A DNA stretch of 64,000 nt from Flavobacteriales bacterium (GCA_004213645.1 SGZF01000001.1:83062-147061), one strand, 5' to 3'; counted from the first letter of the stretch, positions 1 to 64,000 are shown. Notes: generated by a model from the sequence alone, not told the origin. Numbers and translations: made by a program.

Positions 1-292
1 TTTTTTCTAAGATATTAGATGACTTTTGTTTTATATATGAATTATTAAGCCCTGTTTTATCTATAATTATATCTTCAATAATTTTATTTCTTCGAAACTT
101 TAAATCAATTAAATAAGCTAATATCCTATCTTTCATTTCTACAGAAGCCTTATTCGTAAATGTTAAAGCAAGCATTGACTTAAAATGATCATCATCCTTA
201 TTTTGTAAAAGCTTTGAAATAAATTCAATTGCTAGATTGAAAGTCTTTCCAGATCCTGCAGATGAATTTATAATTTTAAATGAGTAGTCCAT
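1..292 (-). CDS. UvrD/RecB-like DNA helicase, N-terminal part only
   Basis: This reading frame is absent from the ORF track because it runs off the left edge. It starts at an ATG at 292 on the minus strand and stays open for 97 codons. The start reads MDYSFKIINSSAGSGKTFNL, a superfamily I helicase P-loop (SAGSGKT, residues 11-17), followed near residue 41 by LTFTNKASVEMKDRI, which is motif Ia of UvrD/RecB/AddA-type helicases. It is probably a large (about 1000 residue) helicase-nuclease for double-strand break repair, but only the first ATPase motifs are visible, so UvrD, RecB and AddA cannot be told apart. It is divergent from the superoxide dismutase gene, with 50 bp between start codons. 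Confidence 0.8.
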   Translation of the reverse strand, partial: MDYSFKIINSSAGSGKTFNLAIEFISKLLQNKDDDHFKSMLALTFTNKASVEMKDRILAYLIDLKFRRNKIIEDIIIDKTGLNNSYIKQKSSNILEK

Positions 293-300
293 ATTTAATG

Positions 301-330
301 TTGAAACTTAGTAAAATAATCCTAATTTTG
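301..330 (+). promoter_or_regulatory. Bacteroidota-type promoter of the superoxide dismutase gene
   Basis: A TTG at 301-303 is followed after exactly 19 bases by TAATTTTG at 323-330, matching the Bacteroidota -33/-7 consensus (TTG-N19-TAnnTTTG). The start codon is at 343, so the predicted transcript has a leader of only about 5-10 nt. This is the best promoter match I found in the window. Confidence 0.7.
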
Positions 331-342
331 TAAAAAAAAATT

Positions 343-945
343 ATGGCTTTTGAATTACCTAAATTAAATTATGCTTTTGATGCATTAGAACCAAACATAG
401 ATGCAAAAACTATGGAAATTCATTATGGAAAACATCATAATGGTTATACAAACAATCTTAATAACATAATATCTGGAACAGAAAATGAGAATAAAAGTAT
501 TGAAGAAATACTTCAATCATTGAATCTTGAAAATAAAGGACTAAGAAATAATGGTGGAGGCTACTTCAATCATAATCTTTTTTGGCAGATAATGGGCCCT
601 AACGGCGGAGGATCACCAACATCAGAGATATCAGATTCAATAAATTCCCAGTTTGAATCATTTGAAAATTTTAAGGCTGAGTTTAGCAAGGCTGCTTCAA
701 CTAGATTTGGTTCTGGATGGGCATGGTTATGTGCTCACGAAAATGGTAATCTTGAAATATGTTCAACTGCAAATCAAGATAATCCCATAATGCCAAATGG
801 ATGTGGAGGTAATCCCATTTTATGTTTGGATGTCTGGGAACATGCTTACTATCTAAATTACCAAAACAGAAGGCCTGATTATATAGAGGCATTTTTTAAT
901 GTGATAAATTGGGAAGAGGTAAATAGAATATTTTTAAATAAATAA
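343..945 (+). CDS. sodA: superoxide dismutase, Mn-type (Fe/Mn family)
   Basis: It converts superoxide to oxygen and hydrogen peroxide. The 200 residues match the usual family length and carry all four metal ligands: His27 (EIHYGKHH), His77 ([11 protein letters not shown]), Asp163 and His167 ([11 protein letters not shown]). Metal type can be read from the second shell: Gly near residue 73 and a Gln at 145 in STANQDNPI are the Mn-type arrangement, whereas Fe-SOD carries its Gln in the AAQVWNH region. Cambialistic activity is not excluded. There is no signal peptide, so it is cytoplasmic. It is a single-gene unit with its own promoter and a strong terminator. Confidence 0.95.
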
Positions 946-970
946 AAAAAGGGGATAAATCCCCTTTTTT
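944..970. terminator. bidirectional intrinsic terminator
   Basis: AAAAAAGGGGATAAATCCCCTTTTTT forms a GGGGAT/ATCCCC stem with A- and T-runs on both sides, so it can terminate transcription on either strand. It closes the sod gene on the plus strand and lies about 110 bp beyond the purF stop on the minus strand. The rest of the 946-1078 gap holds only an AT-rich near-palindrome (ATTCTAATTTAGAAT, 1014-1028); I see no RNA gene there. Confidence 0.8.
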
Positions 971-1078
971 GCCCCAAATCTTACCATGAACTTAACCTAC
1001 TTATGTTCTGGTGATTCTAATTTAGAATAATTTTTTTATAAATAAAACTTATTTAGAAATTATTTTTTATTATATGGG

Positions 1079-2893
1079 TTAATAAGCTCTAGCTGATTTA
1101 CCTTCAACAAAATTTATGAAGGCCTGATTAACAACCTTATTTCCTCCAGGTGTTGGATAATTTCCTGTAAAATACCAGTCTCCTCTATGTCTTTTACATG
1201 CTCTGTGAAGATTTTCAACTTTTTGAAAAATTATATCTAACTTAACCTCTGAGCTCTTATCAATAAGCATCTCTGACATTTTTGAAGATATCTGTTCAGG
1301 AGAAAAATCATTATAAACCTCCTTTACATGATTTTTTTTGAACACGCCTGACTCGATTGAAGCTTTACACTTTTTATAAGTAGATTCAACAACAGAATCA
1401 AATGTTCCTCTATCCTTGTGAAGCTCAATTACAGCTTTAAAAGCTATAAAATCCTCAATTTTCGCCATGTCGATTCCATAACAATCTGGAAATCTAATTT
1501 GTGGAGCACTTGATACTATTACTATTTTTTTTGGATTTAATCTAAATAACATTTTAAGAATGCTCTCTTTTAAAGTAGTTCCTCTTACAATGCTATCATC
1601 AATAATTACAAGATTATCAGTTGGTTTTATTATTCCATATGTTATGTCATATACATGGGCAACTAAGTCCTCTCTTCCCTTATCCTCAGATATGAAAGTT
1701 CTTAATTTTGCATCTTTAACAGCAATCTTTTCTATTCTAGGGTTATGTTTTTTTGCCTTTTCAACTAGTCCATAAAAAGATGTTTCAGCTGTATTTGGAA
1801 TAAACGAGAAAACTGTATTTAAATAATCCTTTTTGATAGACTCTTCAATTTGAGACATTAATAGACTCCCAAGCATTTTCCTTTCTTTGTAAATATCAGC
1901 ATCTGAACCTCTAGAGAAATAAATTCTTTCAAATGAGCAAGATTTATTGACTTTAGGTTTTAATATTTCCTTAATATAGGTTCTTCCACTTTTTTTTATA
2001 ATCAGAGCATTTCCTCTGGGAACTTCATTTATTTCAGAATATGAAACATTAAAAACTGTTTGGATTGCAGGTCTTTCTGATGCAACCACAACAACCTCAT
2101 CGTCTTCATAAAAATAGGCTGGTCTAATACCGTGAGGATCTCTTAGTACAAATGAGTCACCATGACCAATCATTCCAGCAATTGCATATCCGCCATCCCA
2201 CTTTTTTGACGATTTTTTTAATATTTTTTCAATATTCAGATCCCTTTCAATTAATGGAGGCATTTCAGACTTTGAGACTCCTTTTTTCTTCAGCTTATTA
2301 TATCCAGATATAACCTCCGAGTCTAAAAAATGTCCAATTTTCTCCATTATGGTAATTGTGTCAGATTGTTCTCTTGGATGTTGACCTAGTTTAACTAAAC
2401 TTTGAAATAACTCATCAGTATTTGTCATATTAAAGTTACCAGCTAAAATCAAGTTTCTATTCATCCAATTATTTTGCCTCATCATAGGCTGGACATAGTC
2501 TATTGAATTTTTACCATATGTTCCATATCTAACGTGCCCTAACATTACCTGCCCTATAAATGGTGTATTATCATAAAATAAATTTGAACCTTTTATAATT
2601 TTTTCAGACTTAACAAATGAGTTAATTTTTTTATTGATTTTCTTAAAAATCGAATGAATTGCTTGTTGCTCAAATGACCTTACTCTATAAAAATATTTTT
2701 GACCTGGATTTAAGTCAAACTTAATACTAGCATATCCTGCCCCATCTTGACCTCTGTTTTTTTGCTTTTCCATCATTAAAAACATCTTATCAACACCATA
2801 CATGTGTGAACCATATTTTTGAGTGTAAAAGTCCAGTGGTTTCTTTAGATGAATTAATGAAATTCCACATTCATGTTTTAATTGATCGCTCAC
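1079..2893 (-). CDS. purF: amidophosphoribosyltransferase
   Basis: It catalyses the first committed step of purine synthesis, PRPP plus glutamine to phosphoribosylamine. The N-terminal half is a class II glutamine amidotransferase: KHECGISL places the nucleophile at Cys9, so an eight-residue propeptide would have to be removed, as in Bacillus PurF (inference from the ECG context). NRGQDGAGYAS (46-56) and HVRYGTYG (120-127) are conserved glutaminase segments. The PRPP-binding loop is VIIDDSIVRGTT (429-440). At 604 residues it is longer than the roughly 505-residue E. coli enzyme and fits the long Bacteroidota form. It is the last gene of a leftward operon with pfkB, rnhA and purN. Confidence 0.92.
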   Translation of the reverse strand: MSDQLKHECGISLIHLKKPLDFYTQKYGSHMYGVDKMFLMMEKQKNRGQDGAGYASIKFDLNPGQKYFYRVRSFEQQAIHSIFKKINKKINSFVKSEKIIKGSNLFYDNTPFIGQVMLGHVRYGTYGKNSIDYVQPMMRQNNWMNRNLILAGNFNMTNTDELFQSLVKLGQHPREQSDTITIMEKIGHFLDSEVISGYNKLKKKGVSKSEMPPLIERDLNIEKILKKSSKKWDGGYAIAGMIGHGDSFVLRDPHGIRPAYFYEDDEVVVVASERPAIQTVFNVSYSEINEVPRGNALIIKKSGRTYIKEILKPKVNKSCSFERIYFSRGSDADIYKERKMLGSLLMSQIEESIKKDYLNTVFSFIPNTAETSFYGLVEKAKKHNPRIEKIAVKDAKLRTFISEDKGREDLVAHVYDITYGIIKPTDNLVIIDDSIVRGTTLKESILKMLFRLNPKKIVIVSSAPQIRFPDCYGIDMAKIEDFIAFKAVIELHKDRGTFDSVVESTYKKCKASIESGVFKKNHVKEVYNDFSPEQISSKMSEMLIDKSSEVKLDIIFQKVENLHRACKRHRGDWYFTGNYPTPGGNKVVNQAFINFVEGKSARAY

Positions 2894-2896
2894 CTA

Positions 2897-3796
2897 TTAT
2901 AATTTATTGATTCTATTTTCAATGTCATTCATTGACAAATTTAATAAGTTTTTTGTTCCCATGTCTTCAACATTAAATGATGCTAGGGAAGTTCCATAAT
3001 TAATAGCTGATTTAATAGATTCAAATGAAATTTCTTTAGACTGAGCTAGGAACCCTGCTATTCCTCCTATGAAGCAGTCTCCTGCACCCGTTGGGTCAAT
3101 TACTTTCCTTACTTTATAAGCATTAGAAATAAATCTTTTTTCATAATTAAATAGTTCTGCTCCATATTCTCCTTTTTTAATTATTACAAAGCCTGGCCCC
3201 ATAGAATGAAGAACTTTTGCTGCTTGAGCTAAGTCTTTTTGACCAGTTATCATATAAGATTCTTCATCATTTATTGAAATAATATCAACTTTTGAAATAA
3301 CATCCTTAACAGTGTCCCAAAAATTTTCAATCCAATAATTCATAGTATCTAAGATAACAGCTTGAGGTTTGTTTTTTAATTGATTTATTGCAGAAAGTTG
3401 AATTTCAGGATGAAGATTACCTAATAACAATATATCTGGGCTTAATTTTGATTTAGGAATTATGGGATTAAATGAAGCCATTACATTTAACTCTGTCTTT
3501 GTTGTAATTCTTTGACTAAAATTATCAGTATAAATACAACTCCAATAAAATGTTTTATCATTCTTTTCAATTTTAACGCCGGATATATCAACACCACAAG
3601 ATTCAAGAAGTTTTAAATCTTGATTTTTAAAATCATTTCCAACAACTGATATTATAGATGAATTATTAATGAAATGTTTAATAGACAAACATATGTAAGT
3701 TCCTGCACCTCCAAGAATATTATCAACCTTGTTTTCTTGGGTTTCAATTCCATCATATGCTAATGAGGCAACAATAAGTAGAGATTTTCTTGACAT
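2897..3796 (-). CDS. PfkB-family carbohydrate/nucleoside kinase
   Basis: This is a ribokinase-fold kinase of 299 residues. It has an N-terminal glycine pair (GGAGTY, 29-34) that sits over the substrate, and the family's C-terminal signature DPTGAGDCFIGG (234-245), whose Asp240 is the catalytic base and whose GAGD forms the anion hole. The substrate cannot be read from sequence; sugars or nucleosides are both possible. Its position three bases upstream of purF and in line with purN makes a nucleoside or ribose substrate attractive, but that is inference. Confidence 0.88.
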   Translation of the reverse strand: MSRKSLLIVASLAYDGIETQENKVDNILGGAGTYICLSIKHFINNSSIISVVGNDFKNQDLKLLESCGVDISGVKIEKNDKTFYWSCIYTDNFSQRITTKTELNVMASFNPIIPKSKLSPDILLLGNLHPEIQLSAINQLKNKPQAVILDTMNYWIENFWDTVKDVISKVDIISINDEESYMITGQKDLAQAAKVLHSMGPGFVIIKKGEYGAELFNYEKRFISNAYKVRKVIDPTGAGDCFIGGIAGFLAQSKEISFESIKSAINYGTSLASFNVEDMGTKNLLNLSMNDIENRINKL

Positions 3797-3806
3797 TTAA
3801 TTAGTT

Positions 3807-4268
3807 TTAATTGTTATATCCTATATCATCGATAAGATTTGAGTTCCTGGCAGCAAGATTAGCTAAAAAATCACACCTTTCATTGTAAAAATCATTACTA
3901 TGACCTTTAACCCAGAAAAATTTAACATTATGATTATTGTAAATCTCTAAAAATCTTTTCCAGAGATCAGAGTTTTTTTTGTTTTTAAAATCTTTTTTTA
4001 CCCAATCAAATAGCCACCCTTTTTCGACAGCATCTGAAACATATTTAGAGTCAGTAAAAACTTTAACTTCTGAATTTTTTATTTTTAATTTTTCTAGTGC
4101 AATTATTACTGCAAGTAATTCCATTCTATTATTAGTAGTTAATTTAAATCCTTGACTAAACTCTTTTTTATAATTTTCATTCTCAATTAACATTACAATT
4201 CCATAACCTCCAGGACCTGGGTTTCCAATTGATGAACCATCAGTGTAAATTTTAATTAACCTATTCAT
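3807..4268 (-). CDS. rnhA: ribonuclease HI
   Basis: It cleaves the RNA strand of RNA-DNA hybrids. The complete type 1 catalytic set is visible: Asp10 (IYTDGSSIGNPGPGG), Glu50 (NNRMELLA), Asp73 (VFTDSKYV) and Asp133 (ERCDFLAN). The His of VKGHSND (near residue 123) is the usual activating histidine. At 153 residues it matches E. coli RnhA (155) and has no N-terminal hybrid-binding extension. It overlaps the end of purN by 8 bp, so the two are probably translated together. Confidence 0.95.
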   Translation of the reverse strand: MNRLIKIYTDGSSIGNPGPGGYGIVMLIENENYKKEFSQGFKLTTNNRMELLAVIIALEKLKIKNSEVKVFTDSKYVSDAVEKGWLFDWVKKDFKNKKNSDLWKRFLEIYNNHNVKFFWVKGHSNDFYNERCDFLANLAARNSNLIDDIGYNN

Positions 4269-4824
4269 TTAATAATGATTGTATAACTTGTGGATAGAAC
4301 TCATATTCTAAAATATGTATTTTTTTCTCAACTGTCTTTGCAGTATCATCTCTATTTAGTTGAATTTTTTTTTGAAAAATTATCTCTCCAGAATCATAAT
4401 TTTCAGAAACATAATGGATAGAAATTCCAGTTTCAATTTCATTGTTTTCTATAACTTTATTATGAATTATTGAACCATACATTCCTCTACCACCATACTT
4501 CGGTAAAAGAGAAGGATGAATATTTACAATTTTTTTATTAAAATAGTTAATAAATGATGGGGGAATTTTTTTTAAGAAACCTGCTAAAACAATTAAGTTT
4601 GGGTTGATAAGCTTTAGTTCATCAAAAACTTTAGTTGAAAGCTCATCATTTGAAAAATTTGAAACTTTAATTCCTGAATCTAAAGAATATTTTAGGAAAG
4701 GTGAGTTCTTATTATTGCAATAAACATTCGAGACTTTAATGTCACTAGACTTACTAAAATAATTTATAATATTTATTGCGTTTGATCCTTTACCTGAAAT
4801 GAAAAGTATGATTTTTTTTTTCAT
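4261..4824 (-). CDS. purN: phosphoribosylglycinamide formyltransferase
   Basis: It formylates GAR using 10-formyl-tetrahydrofolate in purine synthesis. The ORF track starts at 4941, but the first 39 residues of that frame are an unrelated hydrophobic/basic stretch. Homology starts at MKKKIILFISGKGSN, so I place the start at the ATG at 4824, giving 187 residues. Catalytic residues are Asn101, His103 (IVNIHPSLLP) and Asp144 (YDSGEI); the phosphate loop is SGKGSN (10-15). It is the first gene of the leftward purN-rnhA-pfkB-purF operon and is divergent from acpP. Confidence 0.92.
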   Translation of the reverse strand: MKKKIILFISGKGSNAINIINYFSKSSDIKVSNVYCNNKNSPFLKYSLDSGIKVSNFSNDELSTKVFDELKLINPNLIVLAGFLKKIPPSFINYFNKKIVNIHPSLLPKYGGRGMYGSIIHNKVIENNEIETGISIHYVSENYDSGEIIFQKKIQLNRDDTAKTVEKKIHILEYEFYPQVIQSLLNE

Positions 4825-4919
4825 AATTATGACACATTTCAATAAGTTTGAAAAAAACTTTTTATTTAACAAATAAAGGTATATTTTCGATTTAAAGACG
4901 AGTTTTGATAAAAGTTTTT

Positions 4920-4927
4920 TAATTTTG
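4920..4927 (+). promoter_or_regulatory. -7 box of the acpP promoter
   Basis: TAATTTTG fits TAnnTTTG and ends 27 bp before the acpP start codon. A TTG lies at 4905-4907, but the spacing to it (12) is too short, so only the -7 element is supported. Confidence 0.4.
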
Positions 4928-4954
4928 TCAACTAAACTCATAAATAAAAATATT

Positions 4955-5188
4955 ATGTCAGATATTTCTTCAAGAGTAAAAGCAATAATAGTGGATAAGT
5001 TAGGAGTCGATGAGAACGAAGTTGTTTCAGAGGCTAGTTTTACAAATGATTTAGGAGCTGATTCTCTAGATACAGTAGAACTTATTATGGAATTTGAAAA
5101 AGAATTCGATATCCAAATTCCTGATGATCAAGCAGAAAATATTGTTTCTGTAGGACAGGCTATTGAGTTTATAGAAAAATCAAAATAA
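4955..5188 (+). CDS. acpP: acyl carrier protein
   Basis: This is the small acidic protein that carries fatty acyl chains on a phosphopantetheine arm. From the ATG at 4955 (MSDISSRV) it has 77 residues, the normal size; the longer track ORF begins at a TTG and adds ten unrelated residues. The attachment serine is Ser37 in [10 protein letters not shown]. The next gene is fabF, ten bases downstream, the classic acpP-fabF pair. It should be one of the most highly expressed genes here. Confidence 0.97.
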
Positions 5189-5198
5189 AATATAGTTA

Positions 5199-6449
5199 AT
5201 GACTTCAAGAAGAGTTGTAGTTACTGGAATGGGAGCTTTAACTCCAATTGGTAATGACTTAAATTCCTATTGGAATGGTCTTATTAGTGGAACCTCTGGC
5301 TGTGCTAACATTAAACAATTTGATGCCTCAAATTTTAAGACAAAGTTTGCTTGTGAATTAAAAGATTATGATCCTGCCAATCATTTTGAAAGAAAAGAAT
5401 TTAGAAGATATGATAAGTTCTCGCAATATGGAATTGTTGCCGCTTCAGAAGCTGTTCAAGATTCTCAACTTATTGAATCCAAGCCAAATTTTGATAGAAT
5501 AGGTGTAATTTGGGGTGCTGGTATTGGAGGATTAGAAACCTTTCAAAATGAAGTTCTTAACTATTCTGAAGGTGATGGAACTCCAAGGTTTAATCCATTT
5601 ATGATTCCCAAAATGATTCCAGATATAGCTCCAGGACTAATAGCTATGAAATATGGTTTTCAAGGACCCAATTACGCTACAGTCTCAGCATGCGCTTCCT
5701 CTTCTAATGCTCTTATAGATGCCCTAACTTACATTAGAGTTGGTCATGCTGATGTAATAGTTGCTGGAGGATCAGAAGCCCCTGTCACTATAGCTGGTCT
5801 TGGTGGATTTAATGCTATGCATGCATTGTCCACTAGAAATGATGACCCATCAACTGCTTCAAGACCCTTTGATAGAGACAGAGATGGTTTTGTCCTTGGT
5901 GAAGGAGCTGGTTCGTTGATTCTTGAAGAATATGAACATGCTATAAACAGAGGTGCTAAAATATATGCTGAACTTGTTGGTGGAGGGCTTTCATGTGATG
6001 CGTACCATATGACTGCACCACATCCAGACGGAAGAGGTGCAATTAAGGTTATGAAAAACTGTTTAGATGATGCCAACCTTAATACTAGTGATATTGATTT
6101 GATTAATATGCATGGGACATCTACTCCTCTAGGAGATGCTGCAGAAAGCAAAGCGGTTAAACATGTTTTTCAAGATGATGCTTATAAATTAAATATTAAT
6201 TCTACAAAATCTATGACAGGGCATCTTCTCGGTGCAGCTGGTGCAGTGGAGGCAATTTCATGTGTAATGGCTATGAGAAACAGTATTATTCCTCCTACAA
6301 TAAATCATTTTAATGATGATGAAAATATTGACCCTAATCTTAATTTTACATTCTCGTCTCCACAGAAAAAATCTGTAAATTATGCAATGTCAAACACATT
6401 TGGATTTGGAGGTCATAATGCCTGCGTAATATTTAAAAATCTTGACTAG
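5199..6449 (+). CDS. fabF: 3-oxoacyl-[acyl-carrier-protein] synthase II
   Basis: It is the condensing enzyme that elongates acyl-ACP with malonyl-ACP. The 416 residues have the full Cys-His-His triad: Cys165 (VSACASSSN), His305 (NMHGTSTPLGD) and His342 (MTGHLLGAAGA). Start MTSRRVVVTGMGALTP and end NTFGFGGHNACVIF are family-typical. It lies directly after acpP. In many Flavobacteriia the next gene is rnc (RNase III); here only 115 bp separate fabF from the downstream 120-codon ORF and no rnc is present. Confidence 0.96.
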   Translation: MTSRRVVVTGMGALTPIGNDLNSYWNGLISGTSGCANIKQFDASNFKTKFACELKDYDPANHFERKEFRRYDKFSQYGIVAASEAVQDSQLIESKPNFDRIGVIWGAGIGGLETFQNEVLNYSEGDGTPRFNPFMIPKMIPDIAPGLIAMKYGFQGPNYATVSACASSSNALIDALTYIRVGHADVIVAGGSEAPVTIAGLGGFNAMHALSTRNDDPSTASRPFDRDRDGFVLGEGAGSLILEEYEHAINRGAKIYAELVGGGLSCDAYHMTAPHPDGRGAIKVMKNCLDDANLNTSDIDLINMHGTSTPLGDAAESKAVKHVFQDDAYKLNINSTKSMTGHLLGAAGAVEAISCVMAMRNSIIPPTINHFNDDENIDPNLNFTFSSPQKKSVNYAMSNTFGFGGHNACVIFKNLD

Positions 6450-6456
6450 CATATAA

Positions 6457-6542
6457 TTCCCTTTCTTATCAAAAAAATTTTAAAATTAGATTCGATTATT
6501 CAAGAGAAATATAAGATTATAGCTATTCATTCTAGTCTAAAA
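6457..6542 (+). pseudogene. out-of-frame N-terminal piece of the IPExxxVDY-family gene
   Basis: In the frame of position 6457 the sequence reads LSKKFLKLDSIIQEKYK followed by IIAIHSSL. This resembles the N-terminus of the Bacteroidota IPExxxVDY family, which as I recall has a segment of the type IAIHSSLEDYRLAY. Continuity is broken at TCTAAAG (6537-6543): adding one base there gives IHSSLKVFSLAYQMNKY, running into the 6564 ORF with the expected spacing. No ATG, GTG or TTG in this frame precedes the fragment after the stop at 6454, so the original start is also unclear. It is either a real frameshift or a one-base error in an A-rich stretch. Confidence 0.55.
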
Positions 6543-6563
6543 GTATTCTCACTTGCTTATCAG

Positions 6564-6926
6564 ATGAATAAATATTGTTTTACAAATTTTTTAAGATCGA
6601 GAAATGATTTAAAAGTGGAACAGGATATTAACATACCTCATTATCAGTGGGACAATCAAGAAAAAGGAATTGATTTTGAGCTATTTAATAATAAATATTA
6701 TGTAAGGGATGATCAACCTGAACAATCAAATTCTCTTTTTAGTTTCACAAATTCAAAAGAGTTATCTTTGATAGAATCACATAAAGAAGTTGATTTTTTT
6801 ATCAAACAAAACTGTTATTTTTCAACATCAAACTTAATTGAAAAAATGTCAACAATTAAAAATATTTCACTTGTTTATAGAGTTCAAAATAATGAACTTT
6901 CAGAAAACTTTAATTTTGATTTATGA
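6564..6926 (+). CDS. IPExxxVDY-family protein, probably N-terminally truncated
   Basis: This is a 120-residue ORF of unknown function. Near residue 76 it has IESHKEVDFF, a diverged form of the family name motif (I-P-E-x3-V-D-Y), and its position between fabF and pyk is where this family sits in related genomes. Full-length members are, as I recall, around 150 residues; the missing start is encoded just upstream in another frame. The stop overlaps the pyk start (ATGA), so pyk translation is probably coupled to it, which could keep the ORF's 3' part under selection even if the protein is broken. Confidence 0.6.
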   Translation: MNKYCFTNFLRSRNDLKVEQDINIPHYQWDNQEKGIDFELFNNKYYVRDDQPEQSNSLFSFTNSKELSLIESHKEVDFFIKQNCYFSTSNLIEKMSTIKNISLVYRVQNNELSENFNFDL

Positions 6927-8353
6927 AGAGAATTAAAAAAACAAAGATTATTGCAACGCTTGGACCGTCTTCATCATCCAGTGAAAGAATTGAAAAACTT
7001 ATCAAAGAGGGGGTTGATGTATTAAGAATTAACTTCTCACATTCATCACACAAAGAAGCAGGAATTCTTATTAAAGAAATCCGAAAATTAAATCAAAAGC
7101 TTTCTACAAATACATCTATTTTAGCAGATCTTCAAGGACCTAAATTAAGGATAGGAGAAATAAAATCTAAAGTCACTCTTATTGTTGGAAATAAAATTAA
7201 AATTAAGACAGGGAAAAAATTTACAGGCGATGATAAAATGATTTTTGTTAATTATCAAAGTTTACCTTCAGATATTAATATAGGAGAGAAAATTTTAATT
7301 GATGATGGTAAAATTATTTTAAAAGTTTTAGATTCAAACACCATAGATGAAATCTCTGCAGAAATAATACAAGGGGGGGATTTGTTATCTAACAAAGGAT
7401 TTAACTTACCCAATACAGATATTTCCCAACCTGCACTTACAGAAAAAGACATTGAGGACGCAATGTTTTCTGCAAAACAAGAGGTTGACTGGATTGCTCT
7501 TTCATTTGTAAGGCATGAATCTGATATAAAATCCCTAATTAAATTATTAGAAAAAAACACAAAGCATAGAATTCCGGTCATTGCAAAAATTGAAAAGCCG
7601 GAAGGTGTAAAAAATATTGATGATATTATGAAGCATGCTAGCGGAATTATGGTTGCAAGGGGAGATCTTGGTGTTGAAATTAACGCTGCTGAGGTTCCTT
7701 TAATTCAAAAAAAGCTAGTAAACAAAGCTAAAAAAGCTAGAATTCCTGTTATAATTGCAACTCAAATGATGGAAAGTATGATGGATAGTCTCAATCCAAA
7801 TAGAGCTGAAGTTAATGATGTAGCAAATTCCGTGATGGATGGTGCAGATGCAGTTATGTTATCTGGAGAAACATCTGTTGGAAAGCATCCTGTTGAAGTA
7901 ATTCAAACGATTTCAAAGATTATTAGTAAAGTTGAAAATTCAAATTTAATATCACTCAAACATAAGCATCCTACAGATTATGATTCTGAGAGGTTTATTA
8001 CTAAATCTGTTTGTTTCTATGCTGCAAAAATTGCAAACGATACTAACGCGAAGGCTATAAGTACATTAACTAATAGTGGCTATACTGCATACCAAATTTC
8101 TTCTTGGAGACCTAAAACACATGTATTAGTTTTTACTTCAAATAGAAAGATTTTAACACAACTTAGTCTTTTATGGGGTGTAAAAGCATTCTATTATTCT
8201 GGTACAGAAAGTACCGATAAAACTGTTGAAGAAATAAATAAAATTGCTCTTGAAAGTAATTACCTTCAAAAAAACGATAAAGTTGTAAATTTAACTTCAA
8301 TGCCAATTGATAAGAAAGGTATGGTGAATACGGTTAGAGTTTCAAAAATTTAG
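6923..8353 (+). CDS. pyk: pyruvate kinase
   Basis: It catalyses the last step of glycolysis, phosphoenolpyruvate plus ADP to pyruvate plus ATP. At 476 residues it has the usual bacterial length. Visible motifs are TKIIATLGPSS (7-17), LRINFSH (34-40), the catalytic Lys222 in VIAKIEKPEG, MVARGDLGVEI (243-253) and IIATQMMESM (277-286). The ATG overlaps the preceding stop by 4 bp. It is the last glycolytic gene in the acpP-fabF operon line, and an aldehyde dehydrogenase follows after 2 bp. Confidence 0.97.
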   Translation: MKRIKKTKIIATLGPSSSSSERIEKLIKEGVDVLRINFSHSSHKEAGILIKEIRKLNQKLSTNTSILADLQGPKLRIGEIKSKVTLIVGNKIKIKTGKKFTGDDKMIFVNYQSLPSDINIGEKILIDDGKIILKVLDSNTIDEISAEIIQGGDLLSNKGFNLPNTDISQPALTEKDIEDAMFSAKQEVDWIALSFVRHESDIKSLIKLLEKNTKHRIPVIAKIEKPEGVKNIDDIMKHASGIMVARGDLGVEINAAEVPLIQKKLVNKAKKARIPVIIATQMMESMMDSLNPNRAEVNDVANSVMDGADAVMLSGETSVGKHPVEVIQTISKIISKVENSNLISLKHKHPTDYDSERFITKSVCFYAAKIANDTNAKAISTLTNSGYTAYQISSWRPKTHVLVFTSNRKILTQLSLLWGVKAFYYSGTESTDKTVEEINKIALESNYLQKNDKVVNLTSMPIDKKGMVNTVRVSKI

Positions 8354-8355
8354 AT

Positions 8356-9894
8356 GTGAAAAATTTAGATCAATTATTTAATAGATATAAATTAGATGGA
8401 CTAATAAATGGTTGTTCTACTGGCTCTGAATGGTTTGGGTCTGGGGATAAATTTAAAAGTATCTCACCTGTTGATGGGAAATTAATTGTTGAAATTAATG
8501 GTGGATCAAAAAAAGACTTTAATGAAATTGTTAAAGTCTCAAAGGAAGCTTTCAAAGAATTTAGAAAGATGCCAGCTCCTAAAAGAGGTGATTTAGTTAG
8601 ACAATTTGGAAATAAACTTAGAAAAGAAAAAGAACTACTTGGAACATTAGTATCATATGAAATGGGTAAGTCCTACCAGGAAGGTCTTGGAGAAGTTCAA
8701 GAGATGATTGATATATGCGATTTTGCTGTCGGACTTTCAAGACAATTACATGGGTTAACAATGCATTCGGAAAGAACAAACCACAGAATGTACGAGCAAT
8801 ATCATCCTCTTGGAATTGTCGGAATAATTTCAGCATTTAATTTTCCAGTCGCCGTTTGGAGTTGGAATGTTGCATTAGCATGGGTTTGTGGTAATGTTTC
8901 TATATGGAAGCCTAGTGAAAAAACTCCTCTTTGCAGTATTGTATGTCAAAAAATAATAGGTGAAGTTTTAAAAAAGAATAACATACCTGAGGGTGTTTCA
9001 TGTTTAATTAATGGTGATTATAAAATTGGTGAATTATTATCTACCTGCAAACATATTCCTCTTATCTCTGCTACTGGTTCGACTAGGATGGGTAAAGTTG
9101 TTGCAGAAAAAGTTGGAGCTAGACTTGGTAAAACATTGCTTGAGTTAGGAGGTAATAATGCAATTATTGTTACACCAAACGCAGATATCAAAATGACTAT
9201 AATGGGCTCTGTTTTTGGTGCAGTTGGAACGTGTGGTCAAAGATGCACTTCAACAAGACGACTCATCGTTCATGAAGAAATATACGATAATGTAAGAAGC
9301 TCATTAATAAACGCATATGATCAAATTAAAATTGGAGATCCTCTTGACTCCAATAATCATATGGGGCCGCTAATTGATAAACAAGCTGTAAAATTATATG
9401 AAAATGCAATATCTCAAGTGAATGATCAAGGCGGAAAATGGCTAGTTAAGGGAGGAATTCTTAATGGTAATGGATATAATAGTGGTTGTTATGTAAAACC
9501 TGCAATTGCTGAAGTAGATCATTCATTAAAAATTGTACATCAAGAGACATTTGCGCCAATTTTGTATTTAATTAAGTATTCAGGGGATGTTGAAAATGCA
9601 ATAGATATTCAAAATGAAGTAGATCAAGGTCTTTCTTCAGCGATAATGACAAATAATTTAGTGGATGCTGAATCATTTCTTTCTCATTGGGGAAGTGACT
9701 GTGGTATTGCTAATGTTAATATTGGCACATCTGGGGCAGAAATTGGAGGCGCATTTGGTGGAGAAAAAGAGACTGGTGGAGGAAGAGAAAGTGGATCTGA
9801 TGCATGGAAGATTTATATGAGAAGGCAGACCAATACTATTAATTTTTCATCTGAGTTACCATTAGCGCAGGGAATTAAATTTGATATAGGTTAA
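8356..9894 (+). CDS. ALDH7-family aldehyde dehydrogenase (probable aminoadipate-semialdehyde/piperideine-6-carboxylate dehydrogenase)
   Basis: It is an NAD(P)-dependent aldehyde dehydrogenase of 512 residues. The catalytic Cys297 is in GTCGQRCTSTRR and the general base Glu263 in LLELGGNN; ELGGNN together with GQRCTSTRR is characteristic of the ALDH7 (antiquitin/AmaB) group, which oxidises alpha-aminoadipate semialdehyde in lysine breakdown. The GTG at 8356 is the only sensible start, two bases after the pyk stop, and the frame is open from there. Substrate is inferred from subfamily. It is convergent with pheS, eight bases away, with no obvious terminator between. Confidence 0.88.
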   Translation: MKNLDQLFNRYKLDGLINGCSTGSEWFGSGDKFKSISPVDGKLIVEINGGSKKDFNEIVKVSKEAFKEFRKMPAPKRGDLVRQFGNKLRKEKELLGTLVSYEMGKSYQEGLGEVQEMIDICDFAVGLSRQLHGLTMHSERTNHRMYEQYHPLGIVGIISAFNFPVAVWSWNVALAWVCGNVSIWKPSEKTPLCSIVCQKIIGEVLKKNNIPEGVSCLINGDYKIGELLSTCKHIPLISATGSTRMGKVVAEKVGARLGKTLLELGGNNAIIVTPNADIKMTIMGSVFGAVGTCGQRCTSTRRLIVHEEIYDNVRSSLINAYDQIKIGDPLDSNNHMGPLIDKQAVKLYENAISQVNDQGGKWLVKGGILNGNGYNSGCYVKPAIAEVDHSLKIVHQETFAPILYLIKYSGDVENAIDIQNEVDQGLSSAIMTNNLVDAESFLSHWGSDCGIANVNIGTSGAEIGGAFGGEKETGGGRESGSDAWKIYMRRQTNTINFSSELPLAQGIKFDIG

Positions 9895-9902
9895 TAATTG
9901 AG

Positions 9903-10907
9903 TTATTTAAATTGGTTTAAAAATCTTATATCATTTTCAAAAAAAAGCCTTATATCTGGTATTTGATAAATAAGCATAGCTATTCTTTCTATACCTAAAC
10001 CAAATGCATATCCCGAATATTTTTCAGAATCTATATTACAATTTTCTAATACATTAGGGTCAACCATTCCACAGCCCATAATTTCTAACCAACCTGTTCC
10101 CTTTGTAATTCTATAGTCAGTTTCTGTCTCTAATCCCCAATAAATATCTACTTCTGCACTAGGTTCAGTAAATGGGAAAAAAGATGGTCTAAATCTGAGC
10201 TTTGATTTACCAAACATGGCTTTTGTGAAATACAGTATCATTTGTTTTAAGTCTGCAAATGAAACATTTTCATCGACATAAATTCCTTCTATTTGATGAA
10301 AAATACAGTGAGATCTCGAGGATATTGCTTCATTACGATAAACTCTTCCAGGTGAAATTATTTTTAGAGGAGGTGGATTATCTTCAAGATACCTTACTTG
10401 AACTGATGAAGTATGAGTTCTTAGAAGTATATCAGGGTCTTGCTGAATGAAAAAAGTATCTTGCATGTCTCTTGCAGGGTGATCCTTAGGAAGATTAAGA
10501 GCAGTGAAATTATGCCAATCATCCTCAATCTCGGGACCATCTGAAAGTTCAAAGCCAACTTTTGAGAATATATCTATAATTTTATTTTTAATTAAAGTTA
10601 TAGGGTGAAGTGAGCCAGAAGAAATTGGAAATCCAGGTTTTGTGTAATCTTCTAATAAAACTTTATTTGATTTCTTAATTCCTAACTTTAATTCATCATA
10701 TTTCTTTTGTGCTAGAATCTTTAATTCATTGATTTTTTTTCCAAATTCTTTTTTCTGATCTAATGGAACATTTTTAAAATCTGAGAAAAGATCATTTACT
10801 ATACCTTTTCTTCCAAGATATTTAATTTTCATTAAGTCAATCTCTTTAATGTCTTGAGAATTAAATTTACTTAAGTCTGTAATATGCTCTTTTAGTTTCT
10901 CTATCAT
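9903..10907 (-). CDS. pheS: phenylalanyl-tRNA synthetase alpha subunit
   Basis: It forms the catalytic core of the alpha2-beta2 enzyme that charges tRNA-Phe. The 334 residues include an N-terminal coiled-coil arm (about 1-85), class II motif 2 (VYRNEAISSRSHCIFHQIEG), the substrate pocket FFPFTEPSAEVDI and motif 3 AFGLGIERIAML. The partner pheT is not in the window, so the two subunits are encoded apart. It is divergent from cvpA with 70 bp between starts. Confidence 0.96.
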   Translation of the reverse strand: MIEKLKEHITDLSKFNSQDIKEIDLMKIKYLGRKGIVNDLFSDFKNVPLDQKKEFGKKINELKILAQKKYDELKLGIKKSNKVLLEDYTKPGFPISSGSLHPITLIKNKIIDIFSKVGFELSDGPEIEDDWHNFTALNLPKDHPARDMQDTFFIQQDPDILLRTHTSSVQVRYLEDNPPPLKIISPGRVYRNEAISSRSHCIFHQIEGIYVDENVSFADLKQMILYFTKAMFGKSKLRFRPSFFPFTEPSAEVDIYWGLETETDYRITKGTGWLEIMGCGMVDPNVLENCNIDSEKYSGYAFGLGIERIAMLIYQIPDIRLFFENDIRFLNQFK

Positions 10908-10958
10908 CTTAAATTTTTTAATAAAATTAAAAGTCTGTAATTATCCTTCAGTATATTG

Positions 10959-10966
10959 CAAATATA
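10959..10966 (-). promoter_or_regulatory. -7 box of the pheS promoter
   Basis: On the minus strand this reads TATATTTG, matching TAnnTTTG, about 52 bp before the pheS ATG. No TTG is found at the expected -33 position, so support is partial. Confidence 0.35.
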
Positions 10967-10977
10967 AATTAAGTTTT

Positions 10978-11475
10978 ATGAATTTAATTGATTTATCAAT
11001 AATTGCAATATTAGGCTTCGGAATTATTAGAGGTTATCTAAAAGGTTTAATAATAGAAATATCAGGCTTCTTTGGAATTTTTGTATCCTTTTTTATTGCT
11101 GGTAATATTGATACTTTTATTTCTCAACAGATAATTAAATATATCGACTTAAATCTTGATTTAATAAACACAATCTCATTTATTATAATCTTTGTTTCTT
11201 GTTATTTAATTATTATTTTTATTGCTAGAGGATTCACAAAATTAGCTAAGATTGTATATCTAGGTCTTTTAAATAGTCTAATGGGTGGTCTTTTTGGAGG
11301 ATTAAAGTTTCTATTAATTTTACTAATAATTGTAAAAATTGTTTTTTCGCTTAATCTTCTATCAGTTGATTTAATCAGTGAATCATCATTAATTATCCAA
11401 TTACATATACTTTCTGAAATACTTTTTGAGTCTTTTGAAATTACTGGAGAAATCTATCAAGATAACTTAATCTAA
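10978..11475 (+). CDS. CvpA-family membrane protein
   Basis: This is a 165-residue inner-membrane protein with about four hydrophobic segments (near 4-22, 28-46, 62-84 and 98-120). The start MNLIDLSIIAILGFGIIRGYLKG is the usual CvpA/colicin V production opening with its helix-breaking glycines. CvpA proteins are linked to envelope stress and colicin V export, but the mechanism is unknown. The gene is divergent from pheS, and its last 9 bp overlap the end of batE on the other strand. Confidence 0.85.
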   Translation: MNLIDLSIIAILGFGIIRGYLKGLIIEISGFFGIFVSFFIAGNIDTFISQQIIKYIDLNLDLINTISFIIIFVSCYLIIIFIARGFTKLAKIVYLGLLNSLMGGLFGGLKFLLILLIIVKIVFSLNLLSVDLISESSLIIQLHILSEILFESFEITGEIYQDNLI

Positions 11476-12210
11476 CACTTTAATGCCTGAAAACTTAATC
11501 CACCCAAGTGTGCCATTTTCAAGTTGAATACTTACCCAATCTTCAATCATATCTATTTGCTTAACTTTTGTTCCTTCATGAAGAAGAAATTTTAATTCAG
11601 ATATTTTATTAGGCTCAGACCAAACTTCAATCTCTTTATCATAAATAATTGCATATTTAGTATTATTTAGTTCTTTTTTTTCAAAATTTAAATATAGTAG
11701 TAAAGAGGAAAAGATTAAAAAGACTATTGATAAGCTAAAAAACAATCTTTTAAATTTGGGATCTTTTAACAGGAGATATAAAACGAATGCTGAACACAAA
11801 GACCAGATTATGATGATAAATAAAATAGACCATCCTCTCTCTGTAAAAACATCTAAGAAAATTAATTTAAAATTTTGTATTTGAGTAACTGGTAATCTTT
11901 CAATTTTATCTATTCTGAGGTTTTGGGCAAATATAAGATTTGTTGAAATATCTTTATCATTTGGGGATAAAGCTTTAGCTTTTTCATAATAATAATTGCT
12001 TTCAGGAATGTTATTTAGTTTATAGTATGTATTTCCTAGGTTAAAATATAATTCAGCACTTTCAAACCCTAAGTCTATAATATTTTGATAACCATTAACT
12101 GCGTTTTGATACTTTCCATTAGTGTAATATTCATTTGATTCCTGAAAGATGGTATTAATATCTTGGCTGTCTGATAAAATTGTCACTAATATTAAAACAA
12201 ATAGCTTCAT
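11467..12210 (-). CDS. batE: BatE: TPR plus SH3-like membrane protein
   Basis: This is the last gene of the Bat operon, with 247 residues. Order: N-terminal signal peptide, two or three TPR repeats (about 20-100; YFNLGNTYYKLNNIPESNYY), transmembrane helices near 128-148 and 153-172, and a bacterial SH3-like domain at the C-terminus (about 183-245, with WVSIQLENGTLGWIKF). That matches BatE of Bacteroidota. Bat proteins are associated with oxygen tolerance and envelope integrity; their biochemistry is unsettled. Its end overlaps cvpA by 9 bp. Confidence 0.88.
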   Translation of the reverse strand: MKLFVLILVTILSDSQDINTIFQESNEYYTNGKYQNAVNGYQNIIDLGFESAELYFNLGNTYYKLNNIPESNYYYEKAKALSPNDKDISTNLIFAQNLRIDKIERLPVTQIQNFKLIFLDVFTERGWSILFIIIIWSLCSAFVLYLLLKDPKFKRLFFSLSIVFLIFSSLLLYLNFEKKELNNTKYAIIYDKEIEVWSEPNKISELKFLLHEGTKVKQIDMIEDWVSIQLENGTLGWIKFSGIKVLD

Positions 12211-12213
12211 AAT

Positions 12214-13950
12214 TTAGCTTTTTAAAATTGTATTAATTACTTCTTTTGCACTTTCTAAATCGTTATTCATAACGGTATCTGATGATTTAGAAAATTTAGC
12301 TTTTTCACAATTTTCAATTAGACTGATTATTAATGATATAGTTTCTTTAGAAAATCCTTTTTCCTGAGTAATTTCTTTAATTTTTTCCTTGTTAAGACTT
12401 TCCATTCTAACTGAAGACTTAAGCATTAAACTACTAATAATACATTTTTCAATTATATCATAAAATAAATCCTTGTCTCCAAGAGATGATAGAGCAGTTT
12501 CTAGCATTTTTTTTATTTTCCTTTCTTCAGCTTTAATTGATTCAGAATAAGACTGTTTTCTTTTTTTTCTATAAGCGCTTAAAGCAATTATAGCTAGAGA
12601 TAAAATAAATGGAGATGAAGCAAGGATATAGAAAAATTGAGATTCAAAAAATATATCTCTATTAGCTGGCTTGAGGTTCCCTTTCAACTTAATAAACCTA
12701 AATGAATCATCAGAAGTTATAACATTTGAATTATCATTTGAAATAGAATTACCTATAGTTGGGCCATCATAAACATCTACTGTTAATCTGGGAGACTTTA
12801 ATACTTTATATTGTTCCGTATTAGGATCAAAGTATGAAAACTCAACTTCTTCAATTGGAAAATTTCCCTGAAACTTTGGAATTATAGTAAAAGACTTAGA
12901 AACAGACCCATTCATACCTGATAAATTTGTATTAATAAGTTCTTCTCTTTCCGGGTCAAAAAGTTCCATAGAATTCGGGACTAAGATGTTCGGTAAATCA
13001 AATAATTTTAGATTACCATTACCATTAACTTTGAGTTCAGCCGTAAATGATTCAGTAGCTCGCAATGAACTTTTGTTTAAAATTACATCAAAGTCAAATT
13101 GACCAACTGCTCCAGTAAAGCTGTCGGGTTTGCCTGCTCTGGGCAAATCCTTAACATTAATTTTTCTCATTCCAGTTGAAATAAATTGAGAAGTTCGATC
13201 ATAAATAACATTTCCAAAAAAGTCTCGTTTATCAGTTGGAACATCTAAAACTAAGTTTAATGATAAGGGAGATATTTCAAGCTCTCCTGATTTTTGAGGA
13301 TAAAGTACCACTTTCCTCCACTCAACGACATTATAATCTTGACCTCTGTAAATTTCTCTTTGAACTTTTAGCTGGGGTATCTTTATTGTTTGACTCCAAA
13401 AGTCTTTATAATTAGGAGTCTCATTTTCTCTTGCGTCAGAAATATTAATTGGAGCTTTGTAATATAGTTTATATATAACTGTGATTGGCTCATTTAAATA
13501 TGGTGAGCCTTTTGAAACTAGCGCACGAAGCTCAATATCATCATCATTGTAATATTGTGTGACTGAATCTGATGGCTGATTAACTGAATCTGTTATAAAA
13601 ACTTCCAATGGAAGAGACTTATATATTTCCCCTTCAATCTCTATAGACGCTTGAGTAATCTTTAAATTTCCCTTTTTAAGAGGTTTTAAAAAATAGGAAT
13701 ATGTTTTTGAAAAGCTTCTTTCTCCATTTACATATGAAGTTTTTATTGACTGATTTGGACCTCCTATAACCTGAAAGTTTTCAAAATTTGGTGGTGAAAA
13801 GTTATCTCCATTTTGATTCATAACAAAGTCTACTCTTAATCTTTCATTGAGACCCAGTTTAGATTTACTTACTGATGCGTCAAATTTAACCTGCGAAGAC
13901 AGAATTAATGAATTAAGTAAAAGAAATAATATGTAAAATTTTTTTACCAA
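12214..13950 (-). CDS. batD: BatD: oxygen-tolerance membrane protein
   Basis: It has 578 residues with a Sec signal peptide (about 1-20), a long periplasmic beta-rich region of BatD repeats (about 22-430), one transmembrane helix near 437-458, and a basic cytoplasmic tail of about 115 residues. LRVDFVMNQNGDNFSPPNFENF is the typical BatD opening. It lies between batC (7 bp overlap) and batE, the standard order. It probably works with the BatA/BatB von Willebrand proteins at the inner membrane. Confidence 0.9.
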   Translation of the reverse strand: MVKKFYILFLLLNSLILSSQVKFDASVSKSKLGLNERLRVDFVMNQNGDNFSPPNFENFQVIGGPNQSIKTSYVNGERSFSKTYSYFLKPLKKGNLKITQASIEIEGEIYKSLPLEVFITDSVNQPSDSVTQYYNDDDIELRALVSKGSPYLNEPITVIYKLYYKAPINISDARENETPNYKDFWSQTIKIPQLKVQREIYRGQDYNVVEWRKVVLYPQKSGELEISPLSLNLVLDVPTDKRDFFGNVIYDRTSQFISTGMRKINVKDLPRAGKPDSFTGAVGQFDFDVILNKSSLRATESFTAELKVNGNGNLKLFDLPNILVPNSMELFDPEREELINTNLSGMNGSVSKSFTIIPKFQGNFPIEEVEFSYFDPNTEQYKVLKSPRLTVDVYDGPTIGNSISNDNSNVITSDDSFRFIKLKGNLKPANRDIFFESQFFYILASSPFILSLAIIALSAYRKKRKQSYSESIKAEERKIKKMLETALSSLGDKDLFYDIIEKCIISSLMLKSSVRMESLNKEKIKEITQEKGFSKETISLIISLIENCEKAKFSKSSDTVMNNDLESAKEVINTILKS

Positions 13951-14681
13951 TCTTTTTCAGCTTTTTTTGTTGTTTGAACTTTTTTCTTTCCAGATTTAAG
14001 TTTTTCATTTAAATCTTTTTCTATATTATTTACAGCTTCAAGAAGATTTTCCATTTGTTGTTTTGAAAGTCCTCCTCCTTGATCATCTTCTTTTTTGTCA
14101 TCCTTTTCTTTGGGTTTTTCCTTTTCTGATTCAGAGTTTTTATCACTAGCTTGATCTTGATCTTCATTTTCTTTTTGATCGTCTGATTTATCTTTCTTTT
14201 CCTCCTCTGAATCATCCTTGTCTTTGGAATTTTGTCTTTTGTCACCTTCAAGAAACTTTTTGGCTAATGCATAATTATATCTAGTTTCTTCATCCTCAGA
14301 GTTATTTCTCAGTGCATTTTTGTATGCATCAACTGCTTGAGCATAGTCCTTTTTCTTCATATACGTGTTTCCTAAATTATGAAAAGCAGAATGTTTTTCA
14401 TGATCAATTTCGGAAATTTTTTGTGTTTTGAAATACTCTTGAATTGCTTCGTCATAGTTTTTATTTTTGAATAACAGATTTCCTAAATTATGAGATGCTT
14501 CAGACTGTGTTTTACCCTTTGAAATAGCTTTCCTATATTCAACTTCTGCTTGAGTATAATTTTCACTATTAGAGTTTTTATTTCCAGAATTAACAAAATT
14601 GTTTGGATCACTTTGACTGTAAGTTGATATAGTTAATATTAAAAAAATGAATTGTATTAATTTTCTATTTTTCATTTTCAT
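13944..14681 (-). CDS. batC: BatC: TPR protein with charged tail
   Basis: It has a signal peptide (1-22) and three TPR repeats (about 38-140; SEASHNLGNLLFKNKNYDEA, HNLGNTYMKKKDYAQAVDAY). A low-complexity Lys/Glu/Asp-rich stretch follows (about 143-202), then a glycine cluster and a short helical end. TPRs suggest a scaffold for the other Bat proteins. Its 3' end overlaps batD by 7 bp and its 5' end overlaps batB by 17 bp, so translation is tightly coupled. The 73-residue ORF inside the charged stretch is a shadow. Confidence 0.88.
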   Translation of the reverse strand: MKMKNRKLIQFIFLILTISTYSQSDPNNFVNSGNKNSNSENYTQAEVEYRKAISKGKTQSEASHNLGNLLFKNKNYDEAIQEYFKTQKISEIDHEKHSAFHNLGNTYMKKKDYAQAVDAYKNALRNNSEDEETRYNYALAKKFLEGDKRQNSKDKDDSEEEKKDKSDDQKENEDQDQASDKNSESEKEKPKEKDDKKEDDQGGGLSKQQMENLLEAVNNIEKDLNEKLKSGKKKVQTTKKAEKDW

Positions 14682-15705
14682 TAAAGAGGTTTAAATTCTG
14701 TATCCAGCTTGTTTTTGTTTGAAATATAAAAATATCAGAGATTATACACAACAATGATAAAATTAAAAATACTTGAAATTGTTGTTTATACTCAACAAAC
14801 TGTGAAGTTTCAAATTCTGATTTATCTATTTTTTCTAGTGTTGTTTTTACAATATTTAAAGCTTCTTCTGTGCTATTTCCATCGACATACTCACCTTTAG
14901 ACGAATTAGCTATTTTATTTAAAATAGTACTGTTCCTTTTAGTAATGACTACCTCACCATTACTATCTTTTTTGTAAGAATCAACTCTTCCATCAATTTT
15001 TATTGGAATTGTTGTGCCTGAATCTTGTCCAACTCCTACTGTAATAAGATTAATATTATTTTCAGAGATTAAGTTTAAAAGAGCATCAGGAATATCATCA
15101 TGATCTTCCCCATCAGAAATAAGAATTAAAACTCTATTTGTTTCAGAATTTTTATCAAAGAAATTTACTGATAAATTTAATGCTGCATCTATTGAGGTTC
15201 CTTGAGAAGATAACATATTAGTATCTATTATTTGTAAAAAATTTTTTACTGAAGCAAAATCGGTAGTAAGAGGAACCTGTGGAATAGCCTGAGCAGCATA
15301 TGCAACAATACCTACCCTGTCACTACTTAATGAGTTAATTATTTCTGAGATAATTCTTTTTGATCTCAAAAGTCTATTTGGAGCTACATCTTCAGCTAAC
15401 ATACTCTTTGAAACATCTATTGCAAATACAATATCAACTCCCTCTCTATTAATGGATTTTAATTCTGTACCTATCTTTGGATTTGCTAATGCAACAATAA
15501 GAAATAAAATTGCAAACGATTCCAATACTAATTTTAAATTAAGTTTAAAATTTGATCTGTTAGGGCTAATATGATTTAGTAATTCTGTATCTGAATAGGA
15601 TTTCTGTACTTTTTTTCTCCACGACATATATAGTAAATTAATGATAATCAATATTGGAATTAATATTGCTAAATAAAGGAAGTTAGGACTGTCAAATAAA
15701 TACAT
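14665..15705 (-). CDS. batB: BatB: von Willebrand factor A membrane protein
   Basis: It has 346 residues: transmembrane helices near 8-26 and 58-77, a VWA domain (about 90-280) with an intact metal site (DVSKSM, Asp97-Ser99-Ser101), and a C-terminal helix near 312-330. VWA proteins bind partners through Mg2+ at this site. It is one of the paired Bat VWA proteins, a single-base overlap after batA, and probably partners BatA and the MoxR ATPase. Confidence 0.92.
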   Translation of the reverse strand: MYLFDSPNFLYLAILIPILIIINLLYMSWRKKVQKSYSDTELLNHISPNRSNFKLNLKLVLESFAILFLIVALANPKIGTELKSINREGVDIVFAIDVSKSMLAEDVAPNRLLRSKRIISEIINSLSSDRVGIVAYAAQAIPQVPLTTDFASVKNFLQIIDTNMLSSQGTSIDAALNLSVNFFDKNSETNRVLILISDGEDHDDIPDALLNLISENNINLITVGVGQDSGTTIPIKIDGRVDSYKKDSNGEVVITKRNSTILNKIANSSKGEYVDGNSTEEALNIVKTTLEKIDKSEFETSQFVEYKQQFQVFLILSLLCIISDIFIFQTKTSWIQNLNLFNENEK

Positions 15706-16709
15706 TATATAAAACTTCTAAATATTAATTTTCTAGTAATTATTTCTAATAGAAATAGAATAAACCCAATTAAAACAAAGGATCTATATTTTTCAGAAAT
15801 ATTTGTAAATATAGTTTCTGTTATCTCAGTCTTTTCTAATTTATTAATTTCATCATAAATATTTTGCAACTCAAGATTATCTGTAGCTCTAAAATACCTT
15901 CCTGAAGTTTTTTCAGAAATATAATTAAGAAGATCCTCATCAATTTCTACTTTCGTTAATGCAAATTGAAAATCCCCGTTAGGGAGAATAGATACTGGAG
16001 CTAAAGCTCTACCATTTGTTCCAAGACCAATTGTATATGTTTTAATTTCATATTCAGCAGCTAATTCAGCTGCAATTCTTGGATCAATAAATCCAGAATT
16101 ATTTACACCATCTGTCAGAAGTATTATAACTTTACTTTTAGCAGTACTTTCCTTCAACCTATTAACTGCTGTAGTTAAACCCATCCCTATTGCAGTTCCA
16201 TCCTCTAGGAGTGACTCGTAATTTATATCTGATAAAGATTGCTTTAAAATTAACTTATCTGTTGTAACTGGAGTCTTTGTATAGCTTTCTGCCGCATATA
16301 CAACAAGCCCTATTCTATCATTAGGTCTATCATCTATAAAATTAGATGCAACACTCTTTAATGCAGATAGTCTGTCTGGCTTAAGATCTTTGGAAAGCAT
16401 ACTTGATGAAATATCTATAACCATAACAATATCTATACCTCTAGATGATTTTATCCTTTTTGAGGTTGACTCTGATTGAGGCCTTGAAAGAGCTATCACT
16501 ATAAATATTATTGCCAGAATTCTTAATATATAAAGAATAGGTCTTAACCTTGAAATTAATGATCTATTAAATTTAAGTAAGGATAATGATGAATATCTTA
16601 AAGTGGCTTGGGTTAATTTTCCATATTTATACCAAAATAAAATAGTAAATGGGATTATAATAAAAATTATAAGATACCCAGGGTCCGCTAAATATAAATC
16701 TTTAAACAT
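15705..16709 (-). CDS. batA: BatA: von Willebrand factor A membrane protein
   Basis: This is a 334-residue paralogue of BatB: helices near 11-27 and 57-75, VWA domain (about 91-285) with an intact MIDAS motif DISSSM (Asp99-Ser101-Ser103), and a C-terminal helix near 310-326. Both ends share one base with their neighbours, a sign of tight operon packing. Role inferred from family: with BatB it forms the adaptor pair of the MoxR/Bat system. Confidence 0.92.
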   Translation of the reverse strand: MFKDLYLADPGYLIIFIIIPFTILFWYKYGKLTQATLRYSSLSLLKFNRSLISRLRPILYILRILAIIFIVIALSRPQSESTSKRIKSSRGIDIVMVIDISSSMLSKDLKPDRLSALKSVASNFIDDRPNDRIGLVVYAAESYTKTPVTTDKLILKQSLSDINYESLLEDGTAIGMGLTTAVNRLKESTAKSKVIILLTDGVNNSGFIDPRIAAELAAEYEIKTYTIGLGTNGRALAPVSILPNGDFQFALTKVEIDEDLLNYISEKTSGRYFRATDNLELQNIYDEINKLEKTEITETIFTNISEKYRSFVLIGFILFLLEIITRKLIFRSFI

Positions 16710-18280
16710 TATAATTCCTTTATGATATCAAAACTTTCTAAAATTCTTGTTTCTATTTCTCCTGCATATCTATCATCATCTCGATATACTATTATAAGTT
16801 TAATTGTCTTTTTTTCATAGGGGAGAATAATTGATGTAAAAATTGACCTATGCAAATCATTGTTTATTTCAATATCTAAACTACCAAAAAGTCTTAAACC
16901 TTTATCTCCAGATTTTATTGTAAACTGATCATCTTTCACTAGAATATTTTTAGATCCTAAATTTTGAAATTGAGTTATAAGTTCATTTTTTAAAATATCT
17001 AAGTTTAAAGGTGTTTCATCCTTAACAACATTCTTAAAATCAAGTGATAGATAAAAAGAGTCATCAAAGTCTCCTAATACAAATTTCTTGTCTTCAATAC
17101 TGTCGTTAATTCTCTCTAGAATATTCGGGGTATTCAATTGAACAGGGGGAGAACCGTATTGACTTATGTACCAATCCTTTCCCAGCAACTTCTTTGTGGG
17201 ATTCAATAATAAGGTGTCTCTTACAGGGTAATATCCAAATATTAGAGTAGATATAATAATTAATGACGATATTAAGACAAATGCATATTTTAAAAAATTT
17301 AAAATATTTTCTGTTAAATTGAGATTTTTATCTTTAGTCTCCGGTTCTTCAACTAAACTATATTTTTCTTTGTAAATTCTTTCAGTGGCATCAATAAAGT
17401 TCTTTATGGTCGATAGATCATTATTAACATCATTCTTTGTGGGTAGAGACTTTGCAAACTTGATTAAATCTGATTTTGTAAAAAGATTTTCGAGTTTACT
17501 GATTTCTTTTTTTTCAAAATTATAATTTCCACTATCCTTTAGCATATTTATTCGCAAAATAAGCTCTTGAGATGTGCTTTCCATGGCTGGAATATTAACT
17601 TGAGATTCTAAATATTCTCTAAAAATGTCAATTAAAATTGTGTAGTACTCTTTAAACTCAATTTGAGAGTTAGGATCATAAGTGTCAAGGTGACTTAATT
17701 TTTCAATTGCAATTTCATGTAATGACTTTATGTTTTCCTTAGAATTATTGTTCTTGTTTATTAGATTATATCTGTAGAACGAATAGGCTGTAACTATAAG
17801 AAAGAAAACTATTATAATATTAAATAATAAATTTTGATAATTTCTTTTAACAGGAATTAAAGGCTTTATATCATATAGATTTTGCTTAAGAGTATCTACT
17901 TCAACATCATTAATAATTACCAACAGTGAATCACTAAATTTAATAGTTTGGTCAAAGAATATTTTTTGAGGAGGGATCCAATATTCTCCTGGCTCAAAAT
18001 TAATTAATGAATATTTTTTTAAAATTGTGGATGATTCATTTATTGTATCGGTTGAATAGACATTTAGTAACTCAAAGGGCATGAAGTTTGGATTCTCGTC
18101 AAAACCTATATTATATTGATTTTTAGAAACAATCTCAATCTGAAATTTAATCTCCTGACCAATTTTAAATTGCGTACTGTCTGTAACAGTTTTTATTTCA
18201 ATATTTGGATCAAAAGATGCTGATTGAGCAACTAAAAAAGTAGAAAATACTGAACAAAAAAACAATACTGTTTTCTTCAT
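16709..18280 (-). CDS. BatD-like membrane protein with an extra C-terminal domain
   Basis: It has 523 residues. Layout: Sec signal peptide (1-19), periplasmic BatD-like beta domain (about 22-125), transmembrane helix 151-170, a mostly helical cytoplasmic segment (171-330) with a DUF4381-like feel (FKEYYTILIDIFREYLESQ), a second helix 332-350, and a C-terminal domain of about 170 residues. That last part ends in a beta-rich stretch with ILESFDIIKEL, reminiscent of PsbP/DcrB-type folds, though this is only a resemblance. Its place between DUF58 and batA fits the extra Bat-operon protein of Bacteroidota. Function unknown. Confidence 0.7.
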   Translation of the reverse strand: MKKTVLFFCSVFSTFLVAQSASFDPNIEIKTVTDSTQFKIGQEIKFQIEIVSKNQYNIGFDENPNFMPFELLNVYSTDTINESSTILKKYSLINFEPGEYWIPPQKIFFDQTIKFSDSLLVIINDVEVDTLKQNLYDIKPLIPVKRNYQNLLFNIIIVFFLIVTAYSFYRYNLINKNNNSKENIKSLHEIAIEKLSHLDTYDPNSQIEFKEYYTILIDIFREYLESQVNIPAMESTSQELILRINMLKDSGNYNFEKKEISKLENLFTKSDLIKFAKSLPTKNDVNNDLSTIKNFIDATERIYKEKYSLVEEPETKDKNLNLTENILNFLKYAFVLISSLIIISTLIFGYYPVRDTLLLNPTKKLLGKDWYISQYGSPPVQLNTPNILERINDSIEDKKFVLGDFDDSFYLSLDFKNVVKDETPLNLDILKNELITQFQNLGSKNILVKDDQFTIKSGDKGLRLFGSLDIEINNDLHRSIFTSIILPYEKKTIKLIIVYRDDDRYAGEIETRILESFDIIKEL

Positions 18281-18282
18281 CT

Positions 18283-19146
18283 TTATCTATGTTTAAAATA
18301 TCCTAGAAGTTTTTTAACATAACTTTGGTCAACCATACAGTTAATAACTCCTGCTCCATTTTTAGTAAATAGACTCTCAAAGTTTTTAATTGATAAGTTA
18401 TAATTTAAGGAGTAACTATTTCGAATTTTTTTTGATGATGTATCTACCCAGACTAATTCATCTGACTCTGCATCAATCATTGGAACAAAACCTAGTTTGG
18501 GTATTTCGGTTTCCATTTGATCAAAAATTCTTATACCTGTTAAATCAAATTTTTTTGCTGATAATTTTAGGGACTTATTATAATCACTATCAATAAAATC
18601 TGATAATACAAATACAATTGCTTTTTTTTGAATAACACTTAATAAAAACTTAAGAGATTTATCAATGCTAGTTCTAGAACTTTTAGGTTTAAATTCAAGT
18701 AGCTCTCTTATGATTCTTAATATGTGCTTCTTTCCTTTGTTAGGGGGTATAAATAGTTCTATTGAATCAGTAAAAAGAATTGCCCCAACCTTATCATTAT
18801 TCTTAAGGGCTGAAAATGCTAATGTTGCTGCAATTTCAGTTACAATTTCTTTTTTTAATTTATTTCTAGTTGCAAAGTTTTTTGAACCACTAACATCGAT
18901 AAGCAACATTAAGGTTAATTCTCTTTCTTCTTCAAAAATTTTGATAAATGGCTCATTATATCTAGCAGTAACATTCCAGTCAATTGACCTAATATCATCA
19001 CCAAATTCATATTTTCTAACTTCACTAAAGGTCATACCCCTACCTTTAAAGGTGCTAAGATATTCTCCTCCAAATATGTTATCACTTAGTCTTCTACTTT
19101 TTATTTCAATTTGTCTTACTTTCTTAAGTAATTCTTTAGAATTCAT
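18283..19146 (-). CDS. DUF58-domain protein of the MoxR/Bat operon
   Basis: This is a 287-residue cytoplasmic VWA-like protein. The DUF58 hallmark is YEFGDDIRSIDWNVTAR (46-62), followed by a metal-site motif DVSGS (84-88). It sits 3 bp downstream of moxR. DUF58 proteins nearly always accompany MoxR ATPases and probably serve as their adaptor or substrate. There are no transmembrane segments. Confidence 0.93.
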   Translation of the reverse strand: MNSKELLKKVRQIEIKSRRLSDNIFGGEYLSTFKGRGMTFSEVRKYEFGDDIRSIDWNVTARYNEPFIKIFEEERELTLMLLIDVSGSKNFATRNKLKKEIVTEIAATLAFSALKNNDKVGAILFTDSIELFIPPNKGKKHILRIIRELLEFKPKSSRTSIDKSLKFLLSVIQKKAIVFVLSDFIDSDYNKSLKLSAKKFDLTGIRIFDQMETEIPKLGFVPMIDAESDELVWVDTSSKKIRNSYSLNYNLSIKNFESLFTKNGAGVINCMVDQSYVKKLLGYFKHR

Positions 19147-19149
19147 TAA

Positions 19150-20154
19150 TTATGGTACTTCTACAGTATTAACGATTTGTTTAATTACATCTTCAGATGT
19201 TATGTTTTCAGCTTCAGCTTCATATGTTAAACCTATTCTATGCCTCAAAACATCAGTTACTACCTCTCTGACATCCTCAGGTATTACAAAACCTCTATGC
19301 TTTATAAAGGCGAAACATTTAGAAGCTAATGCAAGATTTATACTTCCCCTTGGAGATGCTCCAAATGATATAAGGGGTGATAGGTTATTTAGATTATATT
19401 TTTCTGGGTATCGAGTGCAAAATATCAAATCAAGAATATACTTTTCTATTTTTTCATCCATGTAAACATCATTAACAACTCCCTGAGCAGATGTAATTTG
19501 TTTTGTTGTAACTACTGATTTAATTTTTTGAGTTGAGGAAGAAAGATTCATGTTAATAATTTTCTGTTCCTCCTCAAGTTTTGGATAATCAACAACAACT
19601 TTAAGCATAAATCTATCAATCTGCGCTTCTGGAAGAGGATATGTCCCTTCTTGCTCAACTGGGTTTTGGGTCGCCATAACCAAAAATGGATCAGCTAATT
19701 TAAAAGTTTTATCCCCAATAGTAACTTGCTTTTCTTGCATTGCTTCCAGTAAAGCAGATTGAACTTTAGCAGGAGCTCTATTTATCTCATCAGCTAAAAC
19801 AAAATTTGCAAATACTGGTCCTTGTTTAATAGAAAAGTTTCCTTCTTTCATATTATATATCATAGTCCCTACAACATCTGCTGGGAGCAGATCAGGAGTA
19901 AATTGGATTCTACTAAATGATCCCTTTACTGCACTACTTAAACTATTTATTGCTAATGTCTTAGCCAGTCCAGGAACTCCCTCCAGCAAAATATGTCCTT
20001 TACCAAGTAGACCTATTAGTAACCTTTCAATCATTTTCTTTTGGCCAATTATTTTTTTGTTTATTTCCATTGAAAGAAGATCAACAAAAGCACTCTCTTT
20101 TTTTATTAGCTCATCTTTTTGATTTAAATCAACATTTGTTATTTTATCGCTCAT
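19150..20154 (-). CDS. moxR: MoxR-family AAA+ ATPase
   Basis: This is a 334-residue AAA+ chaperone-like ATPase. The P-loop GVPGLAKT (59-66) has the GLAKT variant typical of MoxR, and the Walker B is VLADEINRAP. A sensor segment MATQNPVEQEGTYPLPEAQ and arginine finger region FDRFMLKV-like (QIDRFMLKV) follow. It is the first gene of the Bat operon and presumably the energy source for folding or inserting the VWA partners. Upstream lies a 12-bp palindrome (20208-20241). Confidence 0.93.
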   Translation of the reverse strand: MSDKITNVDLNQKDELIKKESAFVDLLSMEINKKIIGQKKMIERLLIGLLGKGHILLEGVPGLAKTLAINSLSSAVKGSFSRIQFTPDLLPADVVGTMIYNMKEGNFSIKQGPVFANFVLADEINRAPAKVQSALLEAMQEKQVTIGDKTFKLADPFLVMATQNPVEQEGTYPLPEAQIDRFMLKVVVDYPKLEEEQKIINMNLSSSTQKIKSVVTTKQITSAQGVVNDVYMDEKIEKYILDLIFCTRYPEKYNLNNLSPLISFGASPRGSINLALASKCFAFIKHRGFVIPEDVREVVTDVLRHRIGLTYEAEAENITSEDVIKQIVNTVEVP

Positions 20155-20207
20155 ATTTAATGAATTTAATTATTCAAATTTCAAAATTTATTAGTAAAAT
20201 CCTTGTT

Positions 20208-20241
20208 AATAATTGGTTAAATTGAATGATAACCAATTATT
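20208..20241. repeat. 12-bp perfect inverted repeat between hflX and moxR
   Basis: AATAATTGGTTA (20208-20219) and TAACCAATTATT (20230-20241) are exact reverse complements separated by 10 bases. The right arm touches the hflX stop codon. There is no T-run after the stem on the minus strand, so it is not a standard terminator. It may be an operator for the Bat operon, an RNA-end hairpin for hflX, or both. Confidence 0.6.
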
Positions 20242-21440
20242 TACTTGGAAAAATATTCGGGGTATAAATAATCGTTTTTAGGATAATGACTCATATCAAC
20301 ATTTTTCACTATCTCGTAAATCTCTTTTCTAAGATTATCAAAGTTAATTTTATTTTTTGCAGAAATAAATAATGCTTTACCATTTGTTTTATTCATCCAG
20401 GTATTTCTCCATTGCATTAAAGAAAAATGACCATTAATTTTTGTAGAAGAATCATTAAAATCAATCTGTTTATAATTATCAATTTTATTAAAAATCATTA
20501 AACTATACTTGTTATGACAGTTTATTTCACTCAAAATTTTATTTACTGATATAATGTGGTCTTCAAAACTTGGATGAGATATATCTACAATATGCAAAAG
20601 AATATCTGCGTCTTTTACCTCCTCAAGTGTACTTTTAAAAGATTCAATTAACTGAGTGGGTAATTTTCTTATAAACCCAACGGTGTCAGTTAAAAGAAAA
20701 GGTAAAGTGTTAATTACAACTTTTCTAACAGTAGTATCAAGAGTGGCAAATAATTTATCTTCGGCGAAAACTTTACTCTTTGAAAGCATATTCATAATTG
20801 TTGATTTCCCAACATTTGTATATCCAACTAAAGCAACTCTTACCAATGAACCCCTATTACCTCTTTGAACTTTCATTTGTTTATCAATTGTATATATCTT
20901 TTTTTTTAACAAAGATATCTTATCTCTTACAATCCTTCTATCAGTCTCAATCTCAGTCTCTCCTGGACCTCTCATACCAATCCCCCCCTTTTGCCTTTCA
21001 AGGTGTGTCCAAAGTCCTTTTAATCTTGGCAATAAATACTCATACTGTGCTAATTCAACTTGTGTTTTGGCATAGCTTGTCTTAGCTCTTTGAGCAAAGA
21101 TATCAAGTATTAGTGCTGTTCTGTCAAGTATTTTACATTTCAACAGTCTTTCTATATTTGATTGTTGAGTTGGCGAAAGTTCATCATCAAAAACTACAAT
21201 CGAAACATCGTTACTTTTGATATATTTTTGGATTTCATCAATCTTTCCTTTTCCAATAAACGTCTTTGGATTCGGAGTATTTATCCTCTGAGTATATTTT
21301 TTAACTACTTTACCTCCTGCTGTTACAGAAAGAAATTCTAATTCTTCAAGAAACTCTTTTAATTTTTCTTCGTCTTGTGATTCATTAATCACCCCTACTA
21401 AAACAGTTCTTTCAAAATTTGACTTTTTTGATTCAATCAT
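20241..21440 (-). CDS. hflX: GTPase HflX
   Basis: It is a ribosome-associated GTPase that splits stalled or hibernating ribosomes. The 399 residues show the HflX-specific GGIGMRGPGETEIETDRR (152-169), then the G domain with G1 GYTNVGKST (206-214), G3 around DTVGF and G4 NKID. The N-terminal nucleotide-binding-like domain has GKGK (63-66). It overlaps the upstream lpxH start by 8 bp and appears to be the last gene of a leftward set with lpxH and the transsulfuration enzyme. Confidence 0.95.
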   Translation of the reverse strand: MIESKKSNFERTVLVGVINESQDEEKLKEFLEELEFLSVTAGGKVVKKYTQRINTPNPKTFIGKGKIDEIQKYIKSNDVSIVVFDDELSPTQQSNIERLLKCKILDRTALILDIFAQRAKTSYAKTQVELAQYEYLLPRLKGLWTHLERQKGGIGMRGPGETEIETDRRIVRDKISLLKKKIYTIDKQMKVQRGNRGSLVRVALVGYTNVGKSTIMNMLSKSKVFAEDKLFATLDTTVRKVVINTLPFLLTDTVGFIRKLPTQLIESFKSTLEEVKDADILLHIVDISHPSFEDHIISVNKILSEINCHNKYSLMIFNKIDNYKQIDFNDSSTKINGHFSLMQWRNTWMNKTNGKALFISAKNKINFDNLRKEIYEIVKNVDMSHYPKNDYLYPEYFSK

Positions 21441-22200
21441 TTTTTTTTAAAAAATTTCTTAAGGTAAATGTTTTCCCATCAAACACTCCATATGTATAGT
21501 GAGTAATCCAATCCCCCAAATTTATATATTTAGATTTTGATTTTAGCTGATGAACTATTGGCAAATGTCTGTGACCAAAAACAAAATAATCAATATGCTC
21601 TTTAGACAATCTTTTTAAAGAATATTGAATTAACCACTCATTATGCTCACCTTTAAATTTGAGATCTTCTGTCCCTGATATAAGTTTATTTTTTTGTGAT
21701 AGATATTTCCCAATTGCCAAGCCTAAGTCTGGGTGTATCAATCTATATAAATATGTAAAAAATGGATTTGAAAGAATAAACTTCATTCGTTTATATCCAT
21801 AATCACCGGGACCTAGCCCATCCCCATGACCTATCAAAAAAGATTTAGAATTAAAAATAAAAAGTTCTGTAGATCTAAATATTTTTATATTTAGTTCCTT
21901 CTCAAAATAATCTGTCATCCAGTAATCATGATTTCCAACAAAAAAATAAATTTTAATTCCTAAGTCTGATAATTCAGCAAGCTTACCTAAAGATCTAGTA
22001 AATCCTCTTGGAACTGCTTCTTTATATTCAAACCAAAAGTCAAATAAATCTCCTAGAATAAATATAATTTCAGCATCATCTTTAACTGAGTCTAACCATT
22101 TAACAAATATTCTTTCTCTTTCATGACTTTCTTGCAATGATGGAATACCTAGATGATTATCTGAGCTAAAGTATATTTTTTTGTCTTTGGGAATTTCCAT
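21433..22200 (-). CDS. lpxH: UDP-2,3-diacylglucosamine diphosphatase (LpxH-type metallophosphoesterase)
   Basis: It hydrolyses UDP-2,3-diacylglucosamine to lipid X in lipid A synthesis. The 255 residues include the full dimetal motif series: SDNHLG (Asp14, His16), GDLFDFWFEY (Asp51), GNHDYW (Asn90, His91), GHGDG and FGHRHLP. GDLFDFWFEY is typical of LpxH/LpxG-like enzymes. It acts at the inner-membrane face and implies an outer membrane with lipid A. Confidence 0.9.
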   Translation of the reverse strand: MEIPKDKKIYFSSDNHLGIPSLQESHERERIFVKWLDSVKDDAEIIFILGDLFDFWFEYKEAVPRGFTRSLGKLAELSDLGIKIYFFVGNHDYWMTDYFEKELNIKIFRSTELFIFNSKSFLIGHGDGLGPGDYGYKRMKFILSNPFFTYLYRLIHPDLGLAIGKYLSQKNKLISGTEDLKFKGEHNEWLIQYSLKRLSKEHIDYFVFGHRHLPIVHQLKSKSKYINLGDWITHYTYGVFDGKTFTLRNFLKKND

Positions 22201-22205
22201 AATTA

Positions 22206-23345
22206 TTAACCTATAGCATAGTTTAAATCATCTATCAAATCTTCAACATCCTCAATACCTACACTAAGCCTTAAGAGTGATTCAACCAAACCTGATTTTT
22301 CCCTCTCTTCAGGGGGGATAGACGCGTGAGTCATACTGGCTGGATGACAACATAAGCTTTCTACTCCACCTAGTGATTCAGCTAAAGTAAATAACTTAAG
22401 CTTTTCTGCTATTTTTTTTGCAGTTTCAAAAGTTTGATCAGCTGGAATAAAGGAAACCATACCTCCAAAAGCGTGCATCTGATTTTTGGCAATTTTATAA
22501 TTTTTATGATCTTTAAATCCAGCCCAATAAACATTAGTTATTTTATTATGATTTTTTAAAAATTTTGCTATTTTTTCAGCATTTTCAGAATGTCTTTGCA
22601 TTCTTAGATGAAGTGTTTTTATCCCTCTCAAAGTTAGGAAACAGTCCATAGGACCTGGAGTAGCTCCAGATGCATTTTGGATAAAAGATAGTTTTTTAAA
22701 TAGAGCCAAATTATTGACCACAAGTGCACCAATTACAACATCACTATGTCCAGCAATATATTTAGTTGCAGAATGCATAACAATGTCTGCACCTAATTCA
22801 AGTGGCCTCTGTATATATGGTGTTGCGAATGTATTATCCACGCAGAGTAATATGTTGTTTTTTTTAGCTAGATCTGACATGGATTTAATGTCAACAACAT
22901 TCATCATAGGGTTAGTAGGTGTCTCAGCCCAAATTAATTTAGTTTTTGAAGTTATTTTTTGTTTGACAGAAATTATATCCTCCATATTGACAAAATGAAA
23001 TTTCAAATCATATTTTTCAAATATCTGCTTGAATAGTCTATAACTTCCTCCATATAAATCATTAGTTGATATTATTTCATCTCCTGGATTTAAAGTTTTT
23101 ATTATTGCGTCAATTGCTGCAAGCCCAGAGGAAAATGCGAGTCCATGATTTCCATTTTCTAATGATGCAATAGATCTTTCAAAATTTGTTCTAGTTGGAT
23201 TATGAGTTCTACTATACTCATAGCCTTTATGTTTTCCAGGTGAAGTTTGAGCATATGTTGATGTTTGATAAATTGGAGTCATAACAGATCCGTATGCAGG
23301 ATCAAGAATTTGACCTCCATGGATTGTCTTAGTATTGAACTTCAT
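22206..23345 (-). CDS. cystathionine gamma-synthase/lyase (PLP-dependent transsulfuration enzyme)
   Basis: It is a member of the Cys/Met metabolism PLP family. I start at the ATG at 23345 (MKFNTKTIHGGQ, 379 residues); the track ORF adds 37 residues of unrelated sequence, and an alternative MKKK start lies at 23357. PLP lysine is in SATKYIAGHSD (Lys195), the substrate loop YEYSRTHNPTR is intact, and the phosphate-binding segment is FSSGLAA. Gamma-synthase, beta-lyase and gamma-lyase cannot be separated by eye. A TATCTTTG (-7 like) lies at 23363-23370 just upstream. Confidence 0.88.
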   Translation of the reverse strand: MKFNTKTIHGGQILDPAYGSVMTPIYQTSTYAQTSPGKHKGYEYSRTHNPTRTNFERSIASLENGNHGLAFSSGLAAIDAIIKTLNPGDEIISTNDLYGGSYRLFKQIFEKYDLKFHFVNMEDIISVKQKITSKTKLIWAETPTNPMMNVVDIKSMSDLAKKNNILLCVDNTFATPYIQRPLELGADIVMHSATKYIAGHSDVVIGALVVNNLALFKKLSFIQNASGATPGPMDCFLTLRGIKTLHLRMQRHSENAEKIAKFLKNHNKITNVYWAGFKDHKNYKIAKNQMHAFGGMVSFIPADQTFETAKKIAEKLKLFTLAESLGGVESLCCHPASMTHASIPPEEREKSGLVESLLRLSVGIEDVEDLIDDLNYAIG

Positions 23346-23434
23346 TTTTTTCTTCATAGTTGCAAAGATAAAGATATTCGAAAATAGATATAGGATTATA
23401 TTAAAATGAGTTTCTTTGTTGGATAATTTTTGAG

Positions 23435-24325
23435 ATGAGTAAAAGAAGCCTTGCATTAATTGCTGCCTTTTTAGCTACTAGTATATATGGAATTAATCAT
23501 ACTGTAGCTAAAGAAATTATGCCAATATATATTGGTTCATCTGGATTCATTATGTTAAGGTTATTAGGTGCAACATCAATTTTTTGGATAATTAGTCTTT
23601 TTACACCAAAAGAAAAAATTCAAAAAAAAGATTTTTTTCGAATAATTTTTGCATCAATACTTGGAATGTGTATAAATATGCTTGCATTCTTTAGAGGTCT
23701 AGAGTTATCTACACCTATAAATAGTGGAGTTATAATTACCTTATCACCTGTTTTAGTATTAATACTTTCATACTTTTTTTTAAAAGAGAAAATAACAATA
23801 AAAAAAATTCTTGGAATTTTAATTGGCTTTTCTGGTGCAGTTTTTTTAATACTAAATACAAGTAAAACTGGAATTAATGCTCCTAATATTCCACTCGGAA
23901 ATTCATTTTTTCTACTCAATGCTTCTGCATATGCAGGATATCTAATTATAGTTAAACCTCTCACTCAAAAATATAGTCTTTTCACATTAATGAAATGGTT
24001 ATTCTTAATTGGTTTAATTTTATCTGCACCCTTAACCTATGATCAATTCATAAAAGTAAATTGGTCCGAACTTCCTTGGTTTGCTATTTGGAGAATGGGA
24101 TATGTAGTTATTGGAACAACATTTCTGACATATCTATTTAATATATATGCACTGAAGACTCTTTCACCAACTACAGTTGGTTCATTTATATATCTTCAGC
24201 CTATTATTACTATAATATTTGCGTTAGTTACATCAAATGACACTTTGGATTCAACTAAATTATTATCCTGTTTATTAGTATTCATTGGGGTTTATTTGGT
24301 TTCTGTAAAGAATAAGAATAACTGA
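23435..24325 (+). CDS. EamA-family (DMT) transporter
   Basis: This is a 296-residue inner-membrane protein with ten hydrophobic segments arranged as two EamA repeats (about 5-135 and 152-290). FFLKEKITIKKILGILIGFSGA at the end of repeat one and LLSCLLVFIGVYLV at the end of repeat two are typical. Such proteins export amino acids, nucleobases or other metabolites; the substrate is not predictable. It is divergent from the transsulfuration gene, which hints weakly at amino acid export. Confidence 0.88.
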   Translation: MSKRSLALIAAFLATSIYGINHTVAKEIMPIYIGSSGFIMLRLLGATSIFWIISLFTPKEKIQKKDFFRIIFASILGMCINMLAFFRGLELSTPINSGVIITLSPVLVLILSYFFLKEKITIKKILGILIGFSGAVFLILNTSKTGINAPNIPLGNSFFLLNASAYAGYLIIVKPLTQKYSLFTLMKWLFLIGLILSAPLTYDQFIKVNWSELPWFAIWRMGYVVIGTTFLTYLFNIYALKTLSPTTVGSFIYLQPIITIIFALVTSNDTLDSTKLLSCLLVFIGVYLVSVKNKNN

Positions 24326-24379
24326 TCTTTTAACAATAAATTATAATTAATTATTGTAGTGATTTTAAATTTTCTGTAA

Positions 24380-24387
24380 TAAATTTG
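24380..24387 (+). promoter_or_regulatory. -7 box of the azurin promoter
   Basis: TAAATTTG matches TAnnTTTG and ends 17 bp before the azurin ATG, predicting a leader of about 10 nt. The nearest TTG (24354-24356) is 23 rather than 19 bases upstream. Confidence 0.4.
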
Positions 24388-24404
24388 AATCTAAATATTA
24401 GATT

Positions 24405-24902
24405 ATGAAAATTAGAGTCTTAGTAATATTATCATTATTAGTTTTATCCTGCAACAATACGAATAGTTCAAAGGAAAAGTTTACTTATGAAAGAACTAAA
24501 GAAGAGCCAGTTATTGTCCAAAATAATATGATCAACAATAATGTAACTCTTAACTCAAATGATCAGATGAAATTTGATAAAAAAATAATTAAAGTGAATT
24601 CAAATCAAAAGGTTACCATTACATTGAATCATACAGGCAGATTTCCTGCTGCCTCAATGGGTCACAATTTCGTTTTAGTTAAAAATGATGTGGATATAAA
24701 TGAATACGCACTTAGAGCTGCTGGAGCTAGAAATTCTGAATATATTCCAGAAGGAGAAAATGAAATAGCTTACACCAAAATGCTTGGGGGAGGAGAGTCT
24801 GATACTATTACCTTTGACGCACCAGAACCTGGAACTTATACTTTTATATGTTCTTTTCCAGGGCACTATCAGTTAATGATGGGTGAGTTTATAGTTGTCT
24901 AA
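24405..24902 (+). CDS. azurin-type cupredoxin, lipoprotein
   Basis: This is a blue-copper electron carrier of 165 residues. A lipoprotein signal ends at LVLSC (Cys16), followed by a flexible Asn/Lys-rich linker (17-45) and the azurin fold. Type 1 copper ligands are His87 (SMGHNFV), Cys149 and His154 (FICSFPGHYQL), with axial Met158. The protein should be tethered in the periplasm or at the outer membrane and pass electrons between dehydrogenases or cytochromes. It is convergent with, and 11 bp from, the small subunit of a GMC dehydrogenase, suggesting but not proving an electron-acceptor role for that enzyme. Confidence 0.93.
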   Translation: MKIRVLVILSLLVLSCNNTNSSKEKFTYERTKEEPVIVQNNMINNNVTLNSNDQMKFDKKIIKVNSNQKVTITLNHTGRFPAASMGHNFVLVKNDVDINEYALRAAGARNSEYIPEGENEIAYTKMLGGGESDTITFDAPEPGTYTFICSFPGHYQLMMGEFIVV

Positions 24903-24913
24903 TTTAATGCTAA

Positions 24914-25459
24914 TTAAACATCTACATTACCATCATAATATCCAGGAACAGGTACAAAACCTAATTTATTAGTCATTACATACTCTGTCATCTTGTAAGA
25001 TGTAACAGCCATTTCCCTAATTAATCCACATATTTCAGAGTAATTTTGACCATTATTTGAAATCATACTATAGTTATCAATGTGGTTAGAAAAATGTTTT
25101 TCTATAATTGAATCATCAATTTCATTAATTGACTTTCTACTCTCTGATTCAAGAATCATTTCAATAAAACCATCTATCATAGCAACAAGATATTTTTGAT
25201 CCTCAGTTCTTATATTTTTTGCTACATGTGCATCAACAAAATTAATTATGTTTAATGTTTTTGCACCTGGAGTTTCAGTCTCAGGAATAATTATTTCCAT
25301 AACTCTTTCCAAAAATCCTAAATGAGTGTTATTGAAAAATGAAAACTGTTGATTAAATTCATTAGTTTGACATGATTGAATAGTAGTAATTAATCCGGAT
25401 GATAATGATAACGAACCAAAAGCTAAACTTATTCTTTTAATAGCACCTCTTCTTTTCAT
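24914..25459 (-). CDS. gluconate 2-dehydrogenase subunit 3-family protein (small subunit of the GMC dehydrogenase)
   Basis: It has 181 residues. The N-terminus MKRRGAIKRISLAFGSLSLS is a twin-arginine signal (Arg3-Arg4), and IQSC at 27-30 is a possible lipobox. The body includes LERVMEIIIPETETPGA, the family's typical start. In known FAD glucose and gluconate dehydrogenases this subunit carries the Tat signal and brings the signal-less catalytic subunit across the membrane. Here the GMC gene is 1 bp upstream on the same strand and lacks a signal, matching that arrangement. Confidence 0.87.
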   Translation of the reverse strand: MKRRGAIKRISLAFGSLSLSSGLITTIQSCQTNEFNQQFSFFNNTHLGFLERVMEIIIPETETPGAKTLNIINFVDAHVAKNIRTEDQKYLVAMIDGFIEMILESESRKSINEIDDSIIEKHFSNHIDNYSMISNNGQNYSEICGLIREMAVTSYKMTEYVMTNKLGFVPVPGYYDGNVDV

Positions 25460-25460
25460 A

Positions 25461-27167
25461 TCAGATATTTAGTTTTTTTAATTCTTCAACAGCATGGCTT
25501 ACTGCTCTTGCAGTTAAGGCCATATAAGTTATAGATGGATTTTGATTTCCTGCAGAAGTCATACATGAACCATCTGTAACATATACATTTTTTACCTCAT
25601 GAATTTGATTATTACCATTTAGAACAGAAGTTTTAGGATCTCTTCCCATTCTTGCTGTCCCCATCTCATGAATTCCGTTACCAAAGATATATTTACTTTC
25701 CCATCCACTTACGTCCTCAAAACCTGCTCTTTCAAGCATTTCTTCAGCTTGAATCTTCATGTCTTTTCTCATGGTTATTTCATTCTCTCTAATCTTAGCG
25801 TCAAATGTTACTGTAGGTAATCCCCACTTGTCCTTTATCTCATAATTAAGACTCATTTTATTATCATGATATGGAAGGATCTCTCCAAATCCATTCATGC
25901 TAGCAGTCCACTCATCCCTTTTGACAATATTTTCTTTGAACCTTGGACCATATGAAATTAATTCTTCTGCACTATCTGAGACAGACATAAATCCCCTATT
26001 CGCACCACCTTGATATTGGTATCCTCTTATGTAGTCTTTTTGATCAGTAATTCCACCTATATTCCTAAATCTCGGTATATAGAACCCTGCAGGTTTTCTT
26101 CCATATGTTGTTTTATTTTTAAAACCTTTGTAGGTTCCTGATGCACCAACCTGAAAATGATGATCCATTATATTATGTCCTAATTCACCAGAGTCATTTC
26201 CCATTCCATTAGGAAATCTGTTTGATTTTGATTGCATTAAAATTGAAGTTGAGCCAACTGTTGATGAACAAAGGAAAATTACTTTAGCATAATATTCATA
26301 AGATTGATTATTTACTGAATCTATAACTCTTACTCCTGTAGCTCTTTTTTTATCCTCATCATATATAATTTCATGAACGATTGAATTAGGCATCAATGTC
26401 ATATTCCCTGTTGCTTCAGCAGCAGGGAGTGTTGAGGAATTACTACTAAAATAAGCACCATATGGACACCCTCTTATACATCTATTTCTATACTGGCATG
26501 TTACCCTCCCCAGTCCAGGTTTAGTTCCCTCAGTTATATGGGCTGTTCTTGCATTTGATAAAATTCTCCCATCATTAAAATTATTTGAAATACTTTCCCT
26601 CATATGTTGTTCAAGTATATTTAAATCAATAGGCTTTAGAAACTTACCATCAGGAAATTGAGGCAACCCCTCATACCTGCCTTGAACTCCAATATATTCT
26701 TCAACATAGTCATACCAGGGTGAAATATCTTTATATCTAATAGGCCAGTCAATGGCAATACCATCCTTTAAATTTCCTTCAAAATCAAATTCACTTAATC
26801 TATATGTATGTCTTCCCCAAGTTATTGACCTTCCTCCAACATGATACCCTCTAATCCAGTTAAATTTACTTTTGTCATCATTATAGGGATGATCAACATC
26901 GTCAACAAAAAAATGTCTTGAGGCTTCAGAATTTACGTATCCTGTCCTGCTTTGTTTAGGTGATCTTTTGCGAGCATCTTGAGTGATAGTGTTTCCTCCT
27001 TTAAAGTCCCATGGATTCATATTTGCAGTATGATAATCATCAACATGCTTGACCATTCTTCCTCTTTCAAGAACAAGAGTCTTAAGACCCTTCTCTGTTA
27101 GCTCTTTTGCAGCCCATCCGCCACTAATTCCAGTTCCAACTACAATTGCATCAAATTTATTTTCCAT
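25461..27167 (-). CDS. GMC-family FAD sugar/alcohol dehydrogenase, catalytic subunit
   Basis: It has 568 residues. The FAD Rossmann motif is VVGTGISGGWAAKEL (9-23) with the ribose-binding Glu near LVLERG (31-36). Catalytic His500 is in HEMGTARMG and Asn543 in NQNPSIT. Cys224, Cys230 and Cys234 (C-x5-C-x3-C, in CQYRNRCIRGCPYG) match the cysteine pattern that binds a 3Fe-4S cluster in FAD-dependent glucose dehydrogenase of Burkholderia cepacia. There is no signal peptide; export is probably with the Tat-signal small subunit. Likely reaction: oxidation of a sugar or glycoside hydroxyl, possibly C3 given the keto-sugar genes next door. Substrate unproven. Confidence 0.9.
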   Translation of the reverse strand: MENKFDAIVVGTGISGGWAAKELTEKGLKTLVLERGRMVKHVDDYHTANMNPWDFKGGNTITQDARKRSPKQSRTGYVNSEASRHFFVDDVDHPYNDDKSKFNWIRGYHVGGRSITWGRHTYRLSEFDFEGNLKDGIAIDWPIRYKDISPWYDYVEEYIGVQGRYEGLPQFPDGKFLKPIDLNILEQHMRESISNNFNDGRILSNARTAHITEGTKPGLGRVTCQYRNRCIRGCPYGAYFSSNSSTLPAAEATGNMTLMPNSIVHEIIYDEDKKRATGVRVIDSVNNQSYEYYAKVIFLCSSTVGSTSILMQSKSNRFPNGMGNDSGELGHNIMDHHFQVGASGTYKGFKNKTTYGRKPAGFYIPRFRNIGGITDQKDYIRGYQYQGGANRGFMSVSDSAEELISYGPRFKENIVKRDEWTASMNGFGEILPYHDNKMSLNYEIKDKWGLPTVTFDAKIRENEITMRKDMKIQAEEMLERAGFEDVSGWESKYIFGNGIHEMGTARMGRDPKTSVLNGNNQIHEVKNVYVTDGSCMTSAGNQNPSITYMALTARAVSHAVEELKKLNI

Positions 27168-27198
27168 AATTATTTAGAAATCAATTCTAATTTAAACA

Positions 27199-27229
27199 TT
27201 AAATAATTAAATAATAATTAATTATTTAA
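27199..27229. repeat. 12-bp inverted repeat in the divergent GMC / isomerase promoter region
   Basis: TTAAATAATTAA (27199-27210) and TTAATTATTTAA (27218-27229) are exact reverse complements with a 7-base spacer. They lie midway between two divergent starts (27167 minus, 27263 plus), where an operator would be expected. The sequence is entirely A/T, so chance cannot be excluded. I found no clear TAnnTTTG box in this 95-bp gap. Confidence 0.5.
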
Positions 27230-27262
27230 ATTTATATTTATAGAAGTCTTAAAATATTTTAT

Positions 27263-28219
27263 ATGAAAAGGAAAAAATTTATAAAACTTGCTTCAACAGG
27301 AGCGATTGGTATTTCATCTTTGGGGTATATGTCATTTTCTAAACCTAAAGATTTATTTTTTAAGTTATCATTAGCTCAGTGGTCTCTTCATAGGAATATT
27401 AAATATGGGAATATGAATCCCTATAAATTTGCTGAGTTTGCTAGTAATAATAACTTTAGTGGAATTGAATACGTTACTGCATTATATGATGACGTCATGG
27501 AGGTCAGAAATGCTGATATGGTTAGGGCTATTACATTCTGGGCAAGAAAAAATAAAGAGTTAGCAGATCAAAATAATATTAAAAATGTTTTAATAATGAT
27601 TGATGAACTAGAAGCTTTAGCAGATCCAAATCAATCAAACAGAAATAAGGCTATTGAAAACCATAAAATGTGGATTGATGCTGCTGCTATTATGAATTGT
27701 GAATCTGTAAGACTTAACTTGTACGGGTCAAGCAATGTTAAAATATGGAAAGAACTTTCCATGGAAAGTTTATCAAATTTAGGGGAGTATGCAAAAAAGA
27801 TCGGTATAAATGTAATGGTTGAAAATCATGGAAGAATAACTTCAAACATTCCAGAACTTATGAAAGTTATAAATGGTGTAAATATGGATAATGTTGGAAC
27901 TCTTCCTGATTTTGGTAATTTCTGTATGGCAGATGAAGGATATGGATCTGTTTTTGATGGAGCATGCGAGGAAGCTTATGATTTTTATAAAGGAGTGGGA
28001 GAAATGATGCCAAAAGCATTTGCAGTTAGTGCAAAATCAAATGATTTTGATTTAAATGGCTATGAAACAACAATTGATTATACTAAAATGTTAAAAATTG
28101 TCAAAGAATATGATTATACTGGTTTCATTGGAGTTGAATATGAAGGTAACAGACTTACTGAATTACAAGGAATTAAAGCAACTAGAGACTTATTAATTAA
28201 AATTGGACAAACAATATAA
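27263..28219 (+). CDS. TIM-barrel sugar isomerase/epimerase-like protein, exported
   Basis: This is a 318-residue protein of the xylose isomerase-like TIM-barrel family (AP endonuclease family 2 fold). The N-terminus MKRKKFIKLASTGAIGISSLG looks like a Tat signal but with RK in place of RR, so Tat or Sec export are both possible. Metal-binding-type segments include IEYVTALYDD, MVENHGRIT (Glu near 187), TLPDFGN and the C-terminal GFIGVEYEG. Related proteins isomerise or beta-eliminate 3-keto sugars, or act as hydroxypyruvate isomerases. First gene of the rightward run. Confidence 0.85.
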   Translation: MKRKKFIKLASTGAIGISSLGYMSFSKPKDLFFKLSLAQWSLHRNIKYGNMNPYKFAEFASNNNFSGIEYVTALYDDVMEVRNADMVRAITFWARKNKELADQNNIKNVLIMIDELEALADPNQSNRNKAIENHKMWIDAAAIMNCESVRLNLYGSSNVKIWKELSMESLSNLGEYAKKIGINVMVENHGRITSNIPELMKVINGVNMDNVGTLPDFGNFCMADEGYGSVFDGACEEAYDFYKGVGEMMPKAFAVSAKSNDFDLNGYETTIDYTKMLKIVKEYDYTGFIGVEYEGNRLTELQGIKATRDLLIKIGQTI

Positions 28220-28225
28220 TATAAA

Positions 28226-29434
28226 ATGAATAAAACAATAAACTTAAAATTAAGTGTAATGATGTTTCTAGAGTTTTTTATCTGGGGATGTTGGTTTGTT
28301 ACAATGGGAACATTTCTTTCTCAAGCTTTTAATGCTTCAGGTGGAGAAATTGGCTTAGCATATGAGACTCAATCATGGGGTGCTATAATTGCTCCGTTTA
28401 TTATAGGTTTGATAGCAGATCGTTATTTTGATGCTGAAAAAATTCTTGCTTTAATCCATATTTTGGGAGGAGGGCTTTTATTTATGTGTTCTATTGCTCT
28501 TGGTTTTGATAAGTTTTATCCATATATATTGATTTATATGATTTTATATATGCCTACACTCGCGCTTGTCAACTCTATTGCATTTAGACAAATGAAAGAT
28601 CCTTCAAAAGAGTTTCCAAAAATTAGAGTATGGGGAACGGTTGGGTGGATTGTAGCTGGTCTTGTAATAAGTTATGGAGTTGGCTGGGAAACTAGTCAAA
28701 CATTAGAATATACTTTTTATCTTTCAGCAATAGTGTCAGTTTCTCTTGGTCTATTTAGCTTTACTTTGCCAAAAACTCCACCAAAGGCAACAAATGAAAG
28801 CCCAAGTCTTAGAGAGATTCTTGGACTAGATGCTTTAATGCTTTTAAAAGATTCTCGATATCTAGTTTTTTTTATTTCATCTATACTTATATGTATTCCT
28901 CTTGCATTTTACTATCAAGATGCAAATCTATTTTTAAATGAGTTAGGTATGGAAAACGCAGCTGGAGTTATGACACTTGGTCAAATTTCTGAGGCATTAT
29001 TCATTCTGTTACTTCCTCTTTTTTTAAATAAATATGGGATAAAGAAAACTTTAATTGTTGGAATGTTAGCGTGGAGTTTGAGATATGTTTTATTTGCATT
29101 TGGAGATACTGGATCAAATATTTGGATGTTAATTTTTGGAATTGTGCTACACGGCATATGTTATGACTTTTTCTTTGTTTCTGGTCAAATTTATACTGAT
29201 TACAAAGCAGGTGAAAAATATAAAAGTGCTGCTCAAGGACTAATTGCACTTGCTACATATGGAGTTGGAATGTTAATCGGTTTTAGATTAGCGGGAAGGA
29301 TTACTGATATGTTTATCACTGATTCAGGGCACGATTGGACTCAAATATGGACTTATCCCGCAATTTTTGCTGCAATTGTACTCGTGATTTTTATTCTAAC
29401 ATTTAAAAACGAAAAAATAGAAATTGAAAAATAA
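28226..29434 (+). CDS. NupG-like MFS permease
   Basis: It has 402 residues and 12 predicted transmembrane helices. The start LKLSVMMFLEFFIWGCWFVTMGTFL and the segment FRQMKDPSKEFPKIRVWGTVGWI are characteristic of the nucleoside:H+ symporter (NupG/XapB) branch of MFS. In Bacteroidota, members often sit beside Gfo/Idh and TIM-barrel isomerase genes, so a sugar-like substrate is as likely as a nucleoside here. It lies 6 bp after the first isomerase and overlaps the next gene by 11 bp. Confidence 0.88.
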   Translation: MNKTINLKLSVMMFLEFFIWGCWFVTMGTFLSQAFNASGGEIGLAYETQSWGAIIAPFIIGLIADRYFDAEKILALIHILGGGLLFMCSIALGFDKFYPYILIYMILYMPTLALVNSIAFRQMKDPSKEFPKIRVWGTVGWIVAGLVISYGVGWETSQTLEYTFYLSAIVSVSLGLFSFTLPKTPPKATNESPSLREILGLDALMLLKDSRYLVFFISSILICIPLAFYYQDANLFLNELGMENAAGVMTLGQISEALFILLLPLFLNKYGIKKTLIVGMLAWSLRYVLFAFGDTGSNIWMLIFGIVLHGICYDFFFVSGQIYTDYKAGEKYKSAAQGLIALATYGVGMLIGFRLAGRITDMFITDSGHDWTQIWTYPAIFAAIVLVIFILTFKNEKIEIEK

Positions 29435-30566
29435 AATTAGACTAGGAATTTTAGGTGGCGGTGGAGACTCATTAATTGGAATTGTCCATAGAATAGCTTC
29501 TAATATGCATGATAATTATGAAATAATTGGTGGTGTTTTTAATCCAAACTTTTCAGAAAATGTTAAGTTTGGAAAAGAAATAGGCCTTAACGAAAATAGA
29601 ATTTACCAGGACTACGAAAAGATGATTGAAGAAGAGTTAAAATTGGATAAGAGTGAAAGGATGGAAGTTGTATCTATATTAACTCCTAATTTTCTCCACT
29701 ACCCAATGGCAAAAAAACTTCTCGAGAATAATTTTAATGTCATCTGTGAAAAACCAATGACAACTACCTTCGAAGAGGCGCTTGAATTAGACCAAATTTA
29801 CAAATCTAAAAAATTAACTTTTGCAGTTACATACACCTATACTGGCTATCCAATGATTAGACAGATGAAAGAGATGATTAAAGAGGGTGTTATAGGCGAA
29901 ATACAAAGAGTTGATCTTCAATACTATCAAGGATGGATTAACCCTGTAATTCATAATGAGAATAAAAGATCTCAAACCTGGAGACTTCAACCTGATAAAT
30001 CTGGAATTAGTTGTTGTATTGGAGATATTGGAACTCATGCTTTTGATATGTTAGAATACGTAACAGGTATGGAAGTAAAAGAACTACTATCTGATTTAAA
30101 TTATTTATATGATGACAACTCAATGGATGTGGATGGCACAATTCTGGTAAGATTTTCTGATAAGATTAAAGGAGTCATTAGGACAAGTCAAATTGCAACT
30201 GGAGAAGAAAATTCTCTAAAAGTTTCAATATACGGAAGAAAAGGAGGCCTTAAATGGGAGCAAGAAAATCCCAATTATCTTTATCATTTAAGTGAATCTG
30301 AACCACTTAAAATTTTAAAACCAGGACACGATTATAATTCTGATTTTTCAAGAATTTCTTCTAAATTACCTCCTGGTCATCCTGAGGGAATGTTTGATTC
30401 AATGGCTAATATATATAATGGGGTTGCAAGAGAAATTAAAGGTAAAAAAGAATTTGAAGGTGAATATCCAACTTTAAATGATGGTTTAAGGGGAATGCTT
30501 TTCATTGAGAAGGCAGTTGAATCCCACAAAAATGGAAATACTTGGGTCAAACTTAATAGAAACTAA
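29424..30566 (+). CDS. Gfo/Idh/MocA-family oxidoreductase
   Basis: This is a 380-residue NAD(P)-dependent sugar oxidoreductase. The Rossmann start is IRLGILGGGGDSLIG (5-19); the family motif EKP is in ICEKPMTTT, and GDIGTHAFDMLEYV supplies the conserved Asp/His of the active site. The start is a TTG at 29424, inside the end of the MFS gene, which suggests translational coupling. No signal peptide, so it is cytoplasmic. It could reduce an imported keto-sugar or oxidise an inositol-like sugar. Confidence 0.9.
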   Translation: MKNKIRLGILGGGGDSLIGIVHRIASNMHDNYEIIGGVFNPNFSENVKFGKEIGLNENRIYQDYEKMIEEELKLDKSERMEVVSILTPNFLHYPMAKKLLENNFNVICEKPMTTTFEEALELDQIYKSKKLTFAVTYTYTGYPMIRQMKEMIKEGVIGEIQRVDLQYYQGWINPVIHNENKRSQTWRLQPDKSGISCCIGDIGTHAFDMLEYVTGMEVKELLSDLNYLYDDNSMDVDGTILVRFSDKIKGVIRTSQIATGEENSLKVSIYGRKGGLKWEQENPNYLYHLSESEPLKILKPGHDYNSDFSRISSKLPPGHPEGMFDSMANIYNGVAREIKGKKEFEGEYPTLNDGLRGMLFIEKAVESHKNGNTWVKLNRN

Positions 30567-30568
30567 AA

Positions 30569-31621
30569 ATGAAAACAATAAAAGGACCTGCAGTTTTTTT
30601 AGCTCAATTTGTAGACAAATCTCCACCATTTGATTCGTTAGATGGGATTTGTAAGTGGGCTTCTAAACTTGGCTATAAAGGAATTCAAATTCCTACTTGG
30701 GAAAGCTCACTAATTGATTTAGATAAAGCATCTGATAGTCAAGATTATTGTGATGAATTGTTGGGAAAAATTAAATCTTATGGGCTAGAAATTACCGAGC
30801 TATCAACTCATCTTCAGGGACAATTAGTTGCGGTTCATCCTGCATATGACCTAATGTTTGATAATTTTGCACCGAATAATCTAAAGAAAAAACCAAAGGA
30901 AAGGACAGATTGGGCAATTGAAACAGTTAAAAAGGCGGCTATTGCAAGTAGACGTCTTGGATTAAAATCACATGCAACTTTTTCAGGTGCACTTTTATGG
31001 CATACATGGCATCCTTGGCCACAAGCTCCAAAAGGGCTTGTTAAAATGGGGTTTGAGGAATTAGCTAAAAGATGGCTTCCAATTTTAAATGTGTTTGATG
31101 AAAATGGCATTGATATTTGTTACGAAATTCATCCTGGTGAGGATCTTCATGATGGAGTCACTTTTGAAAAATTCTTAAAAGCGACTAATAATCATAAAAG
31201 GGTCAATATTCTTTATGATCCTAGTCATTTTATACTTCAACAACTCGACTATATTGAATATATAGACCATTATCATGAATTTATAAAATCTTTTCATGTT
31301 AAAGATGCTGAGTTCAACCCTACCGGCAAAAAAGGAATGTTTGGAGGTTATCTTGATTGGGCTGATAGAGCTGGAAGATACAGGTCACTTGGAGATGGTC
31401 AAATTGATTTCAAAACAATATTCTCAAAGCTGACCCAATATGGCTGTGATTTATGGGCAGTAATGGAATGGGAATGCTGTATTAAAAGTCCTGAACAAGG
31501 AGCAACTGAGGGAGCAAAATTTATTCAAGATTTAATCATAAATTGTACAACGAAAAAATTTGATGATTTTGCTGGAGGAAAAGCTAATGATGATGACTTA
31601 AAAACAATTTTAAATATTTAA
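30569..31621 (+). CDS. cytoplasmic TIM-barrel sugar isomerase/epimerase
   Basis: This is a 350-residue xylose isomerase-like TIM barrel without a signal peptide. Metal-site segments are ICYEIHPGEDLHDG (Glu near 188), ILYDPSHFIL, SFHVKDAEF and WAVMEWECC. It is a distant relative of the exported isomerase at 27263, so the locus has one barrel on each side of the membrane. Close family members are annotated as sugar phosphate isomerase/epimerase, but this one probably acts on a non-phosphorylated keto-sugar (inference from neighbours). Confidence 0.87.
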   Translation: MKTIKGPAVFLAQFVDKSPPFDSLDGICKWASKLGYKGIQIPTWESSLIDLDKASDSQDYCDELLGKIKSYGLEITELSTHLQGQLVAVHPAYDLMFDNFAPNNLKKKPKERTDWAIETVKKAAIASRRLGLKSHATFSGALLWHTWHPWPQAPKGLVKMGFEELAKRWLPILNVFDENGIDICYEIHPGEDLHDGVTFEKFLKATNNHKRVNILYDPSHFILQQLDYIEYIDHYHEFIKSFHVKDAEFNPTGKKGMFGGYLDWADRAGRYRSLGDGQIDFKTIFSKLTQYGCDLWAVMEWECCIKSPEQGATEGAKFIQDLIINCTTKKFDDFAGGKANDDDLKTILNI

Positions 31622-31624
31622 ACT

Positions 31625-32347
31625 ATGAAAAAAACTATATATATTTTGACACTAATTTTATCAACTAATTTTTCACTTTTTTCTCAAGAAAGTAATTGGA
31701 CTGATCTTTTTAATGGAGAAAATCTTGATGGTTGGCATACTTACAACAAGAATGTTAAGAAAAAAATTAAAAAATGGTATGTTGAAAATGGCGAATTAAT
31801 TTTGGATTCTAATAATGATAATATTAGTCGTGGCAATGATATTGTGACAAATAAAAAGTATACAAATTTTGAATTATCAATTGAATGGAATATTCCTTTT
31901 GGAGGTAATAGTGGAGTAATGTTTGGAGTTGAGGAAATAAAAGGAATGGGAGAGCCTTGGCAAACAGGTCCAGAAATTCAAGTTTTAGATAATGATAATT
32001 TTGCAGATGGTAATTCTCTAGCTATACACTTAGCTCCTGCGTTATATGATTTAAAACCTGTTGATCAAATTGAATATAATTCCTATGGAAAATGGAATCA
32101 CCTACTTCTTAAAATTGATCATGATAATAATTTAGGTTCAATAACCTTTAATGGAAACTTTGTTTATTCATTTGCCTTGTCTGGTCCAGAATGGGATAAA
32201 ATGATTTCTAAATCTAAATTTAACAACCCTTCTCATCCACAATATGTAATTGCGCCGCTTTTTGGAAAATTTAAAACTGGCAAAATTGCTCTACAAGATC
32301 ATGGTTTTGCTGTCAGATATAGAAATATTAAAATTAGAGAACTATAA
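31625..32347 (+). CDS. DUF1080 / 3-keto-disaccharide hydrolase family protein, secreted
   Basis: It has 240 residues with a Sec signal peptide (cleavage near FSLFS-QE, residue 21) and one DUF1080 jelly-roll domain. Typical signatures are WTDLFNGENLDGWHTY (25-40) and NSGVMFGVEE, and the C-terminal FAVRYRNIKIREL. The family (Pfam PF06439) has been renamed 3-keto-disaccharide hydrolase; characterised members cleave 3-keto-glycosides. It lies 3 bp after the isomerase and would act in the periplasm on the product of the GMC dehydrogenase. Confidence 0.9.
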   Translation: MKKTIYILTLILSTNFSLFSQESNWTDLFNGENLDGWHTYNKNVKKKIKKWYVENGELILDSNNDNISRGNDIVTNKKYTNFELSIEWNIPFGGNSGVMFGVEEIKGMGEPWQTGPEIQVLDNDNFADGNSLAIHLAPALYDLKPVDQIEYNSYGKWNHLLLKIDHDNNLGSITFNGNFVYSFALSGPEWDKMISKSKFNNPSHPQYVIAPLFGKFKTGKIALQDHGFAVRYRNIKIREL

Positions 32348-32350
32348 AAT

Positions 32351-33205
32351 ATGATTCATTCAATGACTGGCTTTGGTAGGAAGGAAAAGCTAATAAATAA
32401 AAAAAATATAGTCATTGAAATTAGCTCTCTTAACTCAAAGTCACTCGATTTAAATTTAAAAATTGATGACTCGATATCTTTTTTGCATGAATATTTAAGA
32501 AGATCGATAAAGGAAAAAATTAAAAGGGGAAAGGTAAATGTATCTCTTAATATTGATGATTCTGAAGAAGATCAATTTACTTCTTTTAAAAAAACAAAAA
32601 TAAAAGCATTTTTAAAAGAACTTAAAAAAGATTTTCAAATTGACGAATCTCTAATAATTTCTAACTTATTAATTAATAAAGGATATTTAAATTCAAAAGT
32701 AATTTTTTCAAAAAGTGAAGAAAAAGAAATTAAAATTCTTATTGACACTGCTATAGATGAGCAAATTTTATTTAGAAAAATTGAAGGTAAAGCAATTGGT
32801 ATAGATTTAAAAAAAAGTGTTTCTAAAATAGATACTTACATAAAAAAAATTATCTCAATTGAATCATCAAGAATAAAGGATAAAAAAGAAAAGTTTAAAT
32901 CATATTTTAAAGAACTTGAAGATAAATTTGATAAATCAAGATTAGAACAGGAGATTATTTATTATTTAGAAAAATTAGATATTAACGAGGAAATAATAAG
33001 ACTTCAACAGCATTTAAAATTTTTTAGTTCAGAAATAAATATAAAAGATGTAAGAGGGAAAAAACTCTCTTTTATTGCTCAAGAAATAGGAAGAGAAATT
33101 AATACAATTGGTTCTAAGGCTAATAATTTCAAAATACAAAATATGGTAATAAACATGAAAGAGGAGCTTGAGAAAATCAAAGAAAATCTTTTAAATATTA
33201 TTTAA
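32351..33205 (+). CDS. yicC: YicC-family endoribonuclease
   Basis: It has 284 residues. The N-terminus MIHSMTGFGRKE is diagnostic of the YicC family, and the C-terminal GKKLSFIAQEIGREINTIGSKAN is the conserved DUF1732 end. E. coli YicC is an endoribonuclease acting on small RNAs. The gene follows DUF1080 by 3 bp and abuts gmk, its usual partner. Confidence 0.93.
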   Translation: MIHSMTGFGRKEKLINKKNIVIEISSLNSKSLDLNLKIDDSISFLHEYLRRSIKEKIKRGKVNVSLNIDDSEEDQFTSFKKTKIKAFLKELKKDFQIDESLIISNLLINKGYLNSKVIFSKSEEKEIKILIDTAIDEQILFRKIEGKAIGIDLKKSVSKIDTYIKKIISIESSRIKDKKEKFKSYFKELEDKFDKSRLEQEIIYYLEKLDINEEIIRLQQHLKFFSSEINIKDVRGKKLSFIAQEIGREINTIGSKANNFKIQNMVINMKEELEKIKENLLNII

Positions 33206-33778
33206 ATGAAAAGCAATAAACTTATTGTTTTTTCTGGACCTTCAGGAACAGGTAAGACTACTTTAGTCAAATATGTTTTGAATAAATTCAGTAAGATTCA
33301 ATTTTCAATTTCTGCTACTTCAAGACAACCAAGAGGACAAGAAAAAGATTCTGAAGATTATTATTTTTTAAATAATGAAGAGTTTAAAAAGAAGGTTAAG
33401 AATCAAGAATTTATTGAATATGAAGAGGTTTATGGCGGCTTTTTTTATGGTACACTTAAGTCAGAGTTAAATAGAATATGGGGCATAAATAAAATTGTAA
33501 TCTTTGATATTGATGTAGTTGGGGGGATTAATATTAAAGAAATGTTCCCAAAAGAAACTCTTTCAGTTTTTGTTATGCCTCCTAGTGTAGAAATACTTCG
33601 ACAAAGATTAATTGAAAGAGGTGACGTGTCTAGGGATGAAATTGAAACAAGAATAGAAAAAGCAAAAAAAGAATTAGATTTTGCTTCAAAATTTGATAAT
33701 ATTATCATTAATACTGATATTAAAGAATCAAAAAAAAATACTTTCTCAATTATAAAAGACTTTATAGAAAATGAGTAA
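33206..33778 (+). CDS. gmk: guanylate kinase
   Basis: It phosphorylates GMP to GDP with ATP. The 190 residues have the P-loop GPSGTGKTT (11-19), the GMP-binding region SATSRQPRGQEKDSEDYYF and the lid segment RLIERGDVSRDEIETRI. Full length. It starts at the first base after yicC and overlaps nadD by 8 bp. Confidence 0.96.
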   Translation: MKSNKLIVFSGPSGTGKTTLVKYVLNKFSKIQFSISATSRQPRGQEKDSEDYYFLNNEEFKKKVKNQEFIEYEEVYGGFFYGTLKSELNRIWGINKIVIFDIDVVGGINIKEMFPKETLSVFVMPPSVEILRQRLIERGDVSRDEIETRIEKAKKELDFASKFDNIIINTDIKESKKNTFSIIKDFIENE

Positions 33779-34343
33779 TGTAGGTTTATATCTGGGAACC
33801 TTTAATCCTATTCATAATGGTCATGTTACTTTGACCGAATATTTTTCTAAATTAATAGAGCTAGATGAAGTATTGGTTGTAATTAGTCCTCAAAGTCCTT
33901 TTAAAAATCAGGAAAATTTGATAAATGATAAACAAAGACTTGAGATGGCTGAAATAGTATTTAAAAAGTATGATAATGTTCGTGTTTCAGATATTGAATT
34001 TAAAATGTCCAAGCCTAATTTTACAATAGATACACTTAAAGAATTTAAAAAGAGACACAAATACAATAAGCTAATATTATTAATTGGTGAAGATAATTTA
34101 ATAGGATTCAATAAATGGAAAGATTATAAAAAGATTATTGAGATTGCGGAGGTTTATGTTTACCCCAGAGATACTGATCATAAAATACCTGAAGAAATTT
34201 TATCAAATAATAATATTAAACTTGTTGATGCTCCAAAAATTAAAATTTCAAGTTCTCATATTAGAGAGTTAATTAAATCAAATAAAAAAATTGACTCACT
34301 AGTACCTATAGAAGTATTAAACTTTTTAAATTCTATTACTTAA
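33771..34343 (+). CDS. nadD: nicotinate-nucleotide adenylyltransferase
   Basis: It adenylates nicotinate mononucleotide in NAD synthesis. The 190 residues have GTFNPIHNGH (9-18; His15 and His18 of the HxGH-type site) and the nucleotide-binding KISSSHIRELI near the C-terminus. The start ATG lies inside the end of gmk. Its last 8 bp overlap the end of a glycosyltransferase gene on the other strand. Confidence 0.95.
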   Translation: MSNVGLYLGTFNPIHNGHVTLTEYFSKLIELDEVLVVISPQSPFKNQENLINDKQRLEMAEIVFKKYDNVRVSDIEFKMSKPNFTIDTLKEFKKRHKYNKLILLIGEDNLIGFNKWKDYKKIIEIAEVYVYPRDTDHKIPEEILSNNNIKLVDAPKIKISSSHIRELIKSNKKIDSLVPIEVLNFLNSIT

Positions 34344-35628
34344 TAGAATTAATTATATCTATTAAAGATTTTGTTAAATTTTCTCTTGAAAGGGAATCTA
34401 TATTATCTGGAATTTGTTTTTTAAATTCTCCCTTAGACCACTCATTGTATTCTTTTTCTATAAAACTTACGACCTTATTAATGTCATTATTATTTGCGTT
34501 AAATGATTTTAATGAAAACTTAAATAAAAGTTCTGTTTCATAAGCAGCGTTAGAAAAATTTATAATTGGAGACCCTGATGCAAGGTACTCTATAAGCTTT
34601 CCAGAAATCATATCAGTATCTTCTGTATCCATATAATTAATGTTAATTAATAAATGAGAAGATTTAACTAACCTTATTGATTCATCATGGCTAACATATC
34701 CTTTATCGACAAAATCAATTTTTTTAGAATATAATTTTTTAATTTTTTTATCGATGTTACCAGCAAAAGTTAAAATAATTTTTAATTTAAGATTTCTTGG
34801 ATTTAACCTTCTTAAAACTTCATCAAAAACTTTATAATTATGATTTTTTGTAAGCACCCCCGTAAAAACAATATTAAATTTATTAGGCTTTTGTTCTTCG
34901 ATCTTGTCATAAATTAATTTATCATATCCATTATAAATCTGATGTATTTTCGAAGTGTCAGAAATTTTACTTCTAATAATAGAATGATATCTATCCCCAA
35001 CTGTAGTTATGATTGCATTAGCATTATCAAGAACTTTTGATTCTAATCTTTCATTAATTTTTCTAGAAAAGTTGAACCTAAATCTTTTTTTTAAATAAAA
35101 AATTTCAGACCAAGGATCTCTTAAATCAACAATCCACTTTAAATGAAACTTATTAAAAATTTTTTGACCTATTAAGTGAGATGAATGAGGTGGGCCTGTA
35201 GTAATTACACAGTCAATTTTATTATTATTAATGATTTCTCTTGATTTTTTATATGCAAAATAATTCCACCCTACTCTTGAATCAGGTATAAAAAAGTTAA
35301 CCCTTATAAAGGATGTTATTTTATCAAAAATTGAGTTAAGAGGAATATAAGATTGGGGTATACCTTTAGAACTAGTTCCAGTTTTTAATAAAGAGTATAA
35401 TTTTAAAATTTCAAAACTAAATGTCTTATGAGTTTTAACATCTTTAACTTGACTTAAAAGTGAATTATCAATTAAATTATATGAAGCATTTTTGGGATTG
35501 ACAGTAATAACTATTGGATTATTACCAAGTTTCTTCAAATACTTTGCAAAGTACATCCATCTTTGAACTCCAGAACCACCAGATGGTGGCCAATAATACG
35601 AAATAATAAGTATGTTTAAGTTGCTCAA
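34336..35628 (-). CDS. GT4-like glycosyltransferase
   Basis: It has 430 residues and a GT-B fold. The N-terminal donor-side loop is SYYWPPSGGSGVQRWMYFAK (10-29), and the C-terminal nucleotide-sugar site has VFTGVLTKNHNYKVF, ISGKLIEYLASGSPIINF and a conserved Glu. It probably builds a surface polysaccharide or glycolipid; donor and acceptor are unknown. It follows the DUF3078 gene by 2 bp and may be the last gene of the SUF transcript. Confidence 0.85.
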   Translation of the reverse strand: MSNLNILIISYYWPPSGGSGVQRWMYFAKYLKKLGNNPIVITVNPKNASYNLIDNSLLSQVKDVKTHKTFSFEILKLYSLLKTGTSSKGIPQSYIPLNSIFDKITSFIRVNFFIPDSRVGWNYFAYKKSREIINNNKIDCVITTGPPHSSHLIGQKIFNKFHLKWIVDLRDPWSEIFYLKKRFRFNFSRKINERLESKVLDNANAIITTVGDRYHSIIRSKISDTSKIHQIYNGYDKLIYDKIEEQKPNKFNIVFTGVLTKNHNYKVFDEVLRRLNPRNLKLKIILTFAGNIDKKIKKLYSKKIDFVDKGYVSHDESIRLVKSSHLLININYMDTEDTDMISGKLIEYLASGSPIINFSNAAYETELLFKFSLKSFNANNNDINKVVSFIEKEYNEWSKGEFKKQIPDNIDSLSRENLTKSLIDIINSIK

Positions 35629-35630
35629 AA

Positions 35631-36509
35631 CTAATTTAATTTTAGTTGAACCCCAACACCAAATACTTCTCTGACTTGTAACCTTGATATAGCATTATCA
35701 TCATAGATCAATTGAAATATTAATTGAGTCGAAAGAAGAGGGTTAACATCGATTTCAATTTGTGCAAGATAATCTAAGTCTATGTTAGATGCATTCTCAA
35801 GGTAGTTAGAGAATAATTTTAAATCTTGCCTGTAGTTTACATTTTCAAGTAAAACACCTTCTGAGTGGAAAGTTAAGTTAGCACCTAACTCATATCTTGA
35901 TGATTTGTCTTTTGCAACTCCAAAATATGTCTCATTTTCTAAAAGATTCTCAGTAAACCTTTTACTTACAATAATTAATCTTGATGCAAGTGGTGAATAA
36001 TTAATCCATAATTTTTCGTCTTTTTTCCATAAAAAGCCTGATCCAAGTTGAAAATATGAGGGAGAAAAAATTTTAGTAGTTAATTCTCTAATTTCATTAT
36101 TTTCATCATCTTTTTTATATTTAAAACCATTACCAATTTGTGATGTAAAATTAAAAAATGCAGAAAAAGATAGATTTTTGGTAAACTCTCTACCTAAAAT
36201 TGATTGAATTAAAATTCGATCATCAATTTTTCTGGCAAATGGAGCGTTTTTATATTTTGCAAGACCAAAAGCTGATTCAACATTTGTTAACCAGTTCCAT
36301 CCATTATTCTTCAATTCCCATTCATAATCAAATTTTATAGTACCTGAAAAATTATTTGTACCACCACCAACCCAATCACTAAAACCAGTTTGATTAAGTA
36401 AGACTGCTATGTTTCCTCTTGTAACCCAAAGTGAGTCTTTATCGACAACTTCTTGAGAATAGGATTCTAAAATAAAAAATACACTGAATAAAAGAAAATA
36501 ATTCCTCAT
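35631..36509 (-). CDS. DUF3078 outer-membrane-like protein
   Basis: The track ORF begins at 36551, but a standard signal peptide starts at the internal Met (MRNYFLLFSVFFILESYSQE) at 36509, giving 292 residues. DUF3078 hallmarks are WVTRGNIAVLLNQTGFSDWVGGG and SGTIKFDYEWE. The rest is alternating beta-strand sequence with aromatic girdle residues, ending in FGVGVQLKLN, as in outer-membrane barrels. Function unknown; Bacteroidota-specific as far as I know. It lies 7 bp after DUF59. Confidence 0.85.
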   Translation of the reverse strand: MRNYFLLFSVFFILESYSQEVVDKDSLWVTRGNIAVLLNQTGFSDWVGGGTNNFSGTIKFDYEWELKNNGWNWLTNVESAFGLAKYKNAPFARKIDDRILIQSILGREFTKNLSFSAFFNFTSQIGNGFKYKKDDENNEIRELTTKIFSPSYFQLGSGFLWKKDEKLWINYSPLASRLIIVSKRFTENLLENETYFGVAKDKSSRYELGANLTFHSEGVLLENVNYRQDLKLFSNYLENASNIDLDYLAQIEIDVNPLLSTQLIFQLIYDDNAISRLQVREVFGVGVQLKLN

Positions 36510-36516
36510 GAAATAA

Positions 36517-36837
36517 TTACATAAATCCCAGTTCAAGTTTTGCTTCCTCACTCATTAGATCTTTTGTCCAAGGAGGATCAAAAGTGATTTCAACTTCTGC
36601 TGTTTTAACCTCGTCTATCGATTTAATTTTTTCTTCAACCTCGACCGGAAGACTCTCTGCTACAGGACAATTTGGTGATGTAAGAGTCATCATAATTTTC
36701 ACTTCATTATCTTCATTCACAAAAACATCGTAAATAAGTCCTAATTCATATATGTCGACAGGAATTTCAGGATCAAAGATTGATTTCAATTCTTTAACAA
36801 TTTTCTCGCCTAAATCATTTGTATTATTATTCGTCAT
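36517..36837 (-). CDS. DUF59/MIP18-family Fe-S assembly protein (SufT-like)
   Basis: It has 106 residues. The family motif is FDPEIPVDIYELGLIYDV (17-34), followed by LTSPNCPVAESLP with the conserved Cys, and TFDPPWTKDLMSEEAKLELG at the end. Members help deliver Fe-S clusters. It is the sixth gene in the SUF operon, 2 bp after sufE. Confidence 0.92.
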   Translation of the reverse strand: MTNNNTNDLGEKIVKELKSIFDPEIPVDIYELGLIYDVFVNEDNEVKIMMTLTSPNCPVAESLPVEVEEKIKSIDEVKTAEVEITFDPPWTKDLMSEEAKLELGFM

Positions 36838-36839
36838 TT

Positions 36840-37262
36840 TTACTTTTTTGATTGATATGCCAAAGCATATATTTTTATCTGTTTTACCATTGATAGTAAG
36901 CCGTTTGCTCTTGTCTGTGATAGATGGCTATTAAGCCCTATTTTTTCAATAAAATCAATATTAGATTCAATAATATCTTCAGGTTTATGTCCTGAAAAAA
37001 CTCTTATCAAAAGAGAAATAATCCCTTTTGAAATTATTGCATCACTGTCTGCTTCAAATATAATGATGTTATTATTAAAACTAGAATTAAGCCATACTTT
37101 ACTTTGACATCCTTTAATGAGGTTTGAATCAATTCTATTATCAGAATCAAATGCGGGAAGGGTTTTCCCTAAATCAATTAAATATTGGTATTTCTCTGAC
37201 CAATCTTGAAAAAAATTGAATTCATCAATGATCTCATTCTGAATTTGTTGAATACTTTTCAT
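36840..37262 (-). CDS. sufE: SufE cysteine-desulfurase activator
   Basis: It takes persulfide sulfur from SufS and passes it to SufB. It has 140 residues with the acceptor Cys52 in LIKGCQSKVW, matching Cys51 of E. coli SufE, and a C-terminal GLNSHLSQTRANGL typical of the family. It is 16 bp after sufS. Confidence 0.95.
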   Translation of the reverse strand: MKSIQQIQNEIIDEFNFFQDWSEKYQYLIDLGKTLPAFDSDNRIDSNLIKGCQSKVWLNSSFNNNIIIFEADSDAIISKGIISLLIRVFSGHKPEDIIESNIDFIEKIGLNSHLSQTRANGLLSMVKQIKIYALAYQSKK

Positions 37263-37278
37263 AATTAAAAATAATCAA

Positions 37279-38493
37279 TTACCCTAACATGCTAGTCGCC
37301 TTTTCAACCGCATCTGTAAATAAATCTATTTCACTTTTGGTGTTATAAAATGAAAAAGATGCTCTAACGGTACCTGGTATATTAAAGTGATCCATAATTG
37401 GCTGAGTACAATGTTGCCCTGTTCTAACAGCTATTCCAAATTGGTCCAATATTGATCCAATATCAGATGGATGATAATCTTTAATGTTGAATGATATAAC
37501 TGATATTTTTTCGTTTATGTCTCCATATATTTTTATTCCATCTATTTTTTTTAATTTTTCAGTTGCATAATCTAGTAAACTTTTTTCATAAGCTTCAATA
37601 TTATCAAAACCGATTGAATTCATGTATTCTAAAGCTGCTCCAAACCCAATTACTCCAGCAATATTTGGGGTGCCAGCTTCAAATTTATGAGGTAATTCAG
37701 CGTATTCAGTTTGCTTAAATGTGACATTTGATATCATTTCGCCACCTCCTTGGTATGGTGGAAGTGAGTCTAGTAATTCAGATTTTCCATATAAAAATCC
37801 AACGCCTGTTGGACCACATAATTTATGAGCAGATGCAACATAGAAATCGACATCTAATTCAGATAAATTAATCTTAAAATGAGCAGCACTCTGAGCTCCG
37901 TCAATTAAAACCTTACTATTATTCAAATGAGCTAAATCAATTATTTCTTTTATAGGGTTTATTGTTCCTAGAGTATTAGAAACATGATTTACAAATACAA
38001 ACTTCACATTTGGTGTGAGCAGTAATTTATATTTGTCAATATTTAAAGTTCCGTCACTATTCATTGGAATTATTTTAAGTTTAGAACCTGTTTTATCACA
38101 TAACATCTGCCAAGGTACAATGTTTGAATGGTGCTCCATTTCTGAAATAATTAATTCATCTTTAGATGATAATTCTTTTTCTAATCCTGAAGAAATTATA
38201 TTTATTCCATGAGTTGTTCCTGAAGTGAATATTACTTCAAAACTATTAGATATTCCAAAATGATTTTTAACAATAGCCCTTGCATTTTCATATTTATCAG
38301 TAGCATCTGCACTCAATGAATGTAATCCTCTATGAATATTTGAATTAGAGTTTTTATAATAATCTGAAATAACATCAATTACTTGATTAGGAGTCTGAGA
38401 TGTAGCAGCATTATCAAAGTAAATAAGATCAGTATTATTTATTTTTTTACTGAGTATTGGAAAATCCTCTCTTATTTTATATACGTCTAACAT
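37279..38493 (-). CDS. sufS: SufS group II cysteine desulfurase
   Basis: It is a PLP enzyme that removes sulfur from cysteine. The 404 residues carry His122 region SEMEHHSNIVPW, the PLP Lys224 in SAHKLCGPTG and the persulfide Cys362 in RTGQHCTQP. RTGQHC and the short loop mark it as the SufS rather than the NifS/IscS type. It is adjacent to sufD with no spacer. Confidence 0.96.
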   Translation of the reverse strand: MLDVYKIREDFPILSKKINNTDLIYFDNAATSQTPNQVIDVISDYYKNSNSNIHRGLHSLSADATDKYENARAIVKNHFGISNSFEVIFTSGTTHGINIISSGLEKELSSKDELIISEMEHHSNIVPWQMLCDKTGSKLKIIPMNSDGTLNIDKYKLLLTPNVKFVFVNHVSNTLGTINPIKEIIDLAHLNNSKVLIDGAQSAAHFKINLSELDVDFYVASAHKLCGPTGVGFLYGKSELLDSLPPYQGGGEMISNVTFKQTEYAELPHKFEAGTPNIAGVIGFGAALEYMNSIGFDNIEAYEKSLLDYATEKLKKIDGIKIYGDINEKISVISFNIKDYHPSDIGSILDQFGIAVRTGQHCTQPIMDHFNIPGTVRASFSFYNTKSEIDLFTDAVEKATSMLG

Positions 38494-39810
38494 TTATAAA
38501 TCGAATCCTAAGCTTACTCCTAGCTTTTTAGAAATTAATGAGTTAATTCTTTTCTTTAAACTCGGAATATTAACACTTTTAAGAACATTATTGGCAAAAC
38601 CATAAGTAAGAAGAGCTATTGCTTCTTTTTCTGGAATTCCTCTAGATTTTAAGTAAAAAAGTGCTTCTTTATTAAGTTGTCCAATTGTGCAACCATGAGA
38701 ACATTTGACATCATCTGCAAATATTTCAAGTTGAGGTTTTGAATTAACTTTAGCCTTGTTATCAATTAAAATATTATTATTTTGTTGAAATGCATTTGTC
38801 TTTTGTGCAATTTGATCAACTAGTATTTTACCATTAAAAACACCAACTGATCTTTCAGAAAAAATTCCTTTATAATCCTGATGGCTCTCACAATTCGGTT
38901 GAGCATGGTTTACAAGCGTATTATGATCTACATGCTGATCTCCTTCAAGTATTGTTAAACCTTTGAGTGTTGATTGAATATTTTCACCTTTATGATAAAA
39001 GTTTAGGTTATTTCTAGTTAATTTTCCTCCAAAAGAAAAAGTATGAACCCTAACATTACTATCTCTTTTTTGATCAATAAATGTATTGTCTATTAGATTG
39101 GATGATTCAAGATCATTTTGAATTTTGTAATAATCAATAAATGAATTCTTTTCAGCATATATCTCTGTAAGTGAATTTGTAAGTCCAGTATGAGATTTTA
39201 AACTTTGGTGTCTTTCTATTATTTCAACTCTAGCATTTTCCTCAACAATAATGATGTTTCTTGGCTGAAGCCATAATGGTTTGTTTTTGCCTGTTGAAAA
39301 ATGCAATATCTGAACTGGATCCTCTGGTAAAACAGATTTTGGAATATAAATATATGCTCCTTCCTGAGTATATGAAGTGTTTAATGATGCTAAGCTTTCG
39401 TCATCAGGGACTATTTTGTTAAAGTATTTAGAAATTGTTTTTTTATACTTACTTTTTGATAATGCTGCAGATAATACACATATATCCATACCGTCATGCG
39501 TTGTGTTTGACAAGAATGGATTAAAAACTCCGTCAACAAAAACTATTTTGAAAGAATCAATATCATTAATTGAATATTTTTTTATGTCCTTAAGCTCAAT
39601 ATTTGGATTTCTATTTACTGATAAATTATAGTCTCTTTGTATTATAGATTTAAGAGATGTATACTTCCATTGTTCATCTTTTTTTGTGGGGAAGCCTTTA
39701 TTTTCAAATCTCTTTAAGGCATTTTTTCTATATACATGAACAGGACTCTGAAGGTCTATCTCCTGCTCAAAAGCAATAAAAGAATCCAATAATTTATCTT
39801 GAAAACTCAT
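38494..39810 (-). CDS. sufD: SufD, SUF scaffold subunit
   Basis: It has 438 residues. The C-terminal beta-helix core and tail are typical: DVKCSHGCTIGQLNKEALFYL then RGIPEKEAIALLTYGFAN. SufD pairs with SufB on a SufC dimer to build and release Fe-S clusters. It lies 5 bp after sufC. Confidence 0.95.
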   Translation of the reverse strand: MSFQDKLLDSFIAFEQEIDLQSPVHVYRKNALKRFENKGFPTKKDEQWKYTSLKSIIQRDYNLSVNRNPNIELKDIKKYSINDIDSFKIVFVDGVFNPFLSNTTHDGMDICVLSAALSKSKYKKTISKYFNKIVPDDESLASLNTSYTQEGAYIYIPKSVLPEDPVQILHFSTGKNKPLWLQPRNIIIVEENARVEIIERHQSLKSHTGLTNSLTEIYAEKNSFIDYYKIQNDLESSNLIDNTFIDQKRDSNVRVHTFSFGGKLTRNNLNFYHKGENIQSTLKGLTILEGDQHVDHNTLVNHAQPNCESHQDYKGIFSERSVGVFNGKILVDQIAQKTNAFQQNNNILIDNKAKVNSKPQLEIFADDVKCSHGCTIGQLNKEALFYLKSRGIPEKEAIALLTYGFANNVLKSVNIPSLKKRINSLISKKLGVSLGFDL

Positions 39811-39815
39811 AATTA

Positions 39816-40562
39816 TTATTTACTTTTTTTCAACCAATCATATCCGACTACTTCAATTTTCTTTGCAAGATCTTTATTTCCTGATTTAACTACTTTTCCA
39901 TCCATTATAACATGAACTTTATCTGGAACTATGTAATCTAATAATCTTTGATAATGTGTAATGACAAGTACTGCGTTTTCATCGTTACTACATTTCATGA
40001 CACCATTTGCGACTATCTTCAAAGCATCTATGTCTAGACCTGAGTCTGTTTCATCAAGAACTGCCAATTTTGGTTCCATCATAGCCATTTGAAAAATTTC
40101 ATTTCTTTTTTTTTCACCACCTGAGAACCCTTCATTTAATGATCTTGATAAAAAATTTGAGTCCATATCAAGCAAATTTGCTTTCTCTCTAATTTTTTTT
40201 AACATCTCACTTGATGACATGTCATCAAGTCCCTTGGACTTTCTTGTTTCATTTATTGCTGTCTTAATAAAATTAGTTACTGTTACGCCAGGAATTTCGA
40301 CAGGATATTGAAATGACATAAAAACACCTTCATGAGCTCTTTCATCTGCACTTAAATCATTTATTTCTTTATCATCAAAATAAATTGATCCTTTTGTAAC
40401 CTGATAATCTTCATGACCAGAAATAACGTTTGCAAGAGTACTTTTTCCAGAGCCGTTAGGTCCCATTATGGCATGAATCTCACCCTTTTTAATTTTTAAA
40501 TTAATTCCCTTTAAAATTGACTTATCGTCTATCTTGCAATGTAAATTATCTATTTCTAACAT
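39816..40562 (-). CDS. sufC: SufC ABC-type ATPase
   Basis: It has 248 residues with Walker A GPNGSGKST (35-43), signature FSGGEKKRNEI and Walker B LAVLDETDSGLD. FSGGEKKRNE and ETDSGLD are the SufC-specific forms. It powers the SufBCD complex in the cytoplasm. It lies 9 bp after sufB. Confidence 0.97.
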   Translation of the reverse strand: MLEIDNLHCKIDDKSILKGINLKIKKGEIHAIMGPNGSGKSTLANVISGHEDYQVTKGSIYFDDKEINDLSADERAHEGVFMSFQYPVEIPGVTVTNFIKTAINETRKSKGLDDMSSSEMLKKIREKANLLDMDSNFLSRSLNEGFSGGEKKRNEIFQMAMMEPKLAVLDETDSGLDIDALKIVANGVMKCSNDENAVLVITHYQRLLDYIVPDKVHVIMDGKVVKSGNKDLAKKIEVVGYDWLKKSK

Positions 40563-40571
40563 ATATATATT

Positions 40572-42017
40572 TTAACCAACCGATCCTTCTAGAGATATTT
40601 CAAGTAACTTCTGAGCTTCAACAGCAAATTCCATTGGCAATTTGTTTAGCACCTCTTTACTAAAACCATTAACAATTAGTGCTATTGCTTTCTCCGTATC
40701 TATACCTCTTTGATTACAATAAAAAATTTGATCCTCGCCAATTTTACTTGTAGAAGCTTCGTGCTCAATTTGAGCAGATTTATTCTGAGCCTCAATGTAA
40801 GGAAAGGTGTGTGCACCACAATTATTTCCCATTAAAAGTGAATCACATTGAGAAAAATTTCTAGCATTCTCAGCCATAGGTGATATTTTTACTAGTCCTC
40901 TATAACTGTTTTGTGATTTTCCAGCTGAAACACCTTTTGAAATAATTGTACTTTTTGTATTCTTTCCAATATGTATCATTTTGGTTCCCGTATCAGCTTG
41001 TTGAAAGTTGTTAGTTACAGCAATGGAATAAAATTCGCCTATTGAGTTGTCACCTTTTAATACACAAGAGGGATATTTCCAAGTTACTGCAGAACCTGTT
41101 TCAACTTGAGTCCATGAAATTTTAGATCTATTGTGACAAATTCCTCTTTTAGTAACAAAATTATAAACACCTCCTTTACCATTTTTATCACCTGGAAACC
41201 AATTCTGAACAGTTGAATATTTTATTTCAGCATCATCCATAGCAACAAGTTCAACTACAGCAGCATGAAGCTGATTTTCGTCTCTTGAGGGAGCAGTACA
41301 TCCTTCGAGATAACTAACATAACTAGATTGATCTGCAATAACTAGAGTTCTTTCAAACTGTCCTGTTCCAGCTTGATTTATTCTGAAATAGGTAGATAAC
41401 TCCATTGGACATTTAACTCCTTTAGGGATATAACAGAAAGATCCATCAGAAAATACTGCTGAATTTAATGCTGCAAAATAATTATCTCTTTTAGGAATAA
41501 CACTGCCAATATATTTTTTAACTAGTTTCGGATGATTTTTAATTGCCTCTGATATAGAGCAAAAAATAATTCCCTTTTCTTCCAAAGTATCTTTAAAAGT
41601 TGTAGCTACAGAAACTGAATCAACAACAACATCCATTGCAACTCCACTTAGTCTTTTTTGTTCGTCCATTGAGATTCCTAATTTGTTGAACGTCTCTAAA
41701 AGTTCGGGATCTACATCATCTAAAGAATTTAAATCTGGCTTATTCTTAGGTGCAGAATAATATGATATTCCTTGATAATCAGGTTTTTTGTATTTAAGAT
41801 TTGACCATAACGGTTCATCCATTTCTTTCCAGATATTATATGCATCAAGCCTCCATTCTGTCATCCATTTTGGCTCACCCTTCTTTTTTGAAATTGCTTT
41901 AACTATATCTTCGTTTAAACCAACAGGAAATGTTTCAGAATCAATATCTGTATAAAAACCGTATTCATATTCTTTGGTTTCCAGCTGTTTTTTTAACTCT
42001 TCTTCTGTATATGCCAT
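40572..42017 (-). CDS. sufB: SufB, SUF scaffold subunit
   Basis: It has 481 residues from the ATG at 42017 ([20 protein letters not shown]); the 13 extra residues of the track ORF come from the leader. Conserved segments include [22 protein letters not shown], which contains a conserved Cys of the family, [17 protein letters not shown] and [15 protein letters not shown]. First gene of the sufBCDSE-DUF59 operon. No IscR/SufR-type regulator gene lies next to it. Confidence 0.96.
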
Positions 42018-42043
42018 ATTGACAACTACTTTTAAACTTTTTG

Positions 42044-42051
42044 CAAATATA
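42044..42051 (-). promoter_or_regulatory. -7 box of the suf operon promoter
   Basis: On the minus strand this reads TATATTTG (TAnnTTTG), 27 bp before the sufB ATG, predicting a leader of about 20 nt. There is no TTG at the expected -33 spacing, so regulation by an activator is possible. Confidence 0.4.
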
Positions 42052-42143
42052 CGCATAAATCAAGCTTTTTAAAGAATAAATACCTGTTAATAAATCTATA
42101 ATTATGTTATAGAATATTGGATAAATTAATAGCTCAATTAAGT

Positions 42144-42151
42144 TAATTTTG
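42144..42151 (+). promoter_or_regulatory. -7 box of the thiL promoter, possibly leaderless
   Basis: TAATTTTG ends only 4 bases before the thiL ATG at 42156. Transcription from this box would begin at or next to the start codon. The nearest TTG (42117-42119) is 24 bases upstream instead of 19. Confidence 0.4.
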
Positions 42152-42155
42152 GATA

Positions 42156-43202
42156 ATGGATAAGCCGAAAAACGAAAACGACCTAAAAAACATTAGCGAA
42201 GAAGCACTAATTCGTAAAATTACAAAATCATTTAAGAAGAAAAATGACTCAACAATTATTGATATAGGAGATGATGCTGCAGTTTTAAAATTCGATGAAT
42301 CAAATATAGCAATGTCACAAGATATATTAGTTGAAGGTGTTCATTTTGATTTATCATATGTTCCCTTAAAGCATCTAGGATATAAAAGTGTTGTAGTTAA
42401 TATATCTGATATTCTATCAATGAACATGAAGCCATCTCATGTGCTAGTCTCGATTGCAGTTTCAAATAGATTTAAAATTGAAGCTATAGAAGAACTCTAT
42501 GCAGGCATTAATTTAGCATGTTCTAATTACAATATTGATTTAATTGGTGGAGACACAACTTCCTCAAATAAGGGTTTAATGATATCCGTTACTTGTATTG
42601 GAAATACTAATAAAAAGAATATTACAAAAAGAAGCGGAGTTAATGAGGATGACTTACTAGTTGTATCTGGTGATCTTGGTGCAGCATACATGGGGCTTCA
42701 AGTTCTTGAGAGAGAGAAAAAAGTTTTTGAAGTAAATCCTAAATCTCAACCAGATCTTAGCAACTATACATATTGTATTCAAAGACAATTAAAGCCTGAA
42801 GCAAGAATAGATATTATTAAACTCCTTGAAGAGATGAAAATTAATCCAACTGCAATGATAGATATAAGTGATGGTTTATCAACTGAAATTAATCATCTAT
42901 CCAACTCATCAGGTTTATCCTTTCATATTTACGAAGATAAAATTCCAATATTAGAAGAAACAAAAAATGTTTGCGATGAATTTAAAATAAATCATTCTAT
43001 TGCTTTTCTTAATGGAGGTGAAGACTATGAATTGTTATTTACGGTTTCTAAAAGACATGAAAAGAAAATAGTAAGTTCTGAATATCTCACTATTATAGGT
43101 TCAAGTATAAAAAAGAAAGAAGACAACTGTATGATTACAAACCTTGGTCAAAAAATTAACATTAACAGTACTGGATGGGATTCTTTTAATGACGAAAATT
43201 AA
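42156..43202 (+). CDS. thiL: thiamine-monophosphate kinase
   Basis: It phosphorylates thiamine monophosphate to the active cofactor thiamine diphosphate. The 348 residues show the ThiL/PurM fold motifs: IDIGDDAAVL (35-44), ILVEGVHFDL, IGGDTTSSNKGLMISV and MIDISDGLSTEINHL, and the C-terminal NGGEDYELLFTV. No other thiamine genes are nearby. The last 4 bp overlap the ZIP transporter gene on the other strand. Confidence 0.95.
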   Translation: MDKPKNENDLKNISEEALIRKITKSFKKKNDSTIIDIGDDAAVLKFDESNIAMSQDILVEGVHFDLSYVPLKHLGYKSVVVNISDILSMNMKPSHVLVSIAVSNRFKIEAIEELYAGINLACSNYNIDLIGGDTTSSNKGLMISVTCIGNTNKKNITKRSGVNEDDLLVVSGDLGAAYMGLQVLEREKKVFEVNPKSQPDLSNYTYCIQRQLKPEARIDIIKLLEEMKINPTAMIDISDGLSTEINHLSNSSGLSFHIYEDKIPILEETKNVCDEFKINHSIAFLNGGEDYELLFTVSKRHEKKIVSSEYLTIIGSSIKKKEDNCMITNLGQKININSTGWDSFNDEN

Positions 43203-44014
43203 CCTAGAGCAACATCTAGCATCATCATAATAATAAATCCTCCAATGAATCCTAATGTTGCTATATCTGTATATTTATCCAATTGAGTCTCTGGAATTAC
43301 TTCTTCAACAACAACAAAGATCATTGCACCAGCTGCAAAGGCAAGAGCATATGGAAGTAATGGAGTAAAAAAAGTTACTGCTAATGCACCTATGACACCA
43401 GCGATTGGCTCAACAATCGCAGATAGTTGACCATACCAGAAACTTTTGCCTTTACTTATTCCTGATCTCCTTAATGGCATTGCAACTGCAATACCTTCAG
43501 GAAAATTTTGTAATCCTATTCCAAACGCTAATACAACAGCACCTGCAATTGATGCCTCAGGAATACCTGCTGCAACACCACCAAATAAAACTCCGACAGC
43601 TAGGCCTTCAGGAATATTATGTAAGGTGATAGCTAAAGTTAAAAGAGTTGTTCTTCTCCATGGGGTTTTTATACCTTCAGCCTCTTTGAAATTTATATGA
43701 ACGTGAGGTAAGACTTTATCAATTGCAAAAATAAATAATGCCCCTAGACCAAAACCAATAGCTGCAGGCATAACTTTAGTAAACCCATCACCAGGACTCA
43801 TTTCTATTGCTGGGGATAATAGACTCCAAAAGCTTGCAGCTACCATTACTCCTCCTGTAAATCCTAACATACCATCTAGAGCCATTCTACTCATTGATTT
43901 AAATAGAAAAACTGTTGAAGCACCCAAAGCAGTTACACCCCATGTAAAAAGAGTCGCATATAAAGCTCCAACAACAGGGTTTAATCCTGAAAAATATTCA
44001 ATTATTTGGTCCAT
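43199..44014 (-). CDS. ZIP-family metal transporter
   Basis: It has 271 residues and eight hydrophobic segments. The paired metal-site helices are ITLHNIPEGLAVGVLFGG (TM4) and IGLQNFPEGIAVAMPL (TM5), the bacterial GufA/ZupT-like form. A short loop PHVHINF may bind metal. It imports zinc or other divalent cations across the inner membrane; which ion is not clear from sequence. It is divergent from lycopene cyclase. Confidence 0.93.
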   Translation of the reverse strand: MDQIIEYFSGLNPVVGALYATLFTWGVTALGASTVFLFKSMSRMALDGMLGFTGGVMVAASFWSLLSPAIEMSPGDGFTKVMPAAIGFGLGALFIFAIDKVLPHVHINFKEAEGIKTPWRRTTLLTLAITLHNIPEGLAVGVLFGGVAAGIPEASIAGAVVLAFGIGLQNFPEGIAVAMPLRRSGISKGKSFWYGQLSAIVEPIAGVIGALAVTFFTPLLPYALAFAAGAMIFVVVEEVIPETQLDKYTDIATLGFIGGFIIMMMLDVALG

Positions 44015-44051
44015 CTTTGTATATTAGAAATCATCAATTGCAAAATAACAA

Positions 44052-44059
44052 CAAAATTA
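44052..44059 (-). promoter_or_regulatory. -7 box of the ZIP transporter promoter
   Basis: On the minus strand this is TAATTTTG (TAnnTTTG), 37 bp before the ZIP start codon. No TTG lies at the consensus -33 position. Confidence 0.35.
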
Positions 44060-44063
44060 TTGT

Positions 44064-45209
44064 ATGGAGAAAGATTATGATTACATTATTTGCGGTGGTG
44101 GTGCATCTGGATTATTACTTTCAAATGCTTTGATTTCAGATAGATTCTTTGATGATAAAAAAGTTCTAATAATTGAAAAGGAAGCAAAGGTTGATAATGA
44201 TAAAACTTTTAGTTTCTGGGATAATCAAAGTAATGTTCTTGATAGAATAGTCTTCAAATCATGGGAAAAAGCAGAGTTTAAAGATTCTGAATTTAGTAGT
44301 TCTTTTAATCTTAGCCCATATAAATATAAGATGGTTAGATCTGATAGATTCTACTCTTACATGAGGAAAAAAATTGATAGAGCATCAAACTTTAATTATT
44401 TAAATGCAACTGTTATAGATATTGATAAGGTAAATAACAAAGTAAAAACAGATCATGGAGATTTCCTATGTACTATTGTTTTTTCGAGTTTATATGAACC
44501 TAAAAAATATGATTTCAATAAATATCCTCTTTTGAATCAACACTTTTTAGGATGGACAATTGAGACTGAAAATGATTTTTTTGATGAAAATAAAATTAGA
44601 TTCATGGATTTTAGCATTGAACAGCATAAGGAAACCAGGTTTATGTATGTGCTCCCTTTTTCAAAAAATTCTGCTCTATTTGAGTATACATTTTTTGGTG
44701 GGGACATAATGAAAAATTCGGAATATGAAAAGGAGATTAAGAAGTACCTAAAAAATGAAGGTATAGAGAATTTCAAGATTGTGGAAAGGGAAAAAGGAGT
44801 GATTCCAATGACATGCTACCCTTTTTTTAATGAAAATACTGATCATTTTATAAAAATTGGTACTTCTGGAGGCTGGACAAAGCCTAGTACTGGCTATACA
44901 GTGAAAAATTCAATAGAAAAAATTGATCTAATTATTAAGCATCTAAAGCAGGATAAACCACTCTCAAAAATAAAATTTAAAAATAGGTTTTGGTTTTATG
45001 ATGTTTTATTTCTTGATGTACTTGTTGATTCAAGAGGCAAGGGAAGTAAGGTTTTCTCGGATTTATTTAGAAACAATGATCCACTTTTACTATTTAAGTT
45101 TCTTGGTGAAAAAACTAATATTTTTGAAGAGATTAGAATATTTATTTCGGTTAATATAATGACCTTTGTAAGGTCACTATTTAAAAGAATTTCAAATTTC
45201 TCGATTTAG
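44064..45209 (+). CDS. crtY: lycopene cyclase
   Basis: It cyclises lycopene ends to beta rings, giving beta-carotene. The 381 residues have an N-terminal FAD/NAD-binding GGGASG (11-16), the family motif ETRFMYVLPFSKNSALFEYTFF in the middle and GTSGGWTKPSTGYTV in the C-terminal half. Beta-carotene could feed zeaxanthin pigments or retinal for a rhodopsin; neither pathway is seen in the window. Its end overlaps the convergent prenyl synthase gene by 18 bp. Confidence 0.93.
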   Translation: MEKDYDYIICGGGASGLLLSNALISDRFFDDKKVLIIEKEAKVDNDKTFSFWDNQSNVLDRIVFKSWEKAEFKDSEFSSSFNLSPYKYKMVRSDRFYSYMRKKIDRASNFNYLNATVIDIDKVNNKVKTDHGDFLCTIVFSSLYEPKKYDFNKYPLLNQHFLGWTIETENDFFDENKIRFMDFSIEQHKETRFMYVLPFSKNSALFEYTFFGGDIMKNSEYEKEIKKYLKNEGIENFKIVEREKGVIPMTCYPFFNENTDHFIKIGTSGGWTKPSTGYTVKNSIEKIDLIIKHLKQDKPLSKIKFKNRFWFYDVLFLDVLVDSRGKGSKVFSDLFRNNDPLLLFKFLGEKTNIFEEIRIFISVNIMTFVRSLFKRISNFSI

Positions 45210-46163
45210 AAGAGTCTTAGAGAATTGATTTAATTTTATCTTAATATCATTATCTATTTGCAAATCATTAATTAATGATTCTGCTTTATTAAAATGTTTT
45301 TTAACTTTATTTTTAAGATAATTAACTGCACCTGAATTTTCATAAAAGGATATGATTGAAGTAATTTTTTCAGATTCTTGTAGATCGCTAGAATAAAAAA
45401 TATTTTCAAATTCTGATTTTTTATCTAATTCTAATTGTGAATGTGTATATATGAACAATAAAGTTTTTTTCTTCTCAATTATATCCCCTCCTGTTTTTTT
45501 TCCAAACTTTTCTTGATCTCCAAAGCAGTCTAGTAAATCATCTTCTAGTTGAAAAGCTATTCCTAAATTCAATCCAATTTTATATAATAAATCAGTATTT
45601 GAAGTATTTGTTTCTGCGACAATGCCACCAAACATAAATGAACAGCCTATTAGAACTGCTGTTTTATTTTTAATCATTTCAAAATATTCATTTTCCGTAA
45701 TGTCATTTTTAGATGCAAAATCCATATCAGCTTGTTGACCTTCACAAACGAGTCTTGATATTTCAGTTAGTTTTTTTGAAAATAGCACATATTTTGAATC
45801 TTCGTATTGGTTAAGAATCTCATACGAGATAATAAGCATTACATCACCAGATAAAATTCCAGTATTGATATCCCACTTAGAATTTATTGTTTTCTTTCCC
45901 CTTCTCATTGAAGAATTATCCATTATATCATCATGTGCCAAAGTAAAGTTGTGAAATATTTCGAGTGCAGCTGCTGCTGGAAGTGCTTCTGTTTTCTTAG
46001 CATTAAATAAATCTGAAATATACAGTGTAATTAGGGGTCTTAATCTTTTTCCTCCAGACTCTAAAATATATTTTACAGGATTGTATAGGTTTTCTGGTTT
46101 ATTATATTTTAATTCTTTTTTTAGGTAATCCTCAAAAAATTTAATGTATTCCGTCATTATCAT
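45192..46163 (-). CDS. polyprenyl (farnesyl/geranylgeranyl-type) diphosphate synthase
   Basis: It condenses isopentenyl diphosphate with allylic diphosphates. The 323 residues contain ESGGKRLRPLI (35-45), the first Asp-rich motif DDIMD (78-82) and the second DDLLD (208-212). Start is either Met1 or Met3 (46163 or 46157). Product length cannot be fixed by eye; being next to lycopene cyclase, a C15-C20 product for carotenoids is likely but general isoprenoid supply is possible. Confidence 0.92.
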   Translation of the reverse strand: MIMTEYIKFFEDYLKKELKYNKPENLYNPVKYILESGGKRLRPLITLYISDLFNAKKTEALPAAAALEIFHNFTLAHDDIMDNSSMRRGKKTINSKWDINTGILSGDVMLIISYEILNQYEDSKYVLFSKKLTEISRLVCEGQQADMDFASKNDITENEYFEMIKNKTAVLIGCSFMFGGIVAETNTSNTDLLYKIGLNLGIAFQLEDDLLDCFGDQEKFGKKTGGDIIEKKKTLLFIYTHSQLELDKKSEFENIFYSSDLQESEKITSIISFYENSGAVNYLKNKVKKHFNKAESLINDLQIDNDIKIKLNQFSKTLLNREI

Positions 46164-46267
46164 TAACTGATTTAAAAATAAATATACTATTTAATTTATT
46201 GTTAATTTTTTATTAATCATTTGTTTAATTCAATTGTTTAAATTTAATTTGCAGTAATTTAATTGTG

Positions 46268-46873
46268 ATGAAGAAAGAATATTCTGACACTGAAATAAAA
46301 ATTAAGACTGCTGCAAAATCTCTTTTTTTGGAAAAAGGGTATAGTGCTACGACTACTAGAGATATCTCCAAAGAGTCTGATATTAATCTTGCTCTGTTAA
46401 ACTATTACTTCACTAGTAAAAAGAAACTCTTTGAAATTATTATGCTTGAAACATTTTACGATTTTATTAGTAAAATGGTTGAGGTGTATAATGATGAAAA
46501 AAGCACTCTTGAGGAGAAACTTAGATTAACAAGTTCAAAATACATTGATATGATAATTGTGGAGCCTCACCTGCCTACATTTGTTGTAAATGAATTAAAA
46601 AATAATCCGTCTTCTATATTGAAGATTTTGAAAGGGCAGATAATGGAATCTAAATTAGTTGATCAATATAATGATGGTGTTAAAAAAGGAATTTATAAAA
46701 GAATAGATCCCATTCATTTTGTGACAAATATTTTAAGCTTAATTGTATTTCCATTTATAAGCAGCCCCATAATAATTAAGATGAAAAAATTTAGTAGAAA
46801 AGAATTCAATGAAATGATGTATGAGCGTAAAAAATTAATTCCTGAATGGATATTACAAATGATTAAAAAATGA
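46268..46873 (+). CDS. TetR-family transcriptional regulator
   Basis: It has 201 residues from the ATG at 46268 (a GTG lies one codon earlier). The N-terminal helix-turn-helix is typical: IKTAAKSLFLEKGYSATTTRDIS then INLALLNYYFTSKKKLFE (residues about 9-52). The C-terminal ligand domain is divergent. It overlaps the TolC gene by 4 bp as first gene of an efflux operon, so it probably represses that operon and responds to an exported compound. Confidence 0.93.
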   Translation: MKKEYSDTEIKIKTAAKSLFLEKGYSATTTRDISKESDINLALLNYYFTSKKKLFEIIMLETFYDFISKMVEVYNDEKSTLEEKLRLTSSKYIDMIIVEPHLPTFVVNELKNNPSSILKILKGQIMESKLVDQYNDGVKKGIYKRIDPIHFVTNILSLIVFPFISSPIIIKMKKFSRKEFNEMMYERKKLIPEWILQMIKK

Positions 46874-48195
46874 AGAAACTTTTGTTAGCACTATTTATAT
46901 CAAACTTATGCTATTCTCAATCAGATATAGTTAGCTTAAATATAGAGGACGCTGTAAAATATGGGATTGAGAATAATAGAAATTTAAGAAATGCTGAGAG
47001 AGAGATTCAAATGGCATATCAAGAAAGGTGGAAAACAATTGCGATTGGATTACCAAATGTGTCATTAGATTTAAACTATCTAAACAATATAGAACTTCCT
47101 ACATCACTAATTCCTGCTGAGTTTTTTGGTGGTAATAAAGGAGATTTTTCTGAAATTCAGTTTGGTACTGAACAATCTGCAATTGGATCTGTAAGAATGG
47201 AACAATTATTATTTGATGGTTCCTGGTTAGTGGGTTTAGAGTATAGTAGAATTTATCTTGCTACATCTCAAAATTTTTATGAAAAAACTTTACTTGAGGT
47301 TAGGGAAGCTATTATTAAATTATATAGTCTTGTGGTTACTCTCAATGAGGGAATCTCAATTTTAGATAATACTCTTGATAACTTCAAAAAAGATTTATAT
47401 GAAGTAACAGAGTTATATAAAAATGGGTTTCAGGAAGAAGAAAATGTTGAGCAAATAAAAATAACATTGGCTCAAGCAGAACTCTCACTACTGCAGGCAC
47501 GTAAAACTCGTGACAATCAATTAAATCTACTAAAGTTGGTTTTGGGGATCAACATGAAAGATAAACTTGAACTTGTTACTTCTGTTGAAGACTTTATTGG
47601 GGATAATGTAATCTTTGCTAATTCTTTTGAAGATTTTAATACTGACAGAAATGTTGATATAAAAATTTCACAGAATATGTTTGACACAAAAAGAATTGAA
47701 TACAAACTAGAAAAATCTAAACAGTTGCCAAAAGTATCTGGTTTTATAAGCGGAACATATACTGGTTATAATAATGAGTTTGATTTTACAAATAAATCTC
47801 AGAATTGGTTTGGCTCATCTGTTGTTGGTGTTAATCTTGAAATACCATTATTTAATGCGAATAGGATGAATGTATCATCCCAAAAAGCAAAAATTGCAAT
47901 GGAAAAAGCTAGAACAAGCTTAGAGGAACAACAAGAGAGAACACAGGCTAAAGTATTACAAAAATTAAGTGAATACCAGTTAGCTCTTAAGTCTTTGGAT
48001 GTAAATGAGCAGACTATGAATCTTTCAATCTCCATTGAAGAAAAAAACTCAATGAAGTTTTTTGAAGGCTTGGTAACATCTTTTGAACTTAGACAGGCAC
48101 AAATTCAATTACTTGATTCTCAGCAAAAGTATTTGAACTCTGTTCTAGAATTGATTTCAATAAAAACAGAATTAGAAACACTTTATAACAATTAA
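46870..48195 (+). CDS. TolC-family outer-membrane efflux protein
   Basis: It has 441 residues with a Sec signal peptide (MKKLLLALFISNLCYSQ) and two OEP repeats made mostly of long coiled-coil helices (VKYGIENNRNLRNAEREIQMA near the start). It forms the trimeric outer-membrane channel of the tripartite pump encoded by the next two genes. Confidence 0.92.
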   Translation: MKKLLLALFISNLCYSQSDIVSLNIEDAVKYGIENNRNLRNAEREIQMAYQERWKTIAIGLPNVSLDLNYLNNIELPTSLIPAEFFGGNKGDFSEIQFGTEQSAIGSVRMEQLLFDGSWLVGLEYSRIYLATSQNFYEKTLLEVREAIIKLYSLVVTLNEGISILDNTLDNFKKDLYEVTELYKNGFQEEENVEQIKITLAQAELSLLQARKTRDNQLNLLKLVLGINMKDKLELVTSVEDFIGDNVIFANSFEDFNTDRNVDIKISQNMFDTKRIEYKLEKSKQLPKVSGFISGTYTGYNNEFDFTNKSQNWFGSSVVGVNLEIPLFNANRMNVSSQKAKIAMEKARTSLEEQQERTQAKVLQKLSEYQLALKSLDVNEQTMNLSISIEEKNSMKFFEGLVTSFELRQAQIQLLDSQQKYLNSVLELISIKTELETLYNN

Positions 48196-48197
48196 TC

Positions 48198-49361
48198 ATG
48201 AATAAATTTTATACAATTTTATTAATCACAGTAATTATTGGCTGTAATTCCTCTGGAAATATATCAGTTGAATCTCTCATAGAAAATAAAGATTTAGATG
48301 AACTAAAAAAGAGGAAGGATGAATATGTAAATGCTATGAATGCCATGAAGCTTGAGCTTAATGAAATTAATTCTGGAATTGCTTTTTTAGATGAAAATGA
48401 AAGGCTAACTCTAGTATCCAAGTATGAAATAAAAGAACAAATATTCAATAGTTATGTAGAGGTGCAAGCAAATTTAAAAACTAGAAAAAATATTTTGGTT
48501 CTTCCAGAATTTCAAGGAACCTTAGAAAAAATATTTGTAGATGAAGGACAGAATGTCTCAAAAGGTAAACTTCTAGCTCAAATAAATGATTCAGGTCTAA
48601 AGGAACAGTTAGATCAACTAATAATTCAAAGAGATTTTGCAAAAGAAAATTATGAAAGAATCCAGAGATTATGGAAAAATAATATTGGTTCAGAAATTCA
48701 ATTTCTAAAAAGTAAGTCAGACTTTGAATCAATTCAAAAAGGTGTTGATCAGATGAGAGATATGCTATCCAAGACAAAAATTTATGCTCCTTTTGCAGGA
48801 GTAGTCGATGAAATAATAGCTAACCCAGGATCAAATCTAATTCCCGGTGTAACTAATGTACTTAGAATAGTGAACCTTGAGGATGTGTATGCAGAGGCAT
48901 TTGTTTCTGAAAAGTATATTTCAACTATTAGTAACGGAACAGAAGCAATAGTAAAAATTCCTCTTTTAGATAAAGAAATAAAATCTGAAGTTACACAGAC
49001 AGGAAACTTTATTGATCCAAATAATAGAACATTTAGAATAGAAATCCCAGTTGATAATAGTGATAAAAGAATTAAACAAAATTTAGATGCTAAGATTAAG
49101 ATAAACACATATAAGAAGGATAATGCTATAGTTATTCCACTTAGAATAATTAGAGAAGATGCTGAAGGGAAAAACTACATATACATAATGGACGAAGATA
49201 AAAAAGATGGTGTATTTATAACTAGAAAAGCCGTAATAAAGATTGGTAATAAAAGTAATACGGATGCTGAAGTACTTGAGGGCTTAAATTTTGGAGAAAC
49301 AATTGTGCTAGAGGGTGCAAATTTAGTGGAGGATCTTCAAAGGGTTAAACTAATTAATTAA
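48198..49361 (+). CDS. RND efflux periplasmic adaptor (membrane fusion protein), lipoprotein
   Basis: It has 387 residues. Lipobox IIGC puts the lipidated Cys at 16. A coiled coil spans about 28-65, and the lipoyl half-motifs flank a hairpin: GTLEKIFVDEGQNVSKGKLLAQI and KTKIYAPFAGVVDEI; then beta-barrel and membrane-proximal domains (LNFGETIVLEGANLV). The extra N-terminal coiled coil before the lipoyl domain is not standard for AcrA-type proteins. It links the RND pump to TolC. Confidence 0.92.
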   Translation: MNKFYTILLITVIIGCNSSGNISVESLIENKDLDELKKRKDEYVNAMNAMKLELNEINSGIAFLDENERLTLVSKYEIKEQIFNSYVEVQANLKTRKNILVLPEFQGTLEKIFVDEGQNVSKGKLLAQINDSGLKEQLDQLIIQRDFAKENYERIQRLWKNNIGSEIQFLKSKSDFESIQKGVDQMRDMLSKTKIYAPFAGVVDEIIANPGSNLIPGVTNVLRIVNLEDVYAEAFVSEKYISTISNGTEAIVKIPLLDKEIKSEVTQTGNFIDPNNRTFRIEIPVDNSDKRIKQNLDAKIKINTYKKDNAIVIPLRIIREDAEGKNYIYIMDEDKKDGVFITRKAVIKIGNKSNTDAEVLEGLNFGETIVLEGANLVEDLQRVKLIN

Positions 49362-49362
49362 A

Positions 49363-52300
49363 ATGAATAAAAAAAATAGAGAGTTTTTCTTATCGTCTTG
49401 GGCAATTGAAAATAAGACCATCATTTACATATTGATGGTAATATTTTTAGTTTCTGGAATTAATGCATACAATACCATGCCTAGAGAGCCATTCCCGGAG
49501 ATAAATACTACAAATGTATTTGTATCAACAGTCTTTCCAGGCAATAGTGCAGAAGAAATAGAAAAATTAGTTACAAATCCATTAGAGGAAGAGATTAAGG
49601 GTGTAAAGGGTCTTGAGGAAGTTGAGTCAAGCTCTTATGAGGGTGTATCTGTAATTAACGTTGAATTTGACGATGAAGTGCCAATTGAAGTTGCAAGACA
49701 AAGAGTAAAAGATTTAGTGGATAATGTTACAGTAAGAGATGATTGGCCAACTTTTAACAATTCAAAAATTGACCCCAGTGTTACAGAATTTGATTTTGCT
49801 GAAAGATATCCTGTACTTAATATAACATTAATCGGTGATTATACTGTGGAGGAGTTAAAAGGGTATGCTGAGTACCTTGAACTCCGAATAGAAAGATTAT
49901 CTGAGATTAAATCTGTGGAGATCAGGGGATTACAAGATTTTGAAGTTGAAGTAGCAGTAGATCCATACAGAATGAACTCAACCAATACAAGTTTTAGTAA
50001 TATAATATCAGCAATTTCTCAAGAAAATGTTACGATCTCTGCTGGAAATATAGTCTCGGATGGTCAAAGACGAAATGTAAAAATTGTTGGTGAGATCTCT
50101 AGACCTTCAGAATTAGAAAACATAATAGTTAATAATTTCAATGGGCCTGTTTATTTAAAAGATATTGCTTCTGTTTCTTTTAAAGAAAAAGAAGCAACAT
50201 CTTATGTAAGATATTTTAATAGCAAGACCGTAGGACTTGAAGTAATTAAAAGAGGTGGGGAAAATGCAATTTTTGCATCTAACTCCATTAGAGAAATTAT
50301 AGATAAGGCTAAGATAGATTTCCTTCCAAATAATCTTGATGTTAATATAATAAATGATTCATCAGATTATACAATTAACTCAGTCAATGACTTAATGAAT
50401 AATCTAATTTTTGGTATAATACTAGTAGTAACTGTTATTACTTTTTTTCTAGGGATAAAAAATGCTCTTTTTGTTGGATTTGCTATTCCAATGTCAATGT
50501 TTTTATCTCTCTTCTTTCTATCATTATTTGGTTTTACATTAAATAGAATGGTTTTATTTGGATTAGTGATGGGGCTTGGACTCCTTGTAGATAATGGAAT
50601 CGTTGTTGTCGATAATATTTACAGGCTGATGAAAGAAGAGGGGCTATCAAGGATTAAGGCTGCAAAATTGGGAATCGGTGAAGTAGCGCTACCAATTATT
50701 GTTTCAACTGCTACAACAATTGCTGCGTTTATTCCACTTGGAACTTGGCCAGGAATTATTGGTGAGTTTATGATTTATTTTCCAATAACACTATCTGCAA
50801 TATTAGGTTCATCATTAATAGTCGCAATCTTTTTCAACTCTATGTTAGTATCAAGCTTTATGAGTACTGATGAAGACAATTTGTCAAATAAATTTTTACT
50901 TAGATCAACATATTTTTTAGGCTCACTGGGTATCATTTTTATAATTTTTAGCAGTACTAGAGTCTTCGGATCAATCTTTCTATTGATATGTTTATTCTTA
51001 TGGCTTTATAAATATTTTTTAAAAAATCAATTATTTATTTTCAAAGAAAAGGTACTCCCAGTTTTAGAAAATAATTATTCTAAATTTTTAGCTTATGCCT
51101 TATCAGGTATTAGACCATATATGTTTTTGTCTGGAACTTTTTTACTCTTTATACTTTCTATTGTATTAATGGGTGTATTTCCACCTAAAATTGAGTTTTT
51201 CCCTGACAATGAGCCTCAACAAATATTAGTATCAATTGAGTATCCTGAAGGAACGGATATTTTAAAAACTAATGAAACTTCAAAACTTGTTGAAAAGGAA
51301 ATCTATAATGTTATAAATAGACCTAAGTACAATGATAATGGTTATAATTTTATTGTTGAATCATCAATTACAAATGTTGGGGAAGGAGCATCAGTTTCTT
51401 CTTCAGGATCGGGGACTCCTCATAAATCTTTAATAACTATGACGATGAGAGAGTTCAAATATAGAAGAGGGATGTCAAGTGAAAATTTAAGAAAAGAAAT
51501 TCAACTTAATTTAATTGATAAATTTCCAGGCATAGCTATACTTGTAGAAAAAGATTCACAAGGCCCACCTTCAAGTTACCCAGTTAATATAGAGATATAT
51601 GGAGAGAATTATGAAGAATTAATTGAAACTGCAATCTCTATGAAAAATTTCTTAGATCAAGAAAATATAGAAGGGATAGAGCAGTTAAAAATTGATGTAA
51701 CTAAAAGCAAGCCAGGACTTGAATTTACTGTTGATAAGATGAAGGCTGGAGAACTAGGGATTCCCGCTGGCCTAGTTGGTCAAACAATTAGAAACTCAAT
51801 AATTGGAACAAAAGCCGGAGTATATAAACAAGACGGAGAAGACTATGAGATTAATGTTCGTTTTGATAATGAATTTAAAAATGACTTTAGTTCAATACTA
51901 AATCAGAATATAGCTTTTAGAGACCAATCTTCAGGTAAAATAAAAGATATACCAGTTGCATCAATAGTTGATGAAAAAAATATAGCATCATTTAATGCTA
52001 TAAAGCATATAGACTTACAAAGAGTTGTTACTCTGTATTCATCAATTTTGGCAGGTTCAAATGCAAATCAAATAGTTAACACAGCAGAAATTGCCTTAAG
52101 TGGATTTGAAACTAATGAGGGTATTTCTTTTAAATTTACTGGAGAGATAAAAGAACAAGATGAAAACCAAGAGTTTCTTTCATCTGCTTTATTAACTGCT
52201 ATATCTTTAATTGTTTTATTATTAGTTTTTCAGTTTAACTCAATCTCTAAACCTTTAATTGTCCTACTATCAATAGTATTGAGCTTTACAGGTGTATTCC

Positions 52301-52776
52301 TAGGAATAGTAATTTTTAATCTAACCTTTAGCATTTTAATGACTATGTTAGGTATAATTTCATTAGCTGGCATAGTCGTGAACAACGCCGTTGTTCTAAT
52401 TGATTATACCGATCTATTATTTAAAAGAAAAAAAATTGATTTAAATCTTTCAAAAGATCAATTAATCGATAAAAATTCAGCTCTTGACTTAGTAAAAAAA
52501 GCTGGTAAGGCAAGACTAAAACCTGTTCTTCTTACTGCAATTACTACAATCTTTGGACTAATTCCTTTAGCAGTTGGATTAAACATTGACTTCTTCTCTT
52601 TATTATCTAATTTTAATCCCAATATATACCTGGGTGGAGATAATGTAATCTTTTGGGGCCCATTGGCATGGACAGTTATATTTGGAATTACATTTGCTAC
52701 TTTTTTGACATTAATAATAGTTCCTTCAATGTATTACCTGATTCATTTAGGTAGAATCAAACTAAAAAATATCTAG
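49363..52776 (+). CDS. RND-family efflux permease
   Basis: It has 1137 residues, longer than AcrB (about 1050). The N-terminal TM helix and porter-domain opening MPREPFPEINTTNVFVSTVFPG are typical. TM4 has the proton-relay acidic residues in GLLVDNGIVVVDN (Asp410, Asp417). Between TM6 and TM7 it has two extra hydrophobic stretches (about 515-552), which explain part of the extra length. The C-terminal half repeats the porter and TM architecture. It exports hydrophobic or amphipathic compounds, or membrane lipids; substrate unknown. Confidence 0.93.
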   Translation: MNKKNREFFLSSWAIENKTIIYILMVIFLVSGINAYNTMPREPFPEINTTNVFVSTVFPGNSAEEIEKLVTNPLEEEIKGVKGLEEVESSSYEGVSVINVEFDDEVPIEVARQRVKDLVDNVTVRDDWPTFNNSKIDPSVTEFDFAERYPVLNITLIGDYTVEELKGYAEYLELRIERLSEIKSVEIRGLQDFEVEVAVDPYRMNSTNTSFSNIISAISQENVTISAGNIVSDGQRRNVKIVGEISRPSELENIIVNNFNGPVYLKDIASVSFKEKEATSYVRYFNSKTVGLEVIKRGGENAIFASNSIREIIDKAKIDFLPNNLDVNIINDSSDYTINSVNDLMNNLIFGIILVVTVITFFLGIKNALFVGFAIPMSMFLSLFFLSLFGFTLNRMVLFGLVMGLGLLVDNGIVVVDNIYRLMKEEGLSRIKAAKLGIGEVALPIIVSTATTIAAFIPLGTWPGIIGEFMIYFPITLSAILGSSLIVAIFFNSMLVSSFMSTDEDNLSNKFLLRSTYFLGSLGIIFIIFSSTRVFGSIFLLICLFLWLYKYFLKNQLFIFKEKVLPVLENNYSKFLAYALSGIRPYMFLSGTFLLFILSIVLMGVFPPKIEFFPDNEPQQILVSIEYPEGTDILKTNETSKLVEKEIYNVINRPKYNDNGYNFIVESSITNVGEGASVSSSGSGTPHKSLITMTMREFKYRRGMSSENLRKEIQLNLIDKFPGIAILVEKDSQGPPSSYPVNIEIYGENYEELIETAISMKNFLDQENIEGIEQLKIDVTKSKPGLEFTVDKMKAGELGIPAGLVGQTIRNSIIGTKAGVYKQDGEDYEINVRFDNEFKNDFSSILNQNIAFRDQSSGKIKDIPVASIVDEKNIASFNAIKHIDLQRVVTLYSSILAGSNANQIVNTAEIALSGFETNEGISFKFTGEIKEQDENQEFLSSALLTAISLIVLLLVFQFNSISKPLIVLLSIVLSFTGVFLGIVIFNLTFSILMTMLGIISLAGIVVNNAVVLIDYTDLLFKRKKIDLNLSKDQLIDKNSALDLVKKAGKARLKPVLLTAITTIFGLIPLAVGLNIDFFSLLSNFNPNIYLGGDNVIFWGPLAWTVIFGITFATFLTLIIVPSMYYLIHLGRIKLKNI

Positions 52777-52796
52777 TTATATTTACATATAATTAT

Positions 52797-54533
52797 ATGA
52801 ATCGAACTAACAATTGCGGGGAATTATCAAAAACCAATTTAAATCAAGATGTCAAACTTTCTGGCTGGGTAAATAAGGTTAGAGAGAAAGGGTTTATTAT
52901 TTGGATTGACTTAAGAGATAGATATGGCATTACACAGTTGGTGTTTGATAAAGAAAGATCTAGCGAGGAATTATTCTCTTCTGCTGCTGAACTTGGAAGA
53001 GAGTTTGTAATCGAGATTGAAGGAACTGTAATAGAAAGAAAAAGTATTAATGAAAAAATAAGTACAGGTGAAATAGAGATTCTTGTATCTAGTCTAAAAA
53101 TTTTAAATAAGTCTCTGGTTCCACCGTTCACTCTTGAAAATGAATCTGATGGTGGTGAAGAGTTAAGAATGAAGTACAGGTATCTTGATATTAGAAGACA
53201 ACCAGTAAAAGAAAATTTAATTTTTAGACACGACTTATCACTCGAAGTAAGAAATTTTCTTTCTGAAAATGGATTTATTGATATTGAGACACCTTGTTTA
53301 ATAAAGTCAACTCCAGAAGGTGCAAGAGATTTTATTGTACCTAGTAGACTTAACCCTGAACATTATTATGCTTTACCTCAATCACCACAAATATTTAAGC
53401 AATTATTAATGATAGGTGGAATTGATAAGTACTATCAAATTGTAAAATGTTTTAGAGATGAAGATTTAAGAGCCGATAGACAACCAGAATTTACACAAAT
53501 TGACTGTGAAATGTCTTTTGTTAATCAAGAAGATATATTTAAGCAGTTCGAGGCACTAATGTCAAGGTTGTTCTCTAGGTTTTTAAATCAAGATAGTGTT
53601 AAGTTTGAAAGAATTACTTATAATGATGCTATTGAAAACTATGGAATTGACAAACCTGATCTTAGATATGATGTAAGAATTAATGATATAACAAATGAAG
53701 TAAAAGGGAAAGGTTTTCAAGTTTTTGATAGTAATGATTTTTCATGTTGTGTTAAGGTGGAAAATAAATCTGAACTTACAAGAAAGGAAATTGATAATTT
53801 AACCGATTGGATTAAACGACCACAAATTGGAGCAACTGGACTTTTGTGGATTAAACATAATTCAGATTCTACAATTAAATCCTCATTTGATAATTTTTTT
53901 TCAAACGAAGATTTAAAATCAATTTTGGATAAAACATCATCGAAACCAGGGGATATAATATTTATTATATCTGGTAATAAAAAAGAATCTTTGACGCAAA
54001 TGGGCTCCTTAAGAATAGAGCTTGCAAAAAGATTCAAATTAATAAATTATGAAAAATTATGCCCAATATGGGTAACTGATTTCCCTCTTTTTGAATGGGA
54101 TGAAGATGAAAAAAGATTTTTTTCAATGCATCATCCTTTCACATCAGCTAAACCTGAACACTTAGAATTATTAGATACAGAACCAGAAAAAGTGATTGCA
54201 AATGCATATGATTTAGTTCTTAATGGGAATGAAATAGGTGGTGGTTCAATAAGAATTCATGATTTTGATACTCAAATGAAAATATTTGAGCTTTTAGGGA
54301 TGAGTAAGGAAGAATACATTAGTCAATTTGGTTTTTTAATTGATGCTTTAAAATATGGTGCTCCACCTCATGGTGGTATTGCCCTTGGACTTGATAGACT
54401 TGCTGCAGTTCTTAAGGGAAAAGATATAATTAGAGACTTTATTGCTTTCCCAAAAAATAACTCCGGTAAAGATCTTATGATTGACGCACCATCGAAATTA
54501 ACTAAAGAACAATTAAAGGATCTAACAAATTAA
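52797..54533 (+). CDS. aspS: aspartyl-tRNA synthetase
   Basis: It has 578 residues: N-terminal OB anticodon-binding domain (about 1-105), class II core with motif 2 VKCFRDEDLRADRQPEFTQI and motif 3 GGIALGLDRLAAVL, and the bacterial GAD insertion (about 275-410). It is full length for the bacterial type. Whether it is discriminating cannot be told. It follows the RND gene by 20 bp on the same strand. Confidence 0.96.
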   Translation: MNRTNNCGELSKTNLNQDVKLSGWVNKVREKGFIIWIDLRDRYGITQLVFDKERSSEELFSSAAELGREFVIEIEGTVIERKSINEKISTGEIEILVSSLKILNKSLVPPFTLENESDGGEELRMKYRYLDIRRQPVKENLIFRHDLSLEVRNFLSENGFIDIETPCLIKSTPEGARDFIVPSRLNPEHYYALPQSPQIFKQLLMIGGIDKYYQIVKCFRDEDLRADRQPEFTQIDCEMSFVNQEDIFKQFEALMSRLFSRFLNQDSVKFERITYNDAIENYGIDKPDLRYDVRINDITNEVKGKGFQVFDSNDFSCCVKVENKSELTRKEIDNLTDWIKRPQIGATGLLWIKHNSDSTIKSSFDNFFSNEDLKSILDKTSSKPGDIIFIISGNKKESLTQMGSLRIELAKRFKLINYEKLCPIWVTDFPLFEWDEDEKRFFSMHHPFTSAKPEHLELLDTEPEKVIANAYDLVLNGNEIGGGSIRIHDFDTQMKIFELLGMSKEEYISQFGFLIDALKYGAPPHGGIALGLDRLAAVLKGKDIIRDFIAFPKNNSGKDLMIDAPSKLTKEQLKDLTN

Positions 54534-54538
54534 AATAT

Positions 54539-54781
54539 TTGAAAATTTTAGTTAAAATATTGTCTTACCTAGTTTTTATTGGAGTCTTTATTGGAATCTT
54601 TATTAAAGAAATTGTTGGTGACCAACTCGGAGATATAGTATTAGGTATCTCAGTAATTTTAGGAACCTTAGTATTTATGCCCTTATTTCTAGCTCATAGG
54701 TGGAAGGGGAAAAAACTAAAAGATTATACTCTAAGTGAAGAAAATATTAGAAAGATGAGAGAAAAAGCTGATGAATTTTAA
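54539..54781 (+). CDS. small two-helix membrane protein, unknown function
   Basis: This is an 80-residue protein starting at a TTG 5 bp after the aspS stop. Two hydrophobic helices (about 4-24 and 29-52) are followed by a basic, then helical, cytoplasmic tail (WKGKKLKDYTLSEENIRKMREKADEF). I do not recognise a family. The frame, the close spacing to aspS and the amphipathic tail support a real gene. Its last 4 bp overlap tadA on the other strand. Confidence 0.65.
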   Translation: MKILVKILSYLVFIGVFIGIFIKEIVGDQLGDIVLGISVILGTLVFMPLFLAHRWKGKKLKDYTLSEENIRKMREKADEF

Positions 54782-55215
54782 TCTCTAATCTTTTTAAAAA
54801 ATCTATTCAATAAATCTTTTGACTCACTCTCCATAATACCTGAAATTGTTTTAATATTTCTGTCCATTTCTAAATTATAACTTGAAAAGCCTCTTTTTTT
54901 ATCTGAAGCTGCATAAACTATAGTATCAATTTTAGACCAATATATTGCACCATAACACATTAGACATGGTTCTAGAGTGCAGTAAAGAATACATTTACTG
55001 AGATTCTTGGAGTTTAAAAAGCTTTGCGCAGATGTAATTGCGATAAGCTCAGCATGTGCAGTTGAGTCATTAAGTAACTCAACCATGTTTGATGATTTGG
55101 AAATTATTTCATTTTCATAAACTATAACACATCCAACTGGAACTTCATCCTTATAAAATCCATAATCAGCCTCTTCAAATGCTTTTTTCATAAAATAATT
55201 ATGATCTTTTTTCAT
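54778..55215 (-). CDS. tadA: tRNA-specific adenosine deaminase-type nucleoside deaminase
   Basis: It has 145 residues of the zinc cytidine-deaminase fold. Zinc ligands are His54 (AHAELIAI, with catalytic Glu56), Cys84 and Cys87 (EPCLMCYGAIYWSKI). VPVGCVIV and VYAASDKKRGF fit TadA, which makes inosine 34 in tRNA-Arg; guanine deaminase is a less likely alternative. It is divergent from polA. Confidence 0.85.
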   Translation of the reverse strand: MKKDHNYFMKKAFEEADYGFYKDEVPVGCVIVYENEIISKSSNMVELLNDSTAHAELIAITSAQSFLNSKNLSKCILYCTLEPCLMCYGAIYWSKIDTIVYAASDKKRGFSSYNLEMDRNIKTISGIMESESKDLLNRFFKKIRD

Positions 55216-55296
55216 CTTACTAATTTACAAAATAGGTGTATTGATTTTCGAATATATATCTTCGTATATTGATATAAAATTATTTTCAAAGTTTTA

Positions 55297-58068
55297 ATGG
55301 AAAGTTCGAAGAAACTTTTTTTGCTTGATGCTTATGCATTAATATACAGAGGTTATTATGCTTTTATAAAAAACCCTAGGATCAATTCAAAAGGGACTGA
55401 TACTTCTGCAATACTAGGATTCATGAATTCTCTTTTAGAAATTATAAGGACTCAAAATCCTGATTACATTGCAGTTGCTTTTGATAAAGGAGGTTCAGTA
55501 ACTAGATCTGAGATGTTTACAGAGTACAAAAGTAATAGAGATAAAACACCAGAGCCAATTCTTGTTGCAATCCCTTACATTAAAGAAATTCTGAAGTCAA
55601 TGAATATTTCGGTTCTTGAAAAAGAAGGTTACGAAGCTGACGATGTAATTGGAACTGTTGCCAAAGATGCTGAAAAAAATAATTTTAAGGTATATATGGT
55701 AACCCCAGATAAGGATTTTGCTCAACTTGTATCTGATAATATATTTCTATGTAAGCCAGCTAGAATGGGAAATAGTATGGAAATATGGGGAGTTGATGAA
55801 GTTAAGGATAAGTTTGAAGTAAATTCACCTGAACAAGTAATTGATTATTTAGGTATGATGGGTGATTCAGTTGATAACATACCTGGACTTCCTGGAGTTG
55901 GAGATAAAACTGCAAAAAAATTTATAAAGCAATATGGAAATTTAGAGACACTTCTCGAGAAATCATATGAAATAACAGGAAAGCTTGGAGAAAAAATAAC
56001 GAATAATAAAGAGCTAGGTATTTTATCAAAAAAATTAGCAAAAATAATTCTTGATGTACCTGTTGAATATAAATTAAATGACTTTAAACTTTCAGATCCT
56101 GATAATGAAAGTGTGATGAAAATTTTTGATGAACTTGAATTTAAAAGAGTAAAAGAAACTTTTTTTAAAATTTTTGGATTTAATGAAACCAAAGGAAAAG
56201 ATCAAGAGCTTGTTCAAGGTGACTTATTTAGTGAGAATGATTTAATTAACGATAAATCAATCCTTAGTAAATGTGATTCCTACTATCAAAGAATTGATTC
56301 AAATAAAGAATTAGAATATTTAATGACTAAACTTCTAATCCAAAAAGTGGTTGCATTCGACACAGAGACAGAAAGTTTAAACTCTCTTGATACAGAAATA
56401 GTGGGTATTTCATTTTCATGGATGGAAAAAAAAGGTTTTTATTTACCTATTGATAATAATAAATCTATTCAAAAAGAATACTTTGATATTTTAAGACCTT
56501 TTTTTGAGAACGATCAAATAATTAAAGTTGGACATAATCTTAAGTTTGACATTAAAGTGTTATTTAAATATGATATTACAGTCTCTGGGCCATTATTCGA
56601 TACCATGGTAGCGCACTACCTTATCAATCCAGATATGAGGCATAATCTAGATACATTATCAGAATCTTATTTAAATTATATACCAATATCTATTGAAACT
56701 CTAATAGGTAAAAAAGGAAAAAATCAAAGATCAATGAGAGATTTACCAGTTGAAGAAGTCACAGATTATGCATCAGAAGATGCAGATCTTGCTCTTCAAT
56801 TAAAGAAAATTTTTGATAAAGAGTTAAACGAAAACGGAGTTAAAAATATTTTCAATGACATAGAAATTCCTATTATAGAGGTCCTTGCAGATATGGAAAA
56901 AGAGGGGATTAGCATAAATAGTTCATATCTAAGTAAGTTGGATGAAGAATTTGAAATAGACCTTAATAAATTAAAAAGCGGCATTTTTGAAAAGTCTGGC
57001 GCAGAGTTTAACCTTAATTCTCCTAAACAACTTGGAGATATACTTTTTGAAAAGCTAAAATTAGTCTCAAAACCAAAAAAAACTAAAACTGGTCAATACT
57101 CAACCTCTGAAGAAGTATTATCTGCTTTAGCAAGTGAACACGAGATTATTAGAAATATATTAGAATGGCGGTCACTTGATAAACTTCAGAGTACATATGT
57201 AAGATCTCTACCAAATGAAGTAAGTAATAGGACAGGAAGGATTCATACAAGGTTCAATCAGACTGTTACAACAACAGGCCGTTTAAGCAGTAATACACCT
57301 AATTTGCAGAATATTCCAATCAGAACAAAGAATGGTCAAAAAATAAGAAAAGCCTTTATACCCAGAAGTGACGAATATGAGCTTTTAGCAGCTGATTACT
57401 CGCAGATTGAGTTAAGAGTTATAGCTTCAATCAGTAAAGACGAAAAAATGATTGATGCGTTTGTAAATGATCAAGATATTCATACAATTACGGCAGCAAA
57501 AATATTTAATATTAATCCAAACGAAGTAACAAGAGAACAAAGGGGAAATGCTAAAACAGTTAATTTTGGAATAATATATGGTGTCTCAGCTTTTGGACTG
57601 AGTCAACAAACAAAATTATCTAGATCAGAATCTAAAATTATGATTGATAATTATTTTGAAAGTTACCCTGGACTCAAAAATTATATGTCTAGTCAAATTG
57701 ATTTTGCTAGAAATAAAGGCTATGTTGAGACAATAATGGGAAGAAGAAGGTATTTACAGAATATCAATTCACAAAATAATATGCTAAGGAGTGGTGCTGA
57801 GAGGAATGCAATTAATGCTCCTATACAAGGAAGTGCCGCTGATATCATTAAAATAGCTATGATAAGAATACACAATAAGTTCAAAAAACAGTCCCTCAAA
57901 TCAAAAATGCTTCTTCAGGTTCACGATGAACTTGTTTTTGATGTCCATAAAACAGAAAAAAAAATAGTTAAGGATATAGTTAAAAATACTATGGAGTCTG
58001 CTGTTGAGCTTAATGTTCCTTTAAAAATTGATCTAGAATTTGGCAAAAACTGGCTTGAGGCACATTAA
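55297..58068 (+). CDS. polA: DNA polymerase I
   Basis: It has 923 residues with all three domains. The 5'-nuclease domain (about 5-300) has GYEADDVIGT and PDKDFAQLV. The 3'-5' exonuclease keeps its metal residues (AFDTETESL, Asp355 and Glu357), so proofreading is probably active, unlike in several bacterial Pol I proteins. The polymerase has motif A AADYSQIELRV (Asp700) and motif C QVHDELVFDV (Asp877), plus the O-helix region RGNAKTVNFGIIYG. A monocistronic gene followed by the rplM promoter. Confidence 0.97.
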   Translation: MESSKKLFLLDAYALIYRGYYAFIKNPRINSKGTDTSAILGFMNSLLEIIRTQNPDYIAVAFDKGGSVTRSEMFTEYKSNRDKTPEPILVAIPYIKEILKSMNISVLEKEGYEADDVIGTVAKDAEKNNFKVYMVTPDKDFAQLVSDNIFLCKPARMGNSMEIWGVDEVKDKFEVNSPEQVIDYLGMMGDSVDNIPGLPGVGDKTAKKFIKQYGNLETLLEKSYEITGKLGEKITNNKELGILSKKLAKIILDVPVEYKLNDFKLSDPDNESVMKIFDELEFKRVKETFFKIFGFNETKGKDQELVQGDLFSENDLINDKSILSKCDSYYQRIDSNKELEYLMTKLLIQKVVAFDTETESLNSLDTEIVGISFSWMEKKGFYLPIDNNKSIQKEYFDILRPFFENDQIIKVGHNLKFDIKVLFKYDITVSGPLFDTMVAHYLINPDMRHNLDTLSESYLNYIPISIETLIGKKGKNQRSMRDLPVEEVTDYASEDADLALQLKKIFDKELNENGVKNIFNDIEIPIIEVLADMEKEGISINSSYLSKLDEEFEIDLNKLKSGIFEKSGAEFNLNSPKQLGDILFEKLKLVSKPKKTKTGQYSTSEEVLSALASEHEIIRNILEWRSLDKLQSTYVRSLPNEVSNRTGRIHTRFNQTVTTTGRLSSNTPNLQNIPIRTKNGQKIRKAFIPRSDEYELLAADYSQIELRVIASISKDEKMIDAFVNDQDIHTITAAKIFNINPNEVTREQRGNAKTVNFGIIYGVSAFGLSQQTKLSRSESKIMIDNYFESYPGLKNYMSSQIDFARNKGYVETIMGRRRYLQNINSQNNMLRSGAERNAINAPIQGSAADIIKIAMIRIHNKFKKQSLKSKMLLQVHDELVFDVHKTEKKIVKDIVKNTMESAVELNVPLKIDLEFGKNWLEAH

Positions 58069-58103
58069 TTAAAAAAAAGTTTTTTTAAAAATTTATATAA
58101 TTG

Positions 58104-58111
58104 TACATTTG
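58104..58111 (+). promoter_or_regulatory. -7 box of the rplM ribosomal operon promoter
   Basis: TACATTTG matches TAnnTTTG, 21 bp before the rplM ATG, giving a leader of about 15 nt. The leader contains a short inverted repeat TAGATTCAATCTA (58118-58130). The expected -33 site has TTT rather than TTG. Confidence 0.45.
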
Positions 58112-58132
58112 CACGCCTAGATTCAATCTATA

Positions 58133-58588
58133 ATGACTAAAACAAGTTATAAAACTATATCAGCAAATAGTAAAACAGTGAACAAGGAATGGGTTCTTGT
58201 TGATGCTGCTGAGCTACCATTAGGTCGAACTGCGTCAATTGTAGCTACTCTTTTAAGAGGAAAACACAAAACTAACTTCACACCTCATGTTGATTGTGGA
58301 GATAATGTTGTAGTGATCAATGCTGAAAAGATTGAACTATCTGGTGATAAGTGGAATCAAAAGCAGTATATAAGTCATACTGGATACCCTGGAGGTCAAA
58401 GAATTATTACTGCTGACAAACTTCACAAAAAAAACAATATTAAACTTGTTGAGAAAGCTGTTAAAGGTATGCTTCCAAAAAATAAGTTGGGTGCTGACTT
58501 ATACAGGAACTTAAAAGTATTTCCTGGATCTACTCATAATCATGAAGCACAAAAACCTAAATTAATTGATGTAAATAGTAAAATATAA
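58133..58588 (+). CDS. rplM: 50S ribosomal protein L13
   Basis: It has 151 residues, with WVLVDAAELPLGRTASIVATLLRGKHK near the start and YRNLKVFPGSTHNHEAQKP near the end, both typical of L13. It is the first gene of rplM-rpsI-rpsB-tsf. Its stop shares one base with the rpsI start. Confidence 0.98.
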   Translation: MTKTSYKTISANSKTVNKEWVLVDAAELPLGRTASIVATLLRGKHKTNFTPHVDCGDNVVVINAEKIELSGDKWNQKQYISHTGYPGGQRIITADKLHKKNNIKLVEKAVKGMLPKNKLGADLYRNLKVFPGSTHNHEAQKPKLIDVNSKI

Positions 58589-58974
58589 TGGAAGTAATTC
58601 ATAAAATAGGGAGAAGGAAGACATCTGTTGCTAGAGTCTATATGTCAAATGGAAAAGGAAATATTACAGTAAACAAAAAGTCTTATTCAGACTTTTTTAG
58701 TACTGCAACTTTACAGTACAAAATATTACAGCCTTTCAACCTAACTGAGACAAAAGATAAATTTGACTTATCAGTTTCTGTTAAGGGTGGTGGGGTTAAT
58801 GGCCAAGCAGAAGCTATAAGGTTAGCTATCTCTAGAGCATTAGTTGAATTTAATGAAGAATTTAAATCTGTTCTTAAATCAGAAGGCTTAATGACAAGAG
58901 ATCCCAGAATGGTTGAAAGAAAGAAATTTGGTCAAAAGAAAGCTAGAAAGAAATTCCAATTCTCAAAAAGATAA
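58588..58974 (+). CDS. rpsI: 30S ribosomal protein S9
   Basis: It has 128 residues; KIGRRKTSVARVYM opens the protein and the basic tail ends GQKKARKKFQFSKR, which reaches the P-site tRNA in the ribosome. The start codon overlaps the rplM stop (TAATG), so the two are translationally coupled. Confidence 0.98.
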   Translation: MEVIHKIGRRKTSVARVYMSNGKGNITVNKKSYSDFFSTATLQYKILQPFNLTETKDKFDLSVSVKGGGVNGQAEAIRLAISRALVEFNEEFKSVLKSEGLMTRDPRMVERKKFGQKKARKKFQFSKR

Positions 58975-58977
58975 TAT

Positions 58978-59742
58978 ATGGCAAAGACTGACGTTAAAGA
59001 ACTATTGGATGCAGGTGTTCATTTTGGACACTTAACTAGAAAGTGGAATCCCAATATGGCTCCATATATCTACATGGAGAGAAATGGAATTCACATAATC
59101 AATTTATATAAAACTGCGGCTAAATTGGAAGAGTCTGTTAATGCAATCAAAAAGATTGTTTTATCAGGAAGAAAAATTCTTTTTGTAGCTACAAAAAAGC
59201 AGGCAAAGGATATAGTTGCACAAAAAGCTGATTCTGTTAATATGCCTTACATCACGGAAAGATGGCCTGGGGGAATGTTAACAAATTTTGTAACAATTAG
59301 AAAAGCAGTTAAAAAGATGAATGCTATTGATAGGATGAAAGCTGATGGAACTTTTGAAACTCTTTCAAAAAAAGAAAAACTACAAGTTGATAGACAAAGG
59401 GCAAAACTTGAAAAGAACCTTGGTTCTATATCAGACATGACAAGACTCCCTGGAGCTATATTTGTAGTTGACACTTTGAATGAAAAAATTTCAGTACAAG
59501 AAGCGCAAAAGTTAAATATTCCAATTTTTGCTATGGTAGATACAAATTCTGATCCAAACGAAGTCGATTTCATTATTCCTTCCAATGATGATGCTTCAAA
59601 ATCAATTGAAAAAATTCTAAAGATTGTATGTAATGCAATTCAAGAATCTCTTGAAGAAAGAAAAAAGGAAAAAGAGATTGCTGAACAAAAAAAGCTAGAA
59701 GAGGCTGAAGCATCTAAAGATGCAGAATCTTCACAAGAATAA
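58978..59742 (+). CDS. rpsB: 30S ribosomal protein S2
   Basis: It has 254 residues with GVHFGHLTRKWNPNMAPYIY (13-32), ERWPGGMLTNFVTI and IFAMVDTNSDPNEVDFIIPSNDD. A charged Glu/Lys tail follows residue 220. It is 3 bp after rpsI; tsf comes next, the standard rpsB-tsf pair. Confidence 0.98.
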   Translation: MAKTDVKELLDAGVHFGHLTRKWNPNMAPYIYMERNGIHIINLYKTAAKLEESVNAIKKIVLSGRKILFVATKKQAKDIVAQKADSVNMPYITERWPGGMLTNFVTIRKAVKKMNAIDRMKADGTFETLSKKEKLQVDRQRAKLEKNLGSISDMTRLPGAIFVVDTLNEKISVQEAQKLNIPIFAMVDTNSDPNEVDFIIPSNDDASKSIEKILKIVCNAIQESLEERKKEKEIAEQKKLEEAEASKDAESSQE

Positions 59743-59765
59743 TAACCCTTTAAAATTTTACTAAA

Positions 59766-60587
59766 TTGAAAATAACTGCATCTGATGTTAATAAGTTAAG
59801 AAAGTCCACAGGAGCTGGAATGATGGATTGTAAAAAAGCACTCGAAGAATCTAATGGCGATTTTGATAAAGCAATTGAGGTTCTAAGAAAAAAAGGTCAA
59901 AAGGTTGCTGCTAATAGAGCAGATAGAGACTCTTCTGAAGGTGTTGTTCTTGCAAAAGTAAATACTGAAAATACATCTGGGGTTATTATTTCACTTAATT
60001 GTGAGACAGATTTTGTAGCTAAAAATGATGATTATATTCAGTTAGCACAAAAAATGGTAGACCACGCATTAAAGTTCTCTGACAAAGAATCATTTTTAGA
60101 TTCAGATTTTGATGGAATGAAAGTTTCTGAAAAGTTATTAGAACAGACAGGTGTTATTGGAGAGAAAATTGAAATTGGATCATTTGAATATATCTCTGCT
60201 AATTTTGTGGGATCTTATATTCATGCTGGAAATAAAATTGCATCAATAGTTGGGTTATCTGAAAGCTTTGAAAGTGCAAAAGAAGTAGGTAAAGACTTGT
60301 CAATGCAAATAGCTGCTATGAATCCTGTAGCTATTGATGAGACTGGTGTAAGTCAAAATGTTGTTGAAAAAGAAATTGAGATTGCTAAAGATCAATTAAG
60401 ACAAGAAGGTAAGCCAGAAGAGATGCTTGAAAATATTGCTAAAGGTAAACTTAAAAAGTTTTTCAAAGAAAATACTTTAATAAACCAACAATTTATCAAA
60501 GACAGCAAGGTGAGTATTTTACAGTACTTAAAGTCTCATTCAGAATCTGTTAAAGTGACTAGTTTTTTTAGAGTGGGTCTTGTATAA
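59766..60587 (+). CDS. tsf: elongation factor Ts
   Basis: It is the nucleotide exchange factor for EF-Tu. The 273 residues begin at a TTG (59766) with ITASDVNKLRKSTGAGMMDCKKALEE, the standard N-terminal module; VSLNCETDFVAKNDDY-like ISLNCETDFVAKND is the core motif. No ATG is present nearby, so the TTG start appears genuine and may lower its translation relative to rpsB. Confidence 0.97.
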   Translation: MKITASDVNKLRKSTGAGMMDCKKALEESNGDFDKAIEVLRKKGQKVAANRADRDSSEGVVLAKVNTENTSGVIISLNCETDFVAKNDDYIQLAQKMVDHALKFSDKESFLDSDFDGMKVSEKLLEQTGVIGEKIEIGSFEYISANFVGSYIHAGNKIASIVGLSESFESAKEVGKDLSMQIAAMNPVAIDETGVSQNVVEKEIEIAKDQLRQEGKPEEMLENIAKGKLKKFFKENTLINQQFIKDSKVSILQYLKSHSESVKVTSFFRVGLV

Positions 60588-60607
60588 TTACAGTTTTCTA
60601 ATTTACA

Positions 60608-60979
60608 CTAGAAAGGTAAATCATCCTCTGTAAGATCCTCTGCAGATGAAGACTGGTCTGGTTCTATTGGTAAATCACCCGGTGCTGAGTCCATAACCTG
60701 ATCATCAAGAGATTCAATTCTCCATCCTTGAATAGAATTAAAATATTTAATTCCTTGATCTGGACTCTCCCACTCCCTTCCTCTAATATTTATTCCAACC
60801 CTTACTGTCTGGCCAAGGCTGTAATTGTCTAATAATTCACAATTATTTTGAACAAACTCAATAAGTATATGTTGAGGATATTGTTCATCTGTCGTTACAA
60901 CTAATTCTCTTTTTCGAAAACCATTATCTCCAAAAGTTTTTACATCTCCAATAAGTTTGATTTTTCCTAAAATTTCCAT
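60608..60979 (-). CDS. DUF3127 protein (OB-fold-like)
   Basis: It has 123 residues, a Bacteroidota-type family of unknown function. MEILGKIKLIGDVKTFGDNGFRKRELVVTT and GREWESPDQGIKYFNSIQGWRIE are its typical strands. The acidic C-terminus (SSSAEDLTEDDLPF) resembles the tail of single-strand DNA-binding proteins that recruits partners, which suggests a DNA-binding role, by analogy only. It shares one base with the HIT gene. It is convergent with tsf, with 20 bp and a 6-bp stem (60595-60614) between. Confidence 0.88.
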   Translation of the reverse strand: MEILGKIKLIGDVKTFGDNGFRKRELVVTTDEQYPQHILIEFVQNNCELLDNYSLGQTVRVGINIRGREWESPDQGIKYFNSIQGWRIESLDDQVMDSAPGDLPIEPDQSSSAEDLTEDDLPF

Positions 60980-61368
60980 TATATATAAGATTTAATTTTG
61001 TTCATAATTTCAGTAAATTGATCCTGTGTCAATTGAATTTTTGAATCAAATGACATATCATCCATAGTATTAATTGGAATTAGGTGAATATGAACATGTG
61101 GAACCTCAAGGCCAATTACACTAATCCCAACCCTTTTACAAACTACTGCTTTTTTTATTGCACGGGCAACTTTTTTTGAGAAAATCATCAACCCCGAAAG
61201 ATTATCATCATCTAAGTCAAATACCTGATCAACCTCTTTTTTTGGAACACATAATGTATGTCCTAAAGCATTTGGATTAATATCTAGAAAAGCAAAATAA
61301 TCCTTATCCTCATAAATTTTATATGATGGTATTTCTCCAGATATAATATTTGAAAAAATTGAAGCCAT
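60979..61368 (-). CDS. HIT-family nucleotide hydrolase
   Basis: It has 129 residues with the catalytic HVHIHLIP (His91, His93, His95) and the N-terminal SIFSNIISGEIPSYKIYE. It is a Hint-like AMP-lysine/phosphoramidate hydrolase. It lies between greA and DUF3127, each sharing one base with the next. Confidence 0.94.
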   Translation of the reverse strand: MASIFSNIISGEIPSYKIYEDKDYFAFLDINPNALGHTLCVPKKEVDQVFDLDDDNLSGLMIFSKKVARAIKKAVVCKRVGISVIGLEVPHVHIHLIPINTMDDMSFDSKIQLTQDQFTEIMNKIKSYI

Positions 61369-61841
61369 TATCTTGAAATATCTAATATTTCAAATTTAAC
61401 ATTTCCACTTGGAATAGAGATCTCTGCTATATCTCCTTTTTGTTTTCCCAGTAGACCTTTTCCTATTGGTGAATCAACTGATATTTTTCCTTGGGCTAAA
61501 TTAGCTTCACTTTGAGCTACAAGTTTATATTGCATTGTAGCAGAATTTAAAAGATTTTTAATTTTTACAGTTGAGTGAACGAGTACTTTTGAAGAATCTA
61601 GTTTAGATTCATCTATAATTCGAGCATTAGAAAGTGTTTCTTCTAATTTTGAAATTTCTAGTTCAAGCATTCCTTGTGCTTCTTTAGCAGCATCGTATTC
61701 TGCATTTTCACTAAGATCACCTTTGTCTCTAGCTTCGCCTATTGCTTTAGACGCACGAGGTCTTTCAACATCCTTAAGATGATCTAATTTTTTTCTAAGG
61801 TCTTTCAACCCTTTATCAGTATAATATGAAACTTTTCCCAT
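61368..61841 (-). CDS. greA: transcription elongation factor GreA
   Basis: It rescues backtracked RNA polymerase. It has 157 residues from the ATG at 61841 (MGKVSYYTDKGLKDLRKKLD; another ATG is two codons upstream). The coiled-coil tip has the acidic pair in DLSENAEYDAAKEAQ, and the C-terminal FKBP-like domain has ISVDSPIGKGLLGKQKGD. First gene of greA-HIT-DUF3127. A hairpin with a T-run lies immediately upstream. Confidence 0.96.
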   Translation of the reverse strand: MGKVSYYTDKGLKDLRKKLDHLKDVERPRASKAIGEARDKGDLSENAEYDAAKEAQGMLELEISKLEETLSNARIIDESKLDSSKVLVHSTVKIKNLLNSATMQYKLVAQSEANLAQGKISVDSPIGKGLLGKQKGDIAEISIPSGNVKFEILDISR

Positions 61842-61848
61842 ATTCAAT

Positions 61849-61875
61849 GCAAAAATCCCCTATTAGAGGGGATAT
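61849..61875 (-). terminator. hairpin plus T-run between the TonB receptor gene and greA
   Basis: On the minus strand ATCCCC-TCTAATA-GGGGAT is followed by TTTTTG, a compact intrinsic terminator (stem 61855-61873). It closes the TonB receptor transcript. A TAAATTTG (-7 like) box at 61882-61889 lies just upstream, so a transcript started there would carry this hairpin at its 5' end, before greA. Confidence 0.65.
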
Positions 61876-61881
61876 CTAATA

Positions 61882-61889
61882 CAAATTTA
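61882..61889 (-). promoter_or_regulatory. possible greA promoter -7 box
   Basis: TAAATTTG on the minus strand fits TAnnTTTG, about 41 bp before the greA ATG. It lies between the receptor stop codon and the terminator hairpin. No TTG at -33. Confidence 0.3.
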
Positions 61890-61901
61890 CAAAATTTTTG
61901 A

Positions 61902-64000
61902 TTAAAACTTAATATCTATACCCACTAGAAGATTTATTCCAGATTGAGGATAATAATATGTTCCTTCATATGTCTTAAGTCCCTGACCTTCGGGTAAATC
62001 ATAAGTGTAATAACCACCATAACTAGTGTATTTAACATCGAATATATTATTGATTAATACTTTTAATTTTGCCTCCTTTGCATAATTTGGTATGGATATG
62101 TCATGAACAAAGTTTAAATCATTGATAAAGAAAGATTTCAACTTAGAAATTGGCCTATTAGTCTGAGCAAAAAATTGTTCACTAACGTAATTAGATCTTA
62201 ATGAGAGCAATATTTTATCATTTGGAGAAAAATTGATAATGTTGTTAGCAATAAAGTTTGGAGAATATGCTAAATCTGTATTCCCAAAACTTTGAAGTTC
62301 TCCATCAAAACTATAAAAAAGATTCTTATTCTTATTTTCACTTAATGATATATTTGACTCTATATTAATATTGGAATTTATAAATAGTTTTGACTCAATC
62401 TCTAAACCAAGCCTATATGATTCACCAATATTTGTCCTAATTTCATAGCCATTATTGTCTCTTTCCCCAGTTAACACTAATTGATTATCGTAAAGCATAT
62501 AAAAGGCGTTTAAATTTAATGAGAAGTTGTTAAATTGTCCTTGCCAACCAAGTTCAAAATCATCAAGTTTTTCAGGATCTGGACTTCCATTAGCATAGTC
62601 AGCCCTTGTTGGCTCTCGTTGAGCTCTTGCATATGATAGATAGTACTTATTATCCTCATTCTGATTGTAAAACACTCCTATTTTAGGATTAAAAAAGTTA
62701 AAATTTTTATCTATTTTTTCATATCCCTGTTCAACATAACCAGAAACTACAGAGTAAGGAGTAATACTTGCATTATAGTTGATATTTCTATACTGTAAGT
62801 CACCATAAACTGATATTTTTTGAGATAAATAATAATCAAGTTTTGCATATACATTAAATTCACGTTTATCTCCAATATCATCATAAAATTTTTCTTTAAA
62901 ATTAGATGATATTTTACTCATAGAGCTCCACATATACTCACCATAATGTTGACCATCATATATATTAAATGAGCCTCCAATTATTGCGTTATATAGATCT
63001 GTCTTTTGATTTAAACTAAAAAGAAGTCCATAGAAATCATTATCTAACCACCTTCTATCAATATAATCTTCAGGTACAGATACACCATCGTCATATCCTA
63101 CATTATAGTTTTCCCAGTATCCTCTTCCGTATGTGTAGTGTAACCCAATATTTGATATCCATCCATTTTCATAAGATTGATTCCAATGGAACTGATAATG
63201 ATCTTGCTTATAATTATCATCTTGATCATTATAATATAGGGTATTGCCCATTTTATCATAATATTCACCTGCTGGATTATATTTTCGATTTGTTTCAAGA
63301 GCAGATGAATCAATTCCAAACCATGCTTGATCAGTAATTTCATGACCTGCAAAGGTTAATATCTTCAATAAAGTATTTTCATCTTTATATATTCCTTGTA
63401 AAAAATATGAACGTAGTTTTGATCCAGATCGATCAATGTATCCGCCTGATTTAATTCTGGATAGTCTTCCTGAAAATTCAAATTTGTCATTGATAAATCC
63501 TGTTGAAAATCCAATTGAGTTTTTAACTGTATTAAAGCTACCTAATGTGTTGTTGATCTCAAATAAAGGTTTATCAGATGCTGCATTTGTTAAAATATTA
63601 ATGCTTCCACCAAAAGCAGCAGAACCATTTGTTGAAGTTCCTACACCTCGTTGGACTTGTATACTTTCAATTGAAGATGAAAAATCGGGTAAGTCTACCC
63701 AATAACTCATCATTGATTCAGAATCATTATAAGGAACACCATTTATTGTGACGTTAACCCTAGTTTGATCAGAGCCCCTAATCATGATAGAGGAGTATCC
63801 AATACCTGAACCTGAGTCAGAGGTGGTAACCACCGATGGTAAGTTTTTTAATAGTGTTGGTATGTCTTGTGCTAAATTTATTTTTTCTAAATCCTTCTTT
63901 GTAACATTTACAAATGGAACGGGAGTATTATCCTTTGCTCGAAGTGCGTTTACAGTAACTTCTTCAAGGCTAAAGATATTAGCAAGTGAATCTAACTTTT
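61902..64000 (-). CDS. TonB-dependent outer-membrane receptor, 5' end outside the window
   Basis: The frame runs past the track start (63833, a GTG inside the gene) to the window edge: upstream it reads EEVTVNALRAKDNTPVPFVNVTKK then LAQDIPTLLKNLPSV, the plug-domain start. About 699 codons are present. The plug continues with SGIGYSSIMIRGSDQTRVNVTINGVPYND, then IQVQRGVGTSTNG, then a 22-strand-type barrel ending in the aromatic GINLLVGIDIKF. The start of the plug (LRAKDNTPVPF) lacks a visible carboxypeptidase-like domain, though it may lie outside. Ligand unknown; it resembles iron-complex or vitamin receptors more than SusC. Confidence 0.93.
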   Translation of the reverse strand, partial: KLDSLANIFSLEEVTVNALRAKDNTPVPFVNVTKKDLEKINLAQDIPTLLKNLPSVVTTSDSGSGIGYSSIMIRGSDQTRVNVTINGVPYNDSESMMSYWVDLPDFSSSIESIQVQRGVGTSTNGSAAFGGSINILTNAASDKPLFEINNTLGSFNTVKNSIGFSTGFINDKFEFSGRLSRIKSGGYIDRSGSKLRSYFLQGIYKDENTLLKILTFAGHEITDQAWFGIDSSALETNRKYNPAGEYYDKMGNTLYYNDQDDNYKQDHYQFHWNQSYENGWISNIGLHYTYGRGYWENYNVGYDDGVSVPEDYIDRRWLDNDFYGLLFSLNQKTDLYNAIIGGSFNIYDGQHYGEYMWSSMSKISSNFKEKFYDDIGDKREFNVYAKLDYYLSQKISVYGDLQYRNINYNASITPYSVVSGYVEQGYEKIDKNFNFFNPKIGVFYNQNEDNKYYLSYARAQREPTRADYANGSPDPEKLDDFELGWQGQFNNFSLNLNAFYMLYDNQLVLTGERDNNGYEIRTNIGESYRLGLEIESKLFINSNINIESNISLSENKNKNLFYSFDGELQSFGNTDLAYSPNFIANNIINFSPNDKILLSLRSNYVSEQFFAQTNRPISKLKSFFINDLNFVHDISIPNYAKEAKLKVLINNIFDVKYTSYGGYYTYDLPEGQGLKTYEGTYYYPQSGINLLVGIDIKF

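Follow-up and report, generated by a model that had tools for sequence, protein, structure and literature searches.

A probable oxidation, elimination, hydration and reduction pathway for glycosides in an eight-gene locus of a flavobacterium

A locus of eight genes in a Flavobacteriales bacterium very probably encodes a glycoside utilisation pathway in which the sugar is oxidised, the glycosidic bond is broken by elimination, and the product is hydrated and reduced. The locus lies in a window of 64,000 nucleotides, which is the whole stretch of DNA analysed. The genes for the GMC dehydrogenase pair, TIM barrel 1, the Gfo/Idh/MocA enzyme and the hydratase (TIM barrel 2) are co-inherited and co-localised across Flavobacteriaceae. 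A first-pass annotation of the window had proposed that these genes form one route opening glycosidic bonds by oxidation and elimination. This proposal is well supported by the 63% identity of the hydratase to a protein with a PDB entry, by the co-inheritance and by the co-localisation.

The positions and families given for the eight genes in that annotation were confirmed by an ORF listing and Pfam searches (Table 1). The five rightward genes share one strand, with a spacing of at most 6 bases or an 11-base overlap. A 95-base gap separates them from the GMC pair, which is transcribed divergently, and the azurin gene is convergent with the GMC pair. The genes yicC and gmk are observed downstream of the cluster. 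The Gfo/Idh/MocA gene starts with TTG, and this start is backed by relatives beginning with MPKKIRLG. A scan for promoters and terminators gave a number of sites not above that in shuffles. NCBIfam gave no name to the DUF1080 protein or the GMC small subunit. The source genome, a draft with a completeness of 78%, comprises 1.04 Mb; within the genus, the two genomes with the highest completeness (92% and 95%) measure about 1.2 Mb.

Table 1. Genes of the locus, with window coordinates and family matches.
Feature	Coordinates	Strand	Matches
Azurin-type cupredoxin lipoprotein	24405..24902	+	Copper-bind PF00127 6e-16; TIGR02695
GMC small subunit, Gluconate_2-dh3 family	24914..25459	-	PF13618 9e-13
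GMC flavin dehydrogenase large subunit	25461..27167	-	PF05199 4e-21, PF00732 2e-12
TIM barrel 1	27263..28219	+	PF01261 2e-21
MFS permease, Nuc_H_symport family	28226..29434	+	PF03825 8e-121
Gfo/Idh/MocA oxidoreductase	29424..30566	+	PF01408, PF22725
TIM barrel 2, predicted 2-hydroxy-3-keto-glucal hydratase, AtHYD-like	30569..31621	+	PF01261 7e-37; 8ro4
DUF1080 protein	31625..32347	+	PF06439 3e-36

TIM barrel 2 is identified by sequence comparison as a predicted cytoplasmic 2-hydroxy-3-keto-glucal hydratase. It matches PDB 8ro4, deposited under that name, with an E-value of 4e-157, and 215 of the 341 aligned positions are identical. An alignment across four classes shows no variation at E186, H188, D217, H243 and E300. 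The match to IolE in NCBIfam is weak (57.8 bits, cut-off 290). Because the substrate of such a hydratase is formed when a C3-oxidised glucoside is cleaved by elimination, the hydratase gene names the pathway. Both TIM-barrel proteins had been annotated as isomerases at first, and probably neither is one. TIM barrel 2 is a predicted hydratase by its identity to 8ro4, and TIM barrel 1 looks exported and has a fold near 3-keto-C-glycoside eliminases. The role of the hydratase has reportedly been established by Kastner 2024 (Angewandte), which is said to treat a Bacteroides lyase as well. The role of HYD in A. tumefaciens was termed preliminary in PMC10628242.

The Gfo/Idh/MocA enzyme is proposed, on similarity and context, to be a 3-keto-glucose reductase. 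It matches 3v5n with an E-value of 1e-92 and is 34-40% identical to the hydratase-adjacent Gfo enzymes in six plasmid loci from other classes. Like the hydratase, it has no signal peptide, and both proteins start directly with their domains. The levoglucosan dehydrogenase model of NCBIfam gave 93.6 bits against a cut-off of 650, and the equivalogs BT_2158 and BT_2159 missed their cut-offs (34/750 and 21/650 bits). With scores so far under the cut-offs, assignment as a levoglucosan dehydrogenase or a BT-type dehydrogenase was rejected.

The N-terminus of the GMC small subunit is MKRRGAIKRISLAFG. Its start, MKRRGAIKR, and the M(D/E)RR of its relatives are of the Tat type. The large subunit carries no signal. 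In FAD-dependent glucose and fructose dehydrogenases, the large subunit is exported along with a small subunit of this type, and the large subunit here is probably exported together with its Tat-bearing partner. It aligns over its full length with the large subunits of fructose dehydrogenase and glucose dehydrogenase, and contains the His/Asn pair H500 and N543. Residues C224, C230 and C234 align with cysteines in the solved fructose and glucose dehydrogenases; from what is known of these enzymes, we take them to be iron-sulfur ligands. The large subunit is proposed to be a glycoside 3-dehydrogenase. As its solved relatives are only distantly similar, the C3 regiospecificity rests on context.

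Azurin probably accepts the electrons of the GMC dehydrogenase. The protein scores just above the cut-off of TIGR02695 (105.2 bits, cut-off 105.1). The type-1 copper ligands H87, C149, H154 and M158 are present, as judged by motif, and a lipobox-like LVLSC is found at residue 16. Among the loci compared, in which a few records are present twice under different locus ids, the gene near the small subunit is azurin in 32 loci and a small c-type cytochrome in 8. Both are observed in 8 further loci, all from the window's own genus, and neither was found near the small subunit in 88 loci, 42 of which end at the edge of the stretch. The Hymenobacter cluster contains a c-type cytochrome gene. No CxxCH cytochrome gene was found beside the GMC pair of the window, where azurin is present instead. 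Azurin and the c-type cytochrome occupy one slot, which fits a carrier of electrons from the GMC dehydrogenase. Azurin, placed in the pathway by the first-pass annotation, is not obligatory, as a c-type cytochrome replaces it in some relatives.

The DUF1080 protein is proposed to be an exported 3-keto-glycoside lyase. It matches solved DUF1080 relatives. Residues E117, Q119, D122, Q224 and H226, located in the D/E-rich and QDHG motifs, are invariant in all 25 sequences aligned, and D225 varies slightly among them. A 3-keto-O-glycoside lyase of Bacteroides is reportedly a DUF1080 protein (Kastner 2024). That lyase acts by elimination, and its His275 variant is hydration-deficient (PMC13273386). 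The protein of the window had been called a DUF1080 hydrolase; the family is correct (PF06439), but hydrolysis is doubtful, as a characterised Bacteroides enzyme of this type cleaves by elimination and is not a hydrolase in the strict sense (PMC13273386). The permease is proposed to be a keto-sugar importer. Its description as NupG-like holds for the family (PF03825) but not for the subfamily: the score against TIGR00889, the nucleoside permease model, is 392.1 bits, under the cut-off of 446.1, and a nucleoside permease was rejected.

The distribution of the genes was analysed in a set of 251 genomes that holds nearly one for each genus of Flavobacteriaceae, with E-values up to 1e-150 accepted for GMC and up to 1e-40 for TIM barrel 1. 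The hydratase was found in 136 genomes, after one spurious weak match was dropped, GMC in 143 and TIM barrel 1 in 135. The hydratase and GMC occur together in 131 genomes, the hydratase without GMC in 5, GMC without the hydratase in 12, and neither in 103 (odds ratio 225, uncorrected for phylogeny). The corresponding numbers for the hydratase and TIM barrel 1 are 130, 6, 5 and 110 (odds ratio 477, likewise uncorrected for phylogeny). The association of the genes is far beyond chance. Co-occurrence of GMC with the rightward genes in relatives had been suggested as a check of the first proposal; 127 of the 251 genomes have GMC, the hydratase and TIM barrel 1, usually in one gene order, and 103 have none of them. 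This order, GMCs<GMC<TIM1>permease>Gfo>HYD>DUF1080, is observed in most of the genus and family loci examined.

Such a pattern could arise through conserved chromosomal order, with the GMC pair and azurin serving another process. Unrelated genes, metB, EamA, yicC and gmk, are also retained beside the cluster in many relatives, and synteny thus explains a part of the pattern. However, the set is intact in loci where these neighbours were not found (for example, L123, L127-L131, L133, L135 and L136), and it is mostly present or absent as a whole. Similar partners, differently arranged, are also encoded on plasmids from other classes (Pseudoalteromonas, Hymenobacter, Croceicoccus and Ketogulonicigenium). 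Synteny alone was therefore rejected as the cause of the cluster, and this explanation is very unlikely indeed. In some plasmid loci of Rhizobium and Azospirillum, the hydratase and Gfo genes are beside ABC transporters and no GMC gene is observed in the stretch shown, indicating that the GMC pair is not universal. It is also very improbable that the locus oxidises a free sugar, a polyol or inositol, with the TIM barrels and Gfo catalysing isomerisation of the inositol or tagatose type. The TIM-barrel and Gfo families are indeed common to inositol catabolism (IolE and IolG, both weak NCBIfam matches here) and to 3-epimerases. Against this, the hydratase resembles the 3-keto-glucal hydratase far more than IolE, and the DUF1080 protein belongs to the set in most loci.

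Within the oxidation and elimination pathway, the role of TIM barrel 1 is less clear-cut. It is a candidate for a second 3-keto-glycoside lyase, as it looks exported and as its predicted fold is nearest, after the uncharacterised 4ovx, to the C-glycoside eliminases. In the comparison with its AlphaFold2 model (pLDDT 93.9), 4ovx was followed by DgpC and related eliminases, which came before tagatose 3-epimerases. In relatives, TIM barrel 1 and the DUF1080 protein begin with signals of the lipoprotein or Tat type; TIM barrel 1 of the window starts with MKRKKF, a weaker signal. A different assignment within the same pathway, which comes close to an even chance, leaves cleavage to DUF1080 alone, with TIM barrel 1 as an accessory protein that binds the sugar or resembles an epimerase. 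Five loci (L155, L159, L164, L170 and L172) have neither TIM barrel 1 nor the permease and keep the GMC pair, Gfo, the hydratase and DUF1080, which makes TIM barrel 1 accessory. In addition, Ser256, invariant in TIM barrel 1, is placed where the hydratase has His, at the beta-7 metal-binding position (equivalence by eye). On the other hand, all 44 sequences aligned keep E187-x-H189, D216 and E292, a set similar to the layout of metal ligands and catalytic His described for C-glycoside eliminases.

The exported enzymes appear mosaic within the genus, as if swapped between species. Genus members are 83-93% identical to the window in the hydratase and 84-95% in full copies of Gfo and the permease. 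The ranges start lower for GMC (70-92%), the small subunit (36-76%), TIM barrel 1 (61-78%) and DUF1080 (46-97%). Variation is thus highest in the exported enzymes, as expected if the substrate range differs among species. The window groups with L030 by the hydratase and by DUF1080 (97% identical), and with L037 and L038 by GMC. Trees held to the other grouping fit far worse (AU test, p = 2e-5 for GMC, 7e-74 for DUF1080 and 0.016 for the hydratase). As these groups were chosen with the trees already in view, and as tandem paralogues of DUF1080 occur, the mosaic pattern is suggestive only.

The pathway of oxidation, elimination, hydration and reduction would proceed as follows. In the periplasm, the Tat-exported GMC dehydrogenase with its small subunit would oxidise a glucosyl or similar residue at C3 and pass electrons to azurin. 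The oxidation would make the neighbouring C2-H acidic, and the exported DUF1080 lyase could then expel the aglycone by elimination. The exported TIM barrel 1 may act likewise on substrates of the opposite anomeric configuration or on a different substrate. The permease would import the sugar product, either 2-hydroxy-3-keto-glucal or 3-keto-glucose. In the cytoplasm, the hydratase would add water to 2-hydroxy-3-keto-glucal, leading to 3-keto-glucose, and the Gfo/Idh/MocA enzyme would reduce this to glucose. From the export signals, oxidation and cleavage are placed in the periplasm and the two later steps, hydration and reduction, in the cytoplasm, with the permease between them. The comparisons show the gene families, the orthology of the hydratase, the export signals of relatives, the co-inheritance and the gene order; we infer the catalytic activities, the C3 position, the electron flow to azurin, the transport of keto-sugars and the substrate from families and context.

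The less ordinary features of this locus are the exchange of azurin for cytochrome and a possible second exported lyase. A more specific proposal can be built on them, which we hold tentatively and consider doubtful. TIM barrel 1 would be the first of a family of exported lyases for 3-keto-glycosides in which Ser replaces the beta-7 His of the metal site, working beside a periplasmic DUF1080 protein. The dehydrogenase would deliver electrons to carriers of the blue-copper or the haem type, either of which could take the place of the other. Between species, the exported enzymes would be swapped for substrate range, with the cytoplasmic hydratase and reductase fixed.

DUF1080 proteins are present in all 25 genomes of the genus, GH3 proteins in 21 of them and SusD-like proteins in 20, the latter two sets including the genome of the window. 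The earlier background statement that no glycoside hydrolase or SusCD pair is present in the window is corrected for the genome as a whole: GH3 and SusD-like proteins are encoded elsewhere in the same genome. Their presence in the genus indicates that the pathway acts alongside ordinary hydrolases and complements them. Searches of the literature gave no relevant report of such a pathway from marine flavobacteria. With the locus, non-hydrolytic breaking of glycosidic bonds is extended to marine flavobacteria with small genomes (~1.2 Mb), and the pathway reaches about half of the Flavobacteriaceae genera sampled. Genes of these types often bear annotations such as isomerase, generic GMC enzyme or nucleoside permease, and surveys of the marine carbon cycle can thus easily overlook the capacity for glycosides. 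The cluster also offers a defined enzyme set with one electron carrier.

TIM barrel 1 resembles the C-glycoside eliminases DgpB/DgpC and DfgA/DfgB in its predicted fold and in its E-x-H, Asp and Glu residues. It differs from them in its low identity (~17%), in the lack of a beta subunit in the locus, in its apparent export, and in the Ser replacing one probable metal-binding His. A broad-specificity 3-keto-glycoside pathway has reportedly been described by Nasseri et al., Nature 2024, a paper cited in PMC12291463. The Caulobacter lactose dehydrogenase has a cytochrome component, LacB; unlike LacABC, the cluster of the window contains no cytochrome gene and has azurin in the carrier slot. LacABC acts with a DUF1080 protein in a lactose route in Caulobacter and Pedobacter (PMC9007349). 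In B. thetaiotaomicron, BT2157 is a DUF1080 protein acting on 3-keto-glycosides (PMC9007349). As in BT2157-BT2159, a DUF1080 protein belongs to the set here, but the BT_2158 and BT_2159 models are missed and the proposed oxidant is a flavin GMC enzyme. The bacterial levoglucosan pathway is similar in its proposed chemical logic and in its Gfo and TIM-barrel partners (PMC10628242). It differs in the dehydrogenase, proposed here to be a GMC flavoenzyme, and the levoglucosan dehydrogenase model is missed.

The chemistry and the gene set are already known (PMC10628242, PMC9007349). The first-pass annotation presented the locus as a complete candidate pathway; a pathway of this kind has already been described in Agrobacterium and other bacteria (PMC10628242). 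The O-glucoside pathway of A. tumefaciens consists of four enzymes, GlycDH, AtOGE, AtHYD and Gfo, and the HYD-type enzyme acts after the C3 dehydrogenase and the lyase and before the Gfo reductase (PMC10628242). Unlike in that pathway, cleavage is assigned here to the exported DUF1080 protein and TIM barrel 1, and AtOGE is absent among the fold matches listed for the latter. Azurin beside the dehydrogenase and the two divergent transcription units are further differences. As in A. tumefaciens, a flavin dehydrogenase, Gfo and TIM-barrel proteins are encoded in one locus, and the hydratase is 63% identical to 8ro4. The succession of C3 oxidation, elimination, hydration and reduction, assigned here by family and context, is likely to be the same.

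The gene trees disagree inside the locus when the window is compared with the loci L030, L037 and L038 from relatives. In the hydratase and DUF1080 trees, the window groups with L030, but in the GMC tree it groups with L037 and L038. Such conflict between trees suggests exchange of locus genes between species.

At least one DUF1080 match is present in each of the 25 genus genomes (25/25). Many genus members (L029, L032, L040-L045) have a tandem pair of DUF1080 genes 3' of the hydratase gene, whereas the window species and L030 have a single gene. The window's own genome encodes an additional DUF1080 protein away from the cluster, 27% identical to the cluster protein. In several genus members (L033, L035-L038), yicC has no match between DUF1080 and gmk, and the interval is too small to hold it; thus, yicC appears to have been lost next to gmk. 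In another genus genome, G001 (L023, L024, L029), apparent frameshifts, perhaps sequencing errors, break the hydratase, GMC and small-subunit genes.

Coordinates of the locus and related genes
Feature	Coordinates	Position
Locus with conflicting trees	window 24914-32347	
Single DUF1080 gene	window 31625-32351	
Additional DUF1080 gene	L027:1122-1910	G000:C21
Second GMC/small-subunit pair	L028:4552-6983	G000:C27
Extra TIM-barrel gene	L153:1731-2645; L181:3096-4019	directly after GMC small subunit

Larger flavobacterial genomes carry another TIM-barrel gene (~305 residues, Tat signal), whose hydroxypyruvate isomerase matches are below the cut-off. The window's genome also contains a further GMC gene, its product 30% identical to the cluster GMC, paired with a Tat-signal small subunit and adjoined by cutC and an aconitase gene. 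A cutC gene is close to the hydratase cluster in Pseudoalteromonas (L138).
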